From NCBI GenBank assembly GCA_022448945.1, contig JAKVCV010000012.1, positions 48,897 through 112,896 of the forward strand: a DNA stretch of 64,000 nt, in the 5' to 3' direction. Positions within the stretch are counted from its first letter, which is position 1. Every line of letters begins with the position of its first letter. This stretch comes from Saprospiraceae bacterium (GTDB taxonomy: Bacteria; Bacteroidota; Bacteroidia; Chitinophagales; Saprospiraceae). The position numbers and the translations under genes are program-made. Positions 1 to 64,000 of this stretch are shown in pieces. The notes below the pieces were generated by a model. That model did not search any database. It was not told the DNA's origin and saw only the letters and a program-made list of their open reading frames with translations.

Positions 1-845
1 ACATATCCTACTGTATCTCCATTAGAAATTTGAAATACTGTAACTGCAGCAACAGCAAATTGCGATAACCCGGTTTGTGTGCAGAAAGACATTTGACCAG
101 TTTGCGAATTAAACCCGAATGAATTAGGAGGGTTTGTAAACAAAGGCTGAGTCGGACTCAAACCAGCTATGTTTGAAATACAATTATTTGTCCCCTGAAG
201 CGGGCAGGTCAGTGCATAAATTAATGAATCATTATCAGGGTCAAATGCACCGTGATTATACTGATAACATTGACCTGCACAGAAATATGGTGTAGGGTTC
301 GAAGTAAATGTGGGAGAACTATTGCATAGAGTTGAATTAATACCGGCTTCCACATACATCGATCCAGTTGAGGTCAATGTCGTTATAGCACTATTCCTAC
401 AACAGCTCGACCAACTAATAACCCAATCCGTACATGCTTGAGGAAATGTTACTATTCCAGAATATATATAAACTTCAATACCAGGATAAATACCTGACCC
501 TGATCCACACGAACTATTAGGTAATTGAGAAGGACATAACTGAGATACCTCATAAAATGTATCTTGCGTTAATGTTACATTTGAAGGGTTGAGACCACAA
601 CTAGCAGAACTCAAACTAAGAAATTCTGATGCAGACATATTTACCCCATCACAATCCCTATATAGTGTTAAGGTCACTAAATACTGGTTTGGACCAACAC
701 AAGTGTAAGTAATATCTGCACCTGCAAAGTGAGAAGCTTTTGCATCCTGTGTTCCAAAAAAGAAAAGACCTATGGCTAAAAACAGGATACGCGCATAACG
801 CCAACACTGTTGGGTTAAACTAGGAGGAGATTTTTTGCTATACAA
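1..845 (-). CDS. Secreted surface protein, N-terminal 281 residues (continues off the left edge)
   Basis: The minus-strand frame stays open from position 845 to the window edge. The translation starts with a basic stretch and a hydrophobic core (ILFLAIGLFFFG), then reads SHFAGADITYTCVG and LTLYRDCDG. That N-terminal module recurs in very large secreted Bacteroidota proteins that usually end in a gliding-motility or T9SS C-terminal domain; the C-terminus lies outside this window. No in-frame ATG precedes the signal peptide, because a TAA stop sits at 858-860. TTG at 843-845 is therefore the likely start. Many paired cysteines fit an extracellular, disulfide-bonded protein. Function is unknown; adhesin or cell-surface filament is a guess. 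Confidence 0.7.
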   Translation of the reverse strand, partial: MYSKKSPPSLTQQCWRYARILFLAIGLFFFGTQDAKASHFAGADITYTCVGPNQYLVTLTLYRDCDGVNMSASEFLSLSSASCGLNPSNVTLTQDTFYEVSQLCPSQLPNSSCGSGSGIYPGIEVYIYSGIVTFPQACTDWVISWSSCCRNSAITTLTSTGSMYVEAGINSTLCNSSPTFTSNPTPYFCAGQCYQYNHGAFDPDNDSLIYALTCPLQGTNNCISNIAGLSPTQPLFTNPPNSFGFNSQTGQMSFCTQTGLSQFAVAAVTVFQISNGDTVGY

Positions 846-1235
846 AACTATACAATTTTAAAAATAGTTAAAAAATAATATATGCACTACACTTTTGACT
901 TAGATACCGCTTACTAAGTTCATTAATTAGGGCAAAGTTACACTTTAATCGTTAAGAAATAAAATATGTCTGCAACTTTAACCAACGTAAATTGATATTA
1001 TCATGTAAAAATGATTAGTTTATTGCTAAAATGATAGCCTTATAATGATTCTTTGATACCCCAAAAATACATTAATAAACGTTTTTAATTAATTGATATA
1101 AGTTGTTAAAAGCAAGTTTTTTCTTTCTAATCCTAACGTTAAAAACTTTTAATTAGCTGCTTATTAATAAAAAATAAATGTGGTTATTCATTATATAAGA
1201 TTATCATTAAAAATCTGTTATATAGCAGCATTATT
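846..1235. other. Intergenic region between the surface protein and gcvP
   Basis: This stretch of about 390 nt is very AT-rich. It must hold the promoter of the minus-strand surface-protein gene and the 3' end of the gcvP transcript. I see no convincing hairpin terminator, RNA gene or repeat. A TAGTTTTG element on the minus strand overlaps the proposed TTG start, so it cannot easily serve as the promoter for that start. Confidence 0.5.
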
Positions 1236-4133
1236 TCAAACTTCAATTTCTTCATATGCGTCAACAGAAGGACATGAACAAATCAAATTTTTATCCCCAT
1301 ATGCATTGTTTACACGACCTATATTAGGCCAGAATTTATTTTCTTTGACAAAAGGCAGAGGATATACAGCTTTCTCTCTGCTATAAGGACGATCCCAATT
1401 ACTATTAATCACAATTTCTTGTGTGTGAGGTGCATTATTCAATACATTGTTCTCGATATCAACTTCACCAGTTGCTATTTCATCAATTTCTTTTCTTATT
1501 TGTAATAAAGCATCACAAAAGCGATCCAACTCAGCTTTATCTTCAGATTCAGTTGGTTCAATCATAATGGTACCACCAACGGGAAATGAAAGTGTGGGAG
1601 CATGAAACCCATAATCCATCAATCTTTTAGCGACATCTTCAGCACTAACACCAATAGATTTAAAATTTCGAAGTTCAATTATCAATTCATGAGCAGCACG
1701 TCCCTGAGATCCTTTATAAAGCACTTCATAAGCCCCTTCTAATCGAGATTTAATATAATTAGCATTTAAAATAGCAAATTTAGTTGCCTTTTTACATCCT
1801 TCTTTGCCAAGTAATCTAATATATCCATAAGAAATCAACAATATACTAGCTGATCCCCATGGAGCTGCTGAAACTGCATGTCCCCCGTTTTGACCACCGA
1901 CTTTACGAAAATGGTGTTTAGGGAGAAATGGTGCCAAACTTTTATTCACACAAATTGGCCCCATACCAGGTCCTCCGCCACCATGAGGGATAGCAAATGT
2001 TTTATGCAAATTAAGATGACAAACATCTGCACCAATCTCTCCTGGAGAAGTCAACCCAACCTGTGCATTCATATTAGCACCATCCATATAAACTTTCCCA
2101 CCATGTTTGTGAATCAAATCACAAACATCTTTAATATTTGTCTCAAAAACACCATGAGTTGATGGATAAGTAACCATTAAAGCAGAGAGATTCTCTTTAT
2201 GAAGTTCAGCTTTACTAACTAAATCTTCATAATCAAGATTTCCCATATCATCACATTTTGTAACTACAACCTTCATCCCTGCTAATACAGCAGAAGCAGG
2301 ATTTGTGCCATGCGCAGATGATGGGATTAAAACAATATTTCTGTGATTATCACCTTTGGATTGATGATATGCACGGATAGCCAATAATCCTGAATATTCA
2401 CCCTGAGCACCAGAATTAGACATTAATGAGCAAGCATCAAAACCAGTAATAGAACATAAATATTGTTCTAATTCTTCAATAATTTGCAAATATCCCTTTG
2501 TTTGGTCTGCAGGGACAAATGGATGTATATCAGAAAATTCTTTCCATGAAACAGGAATCATTTCGGTTGCAGCATTTAGTTTCATTGTACAAGATCCCAA
2601 AGAAATCATTGAGTGCACTAAAGACAAATCTTTGTTTTCTAATTTTTTTAGATAACGCATCATCTTACTCTCCGTTTGATAGTTATTAAAAACCGGATGA
2701 GTCAAAAATTTACTTTTTCGAATTAAGTTTTCTGGTAACTTGATTTCAAAATTCTGATATTTAGCCTCTAGATGTTCAGTATTAACATTTTCCTTATTTT
2801 TATGTGCAGCAAATACATTTATAATATTAGCAATCGCATCAAAATCTACTGTTTCATCTAATGATATCTGAATGGAATTTTCGTCAGGATAATAAAAATT
2901 TATGCCAGCTATCAATGCAAGATTATTGATTTCTTTTTGCTCCACTTGACCAGAAACAGAAATTTTTAGTGTGTCAAAATAATGTACATTCATTTCTTGA
3001 AATCCTAGATCTTGTAATTCTGCATCTAGAATTTGACAAAAACGATGAATTCTTCCAGCAATTCTTTTAATACCATCAGGGCCATGATAAACAGCATACA
3101 TACTGGCCATTACAGCTAACAATGCCTGTGCAGTACATATATTTGAAGTTGCTTTATCTCTGCGAATATGTTGTTCACGAGTTTGCAAAGCCATTCTTAG
3201 TGCTCTATTACCTTGACTATCTATAGACACACCGATTATACGGCCAGGAATTTGACGTTTGAACTGGTCGTGTGTTGCAAAAAAGGCAGCATGAGGACCA
3301 CCAAAACCCATAGGTACACCAAAACGCTGAGTACTTCCTACAACAGCATCAGCTCCCCATTCACCAGGTGGTGTCAAAATTGACAAACTCAACAAATCAG
3401 TAGCTACAACAGAATAAACACCTTTCTCTTTAGAATTAGATATTATTTCTTTAAAATCTTTAACTTTACCGTTAACATCTGGATATTGTAACAAAACACC
3501 AAAGGTCTTTTCAGAAATCTCAAAATCATCGGTTAAAATTACTTCAATACCTAAAGGTTCTGCTCTGGCATATATAACATCTAAAGTTTGAGGAAAAACA
3601 CCTTTAGAAACTAAAAATTGATTTGCAATATTTCCTTTTGCACGTTTATTTTTAGTACTATAGAACATATACATAGCCTCTGCTGCTGCAGTACTTTCAT
3701 CAAGAAGAGAAGCATTGGCTAATGGCAAACCGGTAAGATCAATGATCATTGTTTGAAAATTTAGCAAAGCCTCCAACCTGCCCTGAGCAATTTCTGCCTG
3801 ATAAGGAGTATAAGGAGTGTACCAACCAGGATTTTGAAACACATTTCTTAAAATAACAGAGGGAGTAATTGTTCCATAATATCCTAATCCTATGTACGAT
3901 TTAAACACCTTGTTTTTCTGAGATACTTGTTTTAACATTTTCAAATAATCAAATTCAGATATAGCGTCAGGTATAATCAACTCATCTTGAGAACGAATAT
4001 TCGAAGGTATCGTTTGATCAATAAGTTGTTTCAAGGAATCTACTCCTATTGTTTTAAGCATTTCTGCTAGTTCTTGGTCATTAGGCCCTAAATGTCTGTT
4101 TACAAAACGGTCGGGATGCTGAATATCAAACAT
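1236..4133 (-). CDS. gcvP: Glycine dehydrogenase (aminomethyl-transferring), P protein of the glycine cleavage system
   Basis: The P protein decarboxylates glycine with pyridoxal phosphate and passes the aminomethyl group to lipoylated H protein in the cytoplasm. At 965 residues it is the fused, homodimeric form, with N- and C-terminal halves in one chain. The opening is typical (FVNRHLGPNDQELAEML). The PLP-binding motif HLNLHKTFAIPHGGGGPG puts the Schiff-base lysine at K711. Late motifs such as PTESEDKAELDRFCDAL also match. gcvT and gcvH are not adjacent, as is common in Bacteroidota. No glycine riboswitch is seen upstream. Identification is secure. Confidence 0.97.
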   Translation of the reverse strand: MFDIQHPDRFVNRHLGPNDQELAEMLKTIGVDSLKQLIDQTIPSNIRSQDELIIPDAISEFDYLKMLKQVSQKNKVFKSYIGLGYYGTITPSVILRNVFQNPGWYTPYTPYQAEIAQGRLEALLNFQTMIIDLTGLPLANASLLDESTAAAEAMYMFYSTKNKRAKGNIANQFLVSKGVFPQTLDVIYARAEPLGIEVILTDDFEISEKTFGVLLQYPDVNGKVKDFKEIISNSKEKGVYSVVATDLLSLSILTPPGEWGADAVVGSTQRFGVPMGFGGPHAAFFATHDQFKRQIPGRIIGVSIDSQGNRALRMALQTREQHIRRDKATSNICTAQALLAVMASMYAVYHGPDGIKRIAGRIHRFCQILDAELQDLGFQEMNVHYFDTLKISVSGQVEQKEINNLALIAGINFYYPDENSIQISLDETVDFDAIANIINVFAAHKNKENVNTEHLEAKYQNFEIKLPENLIRKSKFLTHPVFNNYQTESKMMRYLKKLENKDLSLVHSMISLGSCTMKLNAATEMIPVSWKEFSDIHPFVPADQTKGYLQIIEELEQYLCSITGFDACSLMSNSGAQGEYSGLLAIRAYHQSKGDNHRNIVLIPSSAHGTNPASAVLAGMKVVVTKCDDMGNLDYEDLVSKAELHKENLSALMVTYPSTHGVFETNIKDVCDLIHKHGGKVYMDGANMNAQVGLTSPGEIGADVCHLNLHKTFAIPHGGGGPGMGPICVNKSLAPFLPKHHFRKVGGQNGGHAVSAAPWGSASILLISYGYIRLLGKEGCKKATKFAILNANYIKSRLEGAYEVLYKGSQGRAAHELIIELRNFKSIGVSAEDVAKRLMDYGFHAPTLSFPVGGTIMIEPTESEDKAELDRFCDALLQIRKEIDEIATGEVDIENNVLNNAPHTQEIVINSNWDRPYSREKAVYPLPFVKENKFWPNIGRVNNAYGDKNLICSCPSVDAYEEIEV

Positions 4134-4671
4134 TTACAAAAAGATATTTTAGTTCTAAAAAAAAAAAAAGAAGGTAATAATTCAAGCAAAGCTATCCTCA
4201 TTTCCAATGGGGGTGCAATTTACCATTTTTACATTCAAAAGTTAAAGTTAAAACCAACTATTTTTAATGCTAAAAATAGTAAATTGTATTTTTCATAAGC
4301 ACCATCATGTAAATAAAATATCGTCTTTTTAGCTTTAAGCTTAAATTTTATTTATAAAAACATGATTTGTTTAGCAATATCAACTATTCTAAAAATCACA
4401 ATAGGCATATTAATTAATTTCTATTGTCATATTTTTTTACTCGTTCTGTGTTTTTTTTAAATAATTAAGGATCCATTTTTGTATATAACATTTATTTTAT
4501 AATTCTTATTAACAGGACTCTTTTTATACAAAAATCATCAGATTGGAAAAAGACAATTCCCTAAAACCATTCTATATCTAGTAAATTTTGATTTTTTTAA
4601 AATTATTGACTAAATTATGGAATGAGCAATAAAAAAAATAATTCTATTTATTACACACTAAATCACAACCA
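4134..4671. other. Divergent intergenic region between gcvP and the M43 protease gene
   Basis: This 538-nt AT-rich gap separates two divergent genes, so it should hold both promoters. On the minus strand TAGCTTTG (plus positions 4187-4194) fits the Bacteroidota -7 element TAnnTTTG, about 55 nt before the gcvP start, with a TTG about 21 nt further upstream. A run of 13 A lies at about 4157-4169. No convincing TAnnTTTG is seen for the plus-strand gene. No coding potential or stable RNA structure was noticed. Confidence 0.4.
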
Positions 4672-7038
4672 ATGACAATACGGATCATATTATCTTCTTG
4701 TTTGTTTTTGTTGTTAAATTCAATATTTGCACAAACAAAAATTAGTCCCTTAATAAATACATTAAATTCAGAAGAAGAAAAATGTGGTACTGATGCTATG
4801 CATAAAATATTATATGATACAGATTCTGTTTATAGACAAAATTTTGAAGATGCGCAGCGAAAAGTGCGGCAACAAATAGCGAACAATTCAACACCTGAAG
4901 CTTATAGATCAATATTAACGATTCCTATTGTATTTCATGTAATGCATTTAGGTGAACCAATAGGAACAGGTACTAATATTTCTAACGAGCAATTACTATC
5001 AGCACTTGCAAGTTTAAATGATGCATACCGTGGCTTAGCTCCTTTTAATAGTAGTGGAGTAGACATGGAGATTGAATTTTGTCTTGCTTCACAAGATCCA
5101 GCAGGAAATGCTACTACGGGCATAAATCGAATTGATGCTTCAGGAACAAGTGACTACAATACAAATGGTTTAACGAGAACTGGAACAAATAATCATGTGA
5201 CTATAAAAGCATTAAGTAAATGGCCTAACACTGATTATTATAATATTTGGGTAGTAACTGAAATTGATGGCAATAATGGTGAAGGTGGAACACAAGGTTT
5301 TGCTTATTTCCCTGGAGCAGGTCCTTCTTTAGACGGAACTGTTATTCTTTATAATGCCATAGGCTATGACCCTACTGGCTCAAGATGTTTCAATGTAAAA
5401 AGTTATACCAATTACAACACGACTTTAATACACGAATTGGGACATGCTCTAGACCTTTATCATACATTTGAAGATGATTCTGACGGAAACGCTTGCCCAC
5501 CAAATACAAGTTGCACAACCCAAGGAGATGAATGTTGTGACACGCCACCACATGAACGGACCACTGGTTGTCCATCTGGCACATTAAATCTATGTGGTAC
5601 ATTAAGAGATAATCATATGCATAATTTCATGGATTATTCAAGTGCAGCCTGTCAAACAGAATTTACATCCGATCAAAAAGTTAGAGCGAGAGCTGCCCTA
5701 ACAACTACTCGAGCAAGTTTACTCACTTCTAGTGGCTGTACACCTGTTAGCAGTCCTACAAGTGATTTCATAATTGAGTGTGCTGGTCCATCCATTGCAA
5801 GATGCACAGGTAATGCTGTTACCTTATATGACCTTTCAAGTAATAATCCTAATAGCTGGTCATGGAACTTTTCCGGAGGAAATCCATCCACATCCACTAG
5901 CCAAAACCCAGTTGTTAGCTACTCAAATCCTGGGATATACCCTGTTACATTAATAGCATCCAACAACTTTGGCACTGGAACAACGGAAACGAAATCAAGT
6001 TATATCACTATATATGGCACTCCAACTACTGCATGTATAAATGGAATTACAAATGTTGGTAATTTTGGTCATGCTATCACAAATGTAAGCTTTAATAACA
6101 TTCATAATACGACTTCAAATTCAACAAATGGTTATGATGATTTCAGCTGTGCTGCTACTACATGTATTACTGAAGGACAGACATATAATTTATCAATCGA
6201 TGTTCAGGCAAATCACCCTAGTCAAGGAGCTGCCTATAAAGTTTTTATAGATTACAATGACAATGGCGATTTTTTAGATCTTGGTGAACAAATAATGTCT
6301 GGCACTTTAGCAGCTAATAGCGGGACAGTTACAGAGCATCAAAACATTACAATTCCATTAACAGCCACTGAAAACAAATTACTTAGAATGAGAATAATAC
6401 ACGATCAATTATCCGTAACTAATTCATGCGAAACACTATTTACGGGATCTTCAGAGGATTATGGAGTTTATATTTCGCCAACCGCAAACATTAATTCCCA
6501 GCCTGCAAACATTAATATCAATGATGGTGGAATGGCAACTTTTACCGTTGCAGCTACAAGTGGAATTTCTTATCAATGGCAGGAAAATTCTGGCAGTGGA
6601 TTTACAGACCTATTCAACGGGGGTATATATAGCAATGTTAATACATCTTCATTATTACTTAATAATGTTCCTATAAGCATGAATGGTAATACTTATAGAT
6701 GTATAGTAAGCAATGGATGTGACCAAACTGTTAACTCTAGTAGTGCTATTCTAACTGTTACTTCGCCAATTTCTATATCATACATAAACAACGAAAACAT
6801 CTTTGATTTAAACGTGTATCCAAATCCATGCGAAAATGATATTACCCTCGAATTTTATTCGACAACAAATGAAATAGCATCTTATAAAATCAGTAATTTA
6901 TTGGGGCAAATACTTTTAAAAAAGCAAATCAAATCTATTTCTGGAAGGAATTCTTTAAAATTAAACATGGATGATCTGCCAAAAGGTATATATTTAATAC
7001 ATCTAAACGATAAAACAATAAAAATGAGAAAAAATTAA
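4672..7038 (+). CDS. T9SS-exported M43-family (pappalysin-like) zinc metalloprotease
   Basis: The 788-residue protein starts with a signal peptide (cleavage after about residue 20, SIFA-QT). The catalytic domain spans about 85-350 and carries the extended metzincin motif HELGHALDLYH (zinc ligands H254, H258, H264; catalytic E255) and a Met-turn NFMDYSS at M320. A PKD domain follows (362-447), then a GEVED domain (about 455-602, core FIDYNDNGDFLDLGEQ), an Ig-like domain (603-697) and a T9SS type-A sorting domain (712-788, VYPNPCEND to KGIYLIHL). It is expected to be secreted or surface-bound and to degrade extracellular protein. The gene is monocistronic in appearance. Confidence 0.93.
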   Translation: MTIRIILSSCLFLLLNSIFAQTKISPLINTLNSEEEKCGTDAMHKILYDTDSVYRQNFEDAQRKVRQQIANNSTPEAYRSILTIPIVFHVMHLGEPIGTGTNISNEQLLSALASLNDAYRGLAPFNSSGVDMEIEFCLASQDPAGNATTGINRIDASGTSDYNTNGLTRTGTNNHVTIKALSKWPNTDYYNIWVVTEIDGNNGEGGTQGFAYFPGAGPSLDGTVILYNAIGYDPTGSRCFNVKSYTNYNTTLIHELGHALDLYHTFEDDSDGNACPPNTSCTTQGDECCDTPPHERTTGCPSGTLNLCGTLRDNHMHNFMDYSSAACQTEFTSDQKVRARAALTTTRASLLTSSGCTPVSSPTSDFIIECAGPSIARCTGNAVTLYDLSSNNPNSWSWNFSGGNPSTSTSQNPVVSYSNPGIYPVTLIASNNFGTGTTETKSSYITIYGTPTTACINGITNVGNFGHAITNVSFNNIHNTTSNSTNGYDDFSCAATTCITEGQTYNLSIDVQANHPSQGAAYKVFIDYNDNGDFLDLGEQIMSGTLAANSGTVTEHQNITIPLTATENKLLRMRIIHDQLSVTNSCETLFTGSSEDYGVYISPTANINSQPANININDGGMATFTVAATSGISYQWQENSGSGFTDLFNGGIYSNVNTSSLLLNNVPISMNGNTYRCIVSNGCDQTVNSSSAILTVTSPISISYINNENIFDLNVYPNPCENDITLEFYSTTNEIASYKISNLLGQILLKKQIKSISGRNSLKLNMDDLPKGIYLIHLNDKTIKMRKN

Positions 7039-7279
7039 TTTTTACGGATTAGTGAATCACCAATTAAGAACCTGGGAAAATTGTTCATTATTAATTATCT
7101 CATTTTTGCGTTTAACAATGTATGTTTGTTTTTATTACACAAAAAATTCTATATTAGGCAAGGTTATATAAATCCTCAGATTTATATTTCATGAACACAA
7201 ATTTAATAATTAAAGCTCTGTATTTATTTATAGGAATGGTAATAAAAATTAACTAGCCATTTGAAACACCTTTTTATTA

Positions 7280-7693
7280 ATGTCTCCAAGTGTGATAAAT
7301 AAACTTCTATCTACATCTTTGTTTTTTACTTTTAGTCTATGTTGCTGCATAGGACAAATAAGTAAAATAACTTATCAAACGATTATGACACAAGATGCTG
7401 AGACTATAATAATAGATATAAAAGGAGATGAGGTTGAAATAAAAGAAACAAAGGGCACCCGCATCTTGGTTGAAACTCTTGTTAAATTATCGCTTCCTAA
7501 TGAGGCACTATTAAATTTTGTTATAGAATCTGGTAGATATCAATTAATAAAAAAATATAATTCATCAACCCGTGAACTCTCACTTAAATCAAAAAAAAAC
7601 AGGAATATAATTATTGTAAAAGGCAATGAATGTCAAGAAGAGATAAAGTACAAAATATATATACCTCTAGATTTACACATTCTACAACCATAA
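7280..7693 (+). CDS. Hypothetical small secreted protein
   Basis: The 137-residue product has an N-terminal hydrophobic signal sequence (LFFTFSLCCCIGQ, probable cleavage near residue 25). The mature part is beta-rich and repetitive in character, with short strands such as TIIIDIKGDEVEIKETKG, and ends KYKIYIPLDLHI. This resembles beta-stranded DUF4097-like adhesin proteins, but I cannot assign a family. The ending soon after a typical IYIP strand may mean a shortened C-terminus. It lies 241 nt after the protease gene and converges with the next gene. Confidence 0.6.
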   Translation: MSPSVINKLLSTSLFFTFSLCCCIGQISKITYQTIMTQDAETIIIDIKGDEVEIKETKGTRILVETLVKLSLPNEALLNFVIESGRYQLIKKYNSSTRELSLKSKKNRNIIIVKGNECQEEIKYKIYIPLDLHILQP

Positions 7694-7739
7694 AAATACT
7701 AAAACTGTATTATTTATTAATAGAATAAACTATCTACAC

Positions 7740-8303
7740 CTAATAAGAACGCTTCTTTTTAACATTAAAACCTAGGCATATAAATAGCAAAACAAATCCT
7801 AATAATACCCATTTGATTGAGGTACAAATATTGCATGTATAAGCAACTAATGACAATCTTTCAGGGAAATTTATCAATAAAAGAGCTATTTGAAGATTTT
7901 CTGCATAGTCAAATAAAACAACCAACAAAGGTGTTAAAATAACAATTTTATATTTAGAATCCTTATAAAGCCACACCAGAAAAAAAGAAAAAAATGATCC
8001 AAATACCATGGGGAAAAAAGTATCTGCAATTAGCGTAGCATATAAGCACAAATTACGTCCATGGTCTCCATAAGCGACAATCTGCTCATACATTTGTTCT
8101 TCAGATGCATTAAACATTACATCCAGTATCTTTTTTGTTACCTCACTATTGTTTATAGGTTGTCCAACTCCAATATAAAATCCAATCGTGGCAAAAACAA
8201 CCATAAAAGCGATAGTTCCAAAAAACATTATCCAAAGACGTCTCTGTGAATAATTATTTATAATAAAATTGATAATATTATTTAGTATACCATGTTTTGA
8301 CAT
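7740..8303 (-). CDS. Hypothetical integral membrane protein
   Basis: The 187-residue product has about four hydrophobic helices: residues 24-45, 88-112, 120-145 and 160-180. A soluble loop of about 40 residues lies between helices 1 and 2 (VTKKILDVMFNASEEQMYEQI). A basic tail, KKKRSY, ends the protein. The layout resembles conserved uncharacterised Bacteroidota membrane proteins. No catalytic motif was seen. It sits 39 nt downstream of pdxH on the same strand, so the two may share a transcript, though a functional link is not evident. Confidence 0.65.
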   Translation of the reverse strand: MSKHGILNNIINFIINNYSQRRLWIMFFGTIAFMVVFATIGFYIGVGQPINNSEVTKKILDVMFNASEEQMYEQIVAYGDHGRNLCLYATLIADTFFPMVFGSFFSFFLVWLYKDSKYKIVILTPLLVVLFDYAENLQIALLLINFPERLSLVAYTCNICTSIKWVLLGFVLLFICLGFNVKKKRSY

Positions 8304-8342
8304 TACAAATCGTAGATCTTAAGAATTAACAAGATATTAAAA

Positions 8343-9008
8343 TTAGGGTGCCAATCTTTCTAGGGTCCATTTGGATGGGTTAAGTTCTGTTAATGTATAT
8401 CTGAATCTATCGTGCAAGCGACTTTTTCTGCCTTGCCAAAATTCTATTTGATATGGTTTTACAATATAACCTCCCCAATGTGCAGGACGTGGTAAAACTT
8501 CCTGGTCAGAAAATTTATTAGTTATAGTTTCCAAGTTCTTAGTAAGAATATCTCTACTTAATATAACCTCACTTTGTGGTGATGCCCAAGCTCCAATCTG
8601 GCTTTCTTTTGGTCGACTCTGAAAATATCTAGTTGACTCAACTTCTGAAAGTTTATATGCTGTACCTTGAATACAAACCTGGCGCTGTATTTCTCGCCAA
8701 AAAAACACAATTGAAACATCCGGATTTTCCTTTATAGTTTTTCCTTTTAAACTATTATAATTGGTATAAAATCTAAATCCTTCATTATCTATCCCCTTTA
8801 GTAAAACAACACGTGCAGTAGGCTTCCCATCAGGACTTGCAGTGGCTAAAATCATAGCATTAGGTTCATTAACATCAAGATCCTGAACTTCTTGAAACCA
8901 TTTTTTAAATTGACGAATAGGGTTTTCGAATAATTCAGTTTCTTCTAGTGAACCCAGATCATAATCTTTTCGTAAATTTTCAAGATATGTATATTTATTG
9001 TCATCCAT
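8343..9008 (-). CDS. pdxH: Pyridoxamine/pyridoxine 5'-phosphate oxidase
   Basis: This FMN enzyme oxidises pyridoxine or pyridoxamine 5'-phosphate to pyridoxal 5'-phosphate, the last step of vitamin B6 synthesis and salvage. The 221-residue length matches the family. Diagnostic motifs are RVVLLKG (66-72), RFYTNYNSLKG (79-89), SRPKESQIGAWAS (131-143), FWQGR (190-194) and RLHDRF (197-202), ending WTLERLAP. Two PLP enzymes lie in this window (GcvP and an aminotransferase) but are not in its operon. Identification is secure. Confidence 0.96.
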   Translation of the reverse strand: MDDNKYTYLENLRKDYDLGSLEETELFENPIRQFKKWFQEVQDLDVNEPNAMILATASPDGKPTARVVLLKGIDNEGFRFYTNYNSLKGKTIKENPDVSIVFFWREIQRQVCIQGTAYKLSEVESTRYFQSRPKESQIGAWASPQSEVILSRDILTKNLETITNKFSDQEVLPRPAHWGGYIVKPYQIEFWQGRKSRLHDRFRYTLTELNPSKWTLERLAP

Positions 9009-9372
9009 TTTGACTTATTTAAATCTTTTTAATTTTAATAAATACAATAATACAAAAATTGAGAATTATAAACGACTAGTTATCTGTGATTATATATTTT
9101 GACATTTATTATCAAAAAGCAAAAATAATAGATTAGATTGAAATGAAAACATGGTCCGAATTGTTTTGAAGGTATTTGTTTTCTAGGAATTAAATTATAT
9201 TTAAATATTGCAATACAACCTAACTACATATTTTTATATTATTACAGAAAAATAACAATTATAAATTATTTTTGTGTTGTTATTCTAGTACAAGAATATA
9301 CCGATTCAATCTTAAAGACAAAGTTTTTGTACAATTTACACTTCATTATATTCATTCTAAATACTTTTACAT
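9009..9372. other. Divergent intergenic region between pdxH and the glycosyltransferase gene
   Basis: This AT-rich gap of 364 nt separates two divergent genes. On the plus strand TATTTTTG at 9267-9274 fits the Bacteroidota -7 element for the glycosyltransferase gene, but no well-placed TTG lies upstream of it. On the minus strand a TATTTTTG (plus positions 9120-9127) could serve pdxH. No coding potential or RNA structure was noticed. Confidence 0.35.
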
Positions 9373-10515
9373 TTGTTCTTTTTTATTTATTCACTAATTT
9401 CTATTACACTGATTTTATGCTACATAGCAATTATCAGCATATACATATATTATTGGAATAAACTAAATGTCTGGAATATACCAAAAGGTTTTTCACCTCA
9501 AACAACAGTCTCCGTTATTATTGCAGCAAGAAATGAAGCAGATGTGATAAAAGAATGTTTAAATGCGCTAATTGTTCAAAAATATCCTAATAATTTACTC
9601 CAAATATGGATCGTTGATGATCATTCTGATGATGAGACTTCAAACATTATAAAAAAATTTATCAAAAAAAACAATGCAGATCATTTCCATTACCTTAAGC
9701 TTTCCAAAGGATTTAAAGGCAAAAAAGATTCGATTGCTGCTGCTATTCAACAATCATATGGTGAATTAATAGTTACTACTGATGCTGATTGTGTTATGCA
9801 TCCAAATTGGCTGTTATACCTAGTGAGCTCTTACGAAAAAAACAATTATAAATTAATTGCGGCTCCAGTTTCGTTTTACGAAGAAAAATCACTCTTTGAA
9901 CGTTTTCAATCTCTCGATTTCATGGGGATGATGGCTGTTTCTGCAGCTGGCATAAAAGGTCGTTTTATGAATATGTGTAACGGCGCTAATCTAGCCTATG
10001 AAAGACAAGCATTTAAGTCTGTAAATGGCTTTGAAGGTATAGATAATATTTCTTCCGGTGATGACATGTTGCTGATGCAAAAAATTGATACTAAGTATCC
10101 AAATAAAATTGGATATATAAAAAATGCTGAAAGCAAAACTCTAACTCATGCAAAATCAACCATTACGGGGTTTGTCCAACAACGCATTCGATGGACATCA
10201 AAATCAGGTGCATATTCTGGTTGGCAAGTTGGAGCAATATTAACTACATTATGGTTATTATGTCTTAGTATGCTTTTAGACTTTTTTTTATTACTAATCA
10301 ATATGAATATATTGTATTTATTCAGTCTTAAATTTTTACTAAAAGGAATTGCTGATTTCTATTTTCTAAGGATAATGACACGTTTTTTTGAAAGGCAGGA
10401 AATGATGCGTTATTTCTTACCAGCATTATTTTTCCATTGGTGGTATATTTCTATTGTAGGCACATTGGGAATTTTTTCAAGGAAATACAAATGGAAAGGT
10501 AGAATTACACGGTAA
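9373..10515 (+). CDS. Membrane-bound family 2 glycosyltransferase (processive, cellulose-synthase-like fold)
   Basis: The 380-residue protein has one N-terminal transmembrane helix (about 3-27), a cytoplasmic GT-A domain (about 42-275) and several C-terminal helices (about 285-370). Catalytic signatures are the nucleotide-binding VSVIIAARNEADVI (46-59), the DAD metal motif (137-139), GDDM (229-232) and QQRIRW (269-274), the QxxRW motif of inverting GT2 enzymes that elongate or transfer at the membrane. The substrate is unknown; polysaccharide or glycolipid synthesis is likely. The only start before the first helix is TTG at 9373, since an in-frame stop lies at 9358-9360 and the first in-frame ATG is deep inside the catalytic domain. 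Confidence 0.88.
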   Translation: MFFFIYSLISITLILCYIAIISIYIYYWNKLNVWNIPKGFSPQTTVSVIIAARNEADVIKECLNALIVQKYPNNLLQIWIVDDHSDDETSNIIKKFIKKNNADHFHYLKLSKGFKGKKDSIAAAIQQSYGELIVTTDADCVMHPNWLLYLVSSYEKNNYKLIAAPVSFYEEKSLFERFQSLDFMGMMAVSAAGIKGRFMNMCNGANLAYERQAFKSVNGFEGIDNISSGDDMLLMQKIDTKYPNKIGYIKNAESKTLTHAKSTITGFVQQRIRWTSKSGAYSGWQVGAILTTLWLLCLSMLLDFFLLLINMNILYLFSLKFLLKGIADFYFLRIMTRFFERQEMMRYFLPALFFHWWYISIVGTLGIFSRKYKWKGRITR

Positions 10516-10587
10516 GAAACAAATTTAAATTTCTGAATTTCAAACAAAAAAAATATAATTTCAACAATACATTTGAATATATAGAAT

Positions 10588-10621
10588 AAAAGCTCCAACC
10601 CATATTTGGATTGAAGCTTTT
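10588..10621 (-). terminator. Intrinsic terminator of tRNA-Leu
   Basis: On the minus strand AAAAGCTTCAATCC pairs with GGTTGGAGCTTTT across a short loop (stem of about 13 bp with two G-U pairs), and the stem is followed by TTTATTC. It begins a few nucleotides after the tRNA 3' end. Confidence 0.75.
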
Positions 10622-10624
10622 TAG

Positions 10625-10708
10625 TGCCCCAGGGGGGAATCGAACCCCCACTCTCTTGCGAGAACTGGATTTTGAATCCAGCGCGTCTACCAGTTCCGCC
10701 ACCAGGGC
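10625..10708 (-). tRNA. tRNA-Leu (anticodon CAA)
   Basis: The minus-strand sequence folds as a cloverleaf with a long variable arm, as in class II tRNAs. The acceptor arm starts GCCCTGG and closes with CTGGGGC plus discriminator A. The D-arm contains GGCGGAACTGGTAGACGC. The anticodon stem-loop is CTGGA-TTCAAAA-TCCAG, giving anticodon CAA, which reads UUG. The T-arm is GGGGG-TTCGATT-CCCCC. CCA is not encoded. An intrinsic terminator and a good promoter flank it. Confidence 0.95.
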
Positions 10709-10741
10709 CTGATATAATTAACTTCTATATTGAAGCGCCTG

Positions 10742-10772
10742 CAAATATAATGGAAGTTTATATTTATATCAA
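10742..10772 (-). promoter_or_regulatory. Bacteroidota-type promoter for tRNA-Leu
   Basis: On the minus strand TTG (plus positions 10770-10772) is separated by 20 nt from TATATTTG (plus positions 10742-10749). This matches TTG-N19-21-TAnnTTTG, the primary sigma factor consensus in this phylum. The tRNA begins about 33 nt downstream. Confidence 0.75.
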
Positions 10773-10802
10773 AAAATAAAGATTTTTTTTCAGAATTATG
10801 AC

Positions 10803-12086
10803 CTATTGATATATAATATCTAAAGTAATCTGCATCGCATCTATTTGGTCATAAATACAAAAATCCAGCAATTCTTTTTTTACTAACAAATGATAATTTT
10901 CGAGCAAATCTACTCTAAGTTGGTGGAAACTTTTTATTTCAAGATCTTCGTACAATTCTTCGATAACTTTTAGCCAAAAAACATCATCTTCTTCAACAGT
11001 TTTTCTTTTAGGATAAATCTCTTGAAGTAATGTTTTAAGAGAACTAATTGTTATAGTGTCAATATTCTTTTTTGCAATTTGAACAGCAAATGCAGTATCA
11101 AGATCCTGTATAATATCATCACTAGTCACCAAATGAGCAAAAGCCATACCCAAATTTTCTGAAAAAACTTTTTCTGCATGTAAAATGTAAAAAATATCAG
11201 ATGTATTCAAATACATAATTTCAAGGTAATGTATGTATGGATTTTTATTACTATTCAACCAATCTCCTTTGGTAATATCGTTAGTTAAAAACACTATAGG
11301 CACTTCTTGGCTTTTGTTTGCAATCCATTTCATAATCTCATGAAAGATATAATAATCTCCATAAGGTCTGTTTGGTTTCTTTTTAATATCACCTAACCCG
11401 GGAAATATTTTTTGTGGTTGTTTATACACAAATGTATCAATAGAAATATTTTTGTCTCCTGGAATATACGTTTCTGCTTCATTTCTAAGTTTATAAAACT
11501 CATCTTTTAAAAATTTTTTTTCTGACGGTTCTAGACCTGAAAGTTCTTGAAATAAAGGTAGTAAGTCAAAAACGTCTAATAATGCTAATTGCTTTTTGCA
11601 ATTTTCTTTTTTTACGCTTGCATTTTCTCGGAGTTTTTCGATTATCAGTTGTGACTCCAATATTAGCCCCAATAATTCTTCCTTAAAATGAGGATAAGCT
11701 TCCAAAACATCATCGTTATCTTCAAGGAAATCAAGAATTTTTTGTTGTGTTCCTTTTTGATTTTCGCCAAGCGATTCCACAATTATTTTTGCCTCATAAT
11801 CATTAATAACTAATTCCCGATTTTTCGTAAATTCAGACCGAACCTGTTCAGATATATAAATCCTGTCTTTATTCTGTTCCAAAAAATTATATAATTTAAT
11901 ACGGGCTTCATATGGAAGTTGATAAAACCCCAATAAAACATTAGTATCCAAGCATAACAAATGATTGTCAAGCAGTTTTTGAGCTGATCCTATATGTTTT
12001 TTATACTTATCAACACATGTTTTAGAAACTAATTTTGATCTGTTTTTATGTGAAAGATAACTTAGCCCTTGCCCGATTTTCAACAT
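10803..12086 (-). CDS. PIN-like domain protein (PIN_8-type putative ribonuclease)
   Basis: The 427-residue protein carries a PIN-fold nuclease domain. LCLDTNVLL (44-52) holds the first metal-binding aspartate, D47. ISEQVRSEFTKNR (78-90) supplies E85. An insertion of about 120 helical residues follows. YGDYYIFHEIM (242-252) supplies D244, and VFLTNDITKGDW (265-276) supplies N269, D270 and D275. This order is that of the PIN-like PF18476 family. Residues 290-427 are helical and unassigned. PIN domains usually cleave RNA with Mg2+ or Mn2+. No antitoxin-like partner is adjacent. The gene starts 42 nt after a sensor kinase gene on the same strand and no promoter is evident in the gap, so the two are probably co-transcribed. 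Its role (RNA decay, stress or anti-phage) is open. Confidence 0.8.
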   Translation of the reverse strand: MLKIGQGLSYLSHKNRSKLVSKTCVDKYKKHIGSAQKLLDNHLLCLDTNVLLGFYQLPYEARIKLYNFLEQNKDRIYISEQVRSEFTKNRELVINDYEAKIIVESLGENQKGTQQKILDFLEDNDDVLEAYPHFKEELLGLILESQLIIEKLRENASVKKENCKKQLALLDVFDLLPLFQELSGLEPSEKKFLKDEFYKLRNEAETYIPGDKNISIDTFVYKQPQKIFPGLGDIKKKPNRPYGDYYIFHEIMKWIANKSQEVPIVFLTNDITKGDWLNSNKNPYIHYLEIMYLNTSDIFYILHAEKVFSENLGMAFAHLVTSDDIIQDLDTAFAVQIAKKNIDTITISSLKTLLQEIYPKRKTVEEDDVFWLKVIEELYEDLEIKSFHQLRVDLLENYHLLVKKELLDFCIYDQIDAMQITLDIIYQ

Positions 12087-12128
12087 ATTTCCATTACCAA
12101 TTTTGTGATTTAGCTTTTTGCTATAAAG

Positions 12129-14447
12129 TTAATCTGCCTCCTGAAAGTAAATAACATAATTACTTCCTTTTTTATTTACAAGGCGTTTTATTTGCCCTTT
12201 CAGCTGTATTATTAATTTATGTACCAACATCAAACCCAGAGATTTAGATTTTTTAAAATTAAAATCTTTTGGGAAGCCTACCCCATCGTCACCTATTTCA
12301 AGTTTAAAGCGAGGATAATCCAAAGATGTCATTCTAAGAGAAATCTTACCACTTTCTTGATTAGGTATCCCATATTTTAATGCATTTGTAATTAATTCAT
12401 TAGTAATCAAACCAAGAGGAATAGCAGTATCTAAGTTTAAAAAGATATCAGGACAATCAATTTTTAATTTGACATTATTATTTGATCCTTTCATTACCTC
12501 AATCAAACCGGTAATCAAGCGCGTAAGATAATTGCCAAAATTTATTCTTGAAACATCTTCAGATTGATATAACATCTCATGAACTATTCCCATAGATTGA
12601 ATACGGTATTGACTACGTAAGAACATTTCTCTAATATTCTCTTGCTTAAAAAAAGAAGATTGAAGACTCAATAAACTGGTAACTACCTGCATATTATTTT
12701 TCACCCTATGATGAATTTCTTTTAACAATACATCTTTTTCATCAAGAGCCTGTTTTATTTTTTTCTCATTATTTTTTCTAATAGAAATATCACTAATAAA
12801 ACAGATAAAAAAAAGTTCATCTTTTCTTTTCATTTTTGAAATAGAAAACGATATTGTTAATTCTTCACGATCCTTATTAAGGACAGACAATTCATGGGTA
12901 TTATTTAAAATTCGGCTATTGGAATTTGATTTAATCCTATTTAAAGCTTCAATAAACATCAAATGATATTGCTCTTTTGTAATAACTTCATACATAGGAG
13001 TACCGACCACCTCTTCCTTAGTCCAGCCAAAAATTAATTTTGCTTTAGGATTCCATCTAATAATTTTGCCCATTTCATCAACGACAACAATCGCATCTGG
13101 AGCATCTTCAAATAAAGTACTTATTTGCTTTTCGCTATCCAAAAGTGCTTCTTCAGCTTCTTTATTTTCAGTTATATCTGTGATATATCCATGCCATACA
13201 ATTGAATTATCAGGCAGCAAAATAGGTTTTGAATTACCCCTCATCCATCGAATTTCATTGTTTGATAAGACTATACGATAATCTAATGACCAGTTTTTCA
13301 ATTTTTCCTTAGCTAATGATACAGACTCATCAAATAGCTGTCTATCTTCAGGATATATATTGCCAAACAACTTGTCTTTACCTTCGATAATACTATCAGG
13401 CGATCCTCCTATTAAATCAAACATCTTCCCACTAACAAAAGGATATGTAACTTTCCCATTAGGTTTCATCTTACATTGATAAATAACACCAGGTACTTGT
13501 TCCGCCTGTTTCAACAGCAACGACTTTTGCTCTTCTTTTTTTAATTGTTCTTCAATTTTTTCTCGTTCTGTTATATCCCTAATTGTAACTTGAACATGCG
13601 TTTTATCATCTATAAAGATCAAAAGAACATAAATCTCAGATAAGAAGACAGTACCGTTCTTTTTTACTAATCTAATTTTGGGAATAAAAGTAGTGGTTTG
13701 TTTATTATTATATTCAAGAATAATCTGACCTATGCTTTTATCTTCAGGATAAACAATTTCATTAAAGAACAATTGACCAATAACTTGATCTTTATTTTTG
13801 TAACCAAATAGCTTTAGGAATGCTTCATTAATATGGGTTATAGTTTCAAAGTTGTGAATAAAAATCGCATCCGGAAAGGATTCAAATAAGGTTTCAAATT
13901 CTACTTTAGATTTTTGTAATTGTAAATTGTGAGATTCTTGGGCTATTTTTAAAATTATATTGTTGTATACAACACCAGCGAGATCGCATACAAAAGTTAC
14001 CAATGCTACATGTTCCTCTGAAAAAGAATTAGGTTCAATACTTGCCATCCCAAAAGTGCCAACTGCTTTATCCAAACTAAGTATGGGAAGCCATACTCTT
14101 GAGCGGACTTTAAAACTCCTCTTACTATCTTTTGAATAACCTGACTTATCTTTCTCAGTATCAGAAATTAACAGAACCTCTTTACTCCGAAAAACCCAGC
14201 CAGGATGCCTATCCCATGATGTAGCTTCAGCTTCTTGCCTTTCTTCTTCTGAAAAGCCCTTTGCAGAATATAATTTTAATTTTTGAGAATAGGGATCTAA
14301 AAAGTATAAACCATTATACTCAACATCTACTATTGAATCTACTATCTCATTGATTGATTTGCTTAGTGTATCCAAATCAGTTATTGAAGACAAAGTCGAT
14401 GCAATAATTCCAAGTTTAGAAACGAGTTCTATATTGGTATAATCCAT
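12129..14447 (-). CDS. Soluble multi-sensor histidine kinase (GAF-PAS-PAS-PAS-HisKA_2-HATPase)
   Basis: The 772-residue protein has no transmembrane helix, so it senses a cytoplasmic signal. Domains are GAF (about 8-165), PAS (about 180-295), PAS with PAC (about 310-430), PAS (about 435-560), HisKA_2 dimerisation/phosphoacceptor (about 572-650, EIHHRVKNNMQ with H579/H580) and HATPase (about 660-770, N-box NELITNALKYG and G1 motif DDGVGFP). HisKA_2 kinases often signal to non-canonical or orphan response regulators. No response regulator gene is adjacent. The next gene on the strand encodes a PIN-like nuclease. The input ligand is unknown. Confidence 0.92.
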   Translation of the reverse strand: MDYTNIELVSKLGIIASTLSSITDLDTLSKSINEIVDSIVDVEYNGLYFLDPYSQKLKLYSAKGFSEEERQEAEATSWDRHPGWVFRSKEVLLISDTEKDKSGYSKDSKRSFKVRSRVWLPILSLDKAVGTFGMASIEPNSFSEEHVALVTFVCDLAGVVYNNIILKIAQESHNLQLQKSKVEFETLFESFPDAIFIHNFETITHINEAFLKLFGYKNKDQVIGQLFFNEIVYPEDKSIGQIILEYNNKQTTTFIPKIRLVKKNGTVFLSEIYVLLIFIDDKTHVQVTIRDITEREKIEEQLKKEEQKSLLLKQAEQVPGVIYQCKMKPNGKVTYPFVSGKMFDLIGGSPDSIIEGKDKLFGNIYPEDRQLFDESVSLAKEKLKNWSLDYRIVLSNNEIRWMRGNSKPILLPDNSIVWHGYITDITENKEAEEALLDSEKQISTLFEDAPDAIVVVDEMGKIIRWNPKAKLIFGWTKEEVVGTPMYEVITKEQYHLMFIEALNRIKSNSNSRILNNTHELSVLNKDREELTISFSISKMKRKDELFFICFISDISIRKNNEKKIKQALDEKDVLLKEIHHRVKNNMQVVTSLLSLQSSFFKQENIREMFLRSQYRIQSMGIVHEMLYQSEDVSRINFGNYLTRLITGLIEVMKGSNNNVKLKIDCPDIFLNLDTAIPLGLITNELITNALKYGIPNQESGKISLRMTSLDYPRFKLEIGDDGVGFPKDFNFKKSKSLGLMLVHKLIIQLKGQIKRLVNKKGSNYVIYFQEAD

Positions 14448-14924
14448 ATTCTATGGTACAGCTAAAGAAACACATTAAAAAAACAACTCAAAACTAATTG
14501 TTTTCTGTCTTAAAATTTCATTATATATAAAAACATTTACAGAAAATGACGAATTAATTAAATTAACATATTTTATATTTGGCATGAATTAAGTTTCTCT
14601 AAAATACAAATAGACTAGAATAGCTTTGGTATTCTATATACCTTTAACTAAATAAATAGCAAAAAAATTACTCTATCTAAGCATTAATCTTTGTTTGAAT
14701 TACATTAAAGAATTCAATCTTCAGTATAATAATTTTAAAATATTTAATTGAATTATAAAAACAACTAGATTTCATCTATAATTTGGAACCTTATTTAATC
14801 TTTAATCGTTCCATGTATTTTTGTAAATGCTATTAAGAATTTATTAAAGATTCTTTATTGAATTTAAATATTCAAAATACCACTTATTAATTCATTTTGA
14901 TTTACATAGTAAAACCGATCAAAT
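14448..14924. other. Divergent intergenic region between the sensor kinase and MarC-family genes
   Basis: This gap of 477 nt is AT-rich and must carry the divergent promoters of the kinase and MarC-family genes. I see no clear TAnnTTTG element, hairpin or coding frame in it. Confidence 0.35.
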
Positions 14925-15497
14925 ATGTTGAACATCAAAGAAATGTTATCCGTGTCACTCATTTTATTTTCAGTTATAGATATTATAGGTTCTATTCCTG
15001 TAATTATTGACCTTAAGAAAAAAGCTGGTGGCCAAATCCAGTCAGGTAAAGCCACATTGGTAGCGGGCGCACTAATGCTTTTATTTTTGTTCGTTGGGGA
15101 GTCACTTTTAGATCTATTTCATTTAGACGTAGCTTCATTTGCGGTAGCTGGTGCTATTGTAATTTTTTTATTGGGTTTAGAAATGGTTTTAGGTGTATCA
15201 ATTTTCAAGGAAGATGAAACCCTAGCACGATCTGCCTCAGTAGTCCCAATAGCCTTTCCTTTGATAGCAGGAGCAGGTACAATGACAACTATTCTAACAC
15301 TAAAGGCAGAATATCATACGATCAATATTTGTGTTGGTATAATAATCAATCTAATATTAGTTTTTAGTGTCCTTAAACTTTCAGGATGGATCGAAAAAAA
15401 GATAGGCCGGGGTGGTGAAGCTATTCTAAGAAAAGTTTTTGGAATTGTTCTATTGGCTATTGCAATCAAATTATTTAAAGGGAATATATTTATATGA
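14925..15497 (+). CDS. MarC-family integral membrane protein
   Basis: The 190-residue product has about six hydrophobic segments and the MarC hallmarks: DIIGSIPVIIDLKKK near the N-terminus, a conserved SVVPIAFPLIAGAGTMTT in the middle and GGEAILRKVFGIVLLAIAI near the end. MarC proteins are inner-membrane proteins. An early assignment to multiple antibiotic resistance was not upheld in E. coli, and their substrate is not established. It lies 154 nt before the ABC-F gene on the same strand, with no functional link evident. Confidence 0.88.
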   Translation: MLNIKEMLSVSLILFSVIDIIGSIPVIIDLKKKAGGQIQSGKATLVAGALMLLFLFVGESLLDLFHLDVASFAVAGAIVIFLLGLEMVLGVSIFKEDETLARSASVVPIAFPLIAGAGTMTTILTLKAEYHTINICVGIIINLILVFSVLKLSGWIEKKIGRGGEAILRKVFGIVLLAIAIKLFKGNIFI

Positions 15498-15651
15498 TAA
15501 TCTAAAAAACTTTGTTGAATTACTAATACGTATATGAATCGCAAAAATAAAAGTATATAAACTTACTCAAAAAGTATTTTATTACTACTGACTTTCTTTT
15601 TATCTACACTTCCAGTAACTTGCAGGGAAAACATAAACAAAGTTAATAAGT

Positions 15652-17511
15652 ATGAATTATCTAACTGTAGAAGGGGTTTCAAAGGCTTATGGTGACCGCT
15701 TGTTATTTGAGGATATTACCTTTTATATTAATCAGGGTGATCGCGTAGCTTTTATTGCTAAAAATGGGACTGGTAAATCCTCACTTATGGATATTATCAT
15801 GAAAAAAGAAGAAGCTGATGCAGGTCATGTTTGGCTTCATCATAAAATCTCTATAGGCTATCTTCATCAGGAGCCTCAGTTGAATGATAACTCCACTGTT
15901 TTTGAAGCAGTTTATAATTCACAAAACCCTGTTATGAAAGCCGTTGTTGCTTACGAAAAAAGCTTATTGAACCCTGATGATGTAGATACAATGCAAGAAG
16001 CAATGTCTGCAATGGATAGAATGCAGGCATGGGATTATGAAGTAAAAATAAAACAAATTCTCTATCGGTTAAAGGTTGATTACCTAGACAGGAAAATTAA
16101 ACTACTTTCAGGAGGCCAGAAAAAGCGTGTAGCACTTGCAAAGGTCTTGATAGATGCGCCTGATTTTTTAATTCTAGATGAACCAACGAATCATCTGGAT
16201 CTAGAAATGATTGAATGGCTTGAAGGCTATTTAAAACAAGGGAAACAAACTATCTTCATGGTTACCCACGACAGATATTTTCTGGATAGTGTATGTACAC
16301 AAATACTTGAATTAGACCAGGAAAAGGTTCACAAATATGCAGGCGGATATGCTTATTTTCTAGAAAAAAAAGCAGCGCGGGAATCTAATTTTGCCAGTAC
16401 CACAGAGAAAGCAAAAAATCTTTACAAAAAAGAATTAGACTGGATGCGACGGCAACCAAAGGCACGTGGAACAAAAGCTAAGGCAAGAATCGATAAATTT
16501 TTTGAAGTAGAGAAAAAAGCCAAACATAAACTAGATGATGATGCAGTTGTCCTAGATATTAAAATGTCAAGACTGGGAAGCAAAATTATTGAATTACATA
16601 ACGTACACAAATATTATAGTGACCTAATCCTTTTTAAGGGCTTTGATTATAAATTCAAAAAAAGAGACAGAGTTGGAATAGTAGGGAATAACGGCACTGG
16701 GAAAACTACACTTCTCAATATGATGGTAGGTAATGAAAAGGTGGATTCAGGTAAAATCATTATCGGGGAAACTGTAGTTCTAGGCTACTATACTCAGAGT
16801 GGCATCAACCTAAAAGAAGATCACAGGGTGATAGATGTAATTAGAAATATTGCTGAATTTATTCCAATGCATGGAGGACAAAAATTATCTGCTGTACAAC
16901 TTTGTGAACGCTTTCTATTTAACGGTAAAAAACAACAGACTTTTGTTTCAAAACTGAGTGGAGGTGAACGCAGGCGCTTGTATTTGCTTACTATTCTAAT
17001 GAAAAACCCAAATTTCCTTATCCTAGATGAGCCTACCAACGATCTCGATATTATTACTTTACAGGTGCTCGAAGAATTTTTGCTAAATTTTCCAGGGTGT
17101 ATCGTTATTGTATCTCACGATCGCCATTTTATGGACAAAATTGTCGAACACACCTTTGTATTGGAAGGGAACGGACAAGTCCGTGATTTTCCCGGGAATT
17201 ATTCAGCATACAGGGACTTTGCCAAAGAACAGGCATTGATTAAAAAGGCTGAAGAAAAAGAAGTTGCTGCTGAGCTACCTGTTGTAAAAACTGCAAGCAA
17301 AATATCTCATGAAGAGCGTAAAGAAATTAAACGTCTAGAACGTCAAATCAATAAATTGGAAGAAAAGAAAGCAGCAATCACAACGCAATTCAACGATACT
17401 AATCTCAGTAAAGATAAGATAGCTGAACTATCCAAAGAACTGAACAAAGTTACAGCAGCGTTGGAAGAAAAAGAATTAGAGTGGATGGAATTAGTAGATG
17501 AGTTGGAATAA
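15652..17511 (+). CDS. uup: ABC-F family ATPase, Uup-like
   Basis: The 619-residue protein has two ABC nucleotide-binding domains and no membrane segment. Walker A motifs are AKNGTGKSS (36-44) and GNNGTGKTT (about 347-355). Signatures are LSGGQKKR (from about 153) and LSGGERRR (from about 435), with Walker B LILDEPTNHLD and LILDEPTNDLD. A basic interdomain linker contains RRQPKARGTKAKARIDKF. The C-terminal coiled coil (about 560-619) is the feature that separates Uup from EttA. Uup-type proteins act on ribosomes and have been linked to branched DNA intermediates. The Walker A of domain 1 starts with Ala instead of the usual Gly. A resistance role is not implied. Confidence 0.9.
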   Translation: MNYLTVEGVSKAYGDRLLFEDITFYINQGDRVAFIAKNGTGKSSLMDIIMKKEEADAGHVWLHHKISIGYLHQEPQLNDNSTVFEAVYNSQNPVMKAVVAYEKSLLNPDDVDTMQEAMSAMDRMQAWDYEVKIKQILYRLKVDYLDRKIKLLSGGQKKRVALAKVLIDAPDFLILDEPTNHLDLEMIEWLEGYLKQGKQTIFMVTHDRYFLDSVCTQILELDQEKVHKYAGGYAYFLEKKAARESNFASTTEKAKNLYKKELDWMRRQPKARGTKAKARIDKFFEVEKKAKHKLDDDAVVLDIKMSRLGSKIIELHNVHKYYSDLILFKGFDYKFKKRDRVGIVGNNGTGKTTLLNMMVGNEKVDSGKIIIGETVVLGYYTQSGINLKEDHRVIDVIRNIAEFIPMHGGQKLSAVQLCERFLFNGKKQQTFVSKLSGGERRRLYLLTILMKNPNFLILDEPTNDLDIITLQVLEEFLLNFPGCIVIVSHDRHFMDKIVEHTFVLEGNGQVRDFPGNYSAYRDFAKEQALIKKAEEKEVAAELPVVKTASKISHEERKEIKRLERQINKLEEKKAAITTQFNDTNLSKDKIAELSKELNKVTAALEEKELEWMELVDELE

Positions 17512-17674
17512 GGATATTTATTTATCTTCTCTAGAAATATCTTTTACCGATTAAAAAACAAATAAATACAACAATTATTTTTTATCGAAAAAATCCATCG
17601 AGTTCATTTATTGTTAGTAAAAAAGGCACGTCAACAAATTTTCAATTTTATCATAAAAACCAATATAAGTTTTG

Positions 17675-17682
17675 TACTTTTG
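17675..17682 (+). promoter_or_regulatory. Candidate -7 element (TACTTTTG) for the lipid operon
   Basis: TACTTTTG matches the Bacteroidota -7 consensus TAnnTTTG and lies 35 nt before the ATG of the first gene of the AGPS-like/GlpD-like/lipid-kinase operon. No TTG stands at the ideal upstream distance, so the call rests on the -7 element and its position. Confidence 0.55.
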
Positions 17683-17717
17683 GGCAATTTTTAATTTATC
17701 ATATTTGAAAAACAATA

Positions 17718-19361
17718 ATGAAAAATAATACCTGGTGGAAATGGGGTAACCCGAATGAATCACAGCATTTATCAGAGTATCCTAAATTTATTTCTTTTTT
17801 GCAAAAAGAATGGGAAGGAGAACTTAAAGAAGATTTTAAAATTCCTGAAGCGTTTGATATTCCTGAACCTACTTTTAGAGAACAAGACTTCTGTACAATT
17901 TTTTCAAATTTACATAAAGATCAATTTTCTAACAGCAAAATTGACCGTTTACGTTATGCTATAGCCAGAAGTTATCATGATATCATAAAGGTATTCAGCA
18001 ACCAAATATTGACCTATCCTGATTTTATTATATATCCAGAATCTGAAGATGATATTATTCATATTCTTGACCGTGCGAATAAAAAAAACATCAAAATAAT
18101 AACATATAGTGGTGGCAGTAATGTGACAGGAGCGACAGAAGTTGAGGCTGACAATCAGCTTACAATGGTCTTAAATATGACAAGATTAAAAAGCTTGGTC
18201 GATATTGATACTGACGCAAATACTGCTACTTTTCAGTCAGGAATATATGGTCCTGAGCTGGAAAAAATATTAAACGAAAAAGGGTATACACTTGGACATT
18301 TCCCCCAATCCTTTGAGTTTTCTACGCTGGGAGGATGGATTGCTACCCGTTCAGCAGGACAAGAATCTGGTCTTTATGGCAAAATAGAAGATATGATTCT
18401 TGGACTAGAAGTTATAACACCAAGCGGCATAATTAAACATACAGATTTTCCTCGCCATGCCTCAGGAATTGATTTTCATCATTTGTTTGTGGGTTCAGAA
18501 GGGACTTTAGGTGTTATTACTAAAGCGAAAATGCGTATTTCAAAACTTCCAAAAGATTATATTTGGTCTGTTGCGCTATACAAAACCTTTGAGGAGGGAA
18601 CAAATGCGATCAAAGATATGGTTCAGTCCGGAATACACGCTTCAATTACCAGGTTATCTGATGCTACAGAAACCAAGGTATTGTCTTTGATGAGCAATAG
18701 TGTTAAAAGCACTTTTAAGAAGCAATTTGAAAAATTAATGAAATCACATCTCGATAAAAAGGGGTATGGCAATCCGTGTATATTGATGATGCGTTTTGCC
18801 ATTAAAAATGAAACCGACAGATATATGCCGGTAATTGCAAAAGCAATATGTAAAAAAAATGGTGCAACAGCTTTACCTGCCAATGTATCCTCTACATGGG
18901 AAGAAAAACGATTTGCCCTGCCCTATCTGAGAGATACTATGATAGAACATCGTATTATGGTAGATACCTTTGAAACGATAACCTATTGGTCTAACATTCA
19001 GAACCTATATCAATCAATCCACAACTCATTGAAAAAGAACAGCGATTTCTTTGATAAAAAAGGCCTTCTGTTTTGCCATATTTCCCATGCTTACCAAACT
19101 GGAGCATCACTATATTTTACAATGCTCATAAAACAGGAAAAAGACAATGAACTCGGACAATGGCAACGTTATAAAAAAGTAGTTTCTGATACCTTGACTG
19201 AATGTGGTGGTGCAATCAGTCACCACCATGGCGTTGGCAAAGACCATCAAATGTGGTACTTACAAAAACTAACAGGTGAATCAAAGGAACTCCTCAAAGT
19301 AATAAAAAAACATCTTGATCCCAATAATATATTAAATCCCAATAAATTGTATGACTCGTAA
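17718..19361 (+). CDS. FAD-binding oxidase of the alkyldihydroxyacetonephosphate synthase (AGPS) family
   Basis: The 547-residue flavoprotein has a PCMH-type FAD domain (about 95-275) and a C-terminal FAD-oxidase domain (about 285-545). It shows SGGSNVTGA, then GYTLGHFPQSFEFSTLGGW and YGKIEDMILGLEVITPSG, which closely follow the eukaryotic AGPS pattern (TLGHEPDS-EFSTVGGW and YGNIEDLV). Near the C-terminus HHHGVGK (H502-H504) matches the AGPS active-site triad of histidines. AGPS swaps the acyl chain of acyl-DHAP for a fatty alcohol to start ether-lipid synthesis. Other members of this fold oxidise 2-hydroxy acids, so substrate is inferred. The next two genes overlap it and concern glycerol phosphate and lipid phosphorylation, which supports a lipid role. 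ATG at 17718 follows a TACTTTTG element. Confidence 0.85.
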   Translation: MKNNTWWKWGNPNESQHLSEYPKFISFLQKEWEGELKEDFKIPEAFDIPEPTFREQDFCTIFSNLHKDQFSNSKIDRLRYAIARSYHDIIKVFSNQILTYPDFIIYPESEDDIIHILDRANKKNIKIITYSGGSNVTGATEVEADNQLTMVLNMTRLKSLVDIDTDANTATFQSGIYGPELEKILNEKGYTLGHFPQSFEFSTLGGWIATRSAGQESGLYGKIEDMILGLEVITPSGIIKHTDFPRHASGIDFHHLFVGSEGTLGVITKAKMRISKLPKDYIWSVALYKTFEEGTNAIKDMVQSGIHASITRLSDATETKVLSLMSNSVKSTFKKQFEKLMKSHLDKKGYGNPCILMMRFAIKNETDRYMPVIAKAICKKNGATALPANVSSTWEEKRFALPYLRDTMIEHRIMVDTFETITYWSNIQNLYQSIHNSLKKNSDFFDKKGLLFCHISHAYQTGASLYFTMLIKQEKDNELGQWQRYKKVVSDTLTECGGAISHHHGVGKDHQMWYLQKLTGESKELLKVIKKHLDPNNILNPNKLYDS

Positions 19362-20865
19362 GGAAAGGCTGAATACAACATGTTCAGATACATTTGATTT
19401 GGTTATTATCGGAGGTGGTATTACAGGAGCTGGTGTATTGCTTGAAGCTAGTAAAAAAGGATATAAAACACTCTTGATAGAAAAAGGTGATTTCTCAAGT
19501 GGCACAAGTTCAAAATCAGCAAAGCTTGTTCATGGAGGACTAAGGTATTTACAATTTTTTTATTTCAAATTGGTTAGGGAAAGTCTGGTCGAAAGAAACT
19601 ATTTATTAGAAACATACCCCCATATTGTAAAACCGCTTGAATTTATTTTCCCGCTCTATCAATCCAGCTTCAAATTCAGAATGGCAATGATATTATATCA
19701 AATGATGGGGCGACATGATATAATGCCTAATTATTCTTTTGCCAACAAAGAAAAAACACTCCATAAATTAAACGCTGTTAACAGCGAAAATTTAAAGGGC
19801 AGTTTTAGTTATTATGATGGCATTACCAACGATTCTAGACTAACAACAGAAATAATTCTTGAAGCCAAAGAATATACAAATGCCGCAGCATTAAATTATT
19901 TTGAACTCATAAACAGCAAACAATCTGATTCGCATTATACTTTAAATTGCCTGGACCACCTGAATAATAATCATGTAGAAATAAAAACCAGATATGTAGT
20001 AAATTGTGGTGGTCCATGGACTGATAAAATTCTTGATTGTTTAGTCCCTGAATCAGAACATTCTATGGCCCCGAGTAAAGGCATTCATCTGGTCTTTTCT
20101 CAAAATAGAATTCCAATGAAAAGTGCTTATGCCTTTTCATCATACGCCAATGACAAACGCATGTTCTATGCTCTCCCCTGGGAACATAATTCTGTTATTA
20201 TTGGGGTAACAGATACTGAATATAATGGAGATCCTGACAACATAGAGGTTAACCAAAATGATATTAATTATGTCTTACATGGCATTAATCGTTTTTTACC
20301 CGATCTAAATGTAACAGAAGATGATATTTTATACGAATTTGCTGGTTTACGTCCTCTGTTTAAGGAGAAAACTGCTAGTCAGGACAAAACCAGAGATTTT
20401 AAGATATGGTGGAACAATAATCGGGTTATAAGTTTAGCTGGTGGGAAACTCACTACATTCAGGGCAATGGCCAAGGCATTAACTCTCAAGTTAAAAGACA
20501 AACTCGAAATTAAACCTGCTGAAAAAATTGGCCATAGTAATATAAACAAGACAATTCCTGATTCTGTGAGTCCTGAAAAAATTAAGCACATAAAAAACAA
20601 ATATGGCAACAAAGACATCTATTTATTTAATTTAATTCATCAAAACCCGGAACTTGGAAATTGGCTTGATGAAGAATTTCAAATCCTAAATGTTGAAATT
20701 GCTTTTTTTATCAAACACCAGGACAGTTTTTATGTCGATGACATTCTAAACAGAAGACTTGCACTGGGATATATATTAAATAAACATCCCAAAAATAAAA
20801 TCATTAAAGAAAAGGTCCGTCAGATTCTAGAACAATATAAAGAACTTGTAAACAATGAAAGATAG
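19351..20865 (+). CDS. Glycerol-3-phosphate dehydrogenase/oxidase family flavoprotein (GlpD-like)
   Basis: The 504-residue protein begins with a dinucleotide-binding fold (VIIGGGITGAGVLLEA, GGGITG at 21-26) and then the family signature GTSSKSAKLVHGGLRYLQ. FAGLRPLF and SLAGGKLTTFRAM are further GlpD motifs, and a C-terminal helical domain follows. GlpD oxidises glycerol-3-phosphate to dihydroxyacetone phosphate at the membrane and passes electrons to quinone. The ATG lies 11 nt inside the end of the AGPS-like gene, so translation is probably coupled. In this context it may supply DHAP or act on an alkyl/acyl analogue; the sequence cannot decide. Confidence 0.9.
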   Translation: MTRKERLNTTCSDTFDLVIIGGGITGAGVLLEASKKGYKTLLIEKGDFSSGTSSKSAKLVHGGLRYLQFFYFKLVRESLVERNYLLETYPHIVKPLEFIFPLYQSSFKFRMAMILYQMMGRHDIMPNYSFANKEKTLHKLNAVNSENLKGSFSYYDGITNDSRLTTEIILEAKEYTNAAALNYFELINSKQSDSHYTLNCLDHLNNNHVEIKTRYVVNCGGPWTDKILDCLVPESEHSMAPSKGIHLVFSQNRIPMKSAYAFSSYANDKRMFYALPWEHNSVIIGVTDTEYNGDPDNIEVNQNDINYVLHGINRFLPDLNVTEDDILYEFAGLRPLFKEKTASQDKTRDFKIWWNNNRVISLAGGKLTTFRAMAKALTLKLKDKLEIKPAEKIGHSNINKTIPDSVSPEKIKHIKNKYGNKDIYLFNLIHQNPELGNWLDEEFQILNVEIAFFIKHQDSFYVDDILNRRLALGYILNKHPKNKIIKEKVRQILEQYKELVNNER

Positions 20866-21778
20866 CCAAAAAATCACCTTTATTCTCCATGGCAAATTAA
20901 AACACATTGATAAAGTCCAGAAACGTATTTCCTCTGTTTTTGAAAATGGTTTTGATATTGACTTCAGGCTCACTGATCCTGACAACGGCGCCAAAAATGA
21001 AGCTAAAGAAGCCATTGAAGCCAAAGCTGATTTTGTCATTATTGCTGGAGGTGACGGTAGTCTTAATGAAACCATTAATGGTTATATGGCTACTGAAGAG
21101 CAATTTAGGAATCATGTAATTCTAGGAGTTTTACCTATGGGGTCAGGAAATGATTTTGCAAAAACTATTAAGGTTCGAAATAACTTAAATGAACTAAAGG
21201 CTATGATAGAACAGCAATCGTTCCTAAATGTAGATGTAGGTTCTATGCATTTTGAAAATTTATCCGGCAAAAGGGATCAGCGGTATTTTATAAATATTTC
21301 TGATATCGGAATTGGTGGAGATGTTGCAGAAAACCTTGCCAAGGGTATGAAATTATTTAATGCAAATATTACTTATACAAAAGCTATCGTGTCCTCCTTT
21401 TTAAGATATAAAAAACAACATGTTGAGTTGACAAGTCCAAATTATAGATGGAGTGGAAAAATGCTAAGCCTCTGTATGGCCAATGGGAAATATTTTGGAA
21501 GTGGGATGTGCATCTCCCCTGATGCATGTATAAATGACGGAAAAATTGAACTTACTATTATGGGTAATGTCAGTTTGTGGGATTATGTTAAAAACCTTTC
21601 CAAAATCAAAAAAGGTGAAAAATTAGATCACGATGAAGTAACTTATGCTACAGTTGAAAAATGTTCGATACAGGCTCCATCGCCCTGCCCCATTGATATG
21701 GATGGAGAATTTATTGGCTACACTCCTATTGAAATGAATATAATAGAAAACGCGGTTAGAATAATAGGGAGACATTAA
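20855..21778 (+). CDS. Diacylglycerol kinase catalytic-domain protein (DagK/YegS-like lipid kinase)
   Basis: The 307-residue protein has the lipid-kinase glycine motif AGGDGSLNE (64-72) and VLPMGSGNDFAKT (92-104), both characteristic of the DAGK catalytic family with an NAD-kinase-like fold. The C-terminal beta domain ends with CPIDMDGEFIG, also conserved. Family members phosphorylate diacylglycerol, other lipids or sphingoid bases. Its ATG overlaps the end of the GlpD-like gene by 11 nt, the same overlap length as the previous junction. In the operon it may phosphorylate a neutral alkyl- or acylglycerol back to the phosphatidic level. Confidence 0.9.
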   Translation: MKDSQKITFILHGKLKHIDKVQKRISSVFENGFDIDFRLTDPDNGAKNEAKEAIEAKADFVIIAGGDGSLNETINGYMATEEQFRNHVILGVLPMGSGNDFAKTIKVRNNLNELKAMIEQQSFLNVDVGSMHFENLSGKRDQRYFINISDIGIGGDVAENLAKGMKLFNANITYTKAIVSSFLRYKKQHVELTSPNYRWSGKMLSLCMANGKYFGSGMCISPDACINDGKIELTIMGNVSLWDYVKNLSKIKKGEKLDHDEVTYATVEKCSIQAPSPCPIDMDGEFIGYTPIEMNIIENAVRIIGRH

Positions 21779-21821
21779 AACGAATGACTTGTTTCTATGA
21801 CTAAAGGATTAAAATTATTGT

Positions 21822-23432
21822 TCAATATTTTACAAACTTCATTGTATGCTCTCTCCCATCAGTCACTAATTCAAGTACATAAACTCCGCGGGCTAAATGC
21901 CCAACATCAAAATTCCAATAGGAAATGGTAGGTGCTGAATTGTTCAAAGACCAAGTGGCTACAGGTTGGCCTGCACTATTATATATCCTTATAGGATGTG
22001 CTCCTTCATAAGTTAAAGCAGCTTTTATAGTAAGTAAATCCGTTACAGGAGAAGGGTAAACATCCAACAAATTTCCGGATTCAGGTACCGTAAAATACTC
22101 TGCCAGTTGTTTCATTGCGCGGCCAATGTTTAACCGACCACCAGATACTGATTTTTCAAAAGTTTCCTTTTTATCAACACTATTCAATAAAATAGATTTT
22201 ACTAATAAGGCTGCTTTTTGAGGAGACTGCTGAATCAGAGCAGACCAACTGATATTTTGATAACTATACATTAATGCAATAGCTCCTGTTACATGTGGAG
22301 ATGCTCCGGAAGTGCCTCCAAAATCACCATAACCATTATTCCACCTTGTACTTTTACTTTCAGCGGGAGCAAATAACTCAACGGACTTTTTACCATATCC
22401 TGCTACCTGTTTATCTTCTGCAGAACTTTCACTTACGCCTAGTAAATATTCCGAATCACAGGTACATGGCATATCACCGGATTGATCAATATCATCATCA
22501 TAATTTGTTGTAGCTGCAACATTTAAAATACCAACTGAACCTAATGAATCATATAGTGCACACCAGATGGGATGATCCTCTGCCCATGCCCAATCAATAC
22601 CCCAGGATGAATTTGTAGAAACTACAAAAGCTCCTTGTTGTCCATTGGTATTATTATATTTTCTACGCATTTCCATAATATAGGAATAGCCTTCTATTAC
22701 ATTTGAAATTTTGGTGATCTCAGTACTGGTATGTGCGCTGAGCAACATCAGTTTTATATCCCAATTTATACCTGAAATTCCAATTCCATTATTACCTACT
22801 GCTCCAATTATTCCCATTACAGCGGTACCATGATTACTAAGATTTCCATAATTATGCTGATCGGTATTATAAACCATTTGCCAGCCAGTATAATCATCGA
22901 TATAACCATTTTGATCATCATCAATCAGATTATTTGGTATTTCAGCATGATTATGCCAAATATTATCAAATACATCTTCATGATCAACATAAAATGAACC
23001 ATCTACCACCGCACATACAATGGTATCACCATTGGGCGTTAAACCTCCAGTAGTGTATTCCCATGCTTGTTCAATATTAATGGTATCCAATGCCCATTGG
23101 GTATCGTATAATAAATCATTAGGTTGATTTCGCCATTGTATTAATTTATTATTTTGTACAAACCTTACAGATTCATGATTTCGACAATCTTCTTCAAAGT
23201 TTACAGCATTATATACTTCTACCAGATGAATATTCATCGATCTTGAAAGCAACTTTTTATATTCAATAGAAAAAGTCCGCTGTTGAAAAGAAAGTAAGAA
23301 TGAACGGATTTGAGCCTTGGATTGCAACATGATAATCCATTCCTCAGATTTTACTTTTGAAGATTTAAATTGTGCATTAACGGGATTTGATAGTGTACAA
23401 ATGGTAATTAAACAAAGAAGCGTTTTGTACAT
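21822..23432 (-). CDS. T9SS-exported S8-family subtilisin-like serine protease
   Basis: The 536-residue protein has a signal peptide (cleavage near NPVNA-QF), a pro-region (about 21-105) and a subtilase domain with the catalytic triad D144 (AVVDGSFYVDHED), H201 (NHGTAVMGIIG) and S375 (GGTSGASPHVTG). A T9SS type-A sorting domain closes it (about 456-536, LDVYPSPVTDLLTI to ARGVYVLELV). It should be secreted and activated by pro-region removal. An N-glycine-rich calcium-type loop DDDQNGYIDDYTGW (171-184) is typical of this group. The gene converges with the lipid operon, 43 nt away. Confidence 0.94.
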   Translation of the reverse strand: MYKTLLCLITICTLSNPVNAQFKSSKVKSEEWIIMLQSKAQIRSFLLSFQQRTFSIEYKKLLSRSMNIHLVEVYNAVNFEEDCRNHESVRFVQNNKLIQWRNQPNDLLYDTQWALDTINIEQAWEYTTGGLTPNGDTIVCAVVDGSFYVDHEDVFDNIWHNHAEIPNNLIDDDQNGYIDDYTGWQMVYNTDQHNYGNLSNHGTAVMGIIGAVGNNGIGISGINWDIKLMLLSAHTSTEITKISNVIEGYSYIMEMRRKYNNTNGQQGAFVVSTNSSWGIDWAWAEDHPIWCALYDSLGSVGILNVAATTNYDDDIDQSGDMPCTCDSEYLLGVSESSAEDKQVAGYGKKSVELFAPAESKSTRWNNGYGDFGGTSGASPHVTGAIALMYSYQNISWSALIQQSPQKAALLVKSILLNSVDKKETFEKSVSGGRLNIGRAMKQLAEYFTVPESGNLLDVYPSPVTDLLTIKAALTYEGAHPIRIYNSAGQPVATWSLNNSAPTISYWNFDVGHLARGVYVLELVTDGREHTMKFVKY

Positions 23433-23792
23433 ATTAATAATTTATATGAAGTAGATATACTTATATTATTAAGTTGCAAAATTAATGCCTTTAACCTAAT
23501 TAAAGTGAATTTAACATCAATCTTTAATTGATTATTTATGTTAAGCAAGTACTATTTGATAATCTGTATTAATCAGTTAATAAATACGATGCGATAGAAT
23601 TTCCTATAATTTTACTATAGAGCGAAGGAATCAAACAGAAAGACAAGATAAAGAAATATCAATTAAATGAATAAAATTTGAAATATCAATTTTATTAAAC
23701 TTAAAATACTCTATAATTAATAAGAAAAGACCATAAAGGAATGAAACCCTTATGGTCTTACAAGTGTGATTTATAATTAAATAGTATGTTGC
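23433..23792. other. Intergenic region between two T9SS cargo genes
   Basis: The 360-nt gap follows the 23793-25145 gene on the minus strand and precedes the subtilase gene. It holds the hairpin terminator at 23727-23759 and presumably the subtilase promoter. Apart from these I see nothing. Confidence 0.4.
23727..23759 (-). terminator. Hairpin terminator of the 23793-25145 gene
   Basis: AAGACCATAAAGG pairs with CCCTTATGGTCTT (12 of 13 positions) across a 7-nt loop, 34 nt after the stop codon of the minus-strand gene. The downstream minus-strand sequence starts with TTCTTATT, so the U-tract is weak. Confidence 0.6.
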
Positions 23793-25145
23793 TTATTCTT
23801 TGATTATATTTTCAGAAAAAATTCCATTTTCTGGCATAATTACCCTAAGTATATACATACCAGGAGATACATCATTTATATTAAATTTAATATTATTTGA
23901 TGACTCTTCTGATTCTTTCATTAAAATACCTAACTCATTATACAACTGAACAACTACAGGTTCAGAAATATTATTTTCAATTGAAACATATACGTCATTG
24001 CTTACTGGATTAGGATAAACTAAAATTGAAGAATGATAATCTAAGTAAGCTGACAAAATTTCAGAAAATGAATAATTCCCATCTTTGTCAGTAAATTTTA
24101 AACGATAATAAGAGGTACCTTTAAGTGGATCCTCATCTTTCCAGGAATATTCTGAAATATCATAATTTGTTCCTGCTCCTTTGATGTTAACTAAATCGTT
24201 AAACGAAATAGCATCAATACTCCTTTGTATTGTAAAATAATCATTATTTAATTCTGTCTGGGTAACCCAATTGAGATCAATTCCCTGACGAGTAATATTT
24301 TTAATATAAAATTTTGATAGCTCAATGGGGAATGTTCCAATGGTATTTAAGCATGTTCCAATTCCACAAAGACAAATGGTAACATTTACACCCAAAACAC
24401 CTGTCATTACATCAAATCCACCTAATGGAAGTCCTTCATCGCATATATCAACGAAACCACCCTGACCGAAAGTACCAACATTAGTAGTGAGCCCACCCAC
24501 TTTAAAACTACCACAACCTACGCCCAAATCATCAATAATAGAATAATTTGTAAAATCTTCTGATATCTCAATACAACCACTGTTCCTTGTAGTACCATTT
24601 AGGCTGTTGACCATATTGTTTCCTACTTCTATAAAAGCACCAACATCATTTGTTAATAAAGCATGACATTCTAAATCTGATGCAATAATTAATTCTCCAC
24701 TATTGTTAAATTCATCTCCCTTAATATTAAGTGCATTTGTTACGCTGAACATACTATCATTGTTCACCTTGCCTGCATCCATTACAAAATTGGATGTTAC
24801 AGCATAGGCCCCAAAGTTATTAAGAGTCACAGTAGAGGAAGTCATTGACATATTTGCTGTCAAAAAATCACCATAATTATTTAATATACCATCATTTAGA
24901 ATTACAGTTTTAGGTTTACAAAAACCCATATTACATAATTCTCCACCATTCAATTCTATTTTATCACCTCTATAGAATCCTGTTTGTGTTATACATAGTG
25001 TTTGTGTAGGACCCAAATTATAATCTGAGTCATCATATCCATTAATAATAATTGTACATGAAGTACATTGTGAAAAAACATTGAGATAACAACAATGCAT
25101 TATTAGAATTATCAGGACAGAAGCTAAGTTAGTTCTAATATCCAT
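23793..25145 (-). CDS. T9SS-exported surface protein of unknown function
   Basis: The 450-residue protein has a signal peptide (hydrophobic LIILIMHCCYLNVFSQ). The region of about 28-270 is a low-complexity beta-rich array in which NNxG/NNS-type turns recur (for example LNNFGAYAV, VNNDSMFSV, FNNSGELII), suggesting a beta-solenoid. A fibronectin-like segment (about 285-365, FTIQRSIDAISFNDL to YYRLKFTDKDG) precedes a T9SS type-A sorting domain (372-450, VYPNPVSNDVYVSIE to SPGMYILRVIM). No catalytic residues were seen, so it may be an adhesin or structural surface protein. A hairpin terminator follows. Confidence 0.85.
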   Translation of the reverse strand: MDIRTNLASVLIILIMHCCYLNVFSQCTSCTIIINGYDDSDYNLGPTQTLCITQTGFYRGDKIELNGGELCNMGFCKPKTVILNDGILNNYGDFLTANMSMTSSTVTLNNFGAYAVTSNFVMDAGKVNNDSMFSVTNALNIKGDEFNNSGELIIASDLECHALLTNDVGAFIEVGNNMVNSLNGTTRNSGCIEISEDFTNYSIIDDLGVGCGSFKVGGLTTNVGTFGQGGFVDICDEGLPLGGFDVMTGVLGVNVTICLCGIGTCLNTIGTFPIELSKFYIKNITRQGIDLNWVTQTELNNDYFTIQRSIDAISFNDLVNIKGAGTNYDISEYSWKDEDPLKGTSYYRLKFTDKDGNYSFSEILSAYLDYHSSILVYPNPVSNDVYVSIENNISEPVVVQLYNELGILMKESEESSNNIKFNINDVSPGMYILRVIMPENGIFSENIIKE

Positions 25146-25657
25146 AATTTAAAGAGTTGCAAACTTAAGTATATGAAACTTTCGAATTGGTAAGTCTAAG
25201 TATTGTATATATTCACCAAATATTTAGTTTTTTATCAGTTTAATAATGAAAATTACGTTCAAATACCTAACAGGTTATATAATATATTTTGAAATAATCA
25301 GTTACAAAAGTATTATTAACCAAGTTTATGCCACTTATAAATATTACTGATAATCAATGGTTTATGTCTATCTAAAAATTATAAAAAACTCCATAATCTG
25401 GAATAATTCCATATTATGCAAAATATTTTGATTATATAAGATAAAAACAGAAATACTTAACAAGCTAATTTTTTGTGTTAAGGCGACTGAAAATCAAAAC
25501 GCTCGATAAATGCATGAATTAGCAATGAAAAAAGCAAAATCTAAGGCAATAAATTGGCTTATTTTTTATCAAATATAAGCTGTCGATTCATTAAGTTAAA
25601 ATGTATTTTGTACCTTGGCAGGAGATTATGTTATAATAATTCAAATCTTATTCAACT
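25146..25657. other. Divergent intergenic region upstream of the small membrane protein
   Basis: This AT-rich gap of 512 nt separates divergent genes. TACCTTGG at 25611-25618 is close to TAnnTTTG and lies about 40 nt before the 25658 start, so it may be that gene's -7 element. No RNA structure or further coding frame was recognised. Confidence 0.35.
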
Positions 25658-25870
25658 ATGAAGGAGTTTATTGTCGTATTCGCTTTGGTCTTTTCGATTT
25701 TTTTCATTTCATTTTTACTTATCAATATTCGTCAGATATTCGTTGGTAAAAACTTTAGAGGAACTTGTGCCCAAAACAACCCATTACTTCAAACTAAAAT
25801 TGGAGAATGTCAGATTTGCGGTAAAACTGAGGATGAAGAATGTAAAAACACTGATTTAGGCAAAACATAA
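25658..25870 (+). CDS. Conserved small membrane protein with a C-terminal cysteine motif
   Basis: The 70-residue protein has one N-terminal hydrophobic helix (about 4-24), then GKNFRGTCAQNNPLL and IGECQICGKTEDEEC. This pattern, with one helix, a GTC..NNPLL segment and a CxxCGK...C cluster, is shared by small uncharacterised proteins annotated in Bacteroidota as membrane or secreted protein. Four cysteines (one plus a CxxC plus one) could bind metal or form disulfides. It is convergent with the PASTA gene, 16 nt away. Function is unknown. Confidence 0.75.
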   Translation: MKEFIVVFALVFSIFFISFLLINIRQIFVGKNFRGTCAQNNPLLQTKIGECQICGKTEDEECKNTDLGKT

Positions 25871-25886
25871 TATAAAATACTCCAAC

Positions 25887-26747
25887 TTATTCTGTCGTAT
25901 TTTCGTCATCATCACATCCCTCTGGATAATCACTCATTAACCATAGGTCAATCCCAGAACCCATTGAAGCTACAATCCCAGGGTTAGGGCTTTGACTATA
26001 TACCCATGCGGATAGTGTATCTGTAATAATACCTTGTGTATGTATTTCTCCTAAATTGAACTTCATACCTTTTATTGCGAATTCAGCTGCATCATAACGG
26101 TCGCAAATCAAATCAGGGACAAACTTTGGCATCCCATCAACACCTTCAATAAGAACTAAATCTATTACAGAATTTTGTGGTATTTTTTGAGGTTTTTCTG
26201 GAGGTTTTTCTCCTGCATTAGGATTTGCCTCAATAAATAAGGGCACACCATTCATTGATGCTTCAACAACTGTATTTTTTGCTTTTCCGCCTTTTCGATA
26301 AGTAAGGTTTCCAATTTTTAAGTTACTACGTTCTAAATACCTGGCTACATATTTTCTATCACGTCCTATAATGCGGTCATAATATAAATTGACCGTACAT
26401 TCATTATAACCAGTAATAGTAAGATAAATTTTTCTGCTTTCTTTAACACGTTTCTGAGGTTTTGGACTTTGTTCTTTGATTAAACCACCCAACCCAGTTC
26501 CAGGACAAATAGAGTCTACAACTACAAAACCTAATTTTCTGGTTTCCAACAATTTTGTTGCTTCTTCAATTTTCATATTAATAAGATCTGGTGTTCTTAT
26601 AGATTCACTATGAAGCGTATAATAATCAAGCGACCACATCAATATTTTGACCAAAACAAATGTCAGAATAATGACTCCCGATATATTAATTAATATATTC
26701 TTACGGATAAACCAAATGTCCTTAAAAAAATTAGGAATTTTACTCAT
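25887..26747 (-). CDS. Single-pass PASTA-domain protein
   Basis: The 286-residue protein has a short cytoplasmic N-terminus, one transmembrane helix (about 18-40) and an extracytoplasmic region with about three PASTA modules (about 50-115, 115-205 and 208-275). Typical features are TPDLINMKIEEATKLLETRKL and QSPKP in the first, and VPDLICDRYDAAEFAIKGM and SQSPNPG in the last. PASTA domains can bind peptidoglycan. There is no kinase domain, unlike PknB/StkP. It starts 40 nt after the tandem ddl gene on the same strand, so both may form a cell-wall operon. The tail is acidic (GCDDDENTTE). Confidence 0.87.
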   Translation of the reverse strand: MSKIPNFFKDIWFIRKNILINISGVIILTFVLVKILMWSLDYYTLHSESIRTPDLINMKIEEATKLLETRKLGFVVVDSICPGTGLGGLIKEQSPKPQKRVKESRKIYLTITGYNECTVNLYYDRIIGRDRKYVARYLERSNLKIGNLTYRKGGKAKNTVVEASMNGVPLFIEANPNAGEKPPEKPQKIPQNSVIDLVLIEGVDGMPKFVPDLICDRYDAAEFAIKGMKFNLGEIHTQGIITDTLSAWVYSQSPNPGIVASMGSGIDLWLMSDYPEGCDDDENTTE

Positions 26748-26787
26748 AATTATTTAGTCTTTTTATTGACAAAAAAATATATAATTT

Positions 26788-29487
26788 CTAATTATTAACA
26801 TCAAAGATTAATCTTTCAGTCCTATGAATTCCAAAATTCAAAATTTGATGTATAAATTCATAAGGTTTATATCCTTGTAAAGCACATTGATGAAAAATAC
26901 AAGTTGCTGGAGTCATTCCAGGCAGTGAATTGATTTCAATAATAATTGTTTCTGCATTCCCGTTTTCATAAATACGAACAAAAGCATCGATTCTTGCATA
27001 TCCTGTGACATTAAGCACCTTTGCAGCCTTTAATAAAGTAGCACGAACCTGTTTAGAAAAATGTTCGTGCTTAAAAGGCATATTATCTTTTACAAAACGG
27101 GCTGGTGTAATATTTTGACCTTCACCAGCTAGAAATTTTTCTTCTAATGATAAAACTTCTCCAGTTGACAAAGCTTCTGATGGCTCAAAAATAATATATT
27201 CTAATTCTCCCTCTGCATTATATCTGGTCAGTAAACCACCTGTAATCTCCAGAAACCTTATCGCATCTTTCTGATCAATCATAGCTTCGATTAAAGCTAC
27301 TTCTTTTTTAGGAAATTCCTCTTTAGGTTTTAAATCCAAAATAGAAACATTCTGTTCACTAACATATTCAGACGATCTGAATAATGCCATTAAATAAGCT
27401 GCCAATTGTTCCGTTGATTTAATCACTTTTACAGCAGAACTACATCCGTCATCTACAGGTTTTGCGATTAATGGGTATTCTATTAACTTTTCTATGTATT
27501 TCAATACAGCATTTCTATCTGCAAAAAAATCTTCTTTAGAAATTAATAACTGTTCGGTAACTGATAAGCCATGTTTCTTAAGTAATTGTAAGGTATCGTA
27601 TTTATTAATAGTTAGTTTTGCTGAACTAGCTAATGAACCATTAAATGGAATATTTAGTCTTTGCAAATTTTCTTGAATTTCTCCATCCTCCCCTGGCCTA
27701 CCATGCAAAGCTATAAAGACCGCATCAACCATCTTTTTTAATTCTTGATAATTTATTGTCATTGGTTCAAAGATCATTGATTTACTAGTAAATCGATCTA
27801 CAATTTTTCTGCATTTTTGTTGAATATTTTTTATTATGGGATGAACCTTATAAGCTTCTATTTTATCTCTTATATCGTCTGCATTATCCTTTAATAGCAA
27901 ATTAACTGGTATTTGAATCAAATGATGTTTGTCTTTATTACCAGTAACAAAAAAGGGAATTGGTTCATAATTGACTGAACTTGCAAGTTTTTCATAAATA
28001 TTACGACCACTCTCTACCGAAATATGACGTTCTGAAGAATATCCACCCATAAATACTCCTATTTTCTTTTTATTTGAGCTTCCTTGTTTTTGTTCACACA
28101 ATTTAGCATTCAAATCCTCTATTAATGGTTCAAAATTCCCTAACTGAGTAGTTGTATTTATACGTTCCTTGATTGATGTATGAATTATATATGTTAAAAA
28201 TTGTGAAGGATTTAAGCCAATCTCGGCGGCTTGGTGAAAGAAAAAAGAAGATGGTAACATACCCGAAGTAGTATTAGGATCATTTAAAAAGATTTTACCA
28301 TCTTTTTGGATAAATCCATCTATTCTTGCATAAGTATTAAATTCTAAATAATCAAACAAAGATTCACACTCCTTACAAATTCTTTCAATAACATTATCAG
28401 CTAGATTAATGGGTGTTAATTTTCTAGATAATCCTGGTAAATATTTAGAACGATAATCAAAAATCTCATTTCCCTTAAGTATTTCAGTTGGAGGTAATGC
28501 AATAGACTGATTTTCATCACCACGAATAACAACACAAGAAAATTCTCTACCTTCAATAAATTGCTCAACAACTACCGTGTGTTCTGCATTAAAACCTTGG
28601 AATTTTATATCCTTTTCAGATTTCTTAAAATGATAATTAATGAATTTAAAAAGATGCTCGGGGTGATAAAAAATATCTTTTGTTTGTAATATTTGTAACG
28701 GGAACCCTATACCTATACGTATATCGGTAAGTACACGTAAATAATCGATTTGTTCTGTCTTTCTCATTGATTTCCACAAAGAAAAAGATAGATGCTCTAT
28801 AAAAAAAGCAGCATCAATTGCCTTATCAATATCTTCTTTTTTCTGAATAATACTTACTCCAATAGAAGATCCTTGATTTGCAGGCCGCACTACCATTGGA
28901 AGTCCAATTTCATTGATTATATCTTCTTTCCATCCTTCAATTTTAACATTAAGCCAGTCTAGACGCTTAATAATTTTCATTTTAGGCATGTGAAATCCCC
29001 CTGCTTCCATCAGTTTCTTTTGAAAAGATTTATCCATACCTATACTACTTGCACGAATGCCTGAACCAGAATAAGGAATATGTAAACTTTCCAATAAACC
29101 CTGAATCTGACCATCTTCCCCCAAATTGCCATGAAGCGCTAAAAATGCAAAATCTATAAGTTCTGGAAGTTGATCAATTGAAATTGCTGTACCAACATGT
29201 TCCATCAAATCTCCCATTTCTTCATCATCAAGACCCTGCAAACTTTCTATATATACCTGAAATTGATGTTCAGAATCCGGAAGATGGGTTACGGGAGGAT
29301 AAAAATCCCGGATACTACCTTTATATAGATTTTGCCAATCCAAAAGAATATAATTTCCAAGGCTATCAACAAAAATTGGAATTGGAGTAAATAATCCTTT
29401 ATCTAGATTATCATATACTGTTCGCCCTCCAGCAAAAGAAATTTCACGTTCTCTGGAAATTCCTCCAAAAAAAATACCTATGCGCAT
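26788..29487 (-). CDS. ddl: Tandem (double) D-alanine--D-alanine ligase, 899 residues
   Basis: Two complete Ddl-type ATP-grasp units sit in one chain. Unit A (about 1-455) starts GIFFGGISREREIS and has ALHGNLGEDGQIQG, RPANQGSSIGVSII and NDPNTTSGML. Unit B (about 474-899) starts GVFMGGYSSERHIS and has ALHGRPGEDGEIQ, KPVDDGCSSAVKVI and EINSLPGMTPATC. Each unit departs from the usual catalytic set: A has Arg for the ATP-binding Lys of the VKP motif and Asp for the Glu of the ENxSPGM motif; B keeps both but replaces the SSVG loop by CSSA. Standard Ddl is 300-370 residues. The enzyme makes the D-Ala-D-Ala dipeptide for peptidoglycan. The two halves could split catalysis or one may be regulatory. 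PASTA protein gene downstream. Confidence 0.9.
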   Translation of the reverse strand: MRIGIFFGGISREREISFAGGRTVYDNLDKGLFTPIPIFVDSLGNYILLDWQNLYKGSIRDFYPPVTHLPDSEHQFQVYIESLQGLDDEEMGDLMEHVGTAISIDQLPELIDFAFLALHGNLGEDGQIQGLLESLHIPYSGSGIRASSIGMDKSFQKKLMEAGGFHMPKMKIIKRLDWLNVKIEGWKEDIINEIGLPMVVRPANQGSSIGVSIIQKKEDIDKAIDAAFFIEHLSFSLWKSMRKTEQIDYLRVLTDIRIGIGFPLQILQTKDIFYHPEHLFKFINYHFKKSEKDIKFQGFNAEHTVVVEQFIEGREFSCVVIRGDENQSIALPPTEILKGNEIFDYRSKYLPGLSRKLTPINLADNVIERICKECESLFDYLEFNTYARIDGFIQKDGKIFLNDPNTTSGMLPSSFFFHQAAEIGLNPSQFLTYIIHTSIKERINTTTQLGNFEPLIEDLNAKLCEQKQGSSNKKKIGVFMGGYSSERHISVESGRNIYEKLASSVNYEPIPFFVTGNKDKHHLIQIPVNLLLKDNADDIRDKIEAYKVHPIIKNIQQKCRKIVDRFTSKSMIFEPMTINYQELKKMVDAVFIALHGRPGEDGEIQENLQRLNIPFNGSLASSAKLTINKYDTLQLLKKHGLSVTEQLLISKEDFFADRNAVLKYIEKLIEYPLIAKPVDDGCSSAVKVIKSTEQLAAYLMALFRSSEYVSEQNVSILDLKPKEEFPKKEVALIEAMIDQKDAIRFLEITGGLLTRYNAEGELEYIIFEPSEALSTGEVLSLEEKFLAGEGQNITPARFVKDNMPFKHEHFSKQVRATLLKAAKVLNVTGYARIDAFVRIYENGNAETIIIEINSLPGMTPATCIFHQCALQGYKPYEFIHQILNFGIHRTERLIFDVNN

Positions 29488-29794
29488 TATTATATATTGA
29501 TATTATCAGATCAAAAAATTGAATAATATAACAATCAACTAATCAAATAAATAAGTCCTGTTTTAGATTAAAAACTACTATTAAAATTATTATTTTATAT
29601 AGGTAGAGACTTTAAAATGTGAAATTACAGTTTATTTCTGTACTTACCTAAAAAAGGCCTAAACAACAAGTATTTGGTTGAATAAGCCTAATAACTGGTT
29701 AAATATCTTAGTAGGAGTCTTGATAAAAAAGGATTTATAAATAAACTATATTCATCAAAATAGAATATTATATAGGTAAAAAGACAGCTAAATA
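29488..29794. other. Intergenic region upstream of the tandem ddl
   Basis: This gap of 307 nt lies after the lipocalin-like gene and before ddl on the minus strand. It contains an imperfect hairpin with a T-run (29649-29689), described separately, and presumably the ddl promoter, of which I see no clear TAnnTTTG. Nothing else was recognised. Confidence 0.35.
29649..29689 (-). terminator. Probable intrinsic terminator after the lipocalin-like gene
   Basis: On the minus strand TAGGCTTATTCAACC pairs imperfectly with GTTGTTTAGGCCT (about 10 of 13 positions), followed directly by TTTTTT. It lies about 105 nt downstream of the lipocalin-like gene stop codon. Confidence 0.5.
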
Positions 29795-30202
29795 TTAAAT
29801 TTTTACAAATTGATATTCCATCCCATTCAACATAATATAAAATGTACGTTCATCCGTAAATTGTATATTTAATACATCATCAAAAGGTCCATTGTCTGCT
29901 TTAATTGTTAAATATCCACCTGTAGTAGGCATAGACCAAGTACCAGTTTGAGTAATCCAAGTTGTTTTATCTTTACTACTCAACATACGAGTTTCAATAG
30001 TACCATTATCATCAAGTACCATTGTAGCATTTTTAAGAATGAATGAATTATTTCTGTATAAACTTTGTAATTCTCCAACATTCTTTAATTCCCATGCTCC
30101 AATTATTTTATCACGATAATTAATTGTTTCATCATTGCCACATCTTGTAAAGATGACTAAGCTTAAAATAACAAAAATAATTTGAATACGTAATGATCTC
30201 AT
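29795..30202 (-). CDS. Lipocalin-like putative lipoprotein
   Basis: I place the start at the ATG at 30202, which gives 135 residues and a clean lipoprotein signal (MRSLRIQIIFVILSL then FTRCGN, lipobox Cys at residue 21). The longer reading from 30229 adds nine residues before the signal. The mature part has the small lipocalin-like (DUF4923/DUF5004-type) pattern: IIGAWELKNVG, then MVLDDNGTIETRM, then TGTWSMPTTGGYLTIKAD and a final beta pair. Such proteins are envelope-anchored with unknown ligands. It stands alone between ddl and hscB on the same strand. Confidence 0.75.
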   Translation of the reverse strand: MRSLRIQIIFVILSLVIFTRCGNDETINYRDKIIGAWELKNVGELQSLYRNNSFILKNATMVLDDNGTIETRMLSSKDKTTWITQTGTWSMPTTGGYLTIKADNGPFDDVLNIQFTDERTFYIMLNGMEYQFVKI

Positions 30203-30274
30203 TTCTATAAGTTTTTCTGGATAATCCAACTAACAGAGCAATATACAAAATTTATGAAATAGAAGATACAAAAT

Positions 30275-30793
30275 CTAAATAAGCTTGCTCATATTTTCTT
30301 TTAATCGGAGAAGATAACGATTCTTTAAGTAATGGTCCCTTATAAGTTCCAATTCATTAATAGATGATGTTTCATCATTATAATTATCAATTATGTGTTG
30401 TACAGAATCCCTTAACTCAATTTCTTTATTTTCGATTTTTGATCTAATAATGTTAGCTGTATTTACATTATAATCAAACTGCAATTCCATAATCTTTTCA
30501 TTTATATCCATCATTTCTAAAAGAAAATCCTGAGGAATAGATGGTTTAATTGCAGCACCTAATAGATTTTTGAGTTCTAAAACATATTTTATACGTTTTT
30601 CGGTATCTTTTAGTGTTTTATAAGCTTCATTATTAAGGGTGGACAATTCCAAAATCTCTTGTTGTTTTGTTATGGGTTCTAAAGTATGATAATCAGGGTG
30701 ATATTCTTTACTTTTTTTTAGAAAAAGCTGCCTTAAGTATTTAATATCGAGATTTAAAGTAATTGGAAGTTTATAAAAGTCAAAATAATTCAT
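30275..30793 (-). CDS. hscB: Fe-S assembly co-chaperone HscB (J-domain protein)
   Basis: The 172-residue protein has an N-terminal J-domain (about 1-70) with the HPD motif at 32-34 (KEYHPDYH), preceded by the HscB-type opening MNYFDFYKLP. A C-terminal three-helix domain (about 85-172) matches HscB, which delivers the IscU scaffold to the HscA chaperone. hscA and the isc or suf genes are not adjacent. The gene lies 58 nt from the ferredoxin-NADP reductase gene on the same strand, forming a loose redox/Fe-S group with flavodoxin. Confidence 0.88.
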   Translation of the reverse strand: MNYFDFYKLPITLNLDIKYLRQLFLKKSKEYHPDYHTLEPITKQQEILELSTLNNEAYKTLKDTEKRIKYVLELKNLLGAAIKPSIPQDFLLEMMDINEKIMELQFDYNVNTANIIRSKIENKEIELRDSVQHIIDNYNDETSSINELELIRDHYLKNRYLLRLKENMSKLI

Positions 30794-30851
30794 ATTATAA
30801 AAATAAGCTCAAATTAGAAAACCATAGTCAAGAAGAAAGCAAAGTTAAATA

Positions 30852-31859
30852 TTATTCAAATCCATTAACCCCATTTACAGTAGTATATTTAAACTGTACT
30901 TTTTTGTCAGGATAGATATATTTAAAAGCTGATTGAACCATCAAAGTTCCTTCATGAAAACCACATAAAATTAGTTTTAACTTACCGGAATAAGTATTAA
31001 TATCTCCAATTGCGTAAATACCAGGGATATTTGTACTATAATCTTCTGTATTTACTTCTATGGCAGATCTATTGATATTTAGCCCCCAATTAGCTATAGG
31101 ACCAAGCTTAGGACTAAGGCCAAAAAGAGGAATAAAATGTTCAACTGATATTGTGAATTCTCCTTCCGTTTTATTCTTTATAGTTACTTCATGGAGATGC
31201 CCATTCCCATTTAGTCCAACAACCTGAGCTTCAGTAATTAATTTTATCTTTCCTTCTTTTGCCAATTGTTCTACTTTCTCTACTGAATCTAATGCACCTC
31301 TAAATCCTTTTCGTCGATGAACCATAGTTACTTCTGAGGCGATATCTGACAAAAAAATCGCCCAGTCCAATGCTGAATCGCCTCCCCCTGCAATTACAAT
31401 TTTTTTATCACGATATAATTCAGGTTCTTTAATAATGTATTCTACACCTTTATCTTCAAATTCTGCAATATTTGATATAGGAGGTTTTCGAGGTTCAAAA
31501 CAACCCAATCCCCCTGCAATAGCAATAACTTTAGCAATATGCTTTGTACCCTTATTAGTTTTCAGACAAAATCGCCCATCATCAAGTTCTTCTATTGATT
31601 CTGCACGTTCACCTAAAGTAAATCCAGGCTTAAAGGGTTCTATTTGTTTAATGAGATTATCAACTAATTCACCAGCAAGAATATGAGGAAAACCAGGTAT
31701 GTCATATATTGGCTTTTTAGGGTAAATCTCTGTTAATTGTCCCCCTGCAAGAGGAAGTGAATCAATTAAATGACATCTTAATTTGAGCAGACCAGCCTCA
31801 AATACTGTAAATAAGCCACATGGTCCTGCTCCAATAATTAATATATCTGTCTCTATCAT
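30852..31859 (-). CDS. Thioredoxin-reductase-like ferredoxin/flavodoxin-NADP reductase (type 2 FNR)
   Basis: The 335-residue flavoprotein has an FAD motif IIGAGPCGLFTV (G10-x-G12-xx-G15), LPLAGGQLTEIYPKKPIYDIPGFP, an NADPH-binding motif IVIAGGGDSALDWA (near 155) and the C-terminal GIYAIGDINTYSGKLKLI. The redox-active CxxC of thioredoxin reductase is absent, as expected for the TrxR-like ferredoxin-NADP reductases of Bacillus and Chlorobium. It probably moves electrons between NADPH and the flavodoxin encoded 76 nt upstream on the same strand. A C-terminal extension of about 25 residues after the TrxR core is typical. Confidence 0.92.
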   Translation of the reverse strand: MIETDILIIGAGPCGLFTVFEAGLLKLRCHLIDSLPLAGGQLTEIYPKKPIYDIPGFPHILAGELVDNLIKQIEPFKPGFTLGERAESIEELDDGRFCLKTNKGTKHIAKVIAIAGGLGCFEPRKPPISNIAEFEDKGVEYIIKEPELYRDKKIVIAGGGDSALDWAIFLSDIASEVTMVHRRKGFRGALDSVEKVEQLAKEGKIKLITEAQVVGLNGNGHLHEVTIKNKTEGEFTISVEHFIPLFGLSPKLGPIANWGLNINRSAIEVNTEDYSTNIPGIYAIGDINTYSGKLKLILCGFHEGTLMVQSAFKYIYPDKKVQFKYTTVNGVNGFE

Positions 31860-31935
31860 TATTATTGATTAATTTCTATTTAATTTAAATTTTAAACTAA
31901 TATTTTCATATAAGACAAGTAGTTATTAAAAAGAT

Positions 31936-32454
31936 TTATTTATCTAAAAATCCTTCATTAACTAGTTGTTCTACCCATTGCTGTAATCTATCATCTGTCT
32001 GTTCAGGTTGATTGTCTTCATCAATAGCAAGACCAAAAAAGTATCCTTCTTCATACAATCCTTTTGAGCATTCAAATTCATAACCATTAGTACTCCATTT
32101 CCCCATGATTTTTCCACCATTTTGTTCTATTACTTCTCCAATAATACCAATACCATCTACAAAATATTCTGAATACCCTTCCTGATCACCCAATCCAAAA
32201 AGAGCAACTCTTTTACCTCTAAAATCAATGGATTTAAATTGTTCGAAAAATTCATCCCAGTCACTTTGTAACTCTCCATCATACCAAGTAGAAAGTCCAA
32301 AAATCAAATGGTTATATTGTTCTATTTTTTGAACACTTGCATTAAATATATTAAAGCTGTCAACTTTTTGACAGCCTATGATATCAAGCAACACTTCTAC
32401 AACTTCTTCTGTCATTCCTGTGTCTGAACCCCAAAAAAGTCCCGTTTTGACCAT
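31936..32454 (-). CDS. fldA: Long-chain flavodoxin
   Basis: The 172-residue protein opens with the FMN phosphate loop FWGSDTGMTEEV (about residues 7-18) and carries LSTWYDGELQSDWDEFF, a W-and-Y flavin-stacking loop, and the 20-residue insert of long-chain flavodoxins (region about 120-145, with WSTNGYEFECSKGL). It is a soluble one-electron carrier. The gene directly precedes its likely reductase and lies upstream of hscB, which may bring Fe-S assembly, flavodoxin and reductase into one transcript. The symbol follows the E. coli naming; iron-dependent regulation was not visible. Confidence 0.93.
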   Translation of the reverse strand: MVKTGLFWGSDTGMTEEVVEVLLDIIGCQKVDSFNIFNASVQKIEQYNHLIFGLSTWYDGELQSDWDEFFEQFKSIDFRGKRVALFGLGDQEGYSEYFVDGIGIIGEVIEQNGGKIMGKWSTNGYEFECSKGLYEEGYFFGLAIDEDNQPEQTDDRLQQWVEQLVNEGFLDK

Positions 32455-32550
32455 AATAAATATCTGAATGATTTATTACGCAAAGGTCGTAAAAAAAATT
32501 GTATTATTTACTTTAATTCAAACTAAATTGGATTGAATCTAAATAAGTTT

Positions 32551-32602
32551 TTACATACTAATAAAGGCTGCCCCTGGAGAGACAGCCTTTATTAGTATGT
32601 AA
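32551..32602 (-). terminator. Perfect 20-bp inverted repeat, terminator of the 32626-34377 gene
   Basis: The arm at 32551-32570 is the exact reverse complement of 32583-32602, with a 12-nt loop. It starts 23 nt after the stop codon of the minus-strand T9SS gene and about 97 nt before the flavodoxin start. The U-tract after the stem is poor (AAACTTATTT on the minus strand), so it may also act as an RNA-stabilising or processing hairpin. Confidence 0.65.
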
Positions 32603-32625
32603 GAATATAATATTAATTCAGAAAG

Positions 32626-34377
32626 TTACTCAGATTTGATGAGTTCTTTTACTGTTGAGAATAATGCACTATAAACATGAACATAATAAAGAGCCCCGGG
32701 CCAATCTTTAGTATCTAAAGTAAAGGTATTTATACCCTTGTTAACAACAACTATTTTAGAAAACATTAATTGTCCAATTGCATCATAGACAAATATTGTA
32801 GCGTTTTTATCTACGGTGGATGTAATCTCTAACGTTGCATTCCTGTCTAAAATAGGATTAGGGAATAAATTAACTGTTTCTACTTGTCCCTCTTTATAAA
32901 GTGAAGCAACTACAGAATGTGTGTAATCTACCGATCCATCAACATTAACAACTTTAACTCGATAGTAATAATTTATATTAGGTATAACTGCATGGTCATC
33001 TATAAAATAACTCTGCTCTACCTGACTATTACCTATAGCTGGGTGAGTTGTAATAGCTATAAAGTCTGCATCGTCTGTACTTCTTTCAAGAACGAAATAA
33101 TCAACATCTAATTCCTTACTGGTTGTCCAGTCAACTTTTATATATTTATTACTAACAGGACTTGCGAGAATATCAATTATTCTTGTTTCCAATAATATGA
33201 GACCTGAAACAACTCCAAAATCTGAAAACCCATTAAAACCATTTCTACTCAGTCCAACTGGAGAAGGACCACAATCATTATGTAAAGGGGATGTTATTGG
33301 ATATTCAAAAACATCATCTTTTGATATTGTATAAAATGTACCTGCCCACATACTAACTGGATCCTGAGGCCATATCTTCACCTCATAAGCACCACCAGCA
33401 GCAACATTATTTATATCATTAAAAACCCATTCACCATGTCTATTACCCCAAAAATCATTCATAAGGTAACCGCTACACTCAACTCCAGGCGGCATTGTGT
33501 TATTAGGTGAAAAAGCTTCATAATATCCACTCAAAACATCATAGGTATTAGCACCAAATACAAAGTGAAGATATTGGAGTCCTTTATTATTGCCATTATT
33601 TTGGACTGGATTGGAAGGATCCAATCCAAGTATATATCCATAAGTTCCACCAGCAGGAGAAATTGCCCGGCGATGCTTTCCAATCACATAGCCTTTATCC
33701 ATTGTTGACATATTATTTCCACCACTCTGATGCCAGGTATCATTAATATAGTTTGTTAATCCTGAAGTAGTATTCATCATTCCAAATTCTGCAGTATATC
33801 CTGAACCATTCGGTGGATAGGCCAAAGCGCCTGATGGCCCTATGTCGTGGGTTACTATATTAGTTGCGAAGTTGGCTCCCAGACCCTGCGGGTCAAAATT
33901 TACGGTATTTCTAACATCAGCAACGTATTGTGAAGTAGTTCCTGCACCTGTATTGATTAAATAAACGGCTCCCTGACTATTATTGACTTCCAGGTTATAA
34001 AAAGAACCATCATTTACTCCAATTTGAGAAGTTCCACCACGTACTGCATAGCTACCAGCTATGAACTGTCTTTCAGTAGTATTAACATCGCTGTTTTCTA
34101 TAAGTGTAGTACCTGTACCTCTTTGCTGGAACAAAGCATCTGAGTACATGTTGCCTTGCGTTTTAAGTAGTCCATTATTTTCAAGTAAACCTGTTGGTTG
34201 GGTCATGTGGACATCACCCAAAACATGCAATTCAGCACCAGCTTGAATATGAACTAATGCCCCATCATTGTAAAATTCGTTATTATGCTGTGCCTGAATC
34301 GAAAGAGTATAAAAAATTCCAGCAGTAAGTAAAAGTATAAAAAGTATAGATTGTAGTGTAAAATTTTTATGCCCCAT
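32626..34377 (-). CDS. T9SS-exported surface protein of unknown function
   Basis: The 583-residue protein has a signal peptide (FILLLTAGIFYTLSIQAQ, cleavage near residue 30). A beta-rich region (about 35-400) with motifs such as LLENNGLLKTQGN and DVNTTERQF resembles structural adhesin repeats and contains no catalytic triad. A fibronectin-like segment (about 410-490, KVDWTTSKELDVDYFVLERS) precedes a T9SS type-A sorting domain (about 505-583, NLFPNPILDRNATLEI to PGALYYVHVY). The organisation matches the cargo at 23793-25145. A perfect hairpin terminator follows the gene. Function is unknown. Confidence 0.85.
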   Translation of the reverse strand: MGHKNFTLQSILFILLLTAGIFYTLSIQAQHNNEFYNDGALVHIQAGAELHVLGDVHMTQPTGLLENNGLLKTQGNMYSDALFQQRGTGTTLIENSDVNTTERQFIAGSYAVRGGTSQIGVNDGSFYNLEVNNSQGAVYLINTGAGTTSQYVADVRNTVNFDPQGLGANFATNIVTHDIGPSGALAYPPNGSGYTAEFGMMNTTSGLTNYINDTWHQSGGNNMSTMDKGYVIGKHRRAISPAGGTYGYILGLDPSNPVQNNGNNKGLQYLHFVFGANTYDVLSGYYEAFSPNNTMPPGVECSGYLMNDFWGNRHGEWVFNDINNVAAGGAYEVKIWPQDPVSMWAGTFYTISKDDVFEYPITSPLHNDCGPSPVGLSRNGFNGFSDFGVVSGLILLETRIIDILASPVSNKYIKVDWTTSKELDVDYFVLERSTDDADFIAITTHPAIGNSQVEQSYFIDDHAVIPNINYYYRVKVVNVDGSVDYTHSVVASLYKEGQVETVNLFPNPILDRNATLEITSTVDKNATIFVYDAIGQLMFSKIVVVNKGINTFTLDTKDWPGALYYVHVYSALFSTVKELIKSE

Positions 34378-34734
34378 ATATTAATAGTTTTATTAGGTAT
34401 ACAATAATTTATTTTCAACTTACCATATTGCCATAAATGTACATATAAATTCGCAATTTATCTAGAAAATTATCAAAAAAAAGCCTAAAAATCGTGATAT
34501 ATCGACAATTTTAACAAAAAATGGTACAAATATTCATTTTACTGTATTCGAATTTACGCAAATAATATACTGACATACATCATTTGGGCAATATAAAAAT
34601 TTACAAATAAAGGGATTTGTGATTTCAGAAAAGAAAGGGGCCTGTCGCATCTGCTTCAAAAAGGAATAATGTAGTGCTATTAAATAAAAAAATAACTTTT
34701 AGGATTTATATCTATAATTCTATCAAGTAGTTAA
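34378..34734. other. Intergenic region between a T9SS cargo gene and the beta-helix gene
   Basis: This gap of 357 nt follows the beta-helix gene on the minus strand and leads to the next gene on the same strand. A slightly G-rich patch at about 34631-34670 (GGGGCCTGTCGCATCTG) stands out from AT-rich surroundings. I found no stable hairpin, promoter element or open frame in it. Confidence 0.35.
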
Positions 34735-35835
34735 TTAGAGAATAACTCCTTTTTTTAATACTTCAGAATACTCAACTTCTCCGGAAATATTCTCATCATG
34801 ATGATAGTCTAGGGTTGCATTTTTTACCTCGGATGTAGACAATTTACCCCAAAAATTAGGGCCAATACTAAGTTTTTCAATTACTTTATCTTTACAAGGG
34901 GCAAATAATCTTACATGATACTCTTTATAGTTGTAAAAGCTATTATTTTCAATTTTAGATTTTCCTTTATTATAGTATTTACAGGATAACTTTAAATTTA
35001 TATTATTATTTCTGAATGTATTATGATGAACTAAAAAAGAAGAGCGTTTACTCATTTTTTGCAACTTTATCGCATAATCTTCAAACTTTACAAATTGATT
35101 TGAACTAATATCTACAACACCTCCACCCAACATCCATACAATTATACCTGAATGTCTGCCTTTACCTGTAAATTTTCTAAGGATATTATCCTTAAAAATT
35201 GTTGTACCACCCAACATAATTGAATTACATGCTATCATTTTATTATTTGTTATTGTAGCAAGACTAGTATTACGAACATTAATAACACGATTACAATGTT
35301 TGAAAACTGATCCATCAATCCAGATTTCAGCCTGCCGTTCTATTTGGATAGCTGTATAACATGCTTCAATGTTACAATTTGTAATACTAATATTACACCC
35401 TTTGGAGCGTATCAGATAAGCTGGAGTTTCGTTGGTTCCTCTAAAAATACATGAATTAAAAGTAACCCCTTCTTTAGTTGTAGGATTAAAATCATTACAA
35501 TCTTTAGTAAAAAAGAAACCATTCCAATTACAATCATGTAAACCACTAAAACTAATTTTCTGACTTTTAGTACCGGAAGCAACAAGATTACCAGAAACTA
35601 TCATACGAGTCTCTTTAGCAAATTGAACTTTTGTACCTGGTTCAATTTCAAGGGTAGCACCTTTTACTATTGTTAAATCAATAGTAATGATATAAGGACT
35701 ATTTGATTTAGTCCATTTACTATCTTTATCTATATGTTGACCAATAAACGTTGTTGCATTGACATTCGCTACAAGAAGACTAAAAAATAACAAACAAAAA
35801 AATAGAATCTTACTATACAATATCATAATTAACAA
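34735..35835 (-). CDS. Secreted right-handed parallel beta-helix protein
   Basis: The 366-residue protein starts with a signal peptide (ILFFCLLFFSLLVANVNA, cleavage near residue 27). An in-frame ATG three codons in (35826) is an alternative start. The mature part is a right-handed beta-helix of the periplasmic copper-binding/NosD-like kind, with repeating short strands such as NCNIEACYTAIQIERQAEI and NTFRNNNINLKLSC. It begins DLTIVKGATLEIEPGTKVQF, a typical capping sequence. No T9SS sorting domain is seen, so it may be periplasmic or outer-surface by another route. Substrate unknown; sugar or polymer binding is common for the fold. Confidence 0.82.
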   Translation of the reverse strand: MLIMILYSKILFFCLLFFSLLVANVNATTFIGQHIDKDSKWTKSNSPYIITIDLTIVKGATLEIEPGTKVQFAKETRMIVSGNLVASGTKSQKISFSGLHDCNWNGFFFTKDCNDFNPTTKEGVTFNSCIFRGTNETPAYLIRSKGCNISITNCNIEACYTAIQIERQAEIWIDGSVFKHCNRVINVRNTSLATITNNKMIACNSIMLGGTTIFKDNILRKFTGKGRHSGIIVWMLGGGVVDISSNQFVKFEDYAIKLQKMSKRSSFLVHHNTFRNNNINLKLSCKYYNKGKSKIENNSFYNYKEYHVRLFAPCKDKVIEKLSIGPNFWGKLSTSEVKNATLDYHHDENISGEVEYSEVLKKGVIL

Positions 35836-36081
35836 TTATTTGGGATAATAATGGGGCATAAATATTGAACCGATACAAAAAAAATGCGCAAGTCCTTACA
35901 AAATTACCAGATTATTTTAATTTTCAAAAGTAATTATATAAAACTTGGTTTTAAATGCAATAAAATTCTATATATCTTAAACGGTACTGTTTTATATTCT
36001 GTAGAATAACATGTTTCCCATAAAATCAAGTTTCTATTGTTTTATAAAAATCCATTAAATCACTATAAAAAAAATTATTTT

Positions 36082-37080
36082 TTAATATCGAATGGATGAT
36101 GAAACTTTTTTACTTGGCGATTCAACAACTATATACAAAATCCAGGCAACAAACAAACTAACAAAATAACCGGTTAGAATTACCAAAAACTTTTGAAATG
36201 GCAACCGATAAGTATGTGAAAGGAAATTAATTATAGCTTGCCCTACAACAAAGTGAATCAAATACAAAGAGTAAGAAATCTCTCCTAACCTTCTTGAGAA
36301 TTTAAAATTAAAAGATGGATAATAATGAATAACAAATATGCAAAAAATGACAACTACCATGTTTGGAATTCCCAAAATATAATTCACTAAAAATAAACTA
36401 CAAAAAGACACCAATACATATTCTTTTAGAAGGATAATCTTATATTGAAATAAAACATAAATAATTCCTACCAAAAACATGGGCAACCAACGCCATAACA
36501 ATGCTTTCTCATCGCTGATAAAACTTATTCCAAAAACAAAAACATAAACCGAGAGGCGAATAACAAAATTCTTATTTTTTAAAGCTATAAAAGCAACAGA
36601 CAAAAAAAGGTAATATTGAAACTCTACTGCCAGAGACCAATAAATAGGATTTATCCAAGTCTCACCTTCTACAAAAGGAATAAGGTATCCTAAATGCAAC
36701 AAAAAATTACTCCATGAAAATGCAACTATATTACTATGGTGATACCCTTGAAAAACTAAATAAAGCACCGCAACAATTAATGAAATCAGATAAGGAGGTT
36801 CTAAACGAACAAGCCTTTTAAGAATAAATTTTGGCAATCTAGATATTTGATAATTATTATTAAGCAATGAAACAGGCAATACGACTCCTGAGATGACAAA
36901 AAACATTGGTACACCATATTGGGCATAATAAAAAAAATTACGTATCCATTCAGTTTCAATATAATTGGATGTACCAAGTACAAAATGATAAAAACAAATA
37001 GCGGTTGCGGCTAATCCTCTTAGACTTGTAATTACAGGAATATATGTACGTTGCTTTTGCATAAATTTAATTTCAACCAT
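36082..37080 (-). CDS. Acyltransferase 3 family membrane protein (O-acyltransferase)
   Basis: The 332-residue protein has about ten hydrophobic helices and the acyltransferase-3 hallmarks: TSLRGLAATAICFYHF (about 17-32), where H31 follows the RGLAA motif, and YWSLAVEFQYYLF in the middle. Such proteins transfer acetyl or other acyl groups to extracytoplasmic sugars, for example in O-antigen, exopolysaccharide or peptidoglycan. The second ATG (37062, MQKQRTYIPV) is an alternative start, six codons in. It lies 47 nt from the drug/metabolite transporter gene on the same strand. Confidence 0.85.
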   Translation of the reverse strand: MVEIKFMQKQRTYIPVITSLRGLAATAICFYHFVLGTSNYIETEWIRNFFYYAQYGVPMFFVISGVVLPVSLLNNNYQISRLPKFILKRLVRLEPPYLISLIVAVLYLVFQGYHHSNIVAFSWSNFLLHLGYLIPFVEGETWINPIYWSLAVEFQYYLFLSVAFIALKNKNFVIRLSVYVFVFGISFISDEKALLWRWLPMFLVGIIYVLFQYKIILLKEYVLVSFCSLFLVNYILGIPNMVVVIFCIFVIHYYPSFNFKFSRRLGEISYSLYLIHFVVGQAIINFLSHTYRLPFQKFLVILTGYFVSLFVAWILYIVVESPSKKVSSSIRY

Positions 37081-37127
37081 TATTCATTTAATCTATACCT
37101 TATTGTATAAGCGTTAAAGCGATTATA

Positions 37128-38042
37128 TCATTTTTTGTCACTTGATTTTTGCGCACGCAAAGAAACCATATAAACACCTACAAATATTAATAATCCAGCA
37201 AATATCATTGTGGTTGTCAACCTATCTTGACCTGCCCCAACTGCTATTACAGATGCTAATAATGGCTGAAGATAAATATATGCACTAGATACAGATGCCT
37301 TTACAACACCTAAAGCAGCACCATTTAATACGTAAGTTAAAAAAGTAACAAAAACAAGAACAAAGGCAATACTCCACATAATTTTTAATGGCATTACATT
37401 CCATTTCACTTCCATCATTTGCTCCCATCCAAAAGGTAATACACAGATAGTTCCAAACAAAAACACCCACTTAAGAGTGGTAAAAGGAGAATATTTATCC
37501 ATCATTGGTTTTACTAGGACCAAATAACACGCATAAAAAGCTGCATTAATTGCAACAAAGATATTACCCAAAGTAGGATTAGGAGCATTTGGAATATCAG
37601 AACTATTAGTCAAAATTAATATCATCGCACCAACCAGACCCAAAATAATTCCTGCACCTTTTTTCCCGGTAAGTTTTTCACTAAACACAATCATGGACAA
37701 AATCAGTACCAAAATAGGAGTAGTAAGCATAATAAGGGCGCCATTTATAGGCGTTGTGAGATTCAACCCATAAAAGAAACACATTTGATTACCTGCTACT
37801 CCAAAAACCCCACATAATGCTAAACGAGGTAGATCTTGAGTTTCTACTTTTTCTCTTACAAAAACGAAATGTGAAACCCAAATCAAGAAAGTGGCTGCCA
37901 ATACTCGCATCATAATAAAACCAATAGGTTTAACGTAGGGAGTCTCCCCTGCCATAACAGGTTTTGCGATAGTATAATTAGCAGCATAGATCAGCGCTAC
38001 CAAGAACATAGCTATATGTGCTAATAAAAGTTTTTTGTTCAT
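37128..38042 (-). CDS. EamA/DMT-superfamily transporter
   Basis: The 304-residue protein has ten predicted transmembrane helices as two EamA repeats (about 5-145 and 160-297). Repeat 1 includes NYTIAKPVMAGE and GVAGNQMCFFYGLNLTTP; repeat 2 includes VVKASVSSAYIYLQPLLAS. DMT exporters move amino acids, nucleosides or drugs out of the cell; the substrate cannot be read from the sequence. It ends 47 nt before the acyltransferase and starts 36 nt after the aminotransferase, all on the minus strand, suggesting one transcript of mazG, aminotransferase, DMT and acyltransferase. Confidence 0.88.
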   Translation of the reverse strand: MNKKLLLAHIAMFLVALIYAANYTIAKPVMAGETPYVKPIGFIMMRVLAATFLIWVSHFVFVREKVETQDLPRLALCGVFGVAGNQMCFFYGLNLTTPINGALIMLTTPILVLILSMIVFSEKLTGKKGAGIILGLVGAMILILTNSSDIPNAPNPTLGNIFVAINAAFYACYLVLVKPMMDKYSPFTTLKWVFLFGTICVLPFGWEQMMEVKWNVMPLKIMWSIAFVLVFVTFLTYVLNGAALGVVKASVSSAYIYLQPLLASVIAVGAGQDRLTTTMIFAGLLIFVGVYMVSLRAQKSSDKK

Positions 38043-38078
38043 ACTAGATAGTTAAAATAAACTAACATAATACTCCCG

Positions 38079-39272
38079 TCATATGAGTGCTTTTACTGCT
38101 GCTTTAATTCTATTTATAGCTTCTTTTAATTGTTCTTCTGAAGCAGAATATGCAATGCGAACACAATCGTCGGCACCGAAGGCTGAACCAGCAACAATAG
38201 CAACATGTGCAGAATAAAGAATATATTCACAAAAATCTATTGAATTATTAATCGTTTTATCTCCAAAAGATTTACCATAAAGATCACTGATGTCAGGAAA
38301 AACATAAAAGGCACCTTCAGGAAAGTTAACCTTAAAGCCATCAATTTCTTTGAGCAAAGAAATCACAAGGTCCCTACGTTTTCTAAAAGCATTATTCATT
38401 TGAGTAGTAGGGGACATATCACTCAATAAAGCATCAGCAGCAGCTTTTTGACCATAAGAATTAGCCCCAGAAGTAAACTGACCCTGTATTTTGGAACAGG
38501 CTTGTGCTACCCATAAAGGTGCAGCCATATAGCCCAGCCTCCAACCTGTCATAGAAAAACCTTTCGAAAATCCATTAATAATAATACATCGATTAAATAT
38601 AGACTCAAATGAAGCTATACTACAATGCCCCCCTTCTGAAAAATTAATGTATTCGTAGATTTCATCAGACACAATAAGAATATCAGGATACTTTTCCAGA
38701 ACCTTAACCAAAGGAGCAAAATCTTCTTTTGTATAAACAGTACCAGTTGGGTTACATGGAGAAGAAAACAGCACCATCCGGGTATTATCAGTTATTGCAG
38801 CTTCTAAATCCTGAGCAGTAATTTTAAAATCAGTTTCAATCGTTGAATTAACAAAAATCGGATTAGCACCACTAAGACGGATAATCTCTTTATAGGAGAC
38901 CCAATATGGCGTGAAAACAAGAACATCATCCCCTTCATTCAAAAGTGATAATGACAGGTTGGCAACACTTTGTTTTGCACCATTGGAGACTACGATCTGA
39001 TTTGCACTAAAATCTAAATTATTATCCCTTTTTAACTTAGCGACGATAGCATTTCTCAATTCTAATAAGCCCGGTACAGGAGTATATTTGGTATAACCCT
39101 CCTGCAATGCTCTTGATGCAGCTACTTTAATATGATCGGGTGTATCAAAATCTGGCTCACCCAAACTAAGGCTTATAACTTCATGCCCCTGACTTTTAAG
39201 TTCTCGAGCCAATTGAGCCATCTTTATAGTTGCAGACTCAGCCATGTTTTTTAAACGGTCGGAAACGTACAT
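38079..39272 (-). CDS. Pyridoxal-phosphate aminotransferase, class I (aspartate aminotransferase-like)
   Basis: The 397-residue enzyme has the fold-type I aminotransferase motifs: SLGEPDFDTPDHI (36-48), YTPVPGLLELR (65-75), SNGAKQSVANL (94-104), SSPCNPTGTVY (169-179), SDEIYEYINF and SKGFSMTGWRLGY, with the PLP lysine K237. The C-terminal DCVRIAYSASEEQLKEAINRI gives the substrate-carboxylate arginine (R373 region). This subgroup commonly transaminates aspartate and also prephenate or aromatic acids. It lies 66 nt from mazG and 36 nt from the DMT transporter on the same strand. Substrate is inferred. Confidence 0.92.
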   Translation of the reverse strand: MYVSDRLKNMAESATIKMAQLARELKSQGHEVISLSLGEPDFDTPDHIKVAASRALQEGYTKYTPVPGLLELRNAIVAKLKRDNNLDFSANQIVVSNGAKQSVANLSLSLLNEGDDVLVFTPYWVSYKEIIRLSGANPIFVNSTIETDFKITAQDLEAAITDNTRMVLFSSPCNPTGTVYTKEDFAPLVKVLEKYPDILIVSDEIYEYINFSEGGHCSIASFESIFNRCIIINGFSKGFSMTGWRLGYMAAPLWVAQACSKIQGQFTSGANSYGQKAAADALLSDMSPTTQMNNAFRKRRDLVISLLKEIDGFKVNFPEGAFYVFPDISDLYGKSFGDKTINNSIDFCEYILYSAHVAIVAGSAFGADDCVRIAYSASEEQLKEAINRIKAAVKALI

Positions 39273-39338
39273 TACTTATGTTTTTTATTCGGATTTAAAG
39301 AATTCAAATTATAATTAACATCATAAAAAAACTATAGA

Positions 39339-40121
39339 TCAATCAGGACTTTTTTCTTTTTCAATTTCTTTGGCTTTCTCCCATAAAGTATCCATCTCTT
39401 CGATAGACAAGTCCTTTAGATTTTTCTTTGTATTCGATTCAATAAATTTAAATCTTCTTATAAATTTTTTATTAGTATTTTCTAAGGCTGCTTCAGGATC
39501 AATTTTTAAAAATCTTGCATAATTAATCAAAGAGAACATAACATCACCAAATTCAGATGCAATTCTTTCTTTACTTTCCCGATGATCAATTGTCAATTGT
39601 AATTCTCCGAGTTCTTCTTCTACATTTTCCCAAACTTCCTGGACATTTTCCCAATCAAATCCAACTTTATGAACTTTTTCTTGAATTCTGTAAGCTTTCA
39701 CAATAGCAGGTAGCGCTTTTGGCACACTTTGGAGGATAGATTTACGTCCTTTTTCCTTTAATTTTAGTAATTCCCAATTCCTTTTAACCGTTTCCTCATC
39801 ATCTGCTACAACATCTCCATAAATATGAGGATGCCTGTAAACTAATTTATCACAAACATGATTCAAAACATCTTTTATATCAAAAGCATTCTTTTCACTG
39901 GCAATTCTTGAATAAAAAACCATGTGTAAAAGAATATCACCAATTTCGCCTTTAAGATCATCCATATTTTTTTCCTGAATTGCATCTACTAACTCATACA
40001 TTTCCTCAATAGTAAGGATACTCAAACTCTCCAGTGTTTGTTTCTTATCCCAGGGACATTTCTCTCTGAGCTCATCCATTATATTTAGTAACCGCTCAAA
40101 TGCTTTTAATTTTTCTTCCAT
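39339..40121 (-). CDS. mazG: Nucleoside triphosphate pyrophosphohydrolase MazG
   Basis: The 260-residue protein has two MazG domains, like the 263-residue E. coli enzyme. Domain 1 carries LREKCPWDKKQTLESL and EEMYELVDAI with the EExxE-type metal ligands, and GEIGDILLHMVFYSRIA. Domain 2 carries GFDWENVQEVWENVEEELGEL and ASEFGDVMFSLINYAR. MazG hydrolyses NTPs to NMP plus pyrophosphate, removing non-canonical nucleotides, and may affect (p)ppGpp pools. It heads a same-strand set with the aminotransferase, DMT transporter and acyltransferase. Confidence 0.94.
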   Translation of the reverse strand: MEEKLKAFERLLNIMDELREKCPWDKKQTLESLSILTIEEMYELVDAIQEKNMDDLKGEIGDILLHMVFYSRIASEKNAFDIKDVLNHVCDKLVYRHPHIYGDVVADDEETVKRNWELLKLKEKGRKSILQSVPKALPAIVKAYRIQEKVHKVGFDWENVQEVWENVEEELGELQLTIDHRESKERIASEFGDVMFSLINYARFLKIDPEAALENTNKKFIRRFKFIESNTKKNLKDLSIEEMDTLWEKAKEIEKEKSPD

Positions 40122-40261
40122 AGTATTAGATCTGATTATTTAGAATGTAAAGGTATAAATTATTGTTTGGAAAGAGCAGTTACAAAGTAGAGAATTTAGA
40201 TTTGTTTTTATAGGAATAAAAGGAACCAAAACTATTGTAGCGACAGTTGAAATTATTTATC

Positions 40262-40269
40262 TATATTTG
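40262..40269 (+). promoter_or_regulatory. Candidate -7 element (TATATTTG) for the GNAT gene
   Basis: TATATTTG matches TAnnTTTG exactly and lies 52 nt before the GNAT start codon. TTG triplets are at 40235-40237 and 40247-40249, not at the ideal 19-20 nt spacing, so the upstream half is uncertain. Confidence 0.5.
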
Positions 40270-40320
40270 TTGCTCGATATCGAAAAAACTCCTCTATTTG
40301 CTTGATTTGATAACAACTTT

Positions 40321-40962
40321 ATGAAAATGAGTACAAAATCTAAAGTACAGATCTCAAAATTCAGGGAAGAACATCTTTTTCAGGCAAAAGACATTCTGGA
40401 TAGCCAATTTGGTTATGACTATTTAACAATATGTGACATCAAAAAATACCTTGATATTAATTCCTTAGGCCTAGTTGCTATAGATGGAGATACAGTACTT
40501 GGACTAACGCTGATTAAACTGGGAACATTAAGGGAAATTAAAAATCACTTTCTAAAAGGTAAGAATTGGTTCAAATCTCGGTTTATTGATTTGGAGCCTA
40601 TCGCACTACGTAAACACCTTGCAGTACTACCTGGTATGGAAGGTAAAGGAATCGGAAAAGAATTGGTCGTTAATGGCATGAAAATACTTGAAAAACACGC
40701 AAGATCGATCATTTCCATTGTATGGGAAGAAAGTGCTGGTAAATCTGTAGGGAAAATTCTACGTTCATGTGGCTCAATGCCAATACACACACTAGAAAAT
40801 TACTGGAGTATGGAGAGTATTGAAAAACAATACCTATGCCCTAACTGCAAAAAACCTCCCTGCAGGTGTTCAGCTACTATATATGCAAAGATTATTGACA
40901 AAAAACCTAAAAGAAAAGAAAACACTATTCCTCCTCATCATAATGATTCCATTCTTCAATAA
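40321..40962 (+). CDS. GNAT-family N-acetyltransferase with a C-terminal cysteine-rich motif
   Basis: The 213-residue protein has an acetyl-CoA binding region in the GNAT fold: LEPIALRKHLAVLPGMEGKGIGKELVVNGM (about 80-122), in which GMEGKGIGKEL is the P-loop-like Q/RxxGxG/A motif. After the catalytic domain, YLCPNCKKPPCRCSA (about 174-188) has four cysteines that look like a zinc knuckle, a feature seen in some acyltransferases of unknown substrate. The final 25 residues are basic. The 3' end overlaps the converging gene by 38 nt. Substrate is unknown. Confidence 0.85.
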   Translation: MKMSTKSKVQISKFREEHLFQAKDILDSQFGYDYLTICDIKKYLDINSLGLVAIDGDTVLGLTLIKLGTLREIKNHFLKGKNWFKSRFIDLEPIALRKHLAVLPGMEGKGIGKELVVNGMKILEKHARSIISIVWEESAGKSVGKILRSCGSMPIHTLENYWSMESIEKQYLCPNCKKPPCRCSATIYAKIIDKKPKRKENTIPPHHNDSILQ

Positions 40963-41827
40963 ATTCTGCTTCTACTTCCTTGAATTCTTCAAAAGAAGGG
41001 AAAACAAGCTCAGGGGGCTCTTCACCCTTATTTATATGCTCTAAACTATTAAAATGATGTAGTTTTGTCTGATCATCACTAAAATCTTCCTGTATTTCTT
41101 TATCAGTAAGCCTAGAAGAGGTGACAAATAACATCTTCATAGCTTTAACATAATAAACACTATAATTTGCTTCCCCTAATTGTTTACAAAAACGAACCAT
41201 CATCTGCCCCGGACAAAAACTACATTCATATCCATCATTTCCGATTTGCTGAAAAAATCCATGTGCAAGATCATCTTCACCTATAAACTGAAACTCCTCA
41301 AAAACTTTAAAATGTGCCTTTATTCTTTGATTCAAATAACTATAGTCAGGTATTTCTGAATCTTTACAACTAATAGAAGAACGTAAAAAATACCCCCCTT
41401 GCTGTACATTAGGGAGCAACTCCATATTTGAAATAGCTGCTAGTATTCTATTGTAATTCCTAAACACCACAAAATCAAAAAATCCAGGCGTAACATTTTC
41501 GGGTAATTCAATATTAAAACCTTCCTTATATACGTCTATATCTATGGTTGTTAATCTCTTTTTTATTCTTGAAAATTCAATCTCAACCGTATACCCGAAA
41601 ATATCTTTACCACTTTCAAACTTAATACAATAGCTAGTCTCATGTCTTGAATATCCATTTTCTACAATATCATCAAACAATGCTTGTTTAAGATCCTTTT
41701 TAGCTGTTTTGTGAGATTCGTTATCTATCGATTTTTCAATGGATTTAAAATCTAGCGTAGGTTTCTTTTTTAAATATATAATGAGCAGAATAATAAGGCC
41801 TACTGTTATTACAATAAAGGGGACCAT
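40925..41827 (-). CDS. Hypothetical membrane-anchored protein
   Basis: The 300-residue protein has one N-terminal transmembrane helix (about 2-20, VPFIVITVGLIILLIIYL) and then a soluble domain that is probably cytoplasmic, since KKK follows the helix directly. It has alternating strands and helices (for example YCIKFESGKDIFGYTVEIEF), two short cysteine spots (SSISCKD and YECSFCPGQMM), and an acidic C-terminus (EEFKEVEAEFIEEWNHYDEEE). I do not recognise a family. The last 38 nt overlap the converging GNAT gene end to end. Confidence 0.68.
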   Translation of the reverse strand: MVPFIVITVGLIILLIIYLKKKPTLDFKSIEKSIDNESHKTAKKDLKQALFDDIVENGYSRHETSYCIKFESGKDIFGYTVEIEFSRIKKRLTTIDIDVYKEGFNIELPENVTPGFFDFVVFRNYNRILAAISNMELLPNVQQGGYFLRSSISCKDSEIPDYSYLNQRIKAHFKVFEEFQFIGEDDLAHGFFQQIGNDGYECSFCPGQMMVRFCKQLGEANYSVYYVKAMKMLFVTSSRLTDKEIQEDFSDDQTKLHHFNSLEHINKGEEPPELVFPSFEEFKEVEAEFIEEWNHYDEEE

Positions 41828-41944
41828 AAGGCTTCTTCAAGTTTATTAGTTTAAGAATTTGGTAATCATGAAAAAACGAATATACAATCGTTTTTTAAAT
41901 TTGAAAGGCCTTCAGGAGAATTTTATTATATAGGAAAATGATCC

Positions 41945-42598
41945 TTAGAACCTATATAGTTTATATCCAAAAACTAAAGAATATGTCAAGTCGATAAAAC
42001 CATATAAACTATGTACATTAAAAGCAAAGTCCAGACCGATAGAACATCTTTTAATACAATATTTAACATTAGTAAAAACCTTTAAAGTCGTAAGCGATGA
42101 AAGGAAGGGTAAAATACGGAAATTTAAACCAGTATTAAGGTTTAATTCAATCAGACTATGATCTTTAACTTTATAAACTGAACTAAAACCTAATGCAGCT
42201 GGCGACAATTGATAGATGAATCCTGAATTAGTTGAAAAACTAAAGTCTAAAATAACTCCTGTTACTTGCATTCCAAACCTAAATCGCTGATTATCTCCAA
42301 AATAAAATTTACCTCCAAACATTATAGTAGCACCAAATGCAGGAATCAACTCCGTTTTAAAATAATAATTTTGACCATTATTGCATGGTGAAGGGTTAAA
42401 AATATTATGGGGTGATGGGTTACAATAATAAATAACTGATTCTTCTCTTAAAGTTACAGAGTGGTTAACATCAAAAAACATATAATCCCCTAATAATATA
42501 TCGGAAGATGTTGAATTTGGAAAAAGGGAATTATTGTCTATTTGCCCATATCCACAAAATGGAAATAATAATATTAAACAGGGGATTACTAAACACAT
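41945..42598 (-). CDS. Hypothetical secreted beta-rich protein
   Basis: I place the start at the ATG at 42598, which gives 217 residues and a good signal peptide (CLVIPCLILLFPFCGYGQ, cleavage near residue 19). The longer frame from 42739 would overlap the next gene and lacks any useful motif. The mature protein is beta-strand rich with alternating aromatic residues (FKTELIPAFGATIMFGGKFYFGD, then FGMQVTGVILDFSFS), and ends SLVFGYKLYRF, an aromatic C-terminus as in outer-membrane beta-barrels. Function unknown; a small outer-membrane barrel is my best guess. Confidence 0.65.
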   Translation of the reverse strand: MCLVIPCLILLFPFCGYGQIDNNSLFPNSTSSDILLGDYMFFDVNHSVTLREESVIYYCNPSPHNIFNPSPCNNGQNYYFKTELIPAFGATIMFGGKFYFGDNQRFRFGMQVTGVILDFSFSTNSGFIYQLSPAALGFSSVYKVKDHSLIELNLNTGLNFRILPFLSSLTTLKVFTNVKYCIKRCSIGLDFAFNVHSLYGFIDLTYSLVFGYKLYRF

Positions 42599-42735
42599 TA
42601 TATGATGATTTATTAAACTAATATAACTAAAATCAATACATACAAAAGACGAAAACACTAACTTTAAAGTTGTAAAGAACTTTAATTTTAACTTTCTTAA
42701 TAAGTTCGAGTAGACTAAATAAAATGCATAAATTA

Positions 42736-43611
42736 TCAATACTTACTAAAAAATTCCCATATTACGGAACTGGCATTATAGCTAACACCCAATGCTGGCA
42801 AAGGCCAGGCATGGCCCCAATTGTTAAGACGATAAAACCAGACTTCGTGGTTGTTAATTCCATTACGATGATAAAAAGCCGTTGTTCTTTGAGGAATAAA
42901 TAGTGTATCAACAGTAGTACAATTGTTTTTGACCGCCCAATAATTCACTATATCTGATACTTTAGGAGCTCCACCCCATCCACTCGTAGTATCCATAGTC
43001 CCATCAATAGGAACAATATTGTCATCAACACCATGAATATGTAGGATAGGGACAGGATTTAAAGAATCACAATTATTCCAATCATATAGGCTCATAGTAC
43101 CAGTTACAGAAGCTACTGCCCTGAAAACATGAGGAACTTCACAGGCAAGCGTATAACTCATGAACCCACCATTTGACATGCCACAAGAAAAGGTTCTTTG
43201 AGAATCTAAAAGATGTTGAGTTTGTAAGCTTTTAGCAAGACTACACAAAAAATCAATATCATCTGTTGTACTTATATTTAAGTTGGCATTCCAATGACTA
43301 GTATTTGAATTATCCTTAGTACCCTGTGGATAGCATACAGCAAAACCATTTGTATCTGCAACAGAATTCATATCATATGAAAAATTAGTAACTTCAGAAT
43401 TACCAGAATAACCATGTAATACAAAAACCAATGGAGCATTTAATGGTAGATTATGAGGCTTATATAAGATATATGAACGATCTACTCCATTATGGTTGAA
43501 TACCAAACGATGGACAATACCTGTATCATTTTTGTCACAGGAAACATAAAGGATTAAAACAAAACAAGCTAATAAAACACAAAACAAGGACTTCTCTTTA
43601 AATAAAAACAT
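42736..43611 (-). CDS. Polyhydroxybutyrate-depolymerase/feruloyl-esterase-like secreted hydrolase (LpqC-type)
   Basis: The 291-residue lipoprotein has a signal with lipobox (LILYVSC, Cys at residue 25). The alpha/beta-hydrolase domain has the oxyanion segment VFVLHGYSGNSEV, the nucleophile elbow GMSNGGFMSY (catalytic Ser in GxSxGG), an acidic residue expected in ILHIHGVDDNIVP, and the late His in NNWGHAWP. These are the motifs of PHB-depolymerase (LpqC) and feruloyl esterases. The substrate, a polyester or aryl ester, is inferred only. It is transcribed after the TIGR01777 gene on the same strand, 166 nt away. Confidence 0.88.
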   Translation of the reverse strand: MFLFKEKSLFCVLLACFVLILYVSCDKNDTGIVHRLVFNHNGVDRSYILYKPHNLPLNAPLVFVLHGYSGNSEVTNFSYDMNSVADTNGFAVCYPQGTKDNSNTSHWNANLNISTTDDIDFLCSLAKSLQTQHLLDSQRTFSCGMSNGGFMSYTLACEVPHVFRAVASVTGTMSLYDWNNCDSLNPVPILHIHGVDDNIVPIDGTMDTTSGWGGAPKVSDIVNYWAVKNNCTTVDTLFIPQRTTAFYHRNGINNHEVWFYRLNNWGHAWPLPALGVSYNASSVIWEFFSKY

Positions 43612-43777
43612 ATGTTATAATTTTAATTGTAATAACATCAAATTTATAAATTTCGGAAAAAATAAAATTAGAATTTTGAGATAAAAAATGACAAAAATGA
43701 GACCAAAATCGATAATTAGTTAATTAATACGATTTAAGAACTTAATTTATAGAGAAAGATGAATAGAATTAATCTTT

Positions 43778-44686
43778 CTAAACTAAATCCTCTAAAGCCT
43801 TGTATAAATGAGGGAATTTAAATTCAAATCCTTCCTGTTCAAGCCTTTCTGACTTTACGTATCTACCATATAGAACAAGCTCAGGATCTGTCCTAAAAAC
43901 AAATTTAGATCCCAGTCGTACTAAAAACTCTGGTGTAGGAATACCAAATGGGAACTTCATGGTTTTCCTTAAAGTCTGCATAAATTCTTTATTGGAAACA
44001 GGATTTGGTGCACTGGCAATATAAAAACCATTAAAATTTTCATTTTGTATAGCCTGCCAGATTATTTCATTCATATCATGTTCGTGAATCCAGCTAATCC
44101 CCTGTTTACCATGTGCAACTTTGCCCCCAGCTCCCAGTTTCACTATTCTTTTCAAAGTACTTAGAGCTCCTCCGTTTTTTCCAATGACAAAGCTTGTTCG
44201 TAATCTTACACCCCTAATATGTGCAGGTTTTGTGTCCAAAAAAGCTTTTTCCCAAGCTTTACCTACAATAGGTGCAAGACCATATCCTGTAGAGGAATCT
44301 TCTGTACAAAATTGACTAGGCGGATCTCCGTAAATATGTGCAGTAGACATTTGGACCCATACAGGTGGTGGTTCATCAATTTCTGATAAAGCTTTTCCAA
44401 TTATTTTTGTAGAATCAACTCTTGAACGAAGAATCACATCACAATTATCAGGTGTTTTGATACAATCAACTGTTCTTCCAGCTAAATTCACAACCGCTTT
44501 TGCACCATTTAATTCATTGACCCAATTACCCAAAGAGATAGCATCCCATTTAACAAAATCACATTCAATTTTGGCAGCAGGAGTATTGCGAGCAACCAAT
44601 ACAGGTTTTATTCCTCTTTCTATCAGATGATTCGCTAAACTTAGACCAATAAATCCTGTTCCTCCGAAGATAATTACTTTTTCCAT
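43778..44686 (-). CDS. TIGR01777-family NAD(P)-binding epimerase/oxidoreductase (SulA/YfcH-like)
   Basis: The 302-residue protein starts with a Rossmann motif VIIFGGTGFIGLSLANHL (GGTGFIG at 8-14). It continues with AKAVVNLAGRTVD and the family pattern HIYGDPPSQFCTED, and it ends with a DUF1731 domain (about 250-300, PEFLVRLGSKFVF). These are short-chain epimerase-like proteins of unknown substrate. The gene lies 42 nt downstream of a small membrane protein gene on the same strand, and that pairing recurs in Bacteroidota by my recollection, which I could not verify here. Confidence 0.88.
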   Translation of the reverse strand: MEKVIIFGGTGFIGLSLANHLIERGIKPVLVARNTPAAKIECDFVKWDAISLGNWVNELNGAKAVVNLAGRTVDCIKTPDNCDVILRSRVDSTKIIGKALSEIDEPPPVWVQMSTAHIYGDPPSQFCTEDSSTGYGLAPIVGKAWEKAFLDTKPAHIRGVRLRTSFVIGKNGGALSTLKRIVKLGAGGKVAHGKQGISWIHEHDMNEIIWQAIQNENFNGFYIASAPNPVSNKEFMQTLRKTMKFPFGIPTPEFLVRLGSKFVFRTDPELVLYGRYVKSERLEQEGFEFKFPHLYKALEDLV

Positions 44687-44728
44687 CCGTTAAATACATT
44701 TTAAGGATCTTATAGCTAAATGTAAAAG

Positions 44729-45232
44729 CTAGGATACAACTCTTGCCCAAGCTATTCTTAAAGCAAAAACAATAACCACAAAGAAAAGTATCAGATAGCT
44801 TATTTTTCCGATAAAAAAGACACCGAAAAACATTCTTTGCAATACATAGGTAAGAATTAAACTTATTGCCAATAATATAAACAACCCTGACAACCGTTCA
44901 AACCCAGGTATTTTATCAAAAGACACCGTCTTATTAATAATAGCTAATGTAAGAAGCATTGCAGCAGGAGGAATGAAATAAGTCACCAGATCCAATTTTA
45001 ATATGTTTTGATGCAAACTAAAAACACTATAAAAAATAAGAATTATAGACAATAGTCCTGGCACTGAGACCCCATAAATTATTATCGAATATAAATACGT
45101 GAAAGGTGCCTTAAAGTTTTTATTACTAATAAAAAGCAAGCCTATCAAGGAAAGCCCTATCATAACTCCTAAATACTGTAAAACAATATAAGGGTAATTA
45201 CTAATTATTCTAATGATATTTTCTATAGTCAT
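44729..45232 (-). CDS. Conserved multi-pass membrane protein
   Basis: The 167-residue protein has about five hydrophobic helices and no signal peptide. A conserved-looking stretch KIPGFERLSGLFILLA lies between helices 3 and 4, followed by VLQRMFFGVFFIGK. I recognise this pattern from uncharacterised Bacteroidota membrane proteins but cannot name a family. It starts 132 nt before a second membrane protein gene and ends 42 nt before the TIGR01777 gene, all on the minus strand. Confidence 0.7.
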   Translation of the reverse strand: MTIENIIRIISNYPYIVLQYLGVMIGLSLIGLLFISNKNFKAPFTYLYSIIIYGVSVPGLLSIILIFYSVFSLHQNILKLDLVTYFIPPAAMLLTLAIINKTVSFDKIPGFERLSGLFILLAISLILTYVLQRMFFGVFFIGKISYLILFFVVIVFALRIAWARVVS

Positions 45233-45363
45233 ATATAGTTCTTTTAATTAAAGTTAAACAAACTAAATTGTTAATAGAATCTGTTACAATAATAATTAAA
45301 ATTTCTTTGGTTTAGGTGACCCGACAAAGTATATTTAGAAAGAATTAATTGGTTATAATTATA

Positions 45364-45927
45364 TTAAGATACTATAATTAGAACAATAAAAGTTAAAAGA
45401 AAAAAAACTGCAAAAGTTTTATGTATAATTTTATTATTTAGAAATGCAAGACTTATAAAAATAATAGAATAAATAAGTGGAAAGATATTATACCTTAAAA
45501 TAACTGCCAGTGAAAAATTAGTTGCTAAAATTGTATGGCCAATAAACATCATTAGAAATTGTATTGCTAATAAAAGAAAAAATATTTTTTTGTATTTATA
45601 ATATTCTAACTCAAGGTCATTATTTTCTAATTCATGGAAACGATTGAAAAAAATATAATAAGTTAAATAGAATAATGCAGACTGAAATGTTAAAAAAAAG
45701 AAATGACCTATTACCCACACTTCTCTTGTACCATAATAAGCATATATAGTGATCCAAAATCCGGCTGATAAACATATTAAATAAATTGCCCATATCCACC
45801 ATACCCAATAATGCTTAATTTTTTTCCAATTTTGTATATATTCTGCAATACATGACAAAGAATGCGCTAGTGATAATCCGTAGATTAAAGCTATAAACTT
45901 GATGATATATGAGAATGATATTTCCAT
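45364..45927 (-). CDS. Hypothetical multi-pass membrane protein
   Basis: The 187-residue protein has about six hydrophobic helices. An aromatic-rich loop KIKHYWVWWIWAIYL lies after helix 1, and a charged loop FHELENNDLELEYYKYKK sits in the middle. No motif was recognised. It is on the same strand as the neighbouring membrane protein gene, separated by 131 nt, so co-transcription is possible but unproven. Confidence 0.65.
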   Translation of the reverse strand: MEISFSYIIKFIALIYGLSLAHSLSCIAEYIQNWKKIKHYWVWWIWAIYLICLSAGFWITIYAYYGTREVWVIGHFFFLTFQSALFYLTYYIFFNRFHELENNDLELEYYKYKKIFFLLLAIQFLMMFIGHTILATNFSLAVILRYNIFPLIYSIIFISLAFLNNKIIHKTFAVFFLLTFIVLIIVS

Positions 45928-46072
45928 TAATCTAACAAAACAATAAGTAATATGTTATTAATTTATTCCTAGTAGGCATAATGTTTTATTCAAAAGAGCA
46001 ATAATTATTGATTTGAACATATAAAATAAAAGAAAATAAATTGATGGGAATAAATGAATATAGTAATTTCAA

Positions 46073-46103
46073 AAATAGAGCACCAAAATATGATGCTCTA
46101 TTT
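46073..46103 (-). terminator. Hairpin terminator of the 46138-46674 lipoprotein gene
   Basis: AAATAGAGCA pairs perfectly with TGCTCTATTT across an 11-nt loop, 34 nt after the stop codon of the minus-strand lipoprotein gene. The minus-strand sequence after the stem is TTGAAATT. Confidence 0.6.
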
Positions 46104-46137
46104 AATAGTTTTTTATAAAATAATGTTGACGCTTAAA

Positions 46138-46674
46138 TTAATCCTCCTCTAATTCAACTACTGTGGTATCTTGTGGATTTTCAACAAGTATTGAATCGTT
46201 GCTACTTTCGAGCTCCTCAGATTCCATTCCTTCTGATGCCATAAAATATAAATTCATCAAAATTGAAGCAGCTCGATAACTATTCGAGTTGTTAGGCTCA
46301 ATCATAATTCCGGTAGCTTCATTTCCTTTCATTAGTTCACCATTTTCAGACCACTTCATTGTCACTCCAGTACCAAAATCTATCTCTCCAGATTCACTTA
46401 CATTTCCTATATTTTCTCCATCTTCAGTAACCAACATTCCTTCCCCATTCAATTTAATACGAACTTTCCCTTCGTCATCAAGCAATTCATAATTTTCATT
46501 TAAAGTAACTTTTACATCTTCTTCGGTTGGAAATGTAATTGTACCATCATCCCCCATTGACATAATAGTTGTACCTTCATTATTTTTGACATCAAAAGCT
46601 GAAAATTTACTTTTTTTTGAATCACTACATGATACCAAGAACATTAAAAATGAGAAATACAATAGAATTTTCAT
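46138..46674 (-). CDS. Acidic lipoprotein with repeated beta motifs
   Basis: The 178-residue protein has a lipoprotein signal with lipobox FLVSC (Cys at residue 16), then about 100 residues with recurrent short strands rich in D, E, G and N, such as MSMGDDGTITFPTEED, KVRIKLNGEGMLVTEDGENIG and VSESGEIDFGTGV. These look like tandem short beta units. The last 30 residues are very acidic. I do not recognise a family. It is transcribed away from the small repeat-protein gene and has its own hairpin terminator. Confidence 0.68.
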   Translation of the reverse strand: MKILLYFSFLMFLVSCSDSKKSKFSAFDVKNNEGTTIMSMGDDGTITFPTEEDVKVTLNENYELLDDEGKVRIKLNGEGMLVTEDGENIGNVSESGEIDFGTGVTMKWSENGELMKGNEATGIMIEPNNSNSYRAASILMNLYFMASEGMESEELESSNDSILVENPQDTTVVELEED

Positions 46675-47058
46675 AAGTTATAATTTAAGTGTTTTTAGAT
46701 ACTCTTAGCTTTATTGATTAATATAAGTAGCAAGAGATTACATAATGTAAGGCAATTTAAACTTTCTTGAAACAAATTACAATTTTTAACTATATAATTA
46801 TTGATGAATATACAGCAACTCAACTTAAACTAATTATCAAAGCAACCAATTATTATAGTATAGAATAACAAAATATAAGATTATCTTAAAATAAATTTCT
46901 AGGCAATAAAATTTGGTTTTTTACGTCATATATAGTAGATTTGTTATTCGTTATTGGCATACTATAAAATAACCCCATCGTAGACACACAATTTCACGAT
47001 AACGTTTAAGAAACTCCCATTAATTTAGAATTATTTACAACCTAATATTCGAAAAATA
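46675..47058. other. Divergent intergenic region between the lipoprotein and repeat-protein genes
   Basis: This gap of 384 nt carries a strong candidate promoter for the plus-strand gene (46913-46943), given separately. The promoter for the minus-strand lipoprotein should also lie here, but I do not see a clear TAnnTTTG for it. No other structure or open frame was recognised. Confidence 0.4.
46913..46943 (+). promoter_or_regulatory. Bacteroidota-type promoter of the repeat-protein gene
   Basis: TTG at 46913-46915 and TAGATTTG at 46936-46943 are separated by 20 nt and match the TTG-N19-21-TAnnTTTG consensus. A start at about 46950 would leave a leader of about 109 nt before the ATG at 47059. 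Confidence 0.6.
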
Positions 47059-47538
47059 ATGAAATATCTTTCTTGTGTCACGATTTTCTTTTTATTAATA
47101 AATTACATATATTCACAAAAACAAATCGCATCAAATTTAAACACCTTGGAAGGTATGGAATTTGAGGTGGATTGGGATCATTTTGAAGGAAATGCCTTTG
47201 AAGTAGACTGGGATCATTTTGAAGGAAGTGCCTTTGAAGTAGACTGGACAAATTTTGAAACTGAAACAATAAATACTGCGTCTTACAACTGGTCTTTTCT
47301 TACAGATCAAAGAAACAAAGCTTTATATATAGATTTTGAAGCCTTAGGAGGAAAAATGAATCGTTTAGTAGTGACTTCTGACAAAAATAAGATTGTAATT
47401 GAAGATAATCATCTTTTTGACCTTCCTTTTAACACAATTTATGAGATAGATTTGGATAAATTAAAAAGAGGTAGTTATTTTGTAGAGTTGTATACCCATA
47501 ATCACAAAATTATTCGAAAAGAGATAACGATTCTTTAA
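47059..47538 (+). CDS. Small secreted protein with a triplicated 12-residue repeat and T9SS-like C-terminus
   Basis: The 159-residue protein has a signal peptide (cleavage near residue 19, NYIYS-QK). Residues 31-66 are three tandem copies of a 12-residue unit of form EGxxFEVDWDHF. Residues about 85-159 resemble a short T9SS-type C-terminal domain (ALYIDFEALGGKMNRLVV to KRGSYFVELYTHNHKIIRKEITI), but the canonical YPNP entry motif is missing, so sorting by T9SS is uncertain. The next gene (HU/SPOR protein) begins 20 nt later, suggesting co-transcription and a possible cell-surface role. Confidence 0.75.
   Translation: MKYLSCVTIFFLLINYIYSQKQIASNLNTLEGMEFEVDWDHFEGNAFEVDWDHFEGSAFEVDWTNFETETINTASYNWSFLTDQRNKALYIDFEALGGKMNRLVVTSDKNKIVIEDNHLFDLPFNTIYEIDLDKLKRGSYFVELYTHNHKIIRKEITIL
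47149..47256 (+). repeat. Three tandem 36-bp direct repeats inside the small secreted protein gene
   Basis: Units start at 47149, 47185 and 47221 and are in frame. Copies 2 and 3 are nearly identical over their first 27 bases (GAAGGAAxTGCCTTTGAAGTAGACTGG), while copy 1 has more silent and coding changes. Each encodes EGxxFEVDWxxF, with W and F conserved. The near-identity of copies 2 and 3 indicates recent duplication. Confidence 0.85.
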
Positions 47539-47558
47539 TTATTAGAAACCCCAATAAG

Positions 47559-48539
47559 TTGGACCTATCCCTTCATATCGAACAATTATTGTATAACAAT
47601 GATTGTGTAATAATACCAGATATTGGCGGTTTTATCGTCAACTACACATCTGCATCTATTGATCTAGTTGATCAACAAGTATATCCACCTAAAAAGACTG
47701 TATCATTCAACCCCAAATTAGTTAACAATGATGGATTACTTGCAAGTGAAATTGTTGAACATCAGCATTTAACTTTCAAGCAGGCAAATCAAGCCGTTAA
47801 AGAATACTGTGAACAGATTGAAAACGATCTGAATAACAATAAAACTATTCATTTCAATAATATTGGTAGACTATACTTCAATAAAGACTCCAAACTTGAG
47901 TTTATACCAGCAAACACCAATTTTCTACGTGATGCATTTGGTTTACCGGAACTTGAATGTTCTCCAATCCTACGAAATAAAAACTATCTGAAAACAGCAG
48001 AAAATAATAAAAATATAAAACCAACTGTTGTTAAAAAACAAACCAGCATTGTTGACCTGCTTATCAACTCCAAAATGATAGGAGCTGCTGCTATACTTAT
48101 TTTAGTATTATCCACACCCTATATTTACAATGCCCTATTCACTGGAATGGCGAATAACAATAACAACATTACAATGATTGATAGTAACAGCACATCACAT
48201 GCATCGCTATTACCAAGCTCAACTGTTACTCTCTCAGATTCTCATAAAGTAATGTCTGAGGTTGCTGAGGAAGAAATTGAACCTGAAATTCCTATTGAGG
48301 AACCAACAGTTCAAGAAAACCTCAAGGATTATGTTATAGTATTAGGGGCATTTAGTAAGCAAAAAAATGTAGACCGATTATCAAAAAAATTAAAAGCCGA
48401 CAATTTACTAGTTGATATTTCGCTAAAAAATGGTCTAACAAGAGTTGGTGTACAAATTACCTGTACAAAAGACGAACTAAAAACCCAACTAGAATTTGTG
48501 AGAGCAAATTATAATAAGAAAGCCTGGTTGGTTCAATAA
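47559..48539 (+). CDS. HU/CCDC81-like and SPOR-domain envelope protein
   Basis: The 326-residue protein has an N-terminal HU-like/CCDC81-like module pair (about 1-120; opening DLSLHIEQLLYNNDCVIIPDIGGFI, a family hallmark), a transmembrane helix (174-192), a Ser/Thr- and Glu-rich linker (about 200-250) and a C-terminal SPOR domain (256-326, VIVLGAFSKQKNVDRLSKKL). SPOR domains bind denuded peptidoglycan at the septum; the cytoplasmic HU-like part may bind DNA or another partner, so this may join cytoplasm to cell wall. The start is TTG at 47559, since no in-frame ATG lies before the domain. It follows the repeat-protein gene by 20 nt. Confidence 0.85.
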   Translation: MDLSLHIEQLLYNNDCVIIPDIGGFIVNYTSASIDLVDQQVYPPKKTVSFNPKLVNNDGLLASEIVEHQHLTFKQANQAVKEYCEQIENDLNNNKTIHFNNIGRLYFNKDSKLEFIPANTNFLRDAFGLPELECSPILRNKNYLKTAENNKNIKPTVVKKQTSIVDLLINSKMIGAAAILILVLSTPYIYNALFTGMANNNNNITMIDSNSTSHASLLPSSTVTLSDSHKVMSEVAEEEIEPEIPIEEPTVQENLKDYVIVLGAFSKQKNVDRLSKKLKADNLLVDISLKNGLTRVGVQITCTKDELKTQLEFVRANYNKKAWLVQ

Positions 48540-48732
48540 TTAGTTGTTTTTTTATTTCATATTTCTTCAGATAATTATAGAAGACTATATTATCCATATT
48601 TTTATTGAATTGAACCGCAAAATAGGATTCCCATTACTATTAAATAAAAATGCCTTAAAAGTGCCATTGGAAAGATCTAACGATTATCTAGCAGATCAGT
48701 CATTTTTAAATTTCTCTTTAAAAAATTTACAT

Positions 48733-49254
48733 TTAATTCATTATATAAAAAGAACGTATATTCAGGATTCGATTTATAGAATTATCAGGTCCAGATACAA
48801 TATAATGGGCCTTTTTGTAACAATCCATACGCTCATTTAATTTCAATTCTATAAAAGACTTCAATTCTGAAACCGATTTACCTTTAATTAAAGGACGTTT
48901 ATGTGTCTCAGCAATTAATCGCTCGTATAAAACATCAACGGACAAATCTAAAAAAAAGGTAACACCTCTCTTTTTGATTAGAGATATATTATCATGAAAA
49001 CAAGGCGTGCCCCCTCCTAGTGCAACAACTGTCTTTTTAGTCAAAAGCAATTCTTTCAAGCATTGATGCTCTATTTGTCTGAAACAATCCTCTCCATGTT
49101 CATCAAATATCTCAGAAATGGTACATTGCATCTTTCTTTCTATGACAGCATCAAGATCACAAAATTCCCACCCTATTTTTTCGGCAATATGCTTCCCAAC
49201 ATAGGATTTCCCAGAACCCATGAAACCCAATAAATACAAATTTTTATTTACCAT
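48733..49254 (-). CDS. aroK: Shikimate kinase
   Basis: The 173-residue enzyme phosphorylates shikimate at O3 in aromatic amino acid synthesis. Motifs are the P-loop GFMGSGKSYVG (11-21), the shikimate-binding DLDAVIE region with FRQIE, and ALGGGTPCF, all characteristic of AroK/AroL. The lid RPLIKGKSV supplies the ATP-contacting arginine. The gene converges with the HU/SPOR gene and no other aro gene is nearby. Confidence 0.95.
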   Translation of the reverse strand: MVNKNLYLLGFMGSGKSYVGKHIAEKIGWEFCDLDAVIERKMQCTISEIFDEHGEDCFRQIEHQCLKELLLTKKTVVALGGGTPCFHDNISLIKKRGVTFFLDLSVDVLYERLIAETHKRPLIKGKSVSELKSFIELKLNERMDCYKKAHYIVSGPDNSINRILNIRSFYIMN

Positions 49255-49484
49255 ATTTTCTTTAATATTTGATAATTATGCCTATTGTTGCAGTTTAATA
49301 AAGATTTAAAAAACTATTGTATCATAAATATATTATAATGTTTTTCATATCCTATAGTTAGGATAAAATTATCACTTCTTAATTTAAAACTCAATAAGAT
49401 TTTTTAAACAATTACTTTAAAAGTATGTTACAATAATAAATTAGTTTAAGTTACAGTTATAATGTTACAAACAAGATTTCAGTT

Positions 49485-52049
49485 ATGAAGCTATATATCA
49501 TTATTTTTCTATTTTATTTCCCTGCTTTCATCTTTGCGCAAACAGGGACTATAAAAGGTAAAATTTCTGAGTTACAAGGCAACCAAGGCATACCTTTTAC
49601 CTCAGTTGCTATAGAAGGAACTACAATTGGCGTAACTAGTGATATTGACGGGAACTATATTTTTACAGATTTAGAACCTGGTATATATAATATCACTGCA
49701 AGTTTTCTTGGATATAAATCAAAAACGATAACGGAAATACAAGTTACAAATTCTAAGCCAGCAATCATAGATTTTTATTTGGAAGAAATGTCTGAACAAT
49801 TGAATGAAATTGTTGTAAAAGCCTCTCCTTTCAAAAAACCTGCTGAAAGTCCTGTCTCATTACAAACAATTGGAACGGCAGAAATACAAAGAAACCCTGG
49901 TGGCAACCGAGATATTTCAAAAGTTGTTCGAGCACTTCCTGGGGTTACAAGTGCTTCAAGCTTTAGAAATGATTTATTGATTCGAGGAGGAGGCCCAAGT
50001 GAAAATCGATTTTATCTTGACGACATAGAAATTCCTAACATCAACCATTTTGCTACTCAAGGATCTTCTGGAGGCCCCAATGGTTTAATAAACGTTGATT
50101 TTATAAGAGAAGTTGATTTTTTTAGTAGTGCATTCCCTGCCAATAGAGGAAACACTATGAGCTCTGTATTTAATTTCAAACAAAAAAATGGCCGTGATGA
50201 CCGTATAGGTTTTACTGCTACATTAGGCACAAGTGATATAGCTGGAACATTAGAAGGTCCAATTGGTAAAAAAACAACTTTTTTGTTTTCTATACGTCAA
50301 TCCTATTTACAATTTTTATTTGACGTATTGGAATTGCCTTTTTTACCAACATATAATGATATTCAATTTAAAGTACGTACTAGATTTGATGAAAAAAACG
50401 AATTTTACATAGTTGCTCTTGGTGCATGTGATAGATTCAAATTAAATCTAGATGCCAACGATACAGAAGTACAAAGGTTCCAACTCAATAGGTTACCAGT
50501 ATATTTTCAATGGAATTACACAATAGGTGCTGTTTATAAACACTATACAGAAATAGGTCGATTAATGTTTGTAGCAAGTAGAAATATGCTAAACAATAAC
50601 ATTTATAAACATATTGATAATGATGAAAGTAAGGATAGAATTATAGATTATCAATCCCAAGAATCAGAAAATAAATTCAGACTTGAACATAAATTAAATT
50701 TTGCCAAAAATTTTACTTTTAATTATGGTGCTGGATATGAATTCTCGAGATATACAAATCTAACTAAAATAAATGGATCAAGTGGTTATAGTGAAATTAC
50801 AACAAAGTTGCCACTACATAAATACGCAATTTTCCTGCAAGCAAGTAAAAAGTTCTTCTCTGAAAGATTAGTATTTGCAACTGGTGTTCGTTTAGATGGT
50901 AACAACTATAATGAAGATATGCTTAACCCGCTAAATCAAGTATCACCACGATTCTCAGTTTCATTCACCATTTTACCACGATTAACTATTAATGCTAATA
51001 CTGGTCTATATTATCAACTTCCATCCTACACCACTTTAGGCTATCAAGAAAATGATACGCTAGTAAATAAAAACAGATTGAAATATACACGTTCATTTCA
51101 TGTAGTTGGAGGAATTGCTTATTCGACAAAAACAAATACAAAGTTCAGTATAGAAGGATACTATAAAATATATGATAATTACCCTTTTCTTATAGATGAC
51201 CAAATCTCTCTGGCAAATTTTGGCGCTGATTTTGGAGTAATAGGTGATGCTCCAATTTCATCTACTGGCAAAGGAAGAACATATGGTTTAGAAGTCCTGA
51301 TTCAACAAAGATTATATAAAGGCTTCTACGGTATTCTTGCTTATACTTTAGGTTGGTCTGAATTCACTGATGGAAGTGGAGAATATATACCCTCTGCATG
51401 GGATAGTCGACATATAATAAACCTTGCTCTTGGTAAAACATTTAATATTATGAACAAAAGTATCCGAGAGAAGAGAAATGAAAAAAAGATGAAGAGGAAT
51501 GAATTAAAGAATAATGAAAATGAAAACATATATATATTCCGTCGTGATTTTACTCCTAAAATTCACAATACCATAAAAAAAGACAAACCAAAAACAAAAA
51601 AGATAAAGCCACAAAAAATTAAAACACTTGAGCGTCCTTTAATTACGCAAACTCTTGATATTGGGACCAATCTACGACTTCAAACCGGATTGCCATATAC
51701 GCCTTTCGATGAAGACAAGTCTGCGCTTACTGACAACTGGAACCGATACAGACAGGGGTTACTAGACTATAGTCAATTAAATACTTTACGCTTAGGTCTT
51801 AATTATAGTATTGACCTAAGAATTGATTATAAATGGTTTTTCCCAAAATGGAGTTTTAATTTGTATTTGGACATCCAAAATATACCTGGGGTAATTACAG
51901 GAACATCTTCTCTTATTCTAGACGAAGATGTTAATGGCAACCCTCAAATCGAAAACTTTGGAATGCCAAATCAATCCTACAAATTAAAAGAAATTGATCC
52001 CATTCCAGGAACAATAATTCCTACGCTTGGTATAATCGTTCAATATTAA
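49485..52049 (+). CDS. TonB-dependent outer-membrane receptor with CarbopepD regulatory-like domain
   Basis: The 854-residue protein has a signal peptide (FYFPAFIFA-QT), a CarbopepD_reg-like domain (about 22-108, GTIKGKISELQGN to DGNYIFTDLEPGIYNI), a plug domain (about 115-240, VSLQTIGTAEIQRNPGG to LLIRGGGPSENRF) and a 22-strand barrel ending LGIIVQY. No SusD partner follows, so the substrate could be a siderophore, vitamin or other small molecule rather than a glycan. A Lys-, Glu- and Asn-rich low-complexity insert of about 60 residues (about 650-715, for example REKRNEKKMKRNELKNN) interrupts the barrel region and is probably a loop. Upstream and downstream genes run in other directions. Confidence 0.92.
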   Translation: MKLYIIIFLFYFPAFIFAQTGTIKGKISELQGNQGIPFTSVAIEGTTIGVTSDIDGNYIFTDLEPGIYNITASFLGYKSKTITEIQVTNSKPAIIDFYLEEMSEQLNEIVVKASPFKKPAESPVSLQTIGTAEIQRNPGGNRDISKVVRALPGVTSASSFRNDLLIRGGGPSENRFYLDDIEIPNINHFATQGSSGGPNGLINVDFIREVDFFSSAFPANRGNTMSSVFNFKQKNGRDDRIGFTATLGTSDIAGTLEGPIGKKTTFLFSIRQSYLQFLFDVLELPFLPTYNDIQFKVRTRFDEKNEFYIVALGACDRFKLNLDANDTEVQRFQLNRLPVYFQWNYTIGAVYKHYTEIGRLMFVASRNMLNNNIYKHIDNDESKDRIIDYQSQESENKFRLEHKLNFAKNFTFNYGAGYEFSRYTNLTKINGSSGYSEITTKLPLHKYAIFLQASKKFFSERLVFATGVRLDGNNYNEDMLNPLNQVSPRFSVSFTILPRLTINANTGLYYQLPSYTTLGYQENDTLVNKNRLKYTRSFHVVGGIAYSTKTNTKFSIEGYYKIYDNYPFLIDDQISLANFGADFGVIGDAPISSTGKGRTYGLEVLIQQRLYKGFYGILAYTLGWSEFTDGSGEYIPSAWDSRHIINLALGKTFNIMNKSIREKRNEKKMKRNELKNNENENIYIFRRDFTPKIHNTIKKDKPKTKKIKPQKIKTLERPLITQTLDIGTNLRLQTGLPYTPFDEDKSALTDNWNRYRQGLLDYSQLNTLRLGLNYSIDLRIDYKWFFPKWSFNLYLDIQNIPGVITGTSSLILDEDVNGNPQIENFGMPNQSYKLKEIDPIPGTIIPTLGIIVQY

Positions 52050-52083
52050 AATGTAAAAAACCAAATACAAACTAACTACTGAA

Positions 52084-53790
52084 TTATATCTTATTTTTGG
52101 ATTTTTTTTCTTGAGCCGGAGTCTTTGCTTGCTTCCATGAATTATTATAAGGTTCAAAAACACCAGATGCCTGAACTTTTTGACAATTTATCTTCCCATC
52201 TGCATATTGAGCAAAAACTTTAAATGTTTTTGGCTTTTGTTCCTTAAGGACTAGCATAGCAGCATTCGCTGCAGCTTTTACAGCAATTGGTACTCCCCCT
52301 CCAAGGTCAGACCAATGACCACCAAGCAAAAGATTCTTTACAGGCGTTTTGTGATGTGCAATTTTTGCTTGCATATTTGCTTTTCCTGGTCTAGCCCCCA
52401 TAATAGAACCTCCTCGATTAAAGCTATAACGCCAATGCGTTATTGGCGAAGCAATATCTGAAAAAAGAATATGACTCCTAATATCAATTTTTAGACGTTC
52501 TTCTATTCTGTCAAGAATAATATCTGCAAATTCTTCCTTAATTTTATAATATTCATCTGTCCTCACATAATTTCCTTGTTCATCTATACTAGTTCCCCAA
52601 TAGTTTTTATAATCAATCCAGGCAGAAGAATAGATAGTCAGTGTACCTTTACCTTCTGGGGCAAGGGTTTTATCCCTTAAACTTGGTGGAATTATTGAAA
52701 TTGCTGTTTTATAAGGATCTCCAGAATCATGGTCTGCTCTAGTCACTCCATCTTCAACTATCAGTACTAGTTCTTCCCCAAATCCTAAATCTTCGGTAGG
52801 ACAATCTAAAGCAAGAGAAATGGCTACTGCGGAACTGTATAAAATTGCATCCTTAAGATTATTTTTCATTTCTTGAGATACAATATTCTTTGGAAGCATT
52901 TTCTCGTATAACATTTCTACATCACATGCAGCTATTACATGCTGACTTTTTACTTTGTAGGTAGTACCATTTTTTTCAAAAACAACTCCTTTTGATGTTT
53001 GATTCTCAAGAATAATTTCTTTAGCTACAACATTAAAAACTATATCATTATTATAAAAATTAACCACATGAGATAACCATTCTATAAACACCTGACTACC
53101 ACCTTGAGGAGGTTTTTGATAATCACTACAATATGCCCAGGCAATCGGCAAAAGTACTGATAGCAGATCTGGCTCAGACGACCATACTTTATGTAAATCT
53201 GGATCTTTAAAAAACAAATTTAATCCCTTTGTAAAACCTTCTTCCCCATGATACCAGATATATCTAATAATTGGAATTACAAATCTAAACTTAAGAAACC
53301 CTATGGCTATTTTATCAGGCAAAGACATTGTTTCAGAAGCCCGAAATATTCTAGTATAAAGCTCAAAAGAAGAAGTAATCCGTTTTGCTACCCTAAATAA
53401 TTTATTAATACCTGATTTCTCATGTGGGAAATCAGCTATTAATTGTTCTTTAAATCTATCTGGATTATTTGAAAGTATATAATCATGATTTTTACCTTTA
53501 AATTTTTGAATTTTAGATAAAGTTTCTAATCTGGGCCTATCATCTCCAATCAACTTAAAAACTTTGGTCACCAGACCATTTTCTCCACATTGATTTAGCC
53601 AGTGAATAGCTGAATCAAATCTAAAATCTTTACGTCTAAAACCAGCCAAATAGCCTCCTGCATGTGGCTCTTTTTCAAGAACACAAACGGACAAACCTGA
53701 TCTACTCAAGAGAGCAGCAGCAGTCATACCTGATATTCCAGCTCCAATGATTACAACATCATATTCTGATTTTGCAACTATTTCACTCAT
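52084..53790 (-). CDS. FAD-dependent oxidoreductase of the phytoene desaturase/retinol saturase (CrtI/CRTISO) superfamily
   Basis: The 568-residue protein starts with an FAD motif VIIGAGISGMTAAALLSRSG (G16-x-G18-xx-G21) and then LEKEPHAGGYLAGFRRKDFRFD, the pattern of the CrtI-like and RetSat/CRTISO family. Near the C-terminus LLLGGHWSDLGGGVPIAVKAA is the second dinucleotide-binding element. Members desaturate or isomerise carotenoids or related polyenes; the exact substrate is not clear and no carotenoid gene is adjacent. The last 40 residues are Lys-rich. A TAAGTTTG element (minus strand, plus positions 53819-53826) lies 29 nt before the start. Confidence 0.85.
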   Translation of the reverse strand: MSEIVAKSEYDVVIIGAGISGMTAAALLSRSGLSVCVLEKEPHAGGYLAGFRRKDFRFDSAIHWLNQCGENGLVTKVFKLIGDDRPRLETLSKIQKFKGKNHDYILSNNPDRFKEQLIADFPHEKSGINKLFRVAKRITSSFELYTRIFRASETMSLPDKIAIGFLKFRFVIPIIRYIWYHGEEGFTKGLNLFFKDPDLHKVWSSEPDLLSVLLPIAWAYCSDYQKPPQGGSQVFIEWLSHVVNFYNNDIVFNVVAKEIILENQTSKGVVFEKNGTTYKVKSQHVIAACDVEMLYEKMLPKNIVSQEMKNNLKDAILYSSAVAISLALDCPTEDLGFGEELVLIVEDGVTRADHDSGDPYKTAISIIPPSLRDKTLAPEGKGTLTIYSSAWIDYKNYWGTSIDEQGNYVRTDEYYKIKEEFADIILDRIEERLKIDIRSHILFSDIASPITHWRYSFNRGGSIMGARPGKANMQAKIAHHKTPVKNLLLGGHWSDLGGGVPIAVKAAANAAMLVLKEQKPKTFKVFAQYADGKINCQKVQASGVFEPYNNSWKQAKTPAQEKKSKNKI

Positions 53791-53818
53791 TACTATAGTT
53801 TCTTTTGATGTTTTGTAC

Positions 53819-53826
53819 CAAACTTA
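53819..53826 (-). promoter_or_regulatory. Candidate -7 element (TAAGTTTG) for the FAD oxidoreductase gene
   Basis: On the minus strand TAAGTTTG matches TAnnTTTG and lies 29 nt upstream of the start codon at 53790. No TTG occurs at the ideal upstream distance. On the plus strand TATATTTC at about 53850 is a near match that could serve the divergent hydrolase gene. Confidence 0.45.
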
Positions 53827-53899
53827 AGCACAATATTACTAAAATATCACTATATTTCGCCTCCCAATAACAATTTAAATAACACAATTTCCCTACTTA

Positions 53900-56785
53900 A
53901 TGTTCTCAAGTTCAATTCTAAAGCAAAATATTCTTTTTTTCTTTATTGTGACATTTACTTATATATGTAATATTCAATCACAAAACAATAATGGAACACT
54001 AGATCAAATTGAAGAATTGGGTAGTAAAGTTTCCGTACCAATAAGATTACCTGGTGGACCCAAACTAAGTACAGATCTTTATTTACCTATTACAAGTGAT
54101 AGCCTCGTATTTGGGACAACAATACTTGGCCAGACCATTAGCTTGGAACTTATACCTAAAGGCACTCAAATTGTTGTTTACCCTGAGATGATTGATAGTT
54201 CTGGTAATGCAATTCCAAATCCTAACCCATATCAACTTCCATTAATTCTATCAAGAACACCTTATGGCAAAAATGCTTTGGGCACAATTGGTAATGTTAT
54301 ACCAATTTTGGGCTATGCATTTGCTAATCAAGATGTGCGTGGAAAAGGAGAATCTGATGGTGTTTATTTACCAATGTACAGTGATAGTTGGCAAAAATCA
54401 CCCTATCACAATTTCAATCATTTACTTGATATAAGTAACCCAACAGATTCATTTAATGGTAGATTTCATGAAGACGGCTGGTCTGTATATCAATTTTTAT
54501 TGAATGATTTAAAAAAAGATTACGACCTTGATGGAGATGGAATTTCAGAAACAAATGCTACGATTTGTAATGGCACTATGGGGATGCTAGGTGCTTCAGC
54601 ATTTGCAATTCCTCATTTCCAATTAATGGCATCAAATAATATAGACCCCTCTTCAACGGTTCCAGGTATGAAAGGCAATTTATCTATAATTGCTACTGCA
54701 GAACATTATAATACAACGGGTTTTCACAATGGCGTTTTCAGGCAAGGATTGGTTGGCAAATGGCTTGAAAAAGAGATGGTAGAAATTCAAAATAATTCAG
54801 GTAATGATAATGACTTAAATAATAATATTCATACCCCTTCAGATTTTGGTTTAAATACTAAGGCCGAAGTAATAGATCATGCAATAAAACATTATACCAC
54901 TTATCAATACCCTGGCACTTCAATGGCAAATGCATACCCCAATTCAATAGGCAGAGCTGAAATGGATGTTAGTTATGCATTTATTAATGCAAATGGAACA
55001 GGCGATCCACTAGATTCGATATCTAGATACAACAACATGAATGTTCCGACCTATCATTTATCTGGCTGGTATGATATATTTGTAGACGGTCAAATACGCA
55101 CATGGAACAACTTGAAAAAACATACCAATACAAAACAAAAAATGGTAATTGGCCCCTGGGCTCACTTTACAACAACTATGAGTACATCTGGGGATGTTAC
55201 TTACCCACCCCAAGCATCACAATTACTAGGGTTTGACGGAACAGGATTAAACTTCACTAATATAGGAAGCCTTGACTTATCAACTATTTTGGGAATTGAA
55301 CCTATAGAATTCTTGAGATATACACTCAATACAAATGGATATGTAAAACTAGGCAAACCAGTCATTAGAATTCCTGAAAGTAATAAATGGCAAGGAACAA
55401 CTTTAAAAGTCCGAATCCCCTCTGAAAACTATGATTTAACACTAGTACAACTTATTAATTTTCTTGGTGGTCAAGGTTCTTTACCATCCATACCAATTGA
55501 AGCAAAATTAGGCATTCTACCTGCAGTAAATATAAATATCCCTTTCCCTAATTTCCCTGGTTTATTACCGACCCTACCTTTCACATTATCGCAGCCCATG
55601 ATAGAACCTAAGGAAATTGACTTCGATACTATCCCTAATATAAGATTTTATGTCATAGGTCCTCTTGACAGTCTTTCAGGAAATGAAAATGCTGGAAATT
55701 ATTGGTTTAGCAGTGATACACTTCCTTTAACTCAAGGGGTGCAGTATGCTTCTTTTTATTTACATCAAAATGGTATAATTGACCAAAAAAGACCAATTGA
55801 TGATGAAGGAACACTAAGCTATATTCATGACCCAGAAAACCCTGTCAGAACAGTTGGAGGCAATAATTTATTTATTGAAAATCCTGATGGTAGCTCCTCT
55901 CATGGACAAATGGATTTAACAGATTCATTAATTGTTGACTCAACTCTATTGCATCCTGGAGTTTTACAATTTGAAACTACAGTACTTACCGATACATTTT
56001 GTATAATTGGCTTCCCCAAAGCCACAATTTATGCAAAATCAACACCTCAAGGTATTATTTCTGGAGAAACCAGCACCGATTTCATGGTTAGAATAATTGA
56101 TGTATATCCAGACGGCAAAGAATATTATGTAATTGAAGGTAGTGTAAATGCAAGAGCAAGGGAGTATGCAAGAAGTATTTACAATGATAATGAAAACCCA
56201 GACCTAGCATATGCCAATATACAAGTTGATCAGATATATGAATATCAATTTAATTTATTACCCATAGCATATACTTTTGGCAAAGAACATAAAATGAAAA
56301 TTTTAATCAGTAGTAGTAATTATCCTAGGTATATGAGTAATCCTAATATACCTATTGAAGATGGTGATTTTTTTAGAACAAGACCCAATGATGGTCAAAC
56401 ATATATCTATCAAGGCCAAACCTATAGTCCAAGAATTGCAGAGAATAGTATTTTTTTTAGTGATTCTTTGGCCTCAAAAATTGATTTCCCAATTTATGGA
56501 AATAACCCTCATGTACAAATTGATCGTATAGTTGATCTAAACAAAAATAACACTTTAAAAATACAACCAAATCCTACATCTGATTTTTTAACAATAACAA
56601 GAAAAGACATAAGCTCAGGGATTATTTCTATTTATGATAATCTAGGTCGACTAGTAATCCAATCATTTATGAATGAAATACAACTAAGACTAAATGTTAA
56701 ACACTTAACAAAGGGGATTTATAGATTATGTTATGTAGATGAATTCTCTGGAAAACACGAAGTATCCTCTTTCATAAAAAACTAA
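53900..56785 (+). CDS. T9SS-exported CocE/NonD-family hydrolase (X-Pro dipeptidyl-peptidase-like)
   Basis: The 961-residue protein has a signal peptide (LFFFIVTFTYICNIQS), an alpha/beta-hydrolase domain with the CocE pattern: RTPYGKNALG and AFANQDVRGKGESDG, the nucleophile elbow GMLGASAF with S233, then D392 in GWYDIF and H422 in GPWAHF. The beta-sandwich domain (about 600-830) is the usual jelly-roll of X-Pro peptidases and cocaine esterase. A T9SS type-A sorting domain closes it (about 885-961, KIQPNPTSDFLTI to TKGIYRLCYVDE). The last residue of the elbow deviates from the usual GxSYxG. It probably hydrolyses extracellular esters or peptides, with the substrate unknown. Confidence 0.9.
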   Translation: MFSSSILKQNILFFFIVTFTYICNIQSQNNNGTLDQIEELGSKVSVPIRLPGGPKLSTDLYLPITSDSLVFGTTILGQTISLELIPKGTQIVVYPEMIDSSGNAIPNPNPYQLPLILSRTPYGKNALGTIGNVIPILGYAFANQDVRGKGESDGVYLPMYSDSWQKSPYHNFNHLLDISNPTDSFNGRFHEDGWSVYQFLLNDLKKDYDLDGDGISETNATICNGTMGMLGASAFAIPHFQLMASNNIDPSSTVPGMKGNLSIIATAEHYNTTGFHNGVFRQGLVGKWLEKEMVEIQNNSGNDNDLNNNIHTPSDFGLNTKAEVIDHAIKHYTTYQYPGTSMANAYPNSIGRAEMDVSYAFINANGTGDPLDSISRYNNMNVPTYHLSGWYDIFVDGQIRTWNNLKKHTNTKQKMVIGPWAHFTTTMSTSGDVTYPPQASQLLGFDGTGLNFTNIGSLDLSTILGIEPIEFLRYTLNTNGYVKLGKPVIRIPESNKWQGTTLKVRIPSENYDLTLVQLINFLGGQGSLPSIPIEAKLGILPAVNINIPFPNFPGLLPTLPFTLSQPMIEPKEIDFDTIPNIRFYVIGPLDSLSGNENAGNYWFSSDTLPLTQGVQYASFYLHQNGIIDQKRPIDDEGTLSYIHDPENPVRTVGGNNLFIENPDGSSSHGQMDLTDSLIVDSTLLHPGVLQFETTVLTDTFCIIGFPKATIYAKSTPQGIISGETSTDFMVRIIDVYPDGKEYYVIEGSVNARAREYARSIYNDNENPDLAYANIQVDQIYEYQFNLLPIAYTFGKEHKMKILISSSNYPRYMSNPNIPIEDGDFFRTRPNDGQTYIYQGQTYSPRIAENSIFFSDSLASKIDFPIYGNNPHVQIDRIVDLNKNNTLKIQPNPTSDFLTITRKDISSGIISIYDNLGRLVIQSFMNEIQLRLNVKHLTKGIYRLCYVDEFSGKHEVSSFIKN

Positions 56786-56790
56786 ACTAA

Positions 56791-57375
56791 TTACAAATAA
56801 CCTAATTGAATCATTATTCGTGTAATAAAAGGGATTTTTGCCCGATTGTAATCATTTTCACATTCCCAATCCATTTCACCAAAATGTAACTTCATATTAC
56901 TATATGCTATCCGGCCTTCTTCATTATTTCTCAAATAATTTCTAAAAGCTATATATTTTTCATAATAAATTGTATTTCGATGAACAACATGAATATGAAA
57001 ATTGTGATCAAATAGTTTCATTAATGGCATTCTTTCATCTGATCCAATTTCTTTTCTTTCAAACTTCTGAAGCGGGTTGATTGGTCTTATTTTAATAAAG
57101 AAGCGCCTAAATGGCATAATATCATTATATTTAGATACATAAATATATCGCAACTTCTTAAAAACGGAAATACAATCATCCAATTCAACTTCTGGCTCTA
57201 GTCCCATAAGAATATCAATCGTAGGTTTTGCTGCAAGTCCATGTACAGCTGTACTACCTATATGAGCTAAAGTCCCATTAAGCGATTTTAAATTCAAAAC
57301 TTTAAGAATCCGATGTGCTTCTTTTTCATAAATTAATTTCCATATCGGATTATAAGATTGAATATTTATTTTCAT
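56791..57375 (-). CDS. GrpB-family nucleotidyltransferase-like protein
   Basis: I choose the ATG at 57375, giving 194 residues; the longer frame from 57456 would read through the pnp terminator at 57444-57471. The protein begins MKINIQSYNPIWKLIYEKEA and contains AHIGSTAVHGLAAKPTIDILMGL, the GrpB hallmark GSTSVPGLxAKPxIDI with nucleotidyltransferase-fold metal-binding aspartates. The family (UPF0157) is uncharacterised, with weak evidence for dephospho-CoA or RNA-related activity elsewhere. Its promoter is not clear; it may be read through from pnp. Confidence 0.87.
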   Translation of the reverse strand: MKINIQSYNPIWKLIYEKEAHRILKVLNLKSLNGTLAHIGSTAVHGLAAKPTIDILMGLEPEVELDDCISVFKKLRYIYVSKYNDIMPFRRFFIKIRPINPLQKFERKEIGSDERMPLMKLFDHNFHIHVVHRNTIYYEKYIAFRNYLRNNEEGRIAYSNMKLHFGEMDWECENDYNRAKIPFITRIMIQLGYL

Positions 57376-57443
57376 AGGTTTGTCGTAGGATAAAAATGTG
57401 GAATCTGTTTTAAATATGTTAGAATAAGGGTATAAAACAAAAA

Positions 57444-57471
57444 ACGAGAAGTTCAACTAAGAACTTCTCGT
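57444..57471 (-). terminator. Hairpin terminator of pnp
   Basis: ACGAGAAGTTC and GAACTTCTCGT pair perfectly over 11 bp with a 6-nt loop. On the minus strand the stem lies 27 nt after the pnp stop and is followed by TTTTTTGTTTT, a good U-tract. Confidence 0.85.
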
Positions 57472-57497
57472 AAGATTATGTTTTCCTAGTTTAAAAA

Positions 57498-59696
57498 CTA
57501 GTTTTTATTATACTTGTTATACTTCTTATTTCCATCCCTATCATTTCGAGGTTTACGGACACGTTCAACATATCCTTCAGGTTTTTCCATAAGAACTTTA
57601 CGGGATAATTTATACTTACCTGTACGTTCATCAATGGCTAATAATTTAACTTGAAGCTTATCTCCTATAGAAAGTGCATCTTCAACCTTTTCAATCCTAG
57701 ACCAAGAGATTTCAGAAACATGCAAAAGGCCCTCTTTTCCCGGCATGAACTCTACAAAAGCACCATAAGGCATAATGCTAACAACTTTTGCTTCATATAC
57801 TTCATTAACTTCTGCTTCAGCAGCTATACTTTTAATCATAGTCAATGCTGCATCGACAGTTTCCTTGCCTACTCCTGAGATGAATACAATACCTTTATTA
57901 TCTTCCTCTTCAATCGTAATTGTTGCTCCCGTTTCTGATTGTATACCCTGAATAATTTTTCCACCTGGGCCGATTACAGCACCAATTTTATCACCAGGAA
58001 TTTCATAGCGCAAGATACGTGGAGCATGAGGTTTAAGTTCTTCATTATGAGTTGGAATGGCTGCATTCATCAAGCCCAGAATATGTAAACGACCGGCTTT
58101 AGCTTGTTCAAGCGCAGTTGCCAACAGGTTATAATCCAAACCTTCAATCTTAATATCCATTTGACAAGCACAAATTCCTTTATCAGTTCCTGTTACCTTA
58201 AAATCCATATCTCCCAAATGATCTTCATCACCCAAGATATCAGATAAAACAACCGAACGATTACCATCAGAAATTAATCCCATAGCAATACCAGATACTG
58301 CACCAGTAATCGGAACTCCAGCATCCATCAAAGCCATTGACCCTGAACAAACAGAAGCCATGGAAGAAGAACCATTTGATTCCAATACATCAGAAGTAAC
58401 ACGAATTGTATAAGGATAATCAACAGGAATAACTTGCCCCAAAGAACGTCTTGCCAAATTACCATGACCAACTTCTCTACGGGAAACACCACCAATACGC
58501 TTAGTTTCATTTGTACAGAAAGGAGGAAATGTATAGTGTAAAAAGAACTTCTCATACCGTTGTTCCATTGCAGTATCAATCATTGGCTGATCCAACTTAG
58601 AACCTAAAGTAACAGTTGCAAGCGCTTGTGTTTCTCCCCTATTAAATATAGATGCACCATGCGGAGAAGGTAAAGAATCAACCTCACACCAAATAGGGCG
58701 AATTTCATCAGGTTTACGTCCATCTAAACGGACTTTTTCAGCCATGACCATCTCACGGATTGTATTTTTCATGTTTTGGTAGAAATACTCGTTTACAAAG
58801 CTACTATTTTCTTCCATATAGTCTTCTCCATATTTTTTATGAAGAGATTCCACCAATTCTTCTTTGATTATAGTAAAACGATCTTTACGTTCTTTCTTAC
58901 CAAGCGAAGCTGAAGCAACAGCATGAATCTTATCCGTTGTAGCTTTCACTATTTCAGCTTCAAGTTCTTCATTTTTAAAAATTTGAGGTGCTGGCCTATT
59001 TTTTGTTATACCTAAAGCAGCACGTAAATCAAGCTGCAACTGACATTGCTCTTTAATAGCTTCATGACCTATTTTTATTGCTTCTATCAATTCAGCCTCG
59101 GAACATTGATCAGATTCTCCTTCAACCATAACAATATTATCCAAAGTACCTCCGATCATAAAGTTCATATCTGCAGACTCTAAAGCTGTTCTATTTGGAT
59201 TCACAACGTACTGACCATCGATTCGTGCAACACGTACTTCAGATACTGGAATTTCATATGGAATATCTGAAGCAATTAATGCAGCTGAAGCAGCAAAAGC
59301 AGCATAAGCATCCGACAAAACTTCTTTTTCACCTGATATCAAAGAAACAAAAATCTGAGTTTCATTCATATATCCATCAGGGAAAATAGGACGAATTACA
59401 CGATCAATTAATCTACAAACCAATATTTCAGGGTCTGAAAGACGTGCTTCTCGTTTAAAAAAGTTGCCTGGCACACGGCCTGCAGCAGAAAATTTCTGAC
59501 GATATTCGACAGTTAAAGGAAAAAACCCTTGGCCAGGTTTTGCTTCTAAAGCAGAAACAGCTGTAGCCAAAAGCCACATGTTTCCACATCGTAATACAAC
59601 TGATCCATCAGCTAAGGCAGCTAATTTACCACTTTCTAAAATAATCTCTTGCCCTGCTATATTAGCAGAAACAGTTGTTGGAATTTGTTTACCCAT
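57498..59696 (-). CDS. pnp: Polynucleotide phosphorylase (PNPase)
   Basis: The 732-residue protein has two RNase PH domains (about 10-230 and 320-545), a helical linker, a KH domain (about 556-615, GAVIGPGGKIIQGIQSETGATI) and an S1 domain (about 622-692, VNEVYEAKVVSIMPYGAFVEFMPG). PNPase degrades RNA 3'-5' using phosphate and adds 3' tails. Active-site motifs include the VFNRGETQALATVTLG-type element and DLMGDMDFKVTGTDKG-like element (here EDHLGDMDFKVTGTD). It lies downstream of rpsO, the widespread arrangement, on the minus strand. The tail is basic and Asn/Lys-rich. Confidence 0.97.
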   Translation of the reverse strand: MGKQIPTTVSANIAGQEIILESGKLAALADGSVVLRCGNMWLLATAVSALEAKPGQGFFPLTVEYRQKFSAAGRVPGNFFKREARLSDPEILVCRLIDRVIRPIFPDGYMNETQIFVSLISGEKEVLSDAYAAFAASAALIASDIPYEIPVSEVRVARIDGQYVVNPNRTALESADMNFMIGGTLDNIVMVEGESDQCSEAELIEAIKIGHEAIKEQCQLQLDLRAALGITKNRPAPQIFKNEELEAEIVKATTDKIHAVASASLGKKERKDRFTIIKEELVESLHKKYGEDYMEENSSFVNEYFYQNMKNTIREMVMAEKVRLDGRKPDEIRPIWCEVDSLPSPHGASIFNRGETQALATVTLGSKLDQPMIDTAMEQRYEKFFLHYTFPPFCTNETKRIGGVSRREVGHGNLARRSLGQVIPVDYPYTIRVTSDVLESNGSSSMASVCSGSMALMDAGVPITGAVSGIAMGLISDGNRSVVLSDILGDEDHLGDMDFKVTGTDKGICACQMDIKIEGLDYNLLATALEQAKAGRLHILGLMNAAIPTHNEELKPHAPRILRYEIPGDKIGAVIGPGGKIIQGIQSETGATITIEEEDNKGIVFISGVGKETVDAALTMIKSIAAEAEVNEVYEAKVVSIMPYGAFVEFMPGKEGLLHVSEISWSRIEKVEDALSIGDKLQVKLLAIDERTGKYKLSRKVLMEKPEGYVERVRKPRNDRDGNKKYNKYNKN

Positions 59697-59809
59697 TTTT
59701 GGTAAAAATTTAAAGTTTTAAATAATTATTATCAATCATGAAATGCCATTTGCAAATCACGTCATCTATAGATATAAATATGATATAGAGAAAGTCTTTA
59801 TCAAAAAGA

Positions 59810-59832
59810 AAGTGCTTCCGATGGAAGCACTT
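59810..59832 (-). terminator. Hairpin terminator of rpsO
   Basis: AAGTGCTTCC and GGAAGCACTT pair perfectly over 10 bp with a 3-nt loop, 24 nt after the rpsO stop. On the minus strand TTCTTTTTG follows, a good U-tract. It may attenuate read-through into pnp. Confidence 0.8.
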
Positions 59833-59855
59833 CTAAAAGCATTTATATCTTTATT

Positions 59856-60149
59856 TTATTTATTCTTACCAAGTACATCTCTTATTTCAAGTTCCTTGAT
59901 AAGTTCACGATATTTTAATACATCTTTAGCGGCAAGATACCCAAGTAATGAACGTCTATGCCCTACCATTTTCAACAAAGAACGTCTTGTTGAATGGTCT
60001 TTATGATTAACTTTTAGATGTTCAGATAACGATTGAATACGATAAGTTAACAATGCAATCTGTCCTTCTGTAGAGCCAGTATTTTTTTCAGAACCACCGT
60101 AAGTTTTAAAAATCTCAGCAGTTTTTTCTTTTGTTAAATAGATTCCCAT
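59856..60149 (-). CDS. rpsO: 30S ribosomal protein S15
   Basis: I place the start at the ATG at 60149, giving 97 residues; the upstream frame (60182) adds 11 unconserved residues. S15 binds the central domain of 16S rRNA and bridges to 23S. Motifs include GSEKNTGSTEGQIALLTYRI and LSEHLKVNHKDHSTRRSLLKMVGHRRSLLGYL, characteristic of the family. It lies upstream of pnp, with a hairpin between the genes. In E. coli S15 represses its own translation; no such structure was evident here. Confidence 0.97.
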   Translation of the reverse strand: MGIYLTKEKTAEIFKTYGGSEKNTGSTEGQIALLTYRIQSLSEHLKVNHKDHSTRRSLLKMVGHRRSLLGYLAAKDVLKYRELIKELEIRDVLGKNK

Positions 60150-60209
60150 TTTATTTTTATTTTTTAATAGTTTACTAATCAAGATATTCTAAATCATATT
60201 TTAGCACTG

Positions 60210-60217
60210 CAAAAGTA
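60210..60217 (-). promoter_or_regulatory. -7 element (TACTTTTG) of the rpsO promoter
   Basis: On the minus strand TACTTTTG matches TAnnTTTG, about 61 nt upstream of the rpsO ATG and in an otherwise non-coding stretch. No TTG stands at 19-21 nt upstream; ATC GAAAAAAACC-type A-rich sequence precedes it. Confidence 0.6.
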
Positions 60218-60365
60218 TGGTTTTTTTCGATAAAAAGAAGGATTAATTTAGATATTTTATATTTTTTTGTACATTGACTATTATTATAGCATACCTTAAA
60301 AAAATTTAACAAATACCTTTAAATAGCTATATTCTAACCTTTTGGCACTAGATCAAACAAATCTT

Positions 60366-60824
60366 ATGCGTTTATCTATTTTGATTTTTTTATGCTTTTT
60401 TTTAATGTTTCCTTCCTCTAAAGGTCAACAAATAGATGATAGCTTGTTGGTTGCTTCTTTGTCTAGGACGACCTGCTACGGGAATTGTCCATATTATGAA
60501 ATAAAAGTATACGCTAATGGAATAGCAACTTATCTGGGCAAAAAAAACGTATTATTAATTGGATTTTATAAAGCAACGATTAATGAAAATATAATTGAGC
60601 AGATTCTTAATAAAGCATTGCAAATAAAGTACATGAGTTTAAATAATAAATATCCATTAAAGGGTATAGGTATAATTGACTTCCCTGTTTGTATAACCTC
60701 AATAAAAACAAAAAAGGGAAAGAAAAAAACGATATACAACAGAAACGATTCACCTCAAAAATTGATTGAATTTCAGAATTTTTTTGATAAATTGTTCGAG
60801 GAAACAGAATGGAAAAAAATCTGA
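60366..60824 (+). CDS. Small secreted protein with a DUF6438-type domain
   Basis: I choose the ATG at 60366, giving 152 residues and a good signal peptide (RLSILIFLCFFLMFPSSKG, cleavage near residue 20). The longer frame starts at TTG 60342 with no added motif. The domain shows the pattern of DUF6438: SRTTCYGNCPYYEIKVYANGIATYLGKK and later FPVCITSIKTKKGKKKTIY, in which CYGNCP is the core motif. Function is unknown; two cysteines may form a disulfide in the envelope. It is monocistronic, ahead of tRNA-Cys. Confidence 0.75.
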   Translation: MRLSILIFLCFFLMFPSSKGQQIDDSLLVASLSRTTCYGNCPYYEIKVYANGIATYLGKKNVLLIGFYKATINENIIEQILNKALQIKYMSLNNKYPLKGIGIIDFPVCITSIKTKKGKKKTIYNRNDSPQKLIEFQNFFDKLFEETEWKKI

Positions 60825-60991
60825 TATTTCTTTAACAATTACGAATAAATAAACTAATTAATATATATAATTGAGGTTTTAAAAAACGTTAAATTGAACG
60901 CATGCATTTTAATTGAATTTTAGTTCAACAAAAATAAAATCTATTTTATCTCGTGATCAGATTATATTTATTAAAAAATTACTGCAATTTA

Positions 60992-61021
60992 TTGTATTTA
61001 TTCAAAAACGCACTATATTTG
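60992..61021 (+). promoter_or_regulatory. Consensus Bacteroidota promoter for tRNA-Cys
   Basis: TTG at 60992-60994 is separated by 19 nt from TATATTTG at 61014-61021, an exact fit to TTG-N19-TAnnTTTG. The tRNA begins 15 nt after the -7 element, so transcription starts just before it. Confidence 0.85.
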
Positions 61022-61035
61022 CTTAGAGACAAGAT

Positions 61036-61106
61036 GGTCGGGTGGCCGAGCGGCTAGGCTGGGCTCTGCAAAAGCTCCTACAGCGGTTCGAATCCGCTTC
61101 CGACCT
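61036..61106 (+). tRNA. tRNA-Cys (anticodon GCA)
   Basis: The sequence folds into a cloverleaf. The acceptor arm GGTCGGG pairs with TCCGACC (one G-U), discriminator T. The D-arm is GGCCGAGCGGCTAGGC. The anticodon stem-loop GGGCT-CTGCAAA-AGCTC gives anticodon GCA. The T-arm is CAGCG-GTTCGAA-TCCGC-type with a normal TTCGAA loop. CCA is not encoded. A promoter and a terminator flank it, and it may mark the edge of a variable region downstream. Confidence 0.92.
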
Positions 61107-61565
61107 CTACTAAAAGTTCCATTAACAATTATGTTGTGGAACTTTTTTTGTTTTAGTAGTTGTTTGTTTTGTCTTTAGAAAGGCTTTAAGAACCAAATTG
61201 ACTACTTACTCCATTTAATGATTAGATGAACACTTTTTACTTTGGTTAAGGCCAATTAAAAAGCCTGTATGTACTTGTAGTTATCGAGCGTAAGCACCCT
61301 AATCTTTTCAAGCGTCATTTTTAAATAAAAATCAATGCTTCATACATTGATTTATTGTTCTTTATTAATTTTAATTGTAATAAAAATGAGACTATCCAAA
61401 AAATAACAATTATAATGTATCGGAAAATCAAAAAATTTAATGATAGACGGCTTTATTACTTGATTATTAATTTTTCGTAATTCAAAACATATAAATTTTT
61501 AATATTAAATAATAATATTAATTTTAAGAAAACGAATTGCTTATTCACTAAAAAAATAATACAAA
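61107..61565. other. Intergenic region between tRNA-Cys and the hypothetical coiled-coil gene
   Basis: This gap of 459 nt holds the tRNA terminator (61112-61146). A short patch at about 61256-61340 is less AT-rich than the rest and on the minus strand keeps a 27-codon open frame ending in a natural stop; it could be the 3' remnant of a lost gene. The final 200 nt before the next gene are very AT-rich. No promoter with both elements was found for the downstream gene. Confidence 0.4.
61112..61146 (+). terminator. Intrinsic terminator of tRNA-Cys
   Basis: AAAAGTTCCA and TGGAACTTTT pair perfectly over 10 bp with a 15-nt loop, followed by TTTG, 5 nt after the tRNA end. This is a standard Rho-independent terminator. 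Confidence 0.8.
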
Positions 61566-62285
61566 ATGAGTACTAAAAATGAAAACATTAAAAAAGAACT
61601 GGTACTTCTAGAAAATAAACTTAAACAATATCAAATAGCATTTAAAGAGGATGGAACAATTGATAAGAACGAACAGAAAAAACTGGATGAATTAAAAGAA
61701 ATTATTCATGAATGTAAAATAAAATTAAATAGTACTGAACCACAAGAAAATAGTCAAGCTGACATATCAAATGTTAATGCAGCTGAGATTCAAAGATTAA
61801 GAGAAGAATTAGTAAAACTTGCGGGAAGAAATGTCCCTGTTGGTGTAAATAGAACTTATAAACAATACATTGCATTAGGAGGAGATGAAGGTGAAATACA
61901 TAAATGCGCTGCTGAAGCAGCCAGGGTTACTGGAAATATGGCTGCTTTTTTAAAAAGAGCTAATGCCGCAAAAAAGAAAGGGGTTGATACAACAGGCCTA
62001 TTTGCAGAATTAGAATCTTACGTTAAAATAACTATAAGTTCTACAACTCAAATCCCGAAATCAAATAAAAAGAAAACATCAATTGGTGCACCAACACTAA
62101 ACATTAAAGTTGCACCCTTTCATCCTTGTCATAAAAAAGCAATAGAATTTGCTGATAAAAAACTGCAAGAAAAATGGTCATTCAGAGGATTTCTACCATT
62201 CGGAGAATACACACTTGAACATGAAGGGAGAAAAAAAGAATTTGAACTGAATAATCAATGTATACAAACTAAAATTGAAATTTGA
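61566..62285 (+). CDS. Hypothetical coiled-coil protein with a degenerate EF-hand-like loop
   Basis: The 239-residue protein has no signal peptide. The first 60 residues form a charged coiled coil in which FKEDGTIDKNEQKKLDEL (from about residue 26) copies the DG-x-I-x3-E half of an EF-hand but lacks acidic residues at loop positions 1 and 3, so calcium binding is doubtful. A helical middle region (about 78-155, AEIQRLREELVKLAGRN, then AAEAARVTGNMAAFLKRANAAKKKG) is followed by a beta-rich C-terminus (about 175-239). I do not recognise a family. It is 159 nt upstream of a cation channel gene and on the same strand, so it may belong to the same cluster. Confidence 0.65.
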   Translation: MSTKNENIKKELVLLENKLKQYQIAFKEDGTIDKNEQKKLDELKEIIHECKIKLNSTEPQENSQADISNVNAAEIQRLREELVKLAGRNVPVGVNRTYKQYIALGGDEGEIHKCAAEAARVTGNMAAFLKRANAAKKKGVDTTGLFAELESYVKITISSTTQIPKSNKKKTSIGAPTLNIKVAPFHPCHKKAIEFADKKLQEKWSFRGFLPFGEYTLEHEGRKKEFELNNQCIQTKIEI

Positions 62286-62444
62286 TATGATAATTTATAA
62301 TGTGTCTATCCTACTACCATTAAATTGAAAGAACATTTTTAAGAATTTTTAGTTTTTGTCACAACTCTTTTTTGTAATAATTATGTTAATTACTTATAAT
62401 TGTAATAGATTTAGTACTGAACAGAAAATTCATCAAATGAGATT

Positions 62445-63287
62445 ATGGGGAAAAACAGATCTAGATTCAGAGTACCTGCAAGAAAATTGATAGACAATAA
62501 ATGGTTTACAATTGCAATCATGCTTTTGATAATCATTAATGGATTGCTCATCGGTGTACAAACTTATGAAAATGTACCAGACTACATCCAAGTAATCCAA
62601 CTTTGTATTCTTTTTATTTTTTTTATTGAAATCATTATCAGATGGACAGGAAGAACTACCACTGCTGAATATCTTTCTGACAAATGGAATCTATTTGATG
62701 TTTTTATTGTAATCATTGGTGTCATTCCTGAAGTTGCTGAAATAGTCCTGGAAAGTGATTCTGAATCTAAAAACATTTTATCTACACTAAGGATACTTAG
62801 AGTAATTCAACTTACAAGGTCTATCAGAGCTATTGGTGAATTACAATTACTCATAGGTGTATTGGTTAAATCTATTCGTTCTCTTTCTTATATTGCAGTA
62901 CTTTTTTCACTGATTATGTATATCTATGCCATTATAGGTGTAACGTTGTTCAAAAATCGAGACTATGATAATTCTGAACATTTGAGAGTTACACTTTCAA
63001 ATCCTGACCCCTATGGAGATTTAGGAGAAGCATTCTTCACATTATTTCGAATTTTAACTGGAGAAGATTGGACAGATTTACGTTATAATTTATTACAGAA
63101 TGATTATATCAAGGGGAATGTACCTTCCTCTACGAATGCAACAGTTACTTTTTACCATGTGTCCTGGATGGTCATTGCTGCCTATTTACTAATTAACCTT
63201 GTAATTGGTGCAATTGTAAATAATTTTCAACTGGTTTTAGATGCTCAAAGAGAAGAAGAGGAAGCAAATGCTCTTAAGAAAGAATAA
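62445..63287 (+). CDS. Single-domain voltage-gated cation channel (BacNav-like ion transporter)
   Basis: The 280-residue protein has six transmembrane segments: S1 (about 19-40), S2 (48-68), S3 (80-102, WNLFDVFIVIIGVIPE), S4 (112-132), S5 (146-170) and S6 (about 235-262), with a re-entrant pore loop (190-215). S4 has the voltage-sensor spacing R116-R119-Q122-R125-R128. The filter reads TGEDWTD at 205-211. Relative to the NavAb filter TLESWSM, the serine and methionine positions carry Asp, as in the engineered calcium-selective CavAb. This suggests Ca2+ or mixed selectivity, an inference only. A tetramer is expected. The acidic tail (REEEEANALKKE) may be a coiled coil. It lies 79 nt upstream of a TerB-like gene on the same strand. 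Confidence 0.88.
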   Translation: MGKNRSRFRVPARKLIDNKWFTIAIMLLIIINGLLIGVQTYENVPDYIQVIQLCILFIFFIEIIIRWTGRTTTAEYLSDKWNLFDVFIVIIGVIPEVAEIVLESDSESKNILSTLRILRVIQLTRSIRAIGELQLLIGVLVKSIRSLSYIAVLFSLIMYIYAIIGVTLFKNRDYDNSEHLRVTLSNPDPYGDLGEAFFTLFRILTGEDWTDLRYNLLQNDYIKGNVPSSTNATVTFYHVSWMVIAAYLLINLVIGAIVNNFQLVLDAQREEEEANALKKE

Positions 63288-63366
63288 TACCTTTTTTAAT
63301 CTATTCCTAATTATTTAGAACAACTTCATTCTTAACTATCATCCCTATCGTAATATTAAATATAAC

Positions 63367-64000
63367 ATGGAACTTAGTTACATAAAGATTCAACCTTATT
63401 TACACAAATCAACACAAGAAGGCAATAGAATGATTTGCATTTTCAAATTTGAAAATAAAAAATTTGAATCTGAATCAACTATTACTAAAGGCAATGAAAT
63501 TGGATCTGATATTGGTTCAAAAATTGCTAAAAATGCTGGAATGAGTCAAATGCGTTCATTTCTAACAAGGCTTGTTAAAAAAAACATTGAAATAAAAAAT
63601 GATGTTACAATTAACTCCGATGAAGTTTTTACAGATAAAGAAAAAGAAGCTGCAATTGTTAATGCCTTTAAAGGCATCATGAATGAAATAATATATGATA
63701 GTAAAGAAAAAAAATGGCGTATTGCATCAGGAGTATCTGAATTTGAAAAAAGAATGAAAAAATTTCCTCTTGTTGAAATTTATGATAAAAAGATAATGGC
63801 TAGAATGCTGGTTGAAATGGCGAGAGCAGATCAAAGAATTGAAGAACAAGAAAGATTGTTTTTTGAGAGTTTCCTTACACCTGACACCGGGAAATTAGGT
63901 GATCTGATGCGGAGCCCTTATTTAACTTATTCTGATTGTGAAAAAGTAAATAAAAAAGCCAGAAACACCCTGTTTTTAGTTGTTGCAGCAGTTGCACTAA
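63367..64000 (+). CDS. TerB-like domain protein, N-terminal 211 residues (continues off the right edge)
   Basis: The open frame starts with ATG at 63367 and runs to the end of the window. After about 130 residues of mixed alpha/beta character comes ARMLVEMARADQRIEEQERLFFESFL (about 139-164), which resembles the TerB family core: a helix with an ARADGxIxxxE acidic turn and a following helix. TerB-like domains may bind metal at the acidic turn and occur in membrane-associated stress modules; they do not prove tellurite resistance. The residues at the window end, RNTLFLVVAAVAL, look like the beginning of a transmembrane helix. It starts 79 nt after the channel gene on the same strand. Confidence 0.65.
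   Translation, partial: MELSYIKIQPYLHKSTQEGNRMICIFKFENKKFESESTITKGNEIGSDIGSKIAKNAGMSQMRSFLTRLVKKNIEIKNDVTINSDEVFTDKEKEAAIVNAFKGIMNEIIYDSKEKKWRIASGVSEFEKRMKKFPLVEIYDKKIMARMLVEMARADQRIEEQERLFFESFLTPDTGKLGDLMRSPYLTYSDCEKVNKKARNTLFLVVAAVAL

Follow-up and report, generated by a model that had tools for sequence, protein, structure and literature searches.

What one-domain calcium-like channels do in bacteria, and how TerB domains function, is still little understood. For prokaryotic voltage-gated channels, the available part of the CavMr study (PMC7041947) reports that negative residues in the selectivity filter can give prokaryotic Navs Ca2+ selectivity, traces the selectivity of native CavMr to a Gly at filter position 4, and in a section heading terms NavPp Na+-permeable. 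On the side of contractile injection systems (CIS), the accessible portion of PMC11566945 cites, for Aureispira sp. CCB-QB1, a subtype iv T6SS that includes a trans-envelope complex, and predation by this strain needs calcium according to the title of a paper in the reference list of PMC8868019, a source available in part. No paper that pairs a channel with a TerB-like protein was found by title and opening of the abstract in a literature search conducted mostly outside subscription papers, the terms 'TerB domain' and 'ion channel' together returned no match in a search of the same scope, and no paper on an association of TerB with a contractile injection system was found by title or start of the abstract. 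The words TerB and ion channel are absent from the available text of the AlgoCIS paper (PMC8894135), TerB and channel from the eCIS survey PMC8213781, and TerB from the accessible part of PMC11297309.

The locus examined here lies in a stretch of 64,000 nucleotides (the window) on contig C4 of a Saprospiraceae genome of 4.35 Mb in 73 contigs. This genome belongs to the genus of Aureispira sp. CCB-QB1, four other members of which are included in our 396-genome sample of the order. The window genome is a relative of a predatory marine bacterium. All features of the locus read on the + strand, beginning with a DUF6438 gene at 60342..60824 (PF20033, 89.5 bits; start codon uncertain), a conserved upstream neighbour whose family also stands 5' of tRNA-Cys and the channel/TerB pair in G676. 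It is followed by tRNA-Cys (GCA) at 61036..61107, located by ARAGORN and found 5' of the pair in G676, G740 and G756 as well. Gene 1 (61566..62285, an ORF of 239 aa) carries an N-terminal helical module at about residues 1-63, gene 2 (62445..63287, 280 aa) encodes a one-domain voltage-gated cation channel of family PF00520, and gene 3 (63367..64000) is TerB-like by PF05099 and by a profile match to 2OU3, with 211 of its 288 residues inside the window; its complete ORF, L004:2864-3730, extends 233 nt past the window end. An earlier note on this sequence had described a tRNA-Cys followed by three same-strand genes with gaps of 159 and 79 nt, and this layout holds, with the third ORF running past the window end and the same two values measured between genes 1 and 2 and between genes 2 and 3. 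Sigma-70-type sites at the locus number 14, fewer than the mean of 20.2 in shuffled sequences; the single terminator-like site lies within gene 1 on the opposite strand, the Bacteroidota-type motif TAnnTTTG does not occur in the three gaps on the + strand, and RNA structure in the channel-TerB gap is unremarkable (z 0.70). Our best explanation of the locus, with a probability of roughly 0.35, is that genes 2 and 3 form a conserved Aureispira unit in which a channel signal would pass via the TerB-like protein to CIS-based attack.

In the genus Aureispira, genes 2 and 3 make up a conserved unit of two genes. A channel of the gene 2 type and a TerB-like gene are adjacent and co-directional at seven of the eight Aureispira loci with such a channel (the window locus, G676, G740, G756, L153, L154 and L155; gaps of 26-294 nt), and at the eighth (L157) the contig stops 285 nt past the channel; L156 and G740 are one genome and were counted once. 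Identity between the TerB-like proteins of the pairs is 38-72%, apart from those of G676 and G740, which are identical, so that the seven loci represent six independent ones at most. Gaps of 235-294 nt at three loci are unlike those of a tight operon, and G762 carries a single TerB-like gene, which is of the nSTAND type, with the pair apparently missing. The question of whether the genes of the locus are neighbours in related genomes has a divided answer: the channel and the TerB-like gene stay together in seven Aureispira assemblies, two of them near-identical, and gene 1 is missing at this place in the three relatives checked for it, so that the three-gene cluster that had been proposed is not supported. 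The distance from tRNA-Cys to the channel is 248 nt in G676, 248 nt in G740 and 153 nt in G756, too short to hold gene 1, as compared with 1337 nt in the window genome.

Adjacency of this kind could also reflect shared gene order only, two unrelated genes having been kept 3' of tRNA-Cys in one genus. The flanking genes likewise keep their order in the window genome, G676 and G756, and gene order there is thus conserved in general; against such a passive origin, the pair is whole at L154 and L155 though the downstream neighbour has changed (FeoB in L154; a 953-aa protein as the other neighbour), and a second channel type lies near a TerB-like gene in four further genomes. An Ion_trans gene is located within 3 kb of 8 of the 22 strong TerB-like loci, compared with 0.12 of 22 expected by chance from channel density, a figure whose background Ion_trans counts were transcribed by hand, and the eight loci fall into two arrangements and hence do not count as eight independent events. 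We consider shared gene order a highly unlikely account of the pair, the least probable of the readings weighed here.

Gene 1 itself is best read as a separate insertion headed by a module that is found on effector-like proteins. This module of about 60 N-terminal residues occurs at 18 places in the window genome, including gene 1, nearly always at or near the N-terminus of proteins whose remainders differ. One copy heads a calpain-type protease (66.4 bits for the calpain-family domain); the scan of ten module or neighbouring proteins that gave this match also gave one LysM and one peptidoglycan-binding domain, and an HNH match below cut-off lies two genes 3' of another module gene. The carriers look like modular effectors, which we offer as a lead only. 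The DGTIDKNE loop (window position 61650) is a conserved element of the module, 17 copies of which align within the genome. EF-hand loops have 12 residues with acidic positions 1, 3, 5 and 12; the earlier description of this loop as EF-hand-like is not supported, given Ala and Lys at positions 1 and 3 and no Pfam EF-hand match at E up to 1. Gene 1 was found only in the window genome among 198 genomes, a sample to which the genus relatives are external; the module is missing from the fetched loci of those relatives, and it gave weak matches in 3 of 197 other genomes, 0 of them CIS-positive, with the four genus relatives again outside the sample. A role of the module as a CIS leader is not supported, since it does not correlate with CIS across genomes. 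In respect of eCIS cargo, Pfam searched at E up to 1 shows no DUF4157/eCIS_core domain in gene 1, and according to the accessible part of PMC11297309 the N-terminal signals of eCIS cargo have no conserved sequence that could be detected. Insertion by way of the tRNA end was rejected, there being no exact match of 9-20 nt between the last 40 nt of the tRNA and positions 61108-62445 on the + strand. A weak integrase match of gene 1 in the PHROGs/PADLOC scan (E 0.0069) is not trusted, its single-sequence model is poor (pLDDT 51.6), and its G+C content of 0.31 is close to that of the window (0.318).

The gene 2 product matches Ion_trans (PF00520) at 144.7 bits, with a cut-off of 25, and its top PDB matches are Cav3, followed by Cav1 and Cav2. 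Its S4 voltage sensor, STLRILRVIQLTRSIR (62781..62828, + strand), presents the series R-R-Q-R-R at every third residue, with Arg at four of the five positions. The single pore filter, TGEDWTD (63057..63077, + strand), has the same residues in all six aligned channels, and the aligned place in the second repeat of Cav3 reads ILTQEDW. An Ion_trans domain, regular S4 arginines and one pore filter are what characterize a one-domain voltage-gated channel, and the initial assignment of gene 2 to this class is upheld; classification as a canonical BacNav was rejected, the filter being TGEDWTD as opposed to TLESW. A calcium link from this filter is plausible. Ca2+ permeation is nevertheless a guess from charge, because position 4 is Asp where CavMr has its decisive Gly, and NavPp is described as Na+-permeable. 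A second channel of the gene 2 type in the window genome is 70% identical, carries an extended run of Asp close to the C-terminus, and has no TerB-like match across the 18 kb read around it. Among 80 channel loci, the best open frame reads TGEDWTD in 66 and differs in the other 14, a ratio that is uninformative on filter frequency because the loci were retrieved by a pattern containing the filter. A TerB-like gene is present at four of these 80 loci, in Aureispira in every case. Neither gene 2 nor gene 3 has a match in PHROGs or PADLOC.

Gene 3 is predicted to encode a soluble TerB-domain protein, with a marginal score. After extension of the contig to the right, the complete product of 288 aa kept its PF05099 match barely above the cut-off (24.6 bits against 24.4), the best stretch being a 27-residue local match at residues 145-171; for the paralogue and orthologues of gene 3 the scores are 24.8-32.6 bits. 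A profile built from seven relatives matches 2OU3 ('tellurite resistance protein of COG3793') with E 0.001. Insertion of the protein into the membrane near the end of the window, as had been suggested, is not supported: its highest 19-residue Kyte-Doolittle mean is only 1.08, compared with 2.47 in the channel, and no part of it reaches transmembrane hydrophobicity. A structural model of the L154 orthologue reached pLDDT 75.6, with no Foldseek match below E 0.001, and the best row of a second look was 2h5n (Z 6.2, rmsd 6.6, 121 aligned); neither comparison gave a significant fold match. No ter operon was recognised by eye among the ORFs around gene 3. The earlier note had drawn on Ter-type stress modules; the relatives show no classical module of this kind, and the gene 3 family instead accompanies contractile injection systems.

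This association of the TerB-like family with CIS is observed at the genome level, with Pvc16_N serving as the marker for eCIS-type systems. In a sample of 198 genomes of the order the family is present in six, all six of which have Pvc16_N, as compared with 32 of 198 overall and 0 of 14 control genomes. Fisher's test gives p 1.2e-5 when genomes are counted and 8e-4 when genera are, kinship being handled at genus level only. In the 396-genome sample, Pvc16_N is present in 18 of 18 strong-match genomes, where strong denotes E below 1e-50, a cut chosen after the scores were known, and where the profile (A1) derives from seven proteins encoded by six of the same 18 genomes; it is present in 0 of 4 weak-match genomes of the order (E 6e-7 or worse). 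A sample of the phylum yielded 16 matching genomes, of which three outside the order (E 1e-41 to 1e-33) have Pvc16_N in 0 of 3, a count that omits ten genomes with E from 1e-5 to 1e-3. In five of the 18 strong-match genomes (G031, G044, G155, G122 and G692), Pvc16_N is found on the contig of the TerB-like gene, about 16-52 kb away, and in G122 the TerB-like gene belongs to a row of genes that also includes Pvc16_N, sheath, gp19 tube and gp25; a 909-aa gene directly before TerB in G122 was considered as baseplate J and rejected, having no Pfam match. G740 has one Pvc16_N match, and this locus is therefore probably the T6SS reported for Aureispira sp. CCB-QB1. In the window genome, the CIS locus is on contig C19 and comprises Pvc16_N, a sheath C-terminal domain, three gp19-type tubes, a spike, CIS_tube, gp25 and baseplate J; the TerB-like genes are on C4 and C23 and thus not within it.

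Such a distribution would also arise if the pair were a general ion or envelope stress module, its channel admitting cations under depolarisation or osmotic load and its TerB-like protein sensing or buffering metal, with the CIS association reflecting the lifestyle of complex Saprospiraceae. In keeping with this, the pair of the window genome shows no linkage to the CIS locus, a related protein occurs in three genomes outside the order that have no Pvc16_N, and 26 of the 32 CIS-positive genomes of the 198-genome sample do not have the family, which makes it an accessory that CIS do not need. Presence of CIS in every one of the 18 strong-match genomes, five of them with both genes within about 16-52 kb, is harder to accommodate. 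We regard a general stress module as possible, although rather unlikely.

A second arrangement extends the connection between channels and the TerB-like family beyond Aureispira. In G155, genes for ThiF (E1), a YukD-like protein (below cut-off), UQ_con (E2), JAB and VWA-FHA precede a channel gene in one row, with TerB on the opposite strand, and the adjoining stretch contains eCIS_core and PAAR genes. G692 has the gene order of G155 with a channel-TerB distance of 8 nt, and in G031 and G044 two genes separate the channel from TerB; E1, YukD-like, E2 and PAAR genes are supported by profiles in G031 and were read from ORFs by eye in G044. All four channels have TVGYGD, the K+ channel signature. 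In G752, an nSTAND1 gene adjoins a row of TerB, E1, Ubl and E2 genes. These cassettes invite a reading in which the TerB-like family belongs to conflict systems that depend on nucleotides and ubiquitin (nSTAND NTPase, E1-Ubl-E2-JAB), such systems being frequent in predatory, filamentous bacteria, and in which CIS and channels would simply be carried along in those islands. The positions of TerB-like genes by E1, Ubl and E2 genes in G155, G692, G752 and G031, and by ORF reading in G044, are consistent with it, as are TerB-like genes of the window genome that lie behind an nSTAND1-WD40 NTPase, an outer-membrane barrel and one more gene, and an nSTAND1 gene that accompanies a TerB-like gene in G041. 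The neighbourhood of the Aureispira channel pair, however, as read, is free of nSTAND and ubiquitin-like genes, and PAAR genes inside the G155 and G031 islands, together with eCIS_core in G155, place CIS parts within these islands themselves. Overall we judge it unlikely that the family is explained by conflict systems.

Returning to the channel-to-CIS reading that we prefer, the pair could operate as follows. Depolarisation would open a homotetrameric gene 2 channel, through which Ca2+ (or Na+) would enter, and the TerB-like protein, positioned near the inner face of the membrane, would sense the ion or the state of the channel and set the CIS, or its membrane attachment, to a ready state during prey attack. 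We infer each step of this relay from channel to Ca2+ to TerB-like protein to CIS, as we do Ca2+ permeation, tetramer formation, contact between the channel and the TerB-like protein, and any effect on CIS. In its most specific form, which we consider very unlikely, a calcium-type channel and a TerB-like adaptor would constitute a switch, triggered by ions, for arming or firing the Aureispira CIS, and a K+-type, ubiquitin-like version of the wiring would operate elsewhere in Saprospiraceae. Such a switch, if true, would explain the calcium need of Aureispira predation, for which surface charge neutralisation, given for the Ca2+ effects of dead CCB-QB1 cells in the available part of PMC8868019, would be a rival cause. 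Conserved gene order ties the channel to the TerB-like gene, and distribution across genomes ties the TerB-like family to injection systems, in a group that contains a predator; this turns an old observation on calcium and predation into a two-gene hypothesis.

In comparison with known systems, the gene 2 product resembles the CavMr or ancestor-like BacNav branch, as described in the available part of the eLife 2020 paper (PMC7041947), in being a one-domain prokaryotic voltage-gated channel whose filter is more acidic than the BacNav TLESW and has an acidic position 7; it differs from CavMr, compared by sequence alone, in that positions 2 and 4 of its filter are Gly and Asp, respectively. The gene 3 product shares with TerB proteins (PF05099; relative 2OU3) a Pfam match above cut-off and a profile match to 2OU3, and differs from them by about 130 additional N-terminal residues and its marginal score. 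The window genome has a CIS gene set matching those of eCIS and of T6SS subtype iv, as far as these are described in the accessible parts of the papers on AlgoCIS of Algoriphagus (PMC8894135) and the Aureispira T6SSiv (PMC11566945), whereas its channel/TerB pair lies on a different contig from the CIS locus. The arrangement in G155 and G692 resembles bacterial E1-E2-JAB cassettes in that E1, Ubl, E2 and JAB genes stand in one row and the ThiF protein of G155 matches the PADLOC E1-E2 models; unlike those cassettes, it is found alongside a K+-type channel, VWA-FHA and a TerB-like gene, and the Aureispira pair locus has no such cassette. Each of these parts is thus of a known kind, and it is their combination and its distribution that are, as far as the literature was searched, new.

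A lineage-specific helical module of about 60 residues with a DGTIDxxEQ loop stands at the head of, or within, approximately 17 proteins of this Saprospiraceae genome, a calpain-family protease among them, and the remainders of these proteins differ from one to the next. The module, which looks like a leader of polymorphic effectors, occurs (L numbers denoting DNA stretches read) at L091:1243-9968, L092:6309-9704, L093:7489-8955, L094:5977-7068, L023:6179-7573, L024:6712-7035, L025:119-3059 and L026:7284-7652. Contigs C13 and C22 carry near-identical module-bearing proteins at their ends (L025:119-1039, L091:37-1173), and an assembly break at a repeat is therefore probable there.

Relatives of the gene 2 channel (L168-L232) came from records of gut Bacteroidales, Flavobacteriales, SAR324, Succinivibrionaceae, Methylococcales and Desulfococcaceae, most of these channels carrying the TGEDWTD filter that had itself served as the search pattern. 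The Saprospiraceae genome studied here encodes a second TGEDWTD channel with a poly-Asp stretch close to its C-terminus (L005:8477-9496), beside which no TerB-like neighbour was found. In the Aureispira genome G756, a calpain-family protease gene (L144:17263-18300, 84.6 bits) is located downstream of the channel-TerB pair, approximately 6.5 kb away.

TerB-like genes also occur in other company. One row in this genome joins an nSTAND1-WD40 NTPase, an outer-membrane barrel-like protein checked by profile, a further secreted-looking protein and a TerB-like gene, and the same row was recognized in genome G041 by reading (L027:256-7749, L028:421-7050); the products are a candidate envelope complex. 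Elsewhere, an E1, ubiquitin-like and E2 cassette, with JAB where checked, accompanies VWA-FHA, K+-type channel and TerB-like genes in genomes G155 (L029/L041), G031 (L031/L043), G044 (L032/L071), G692 (L146) and G752 (L151, no channel within the stretch read). In G155, PAAR and eCIS_core genes, parts linked to contractile injection systems, lie close to this cassette.
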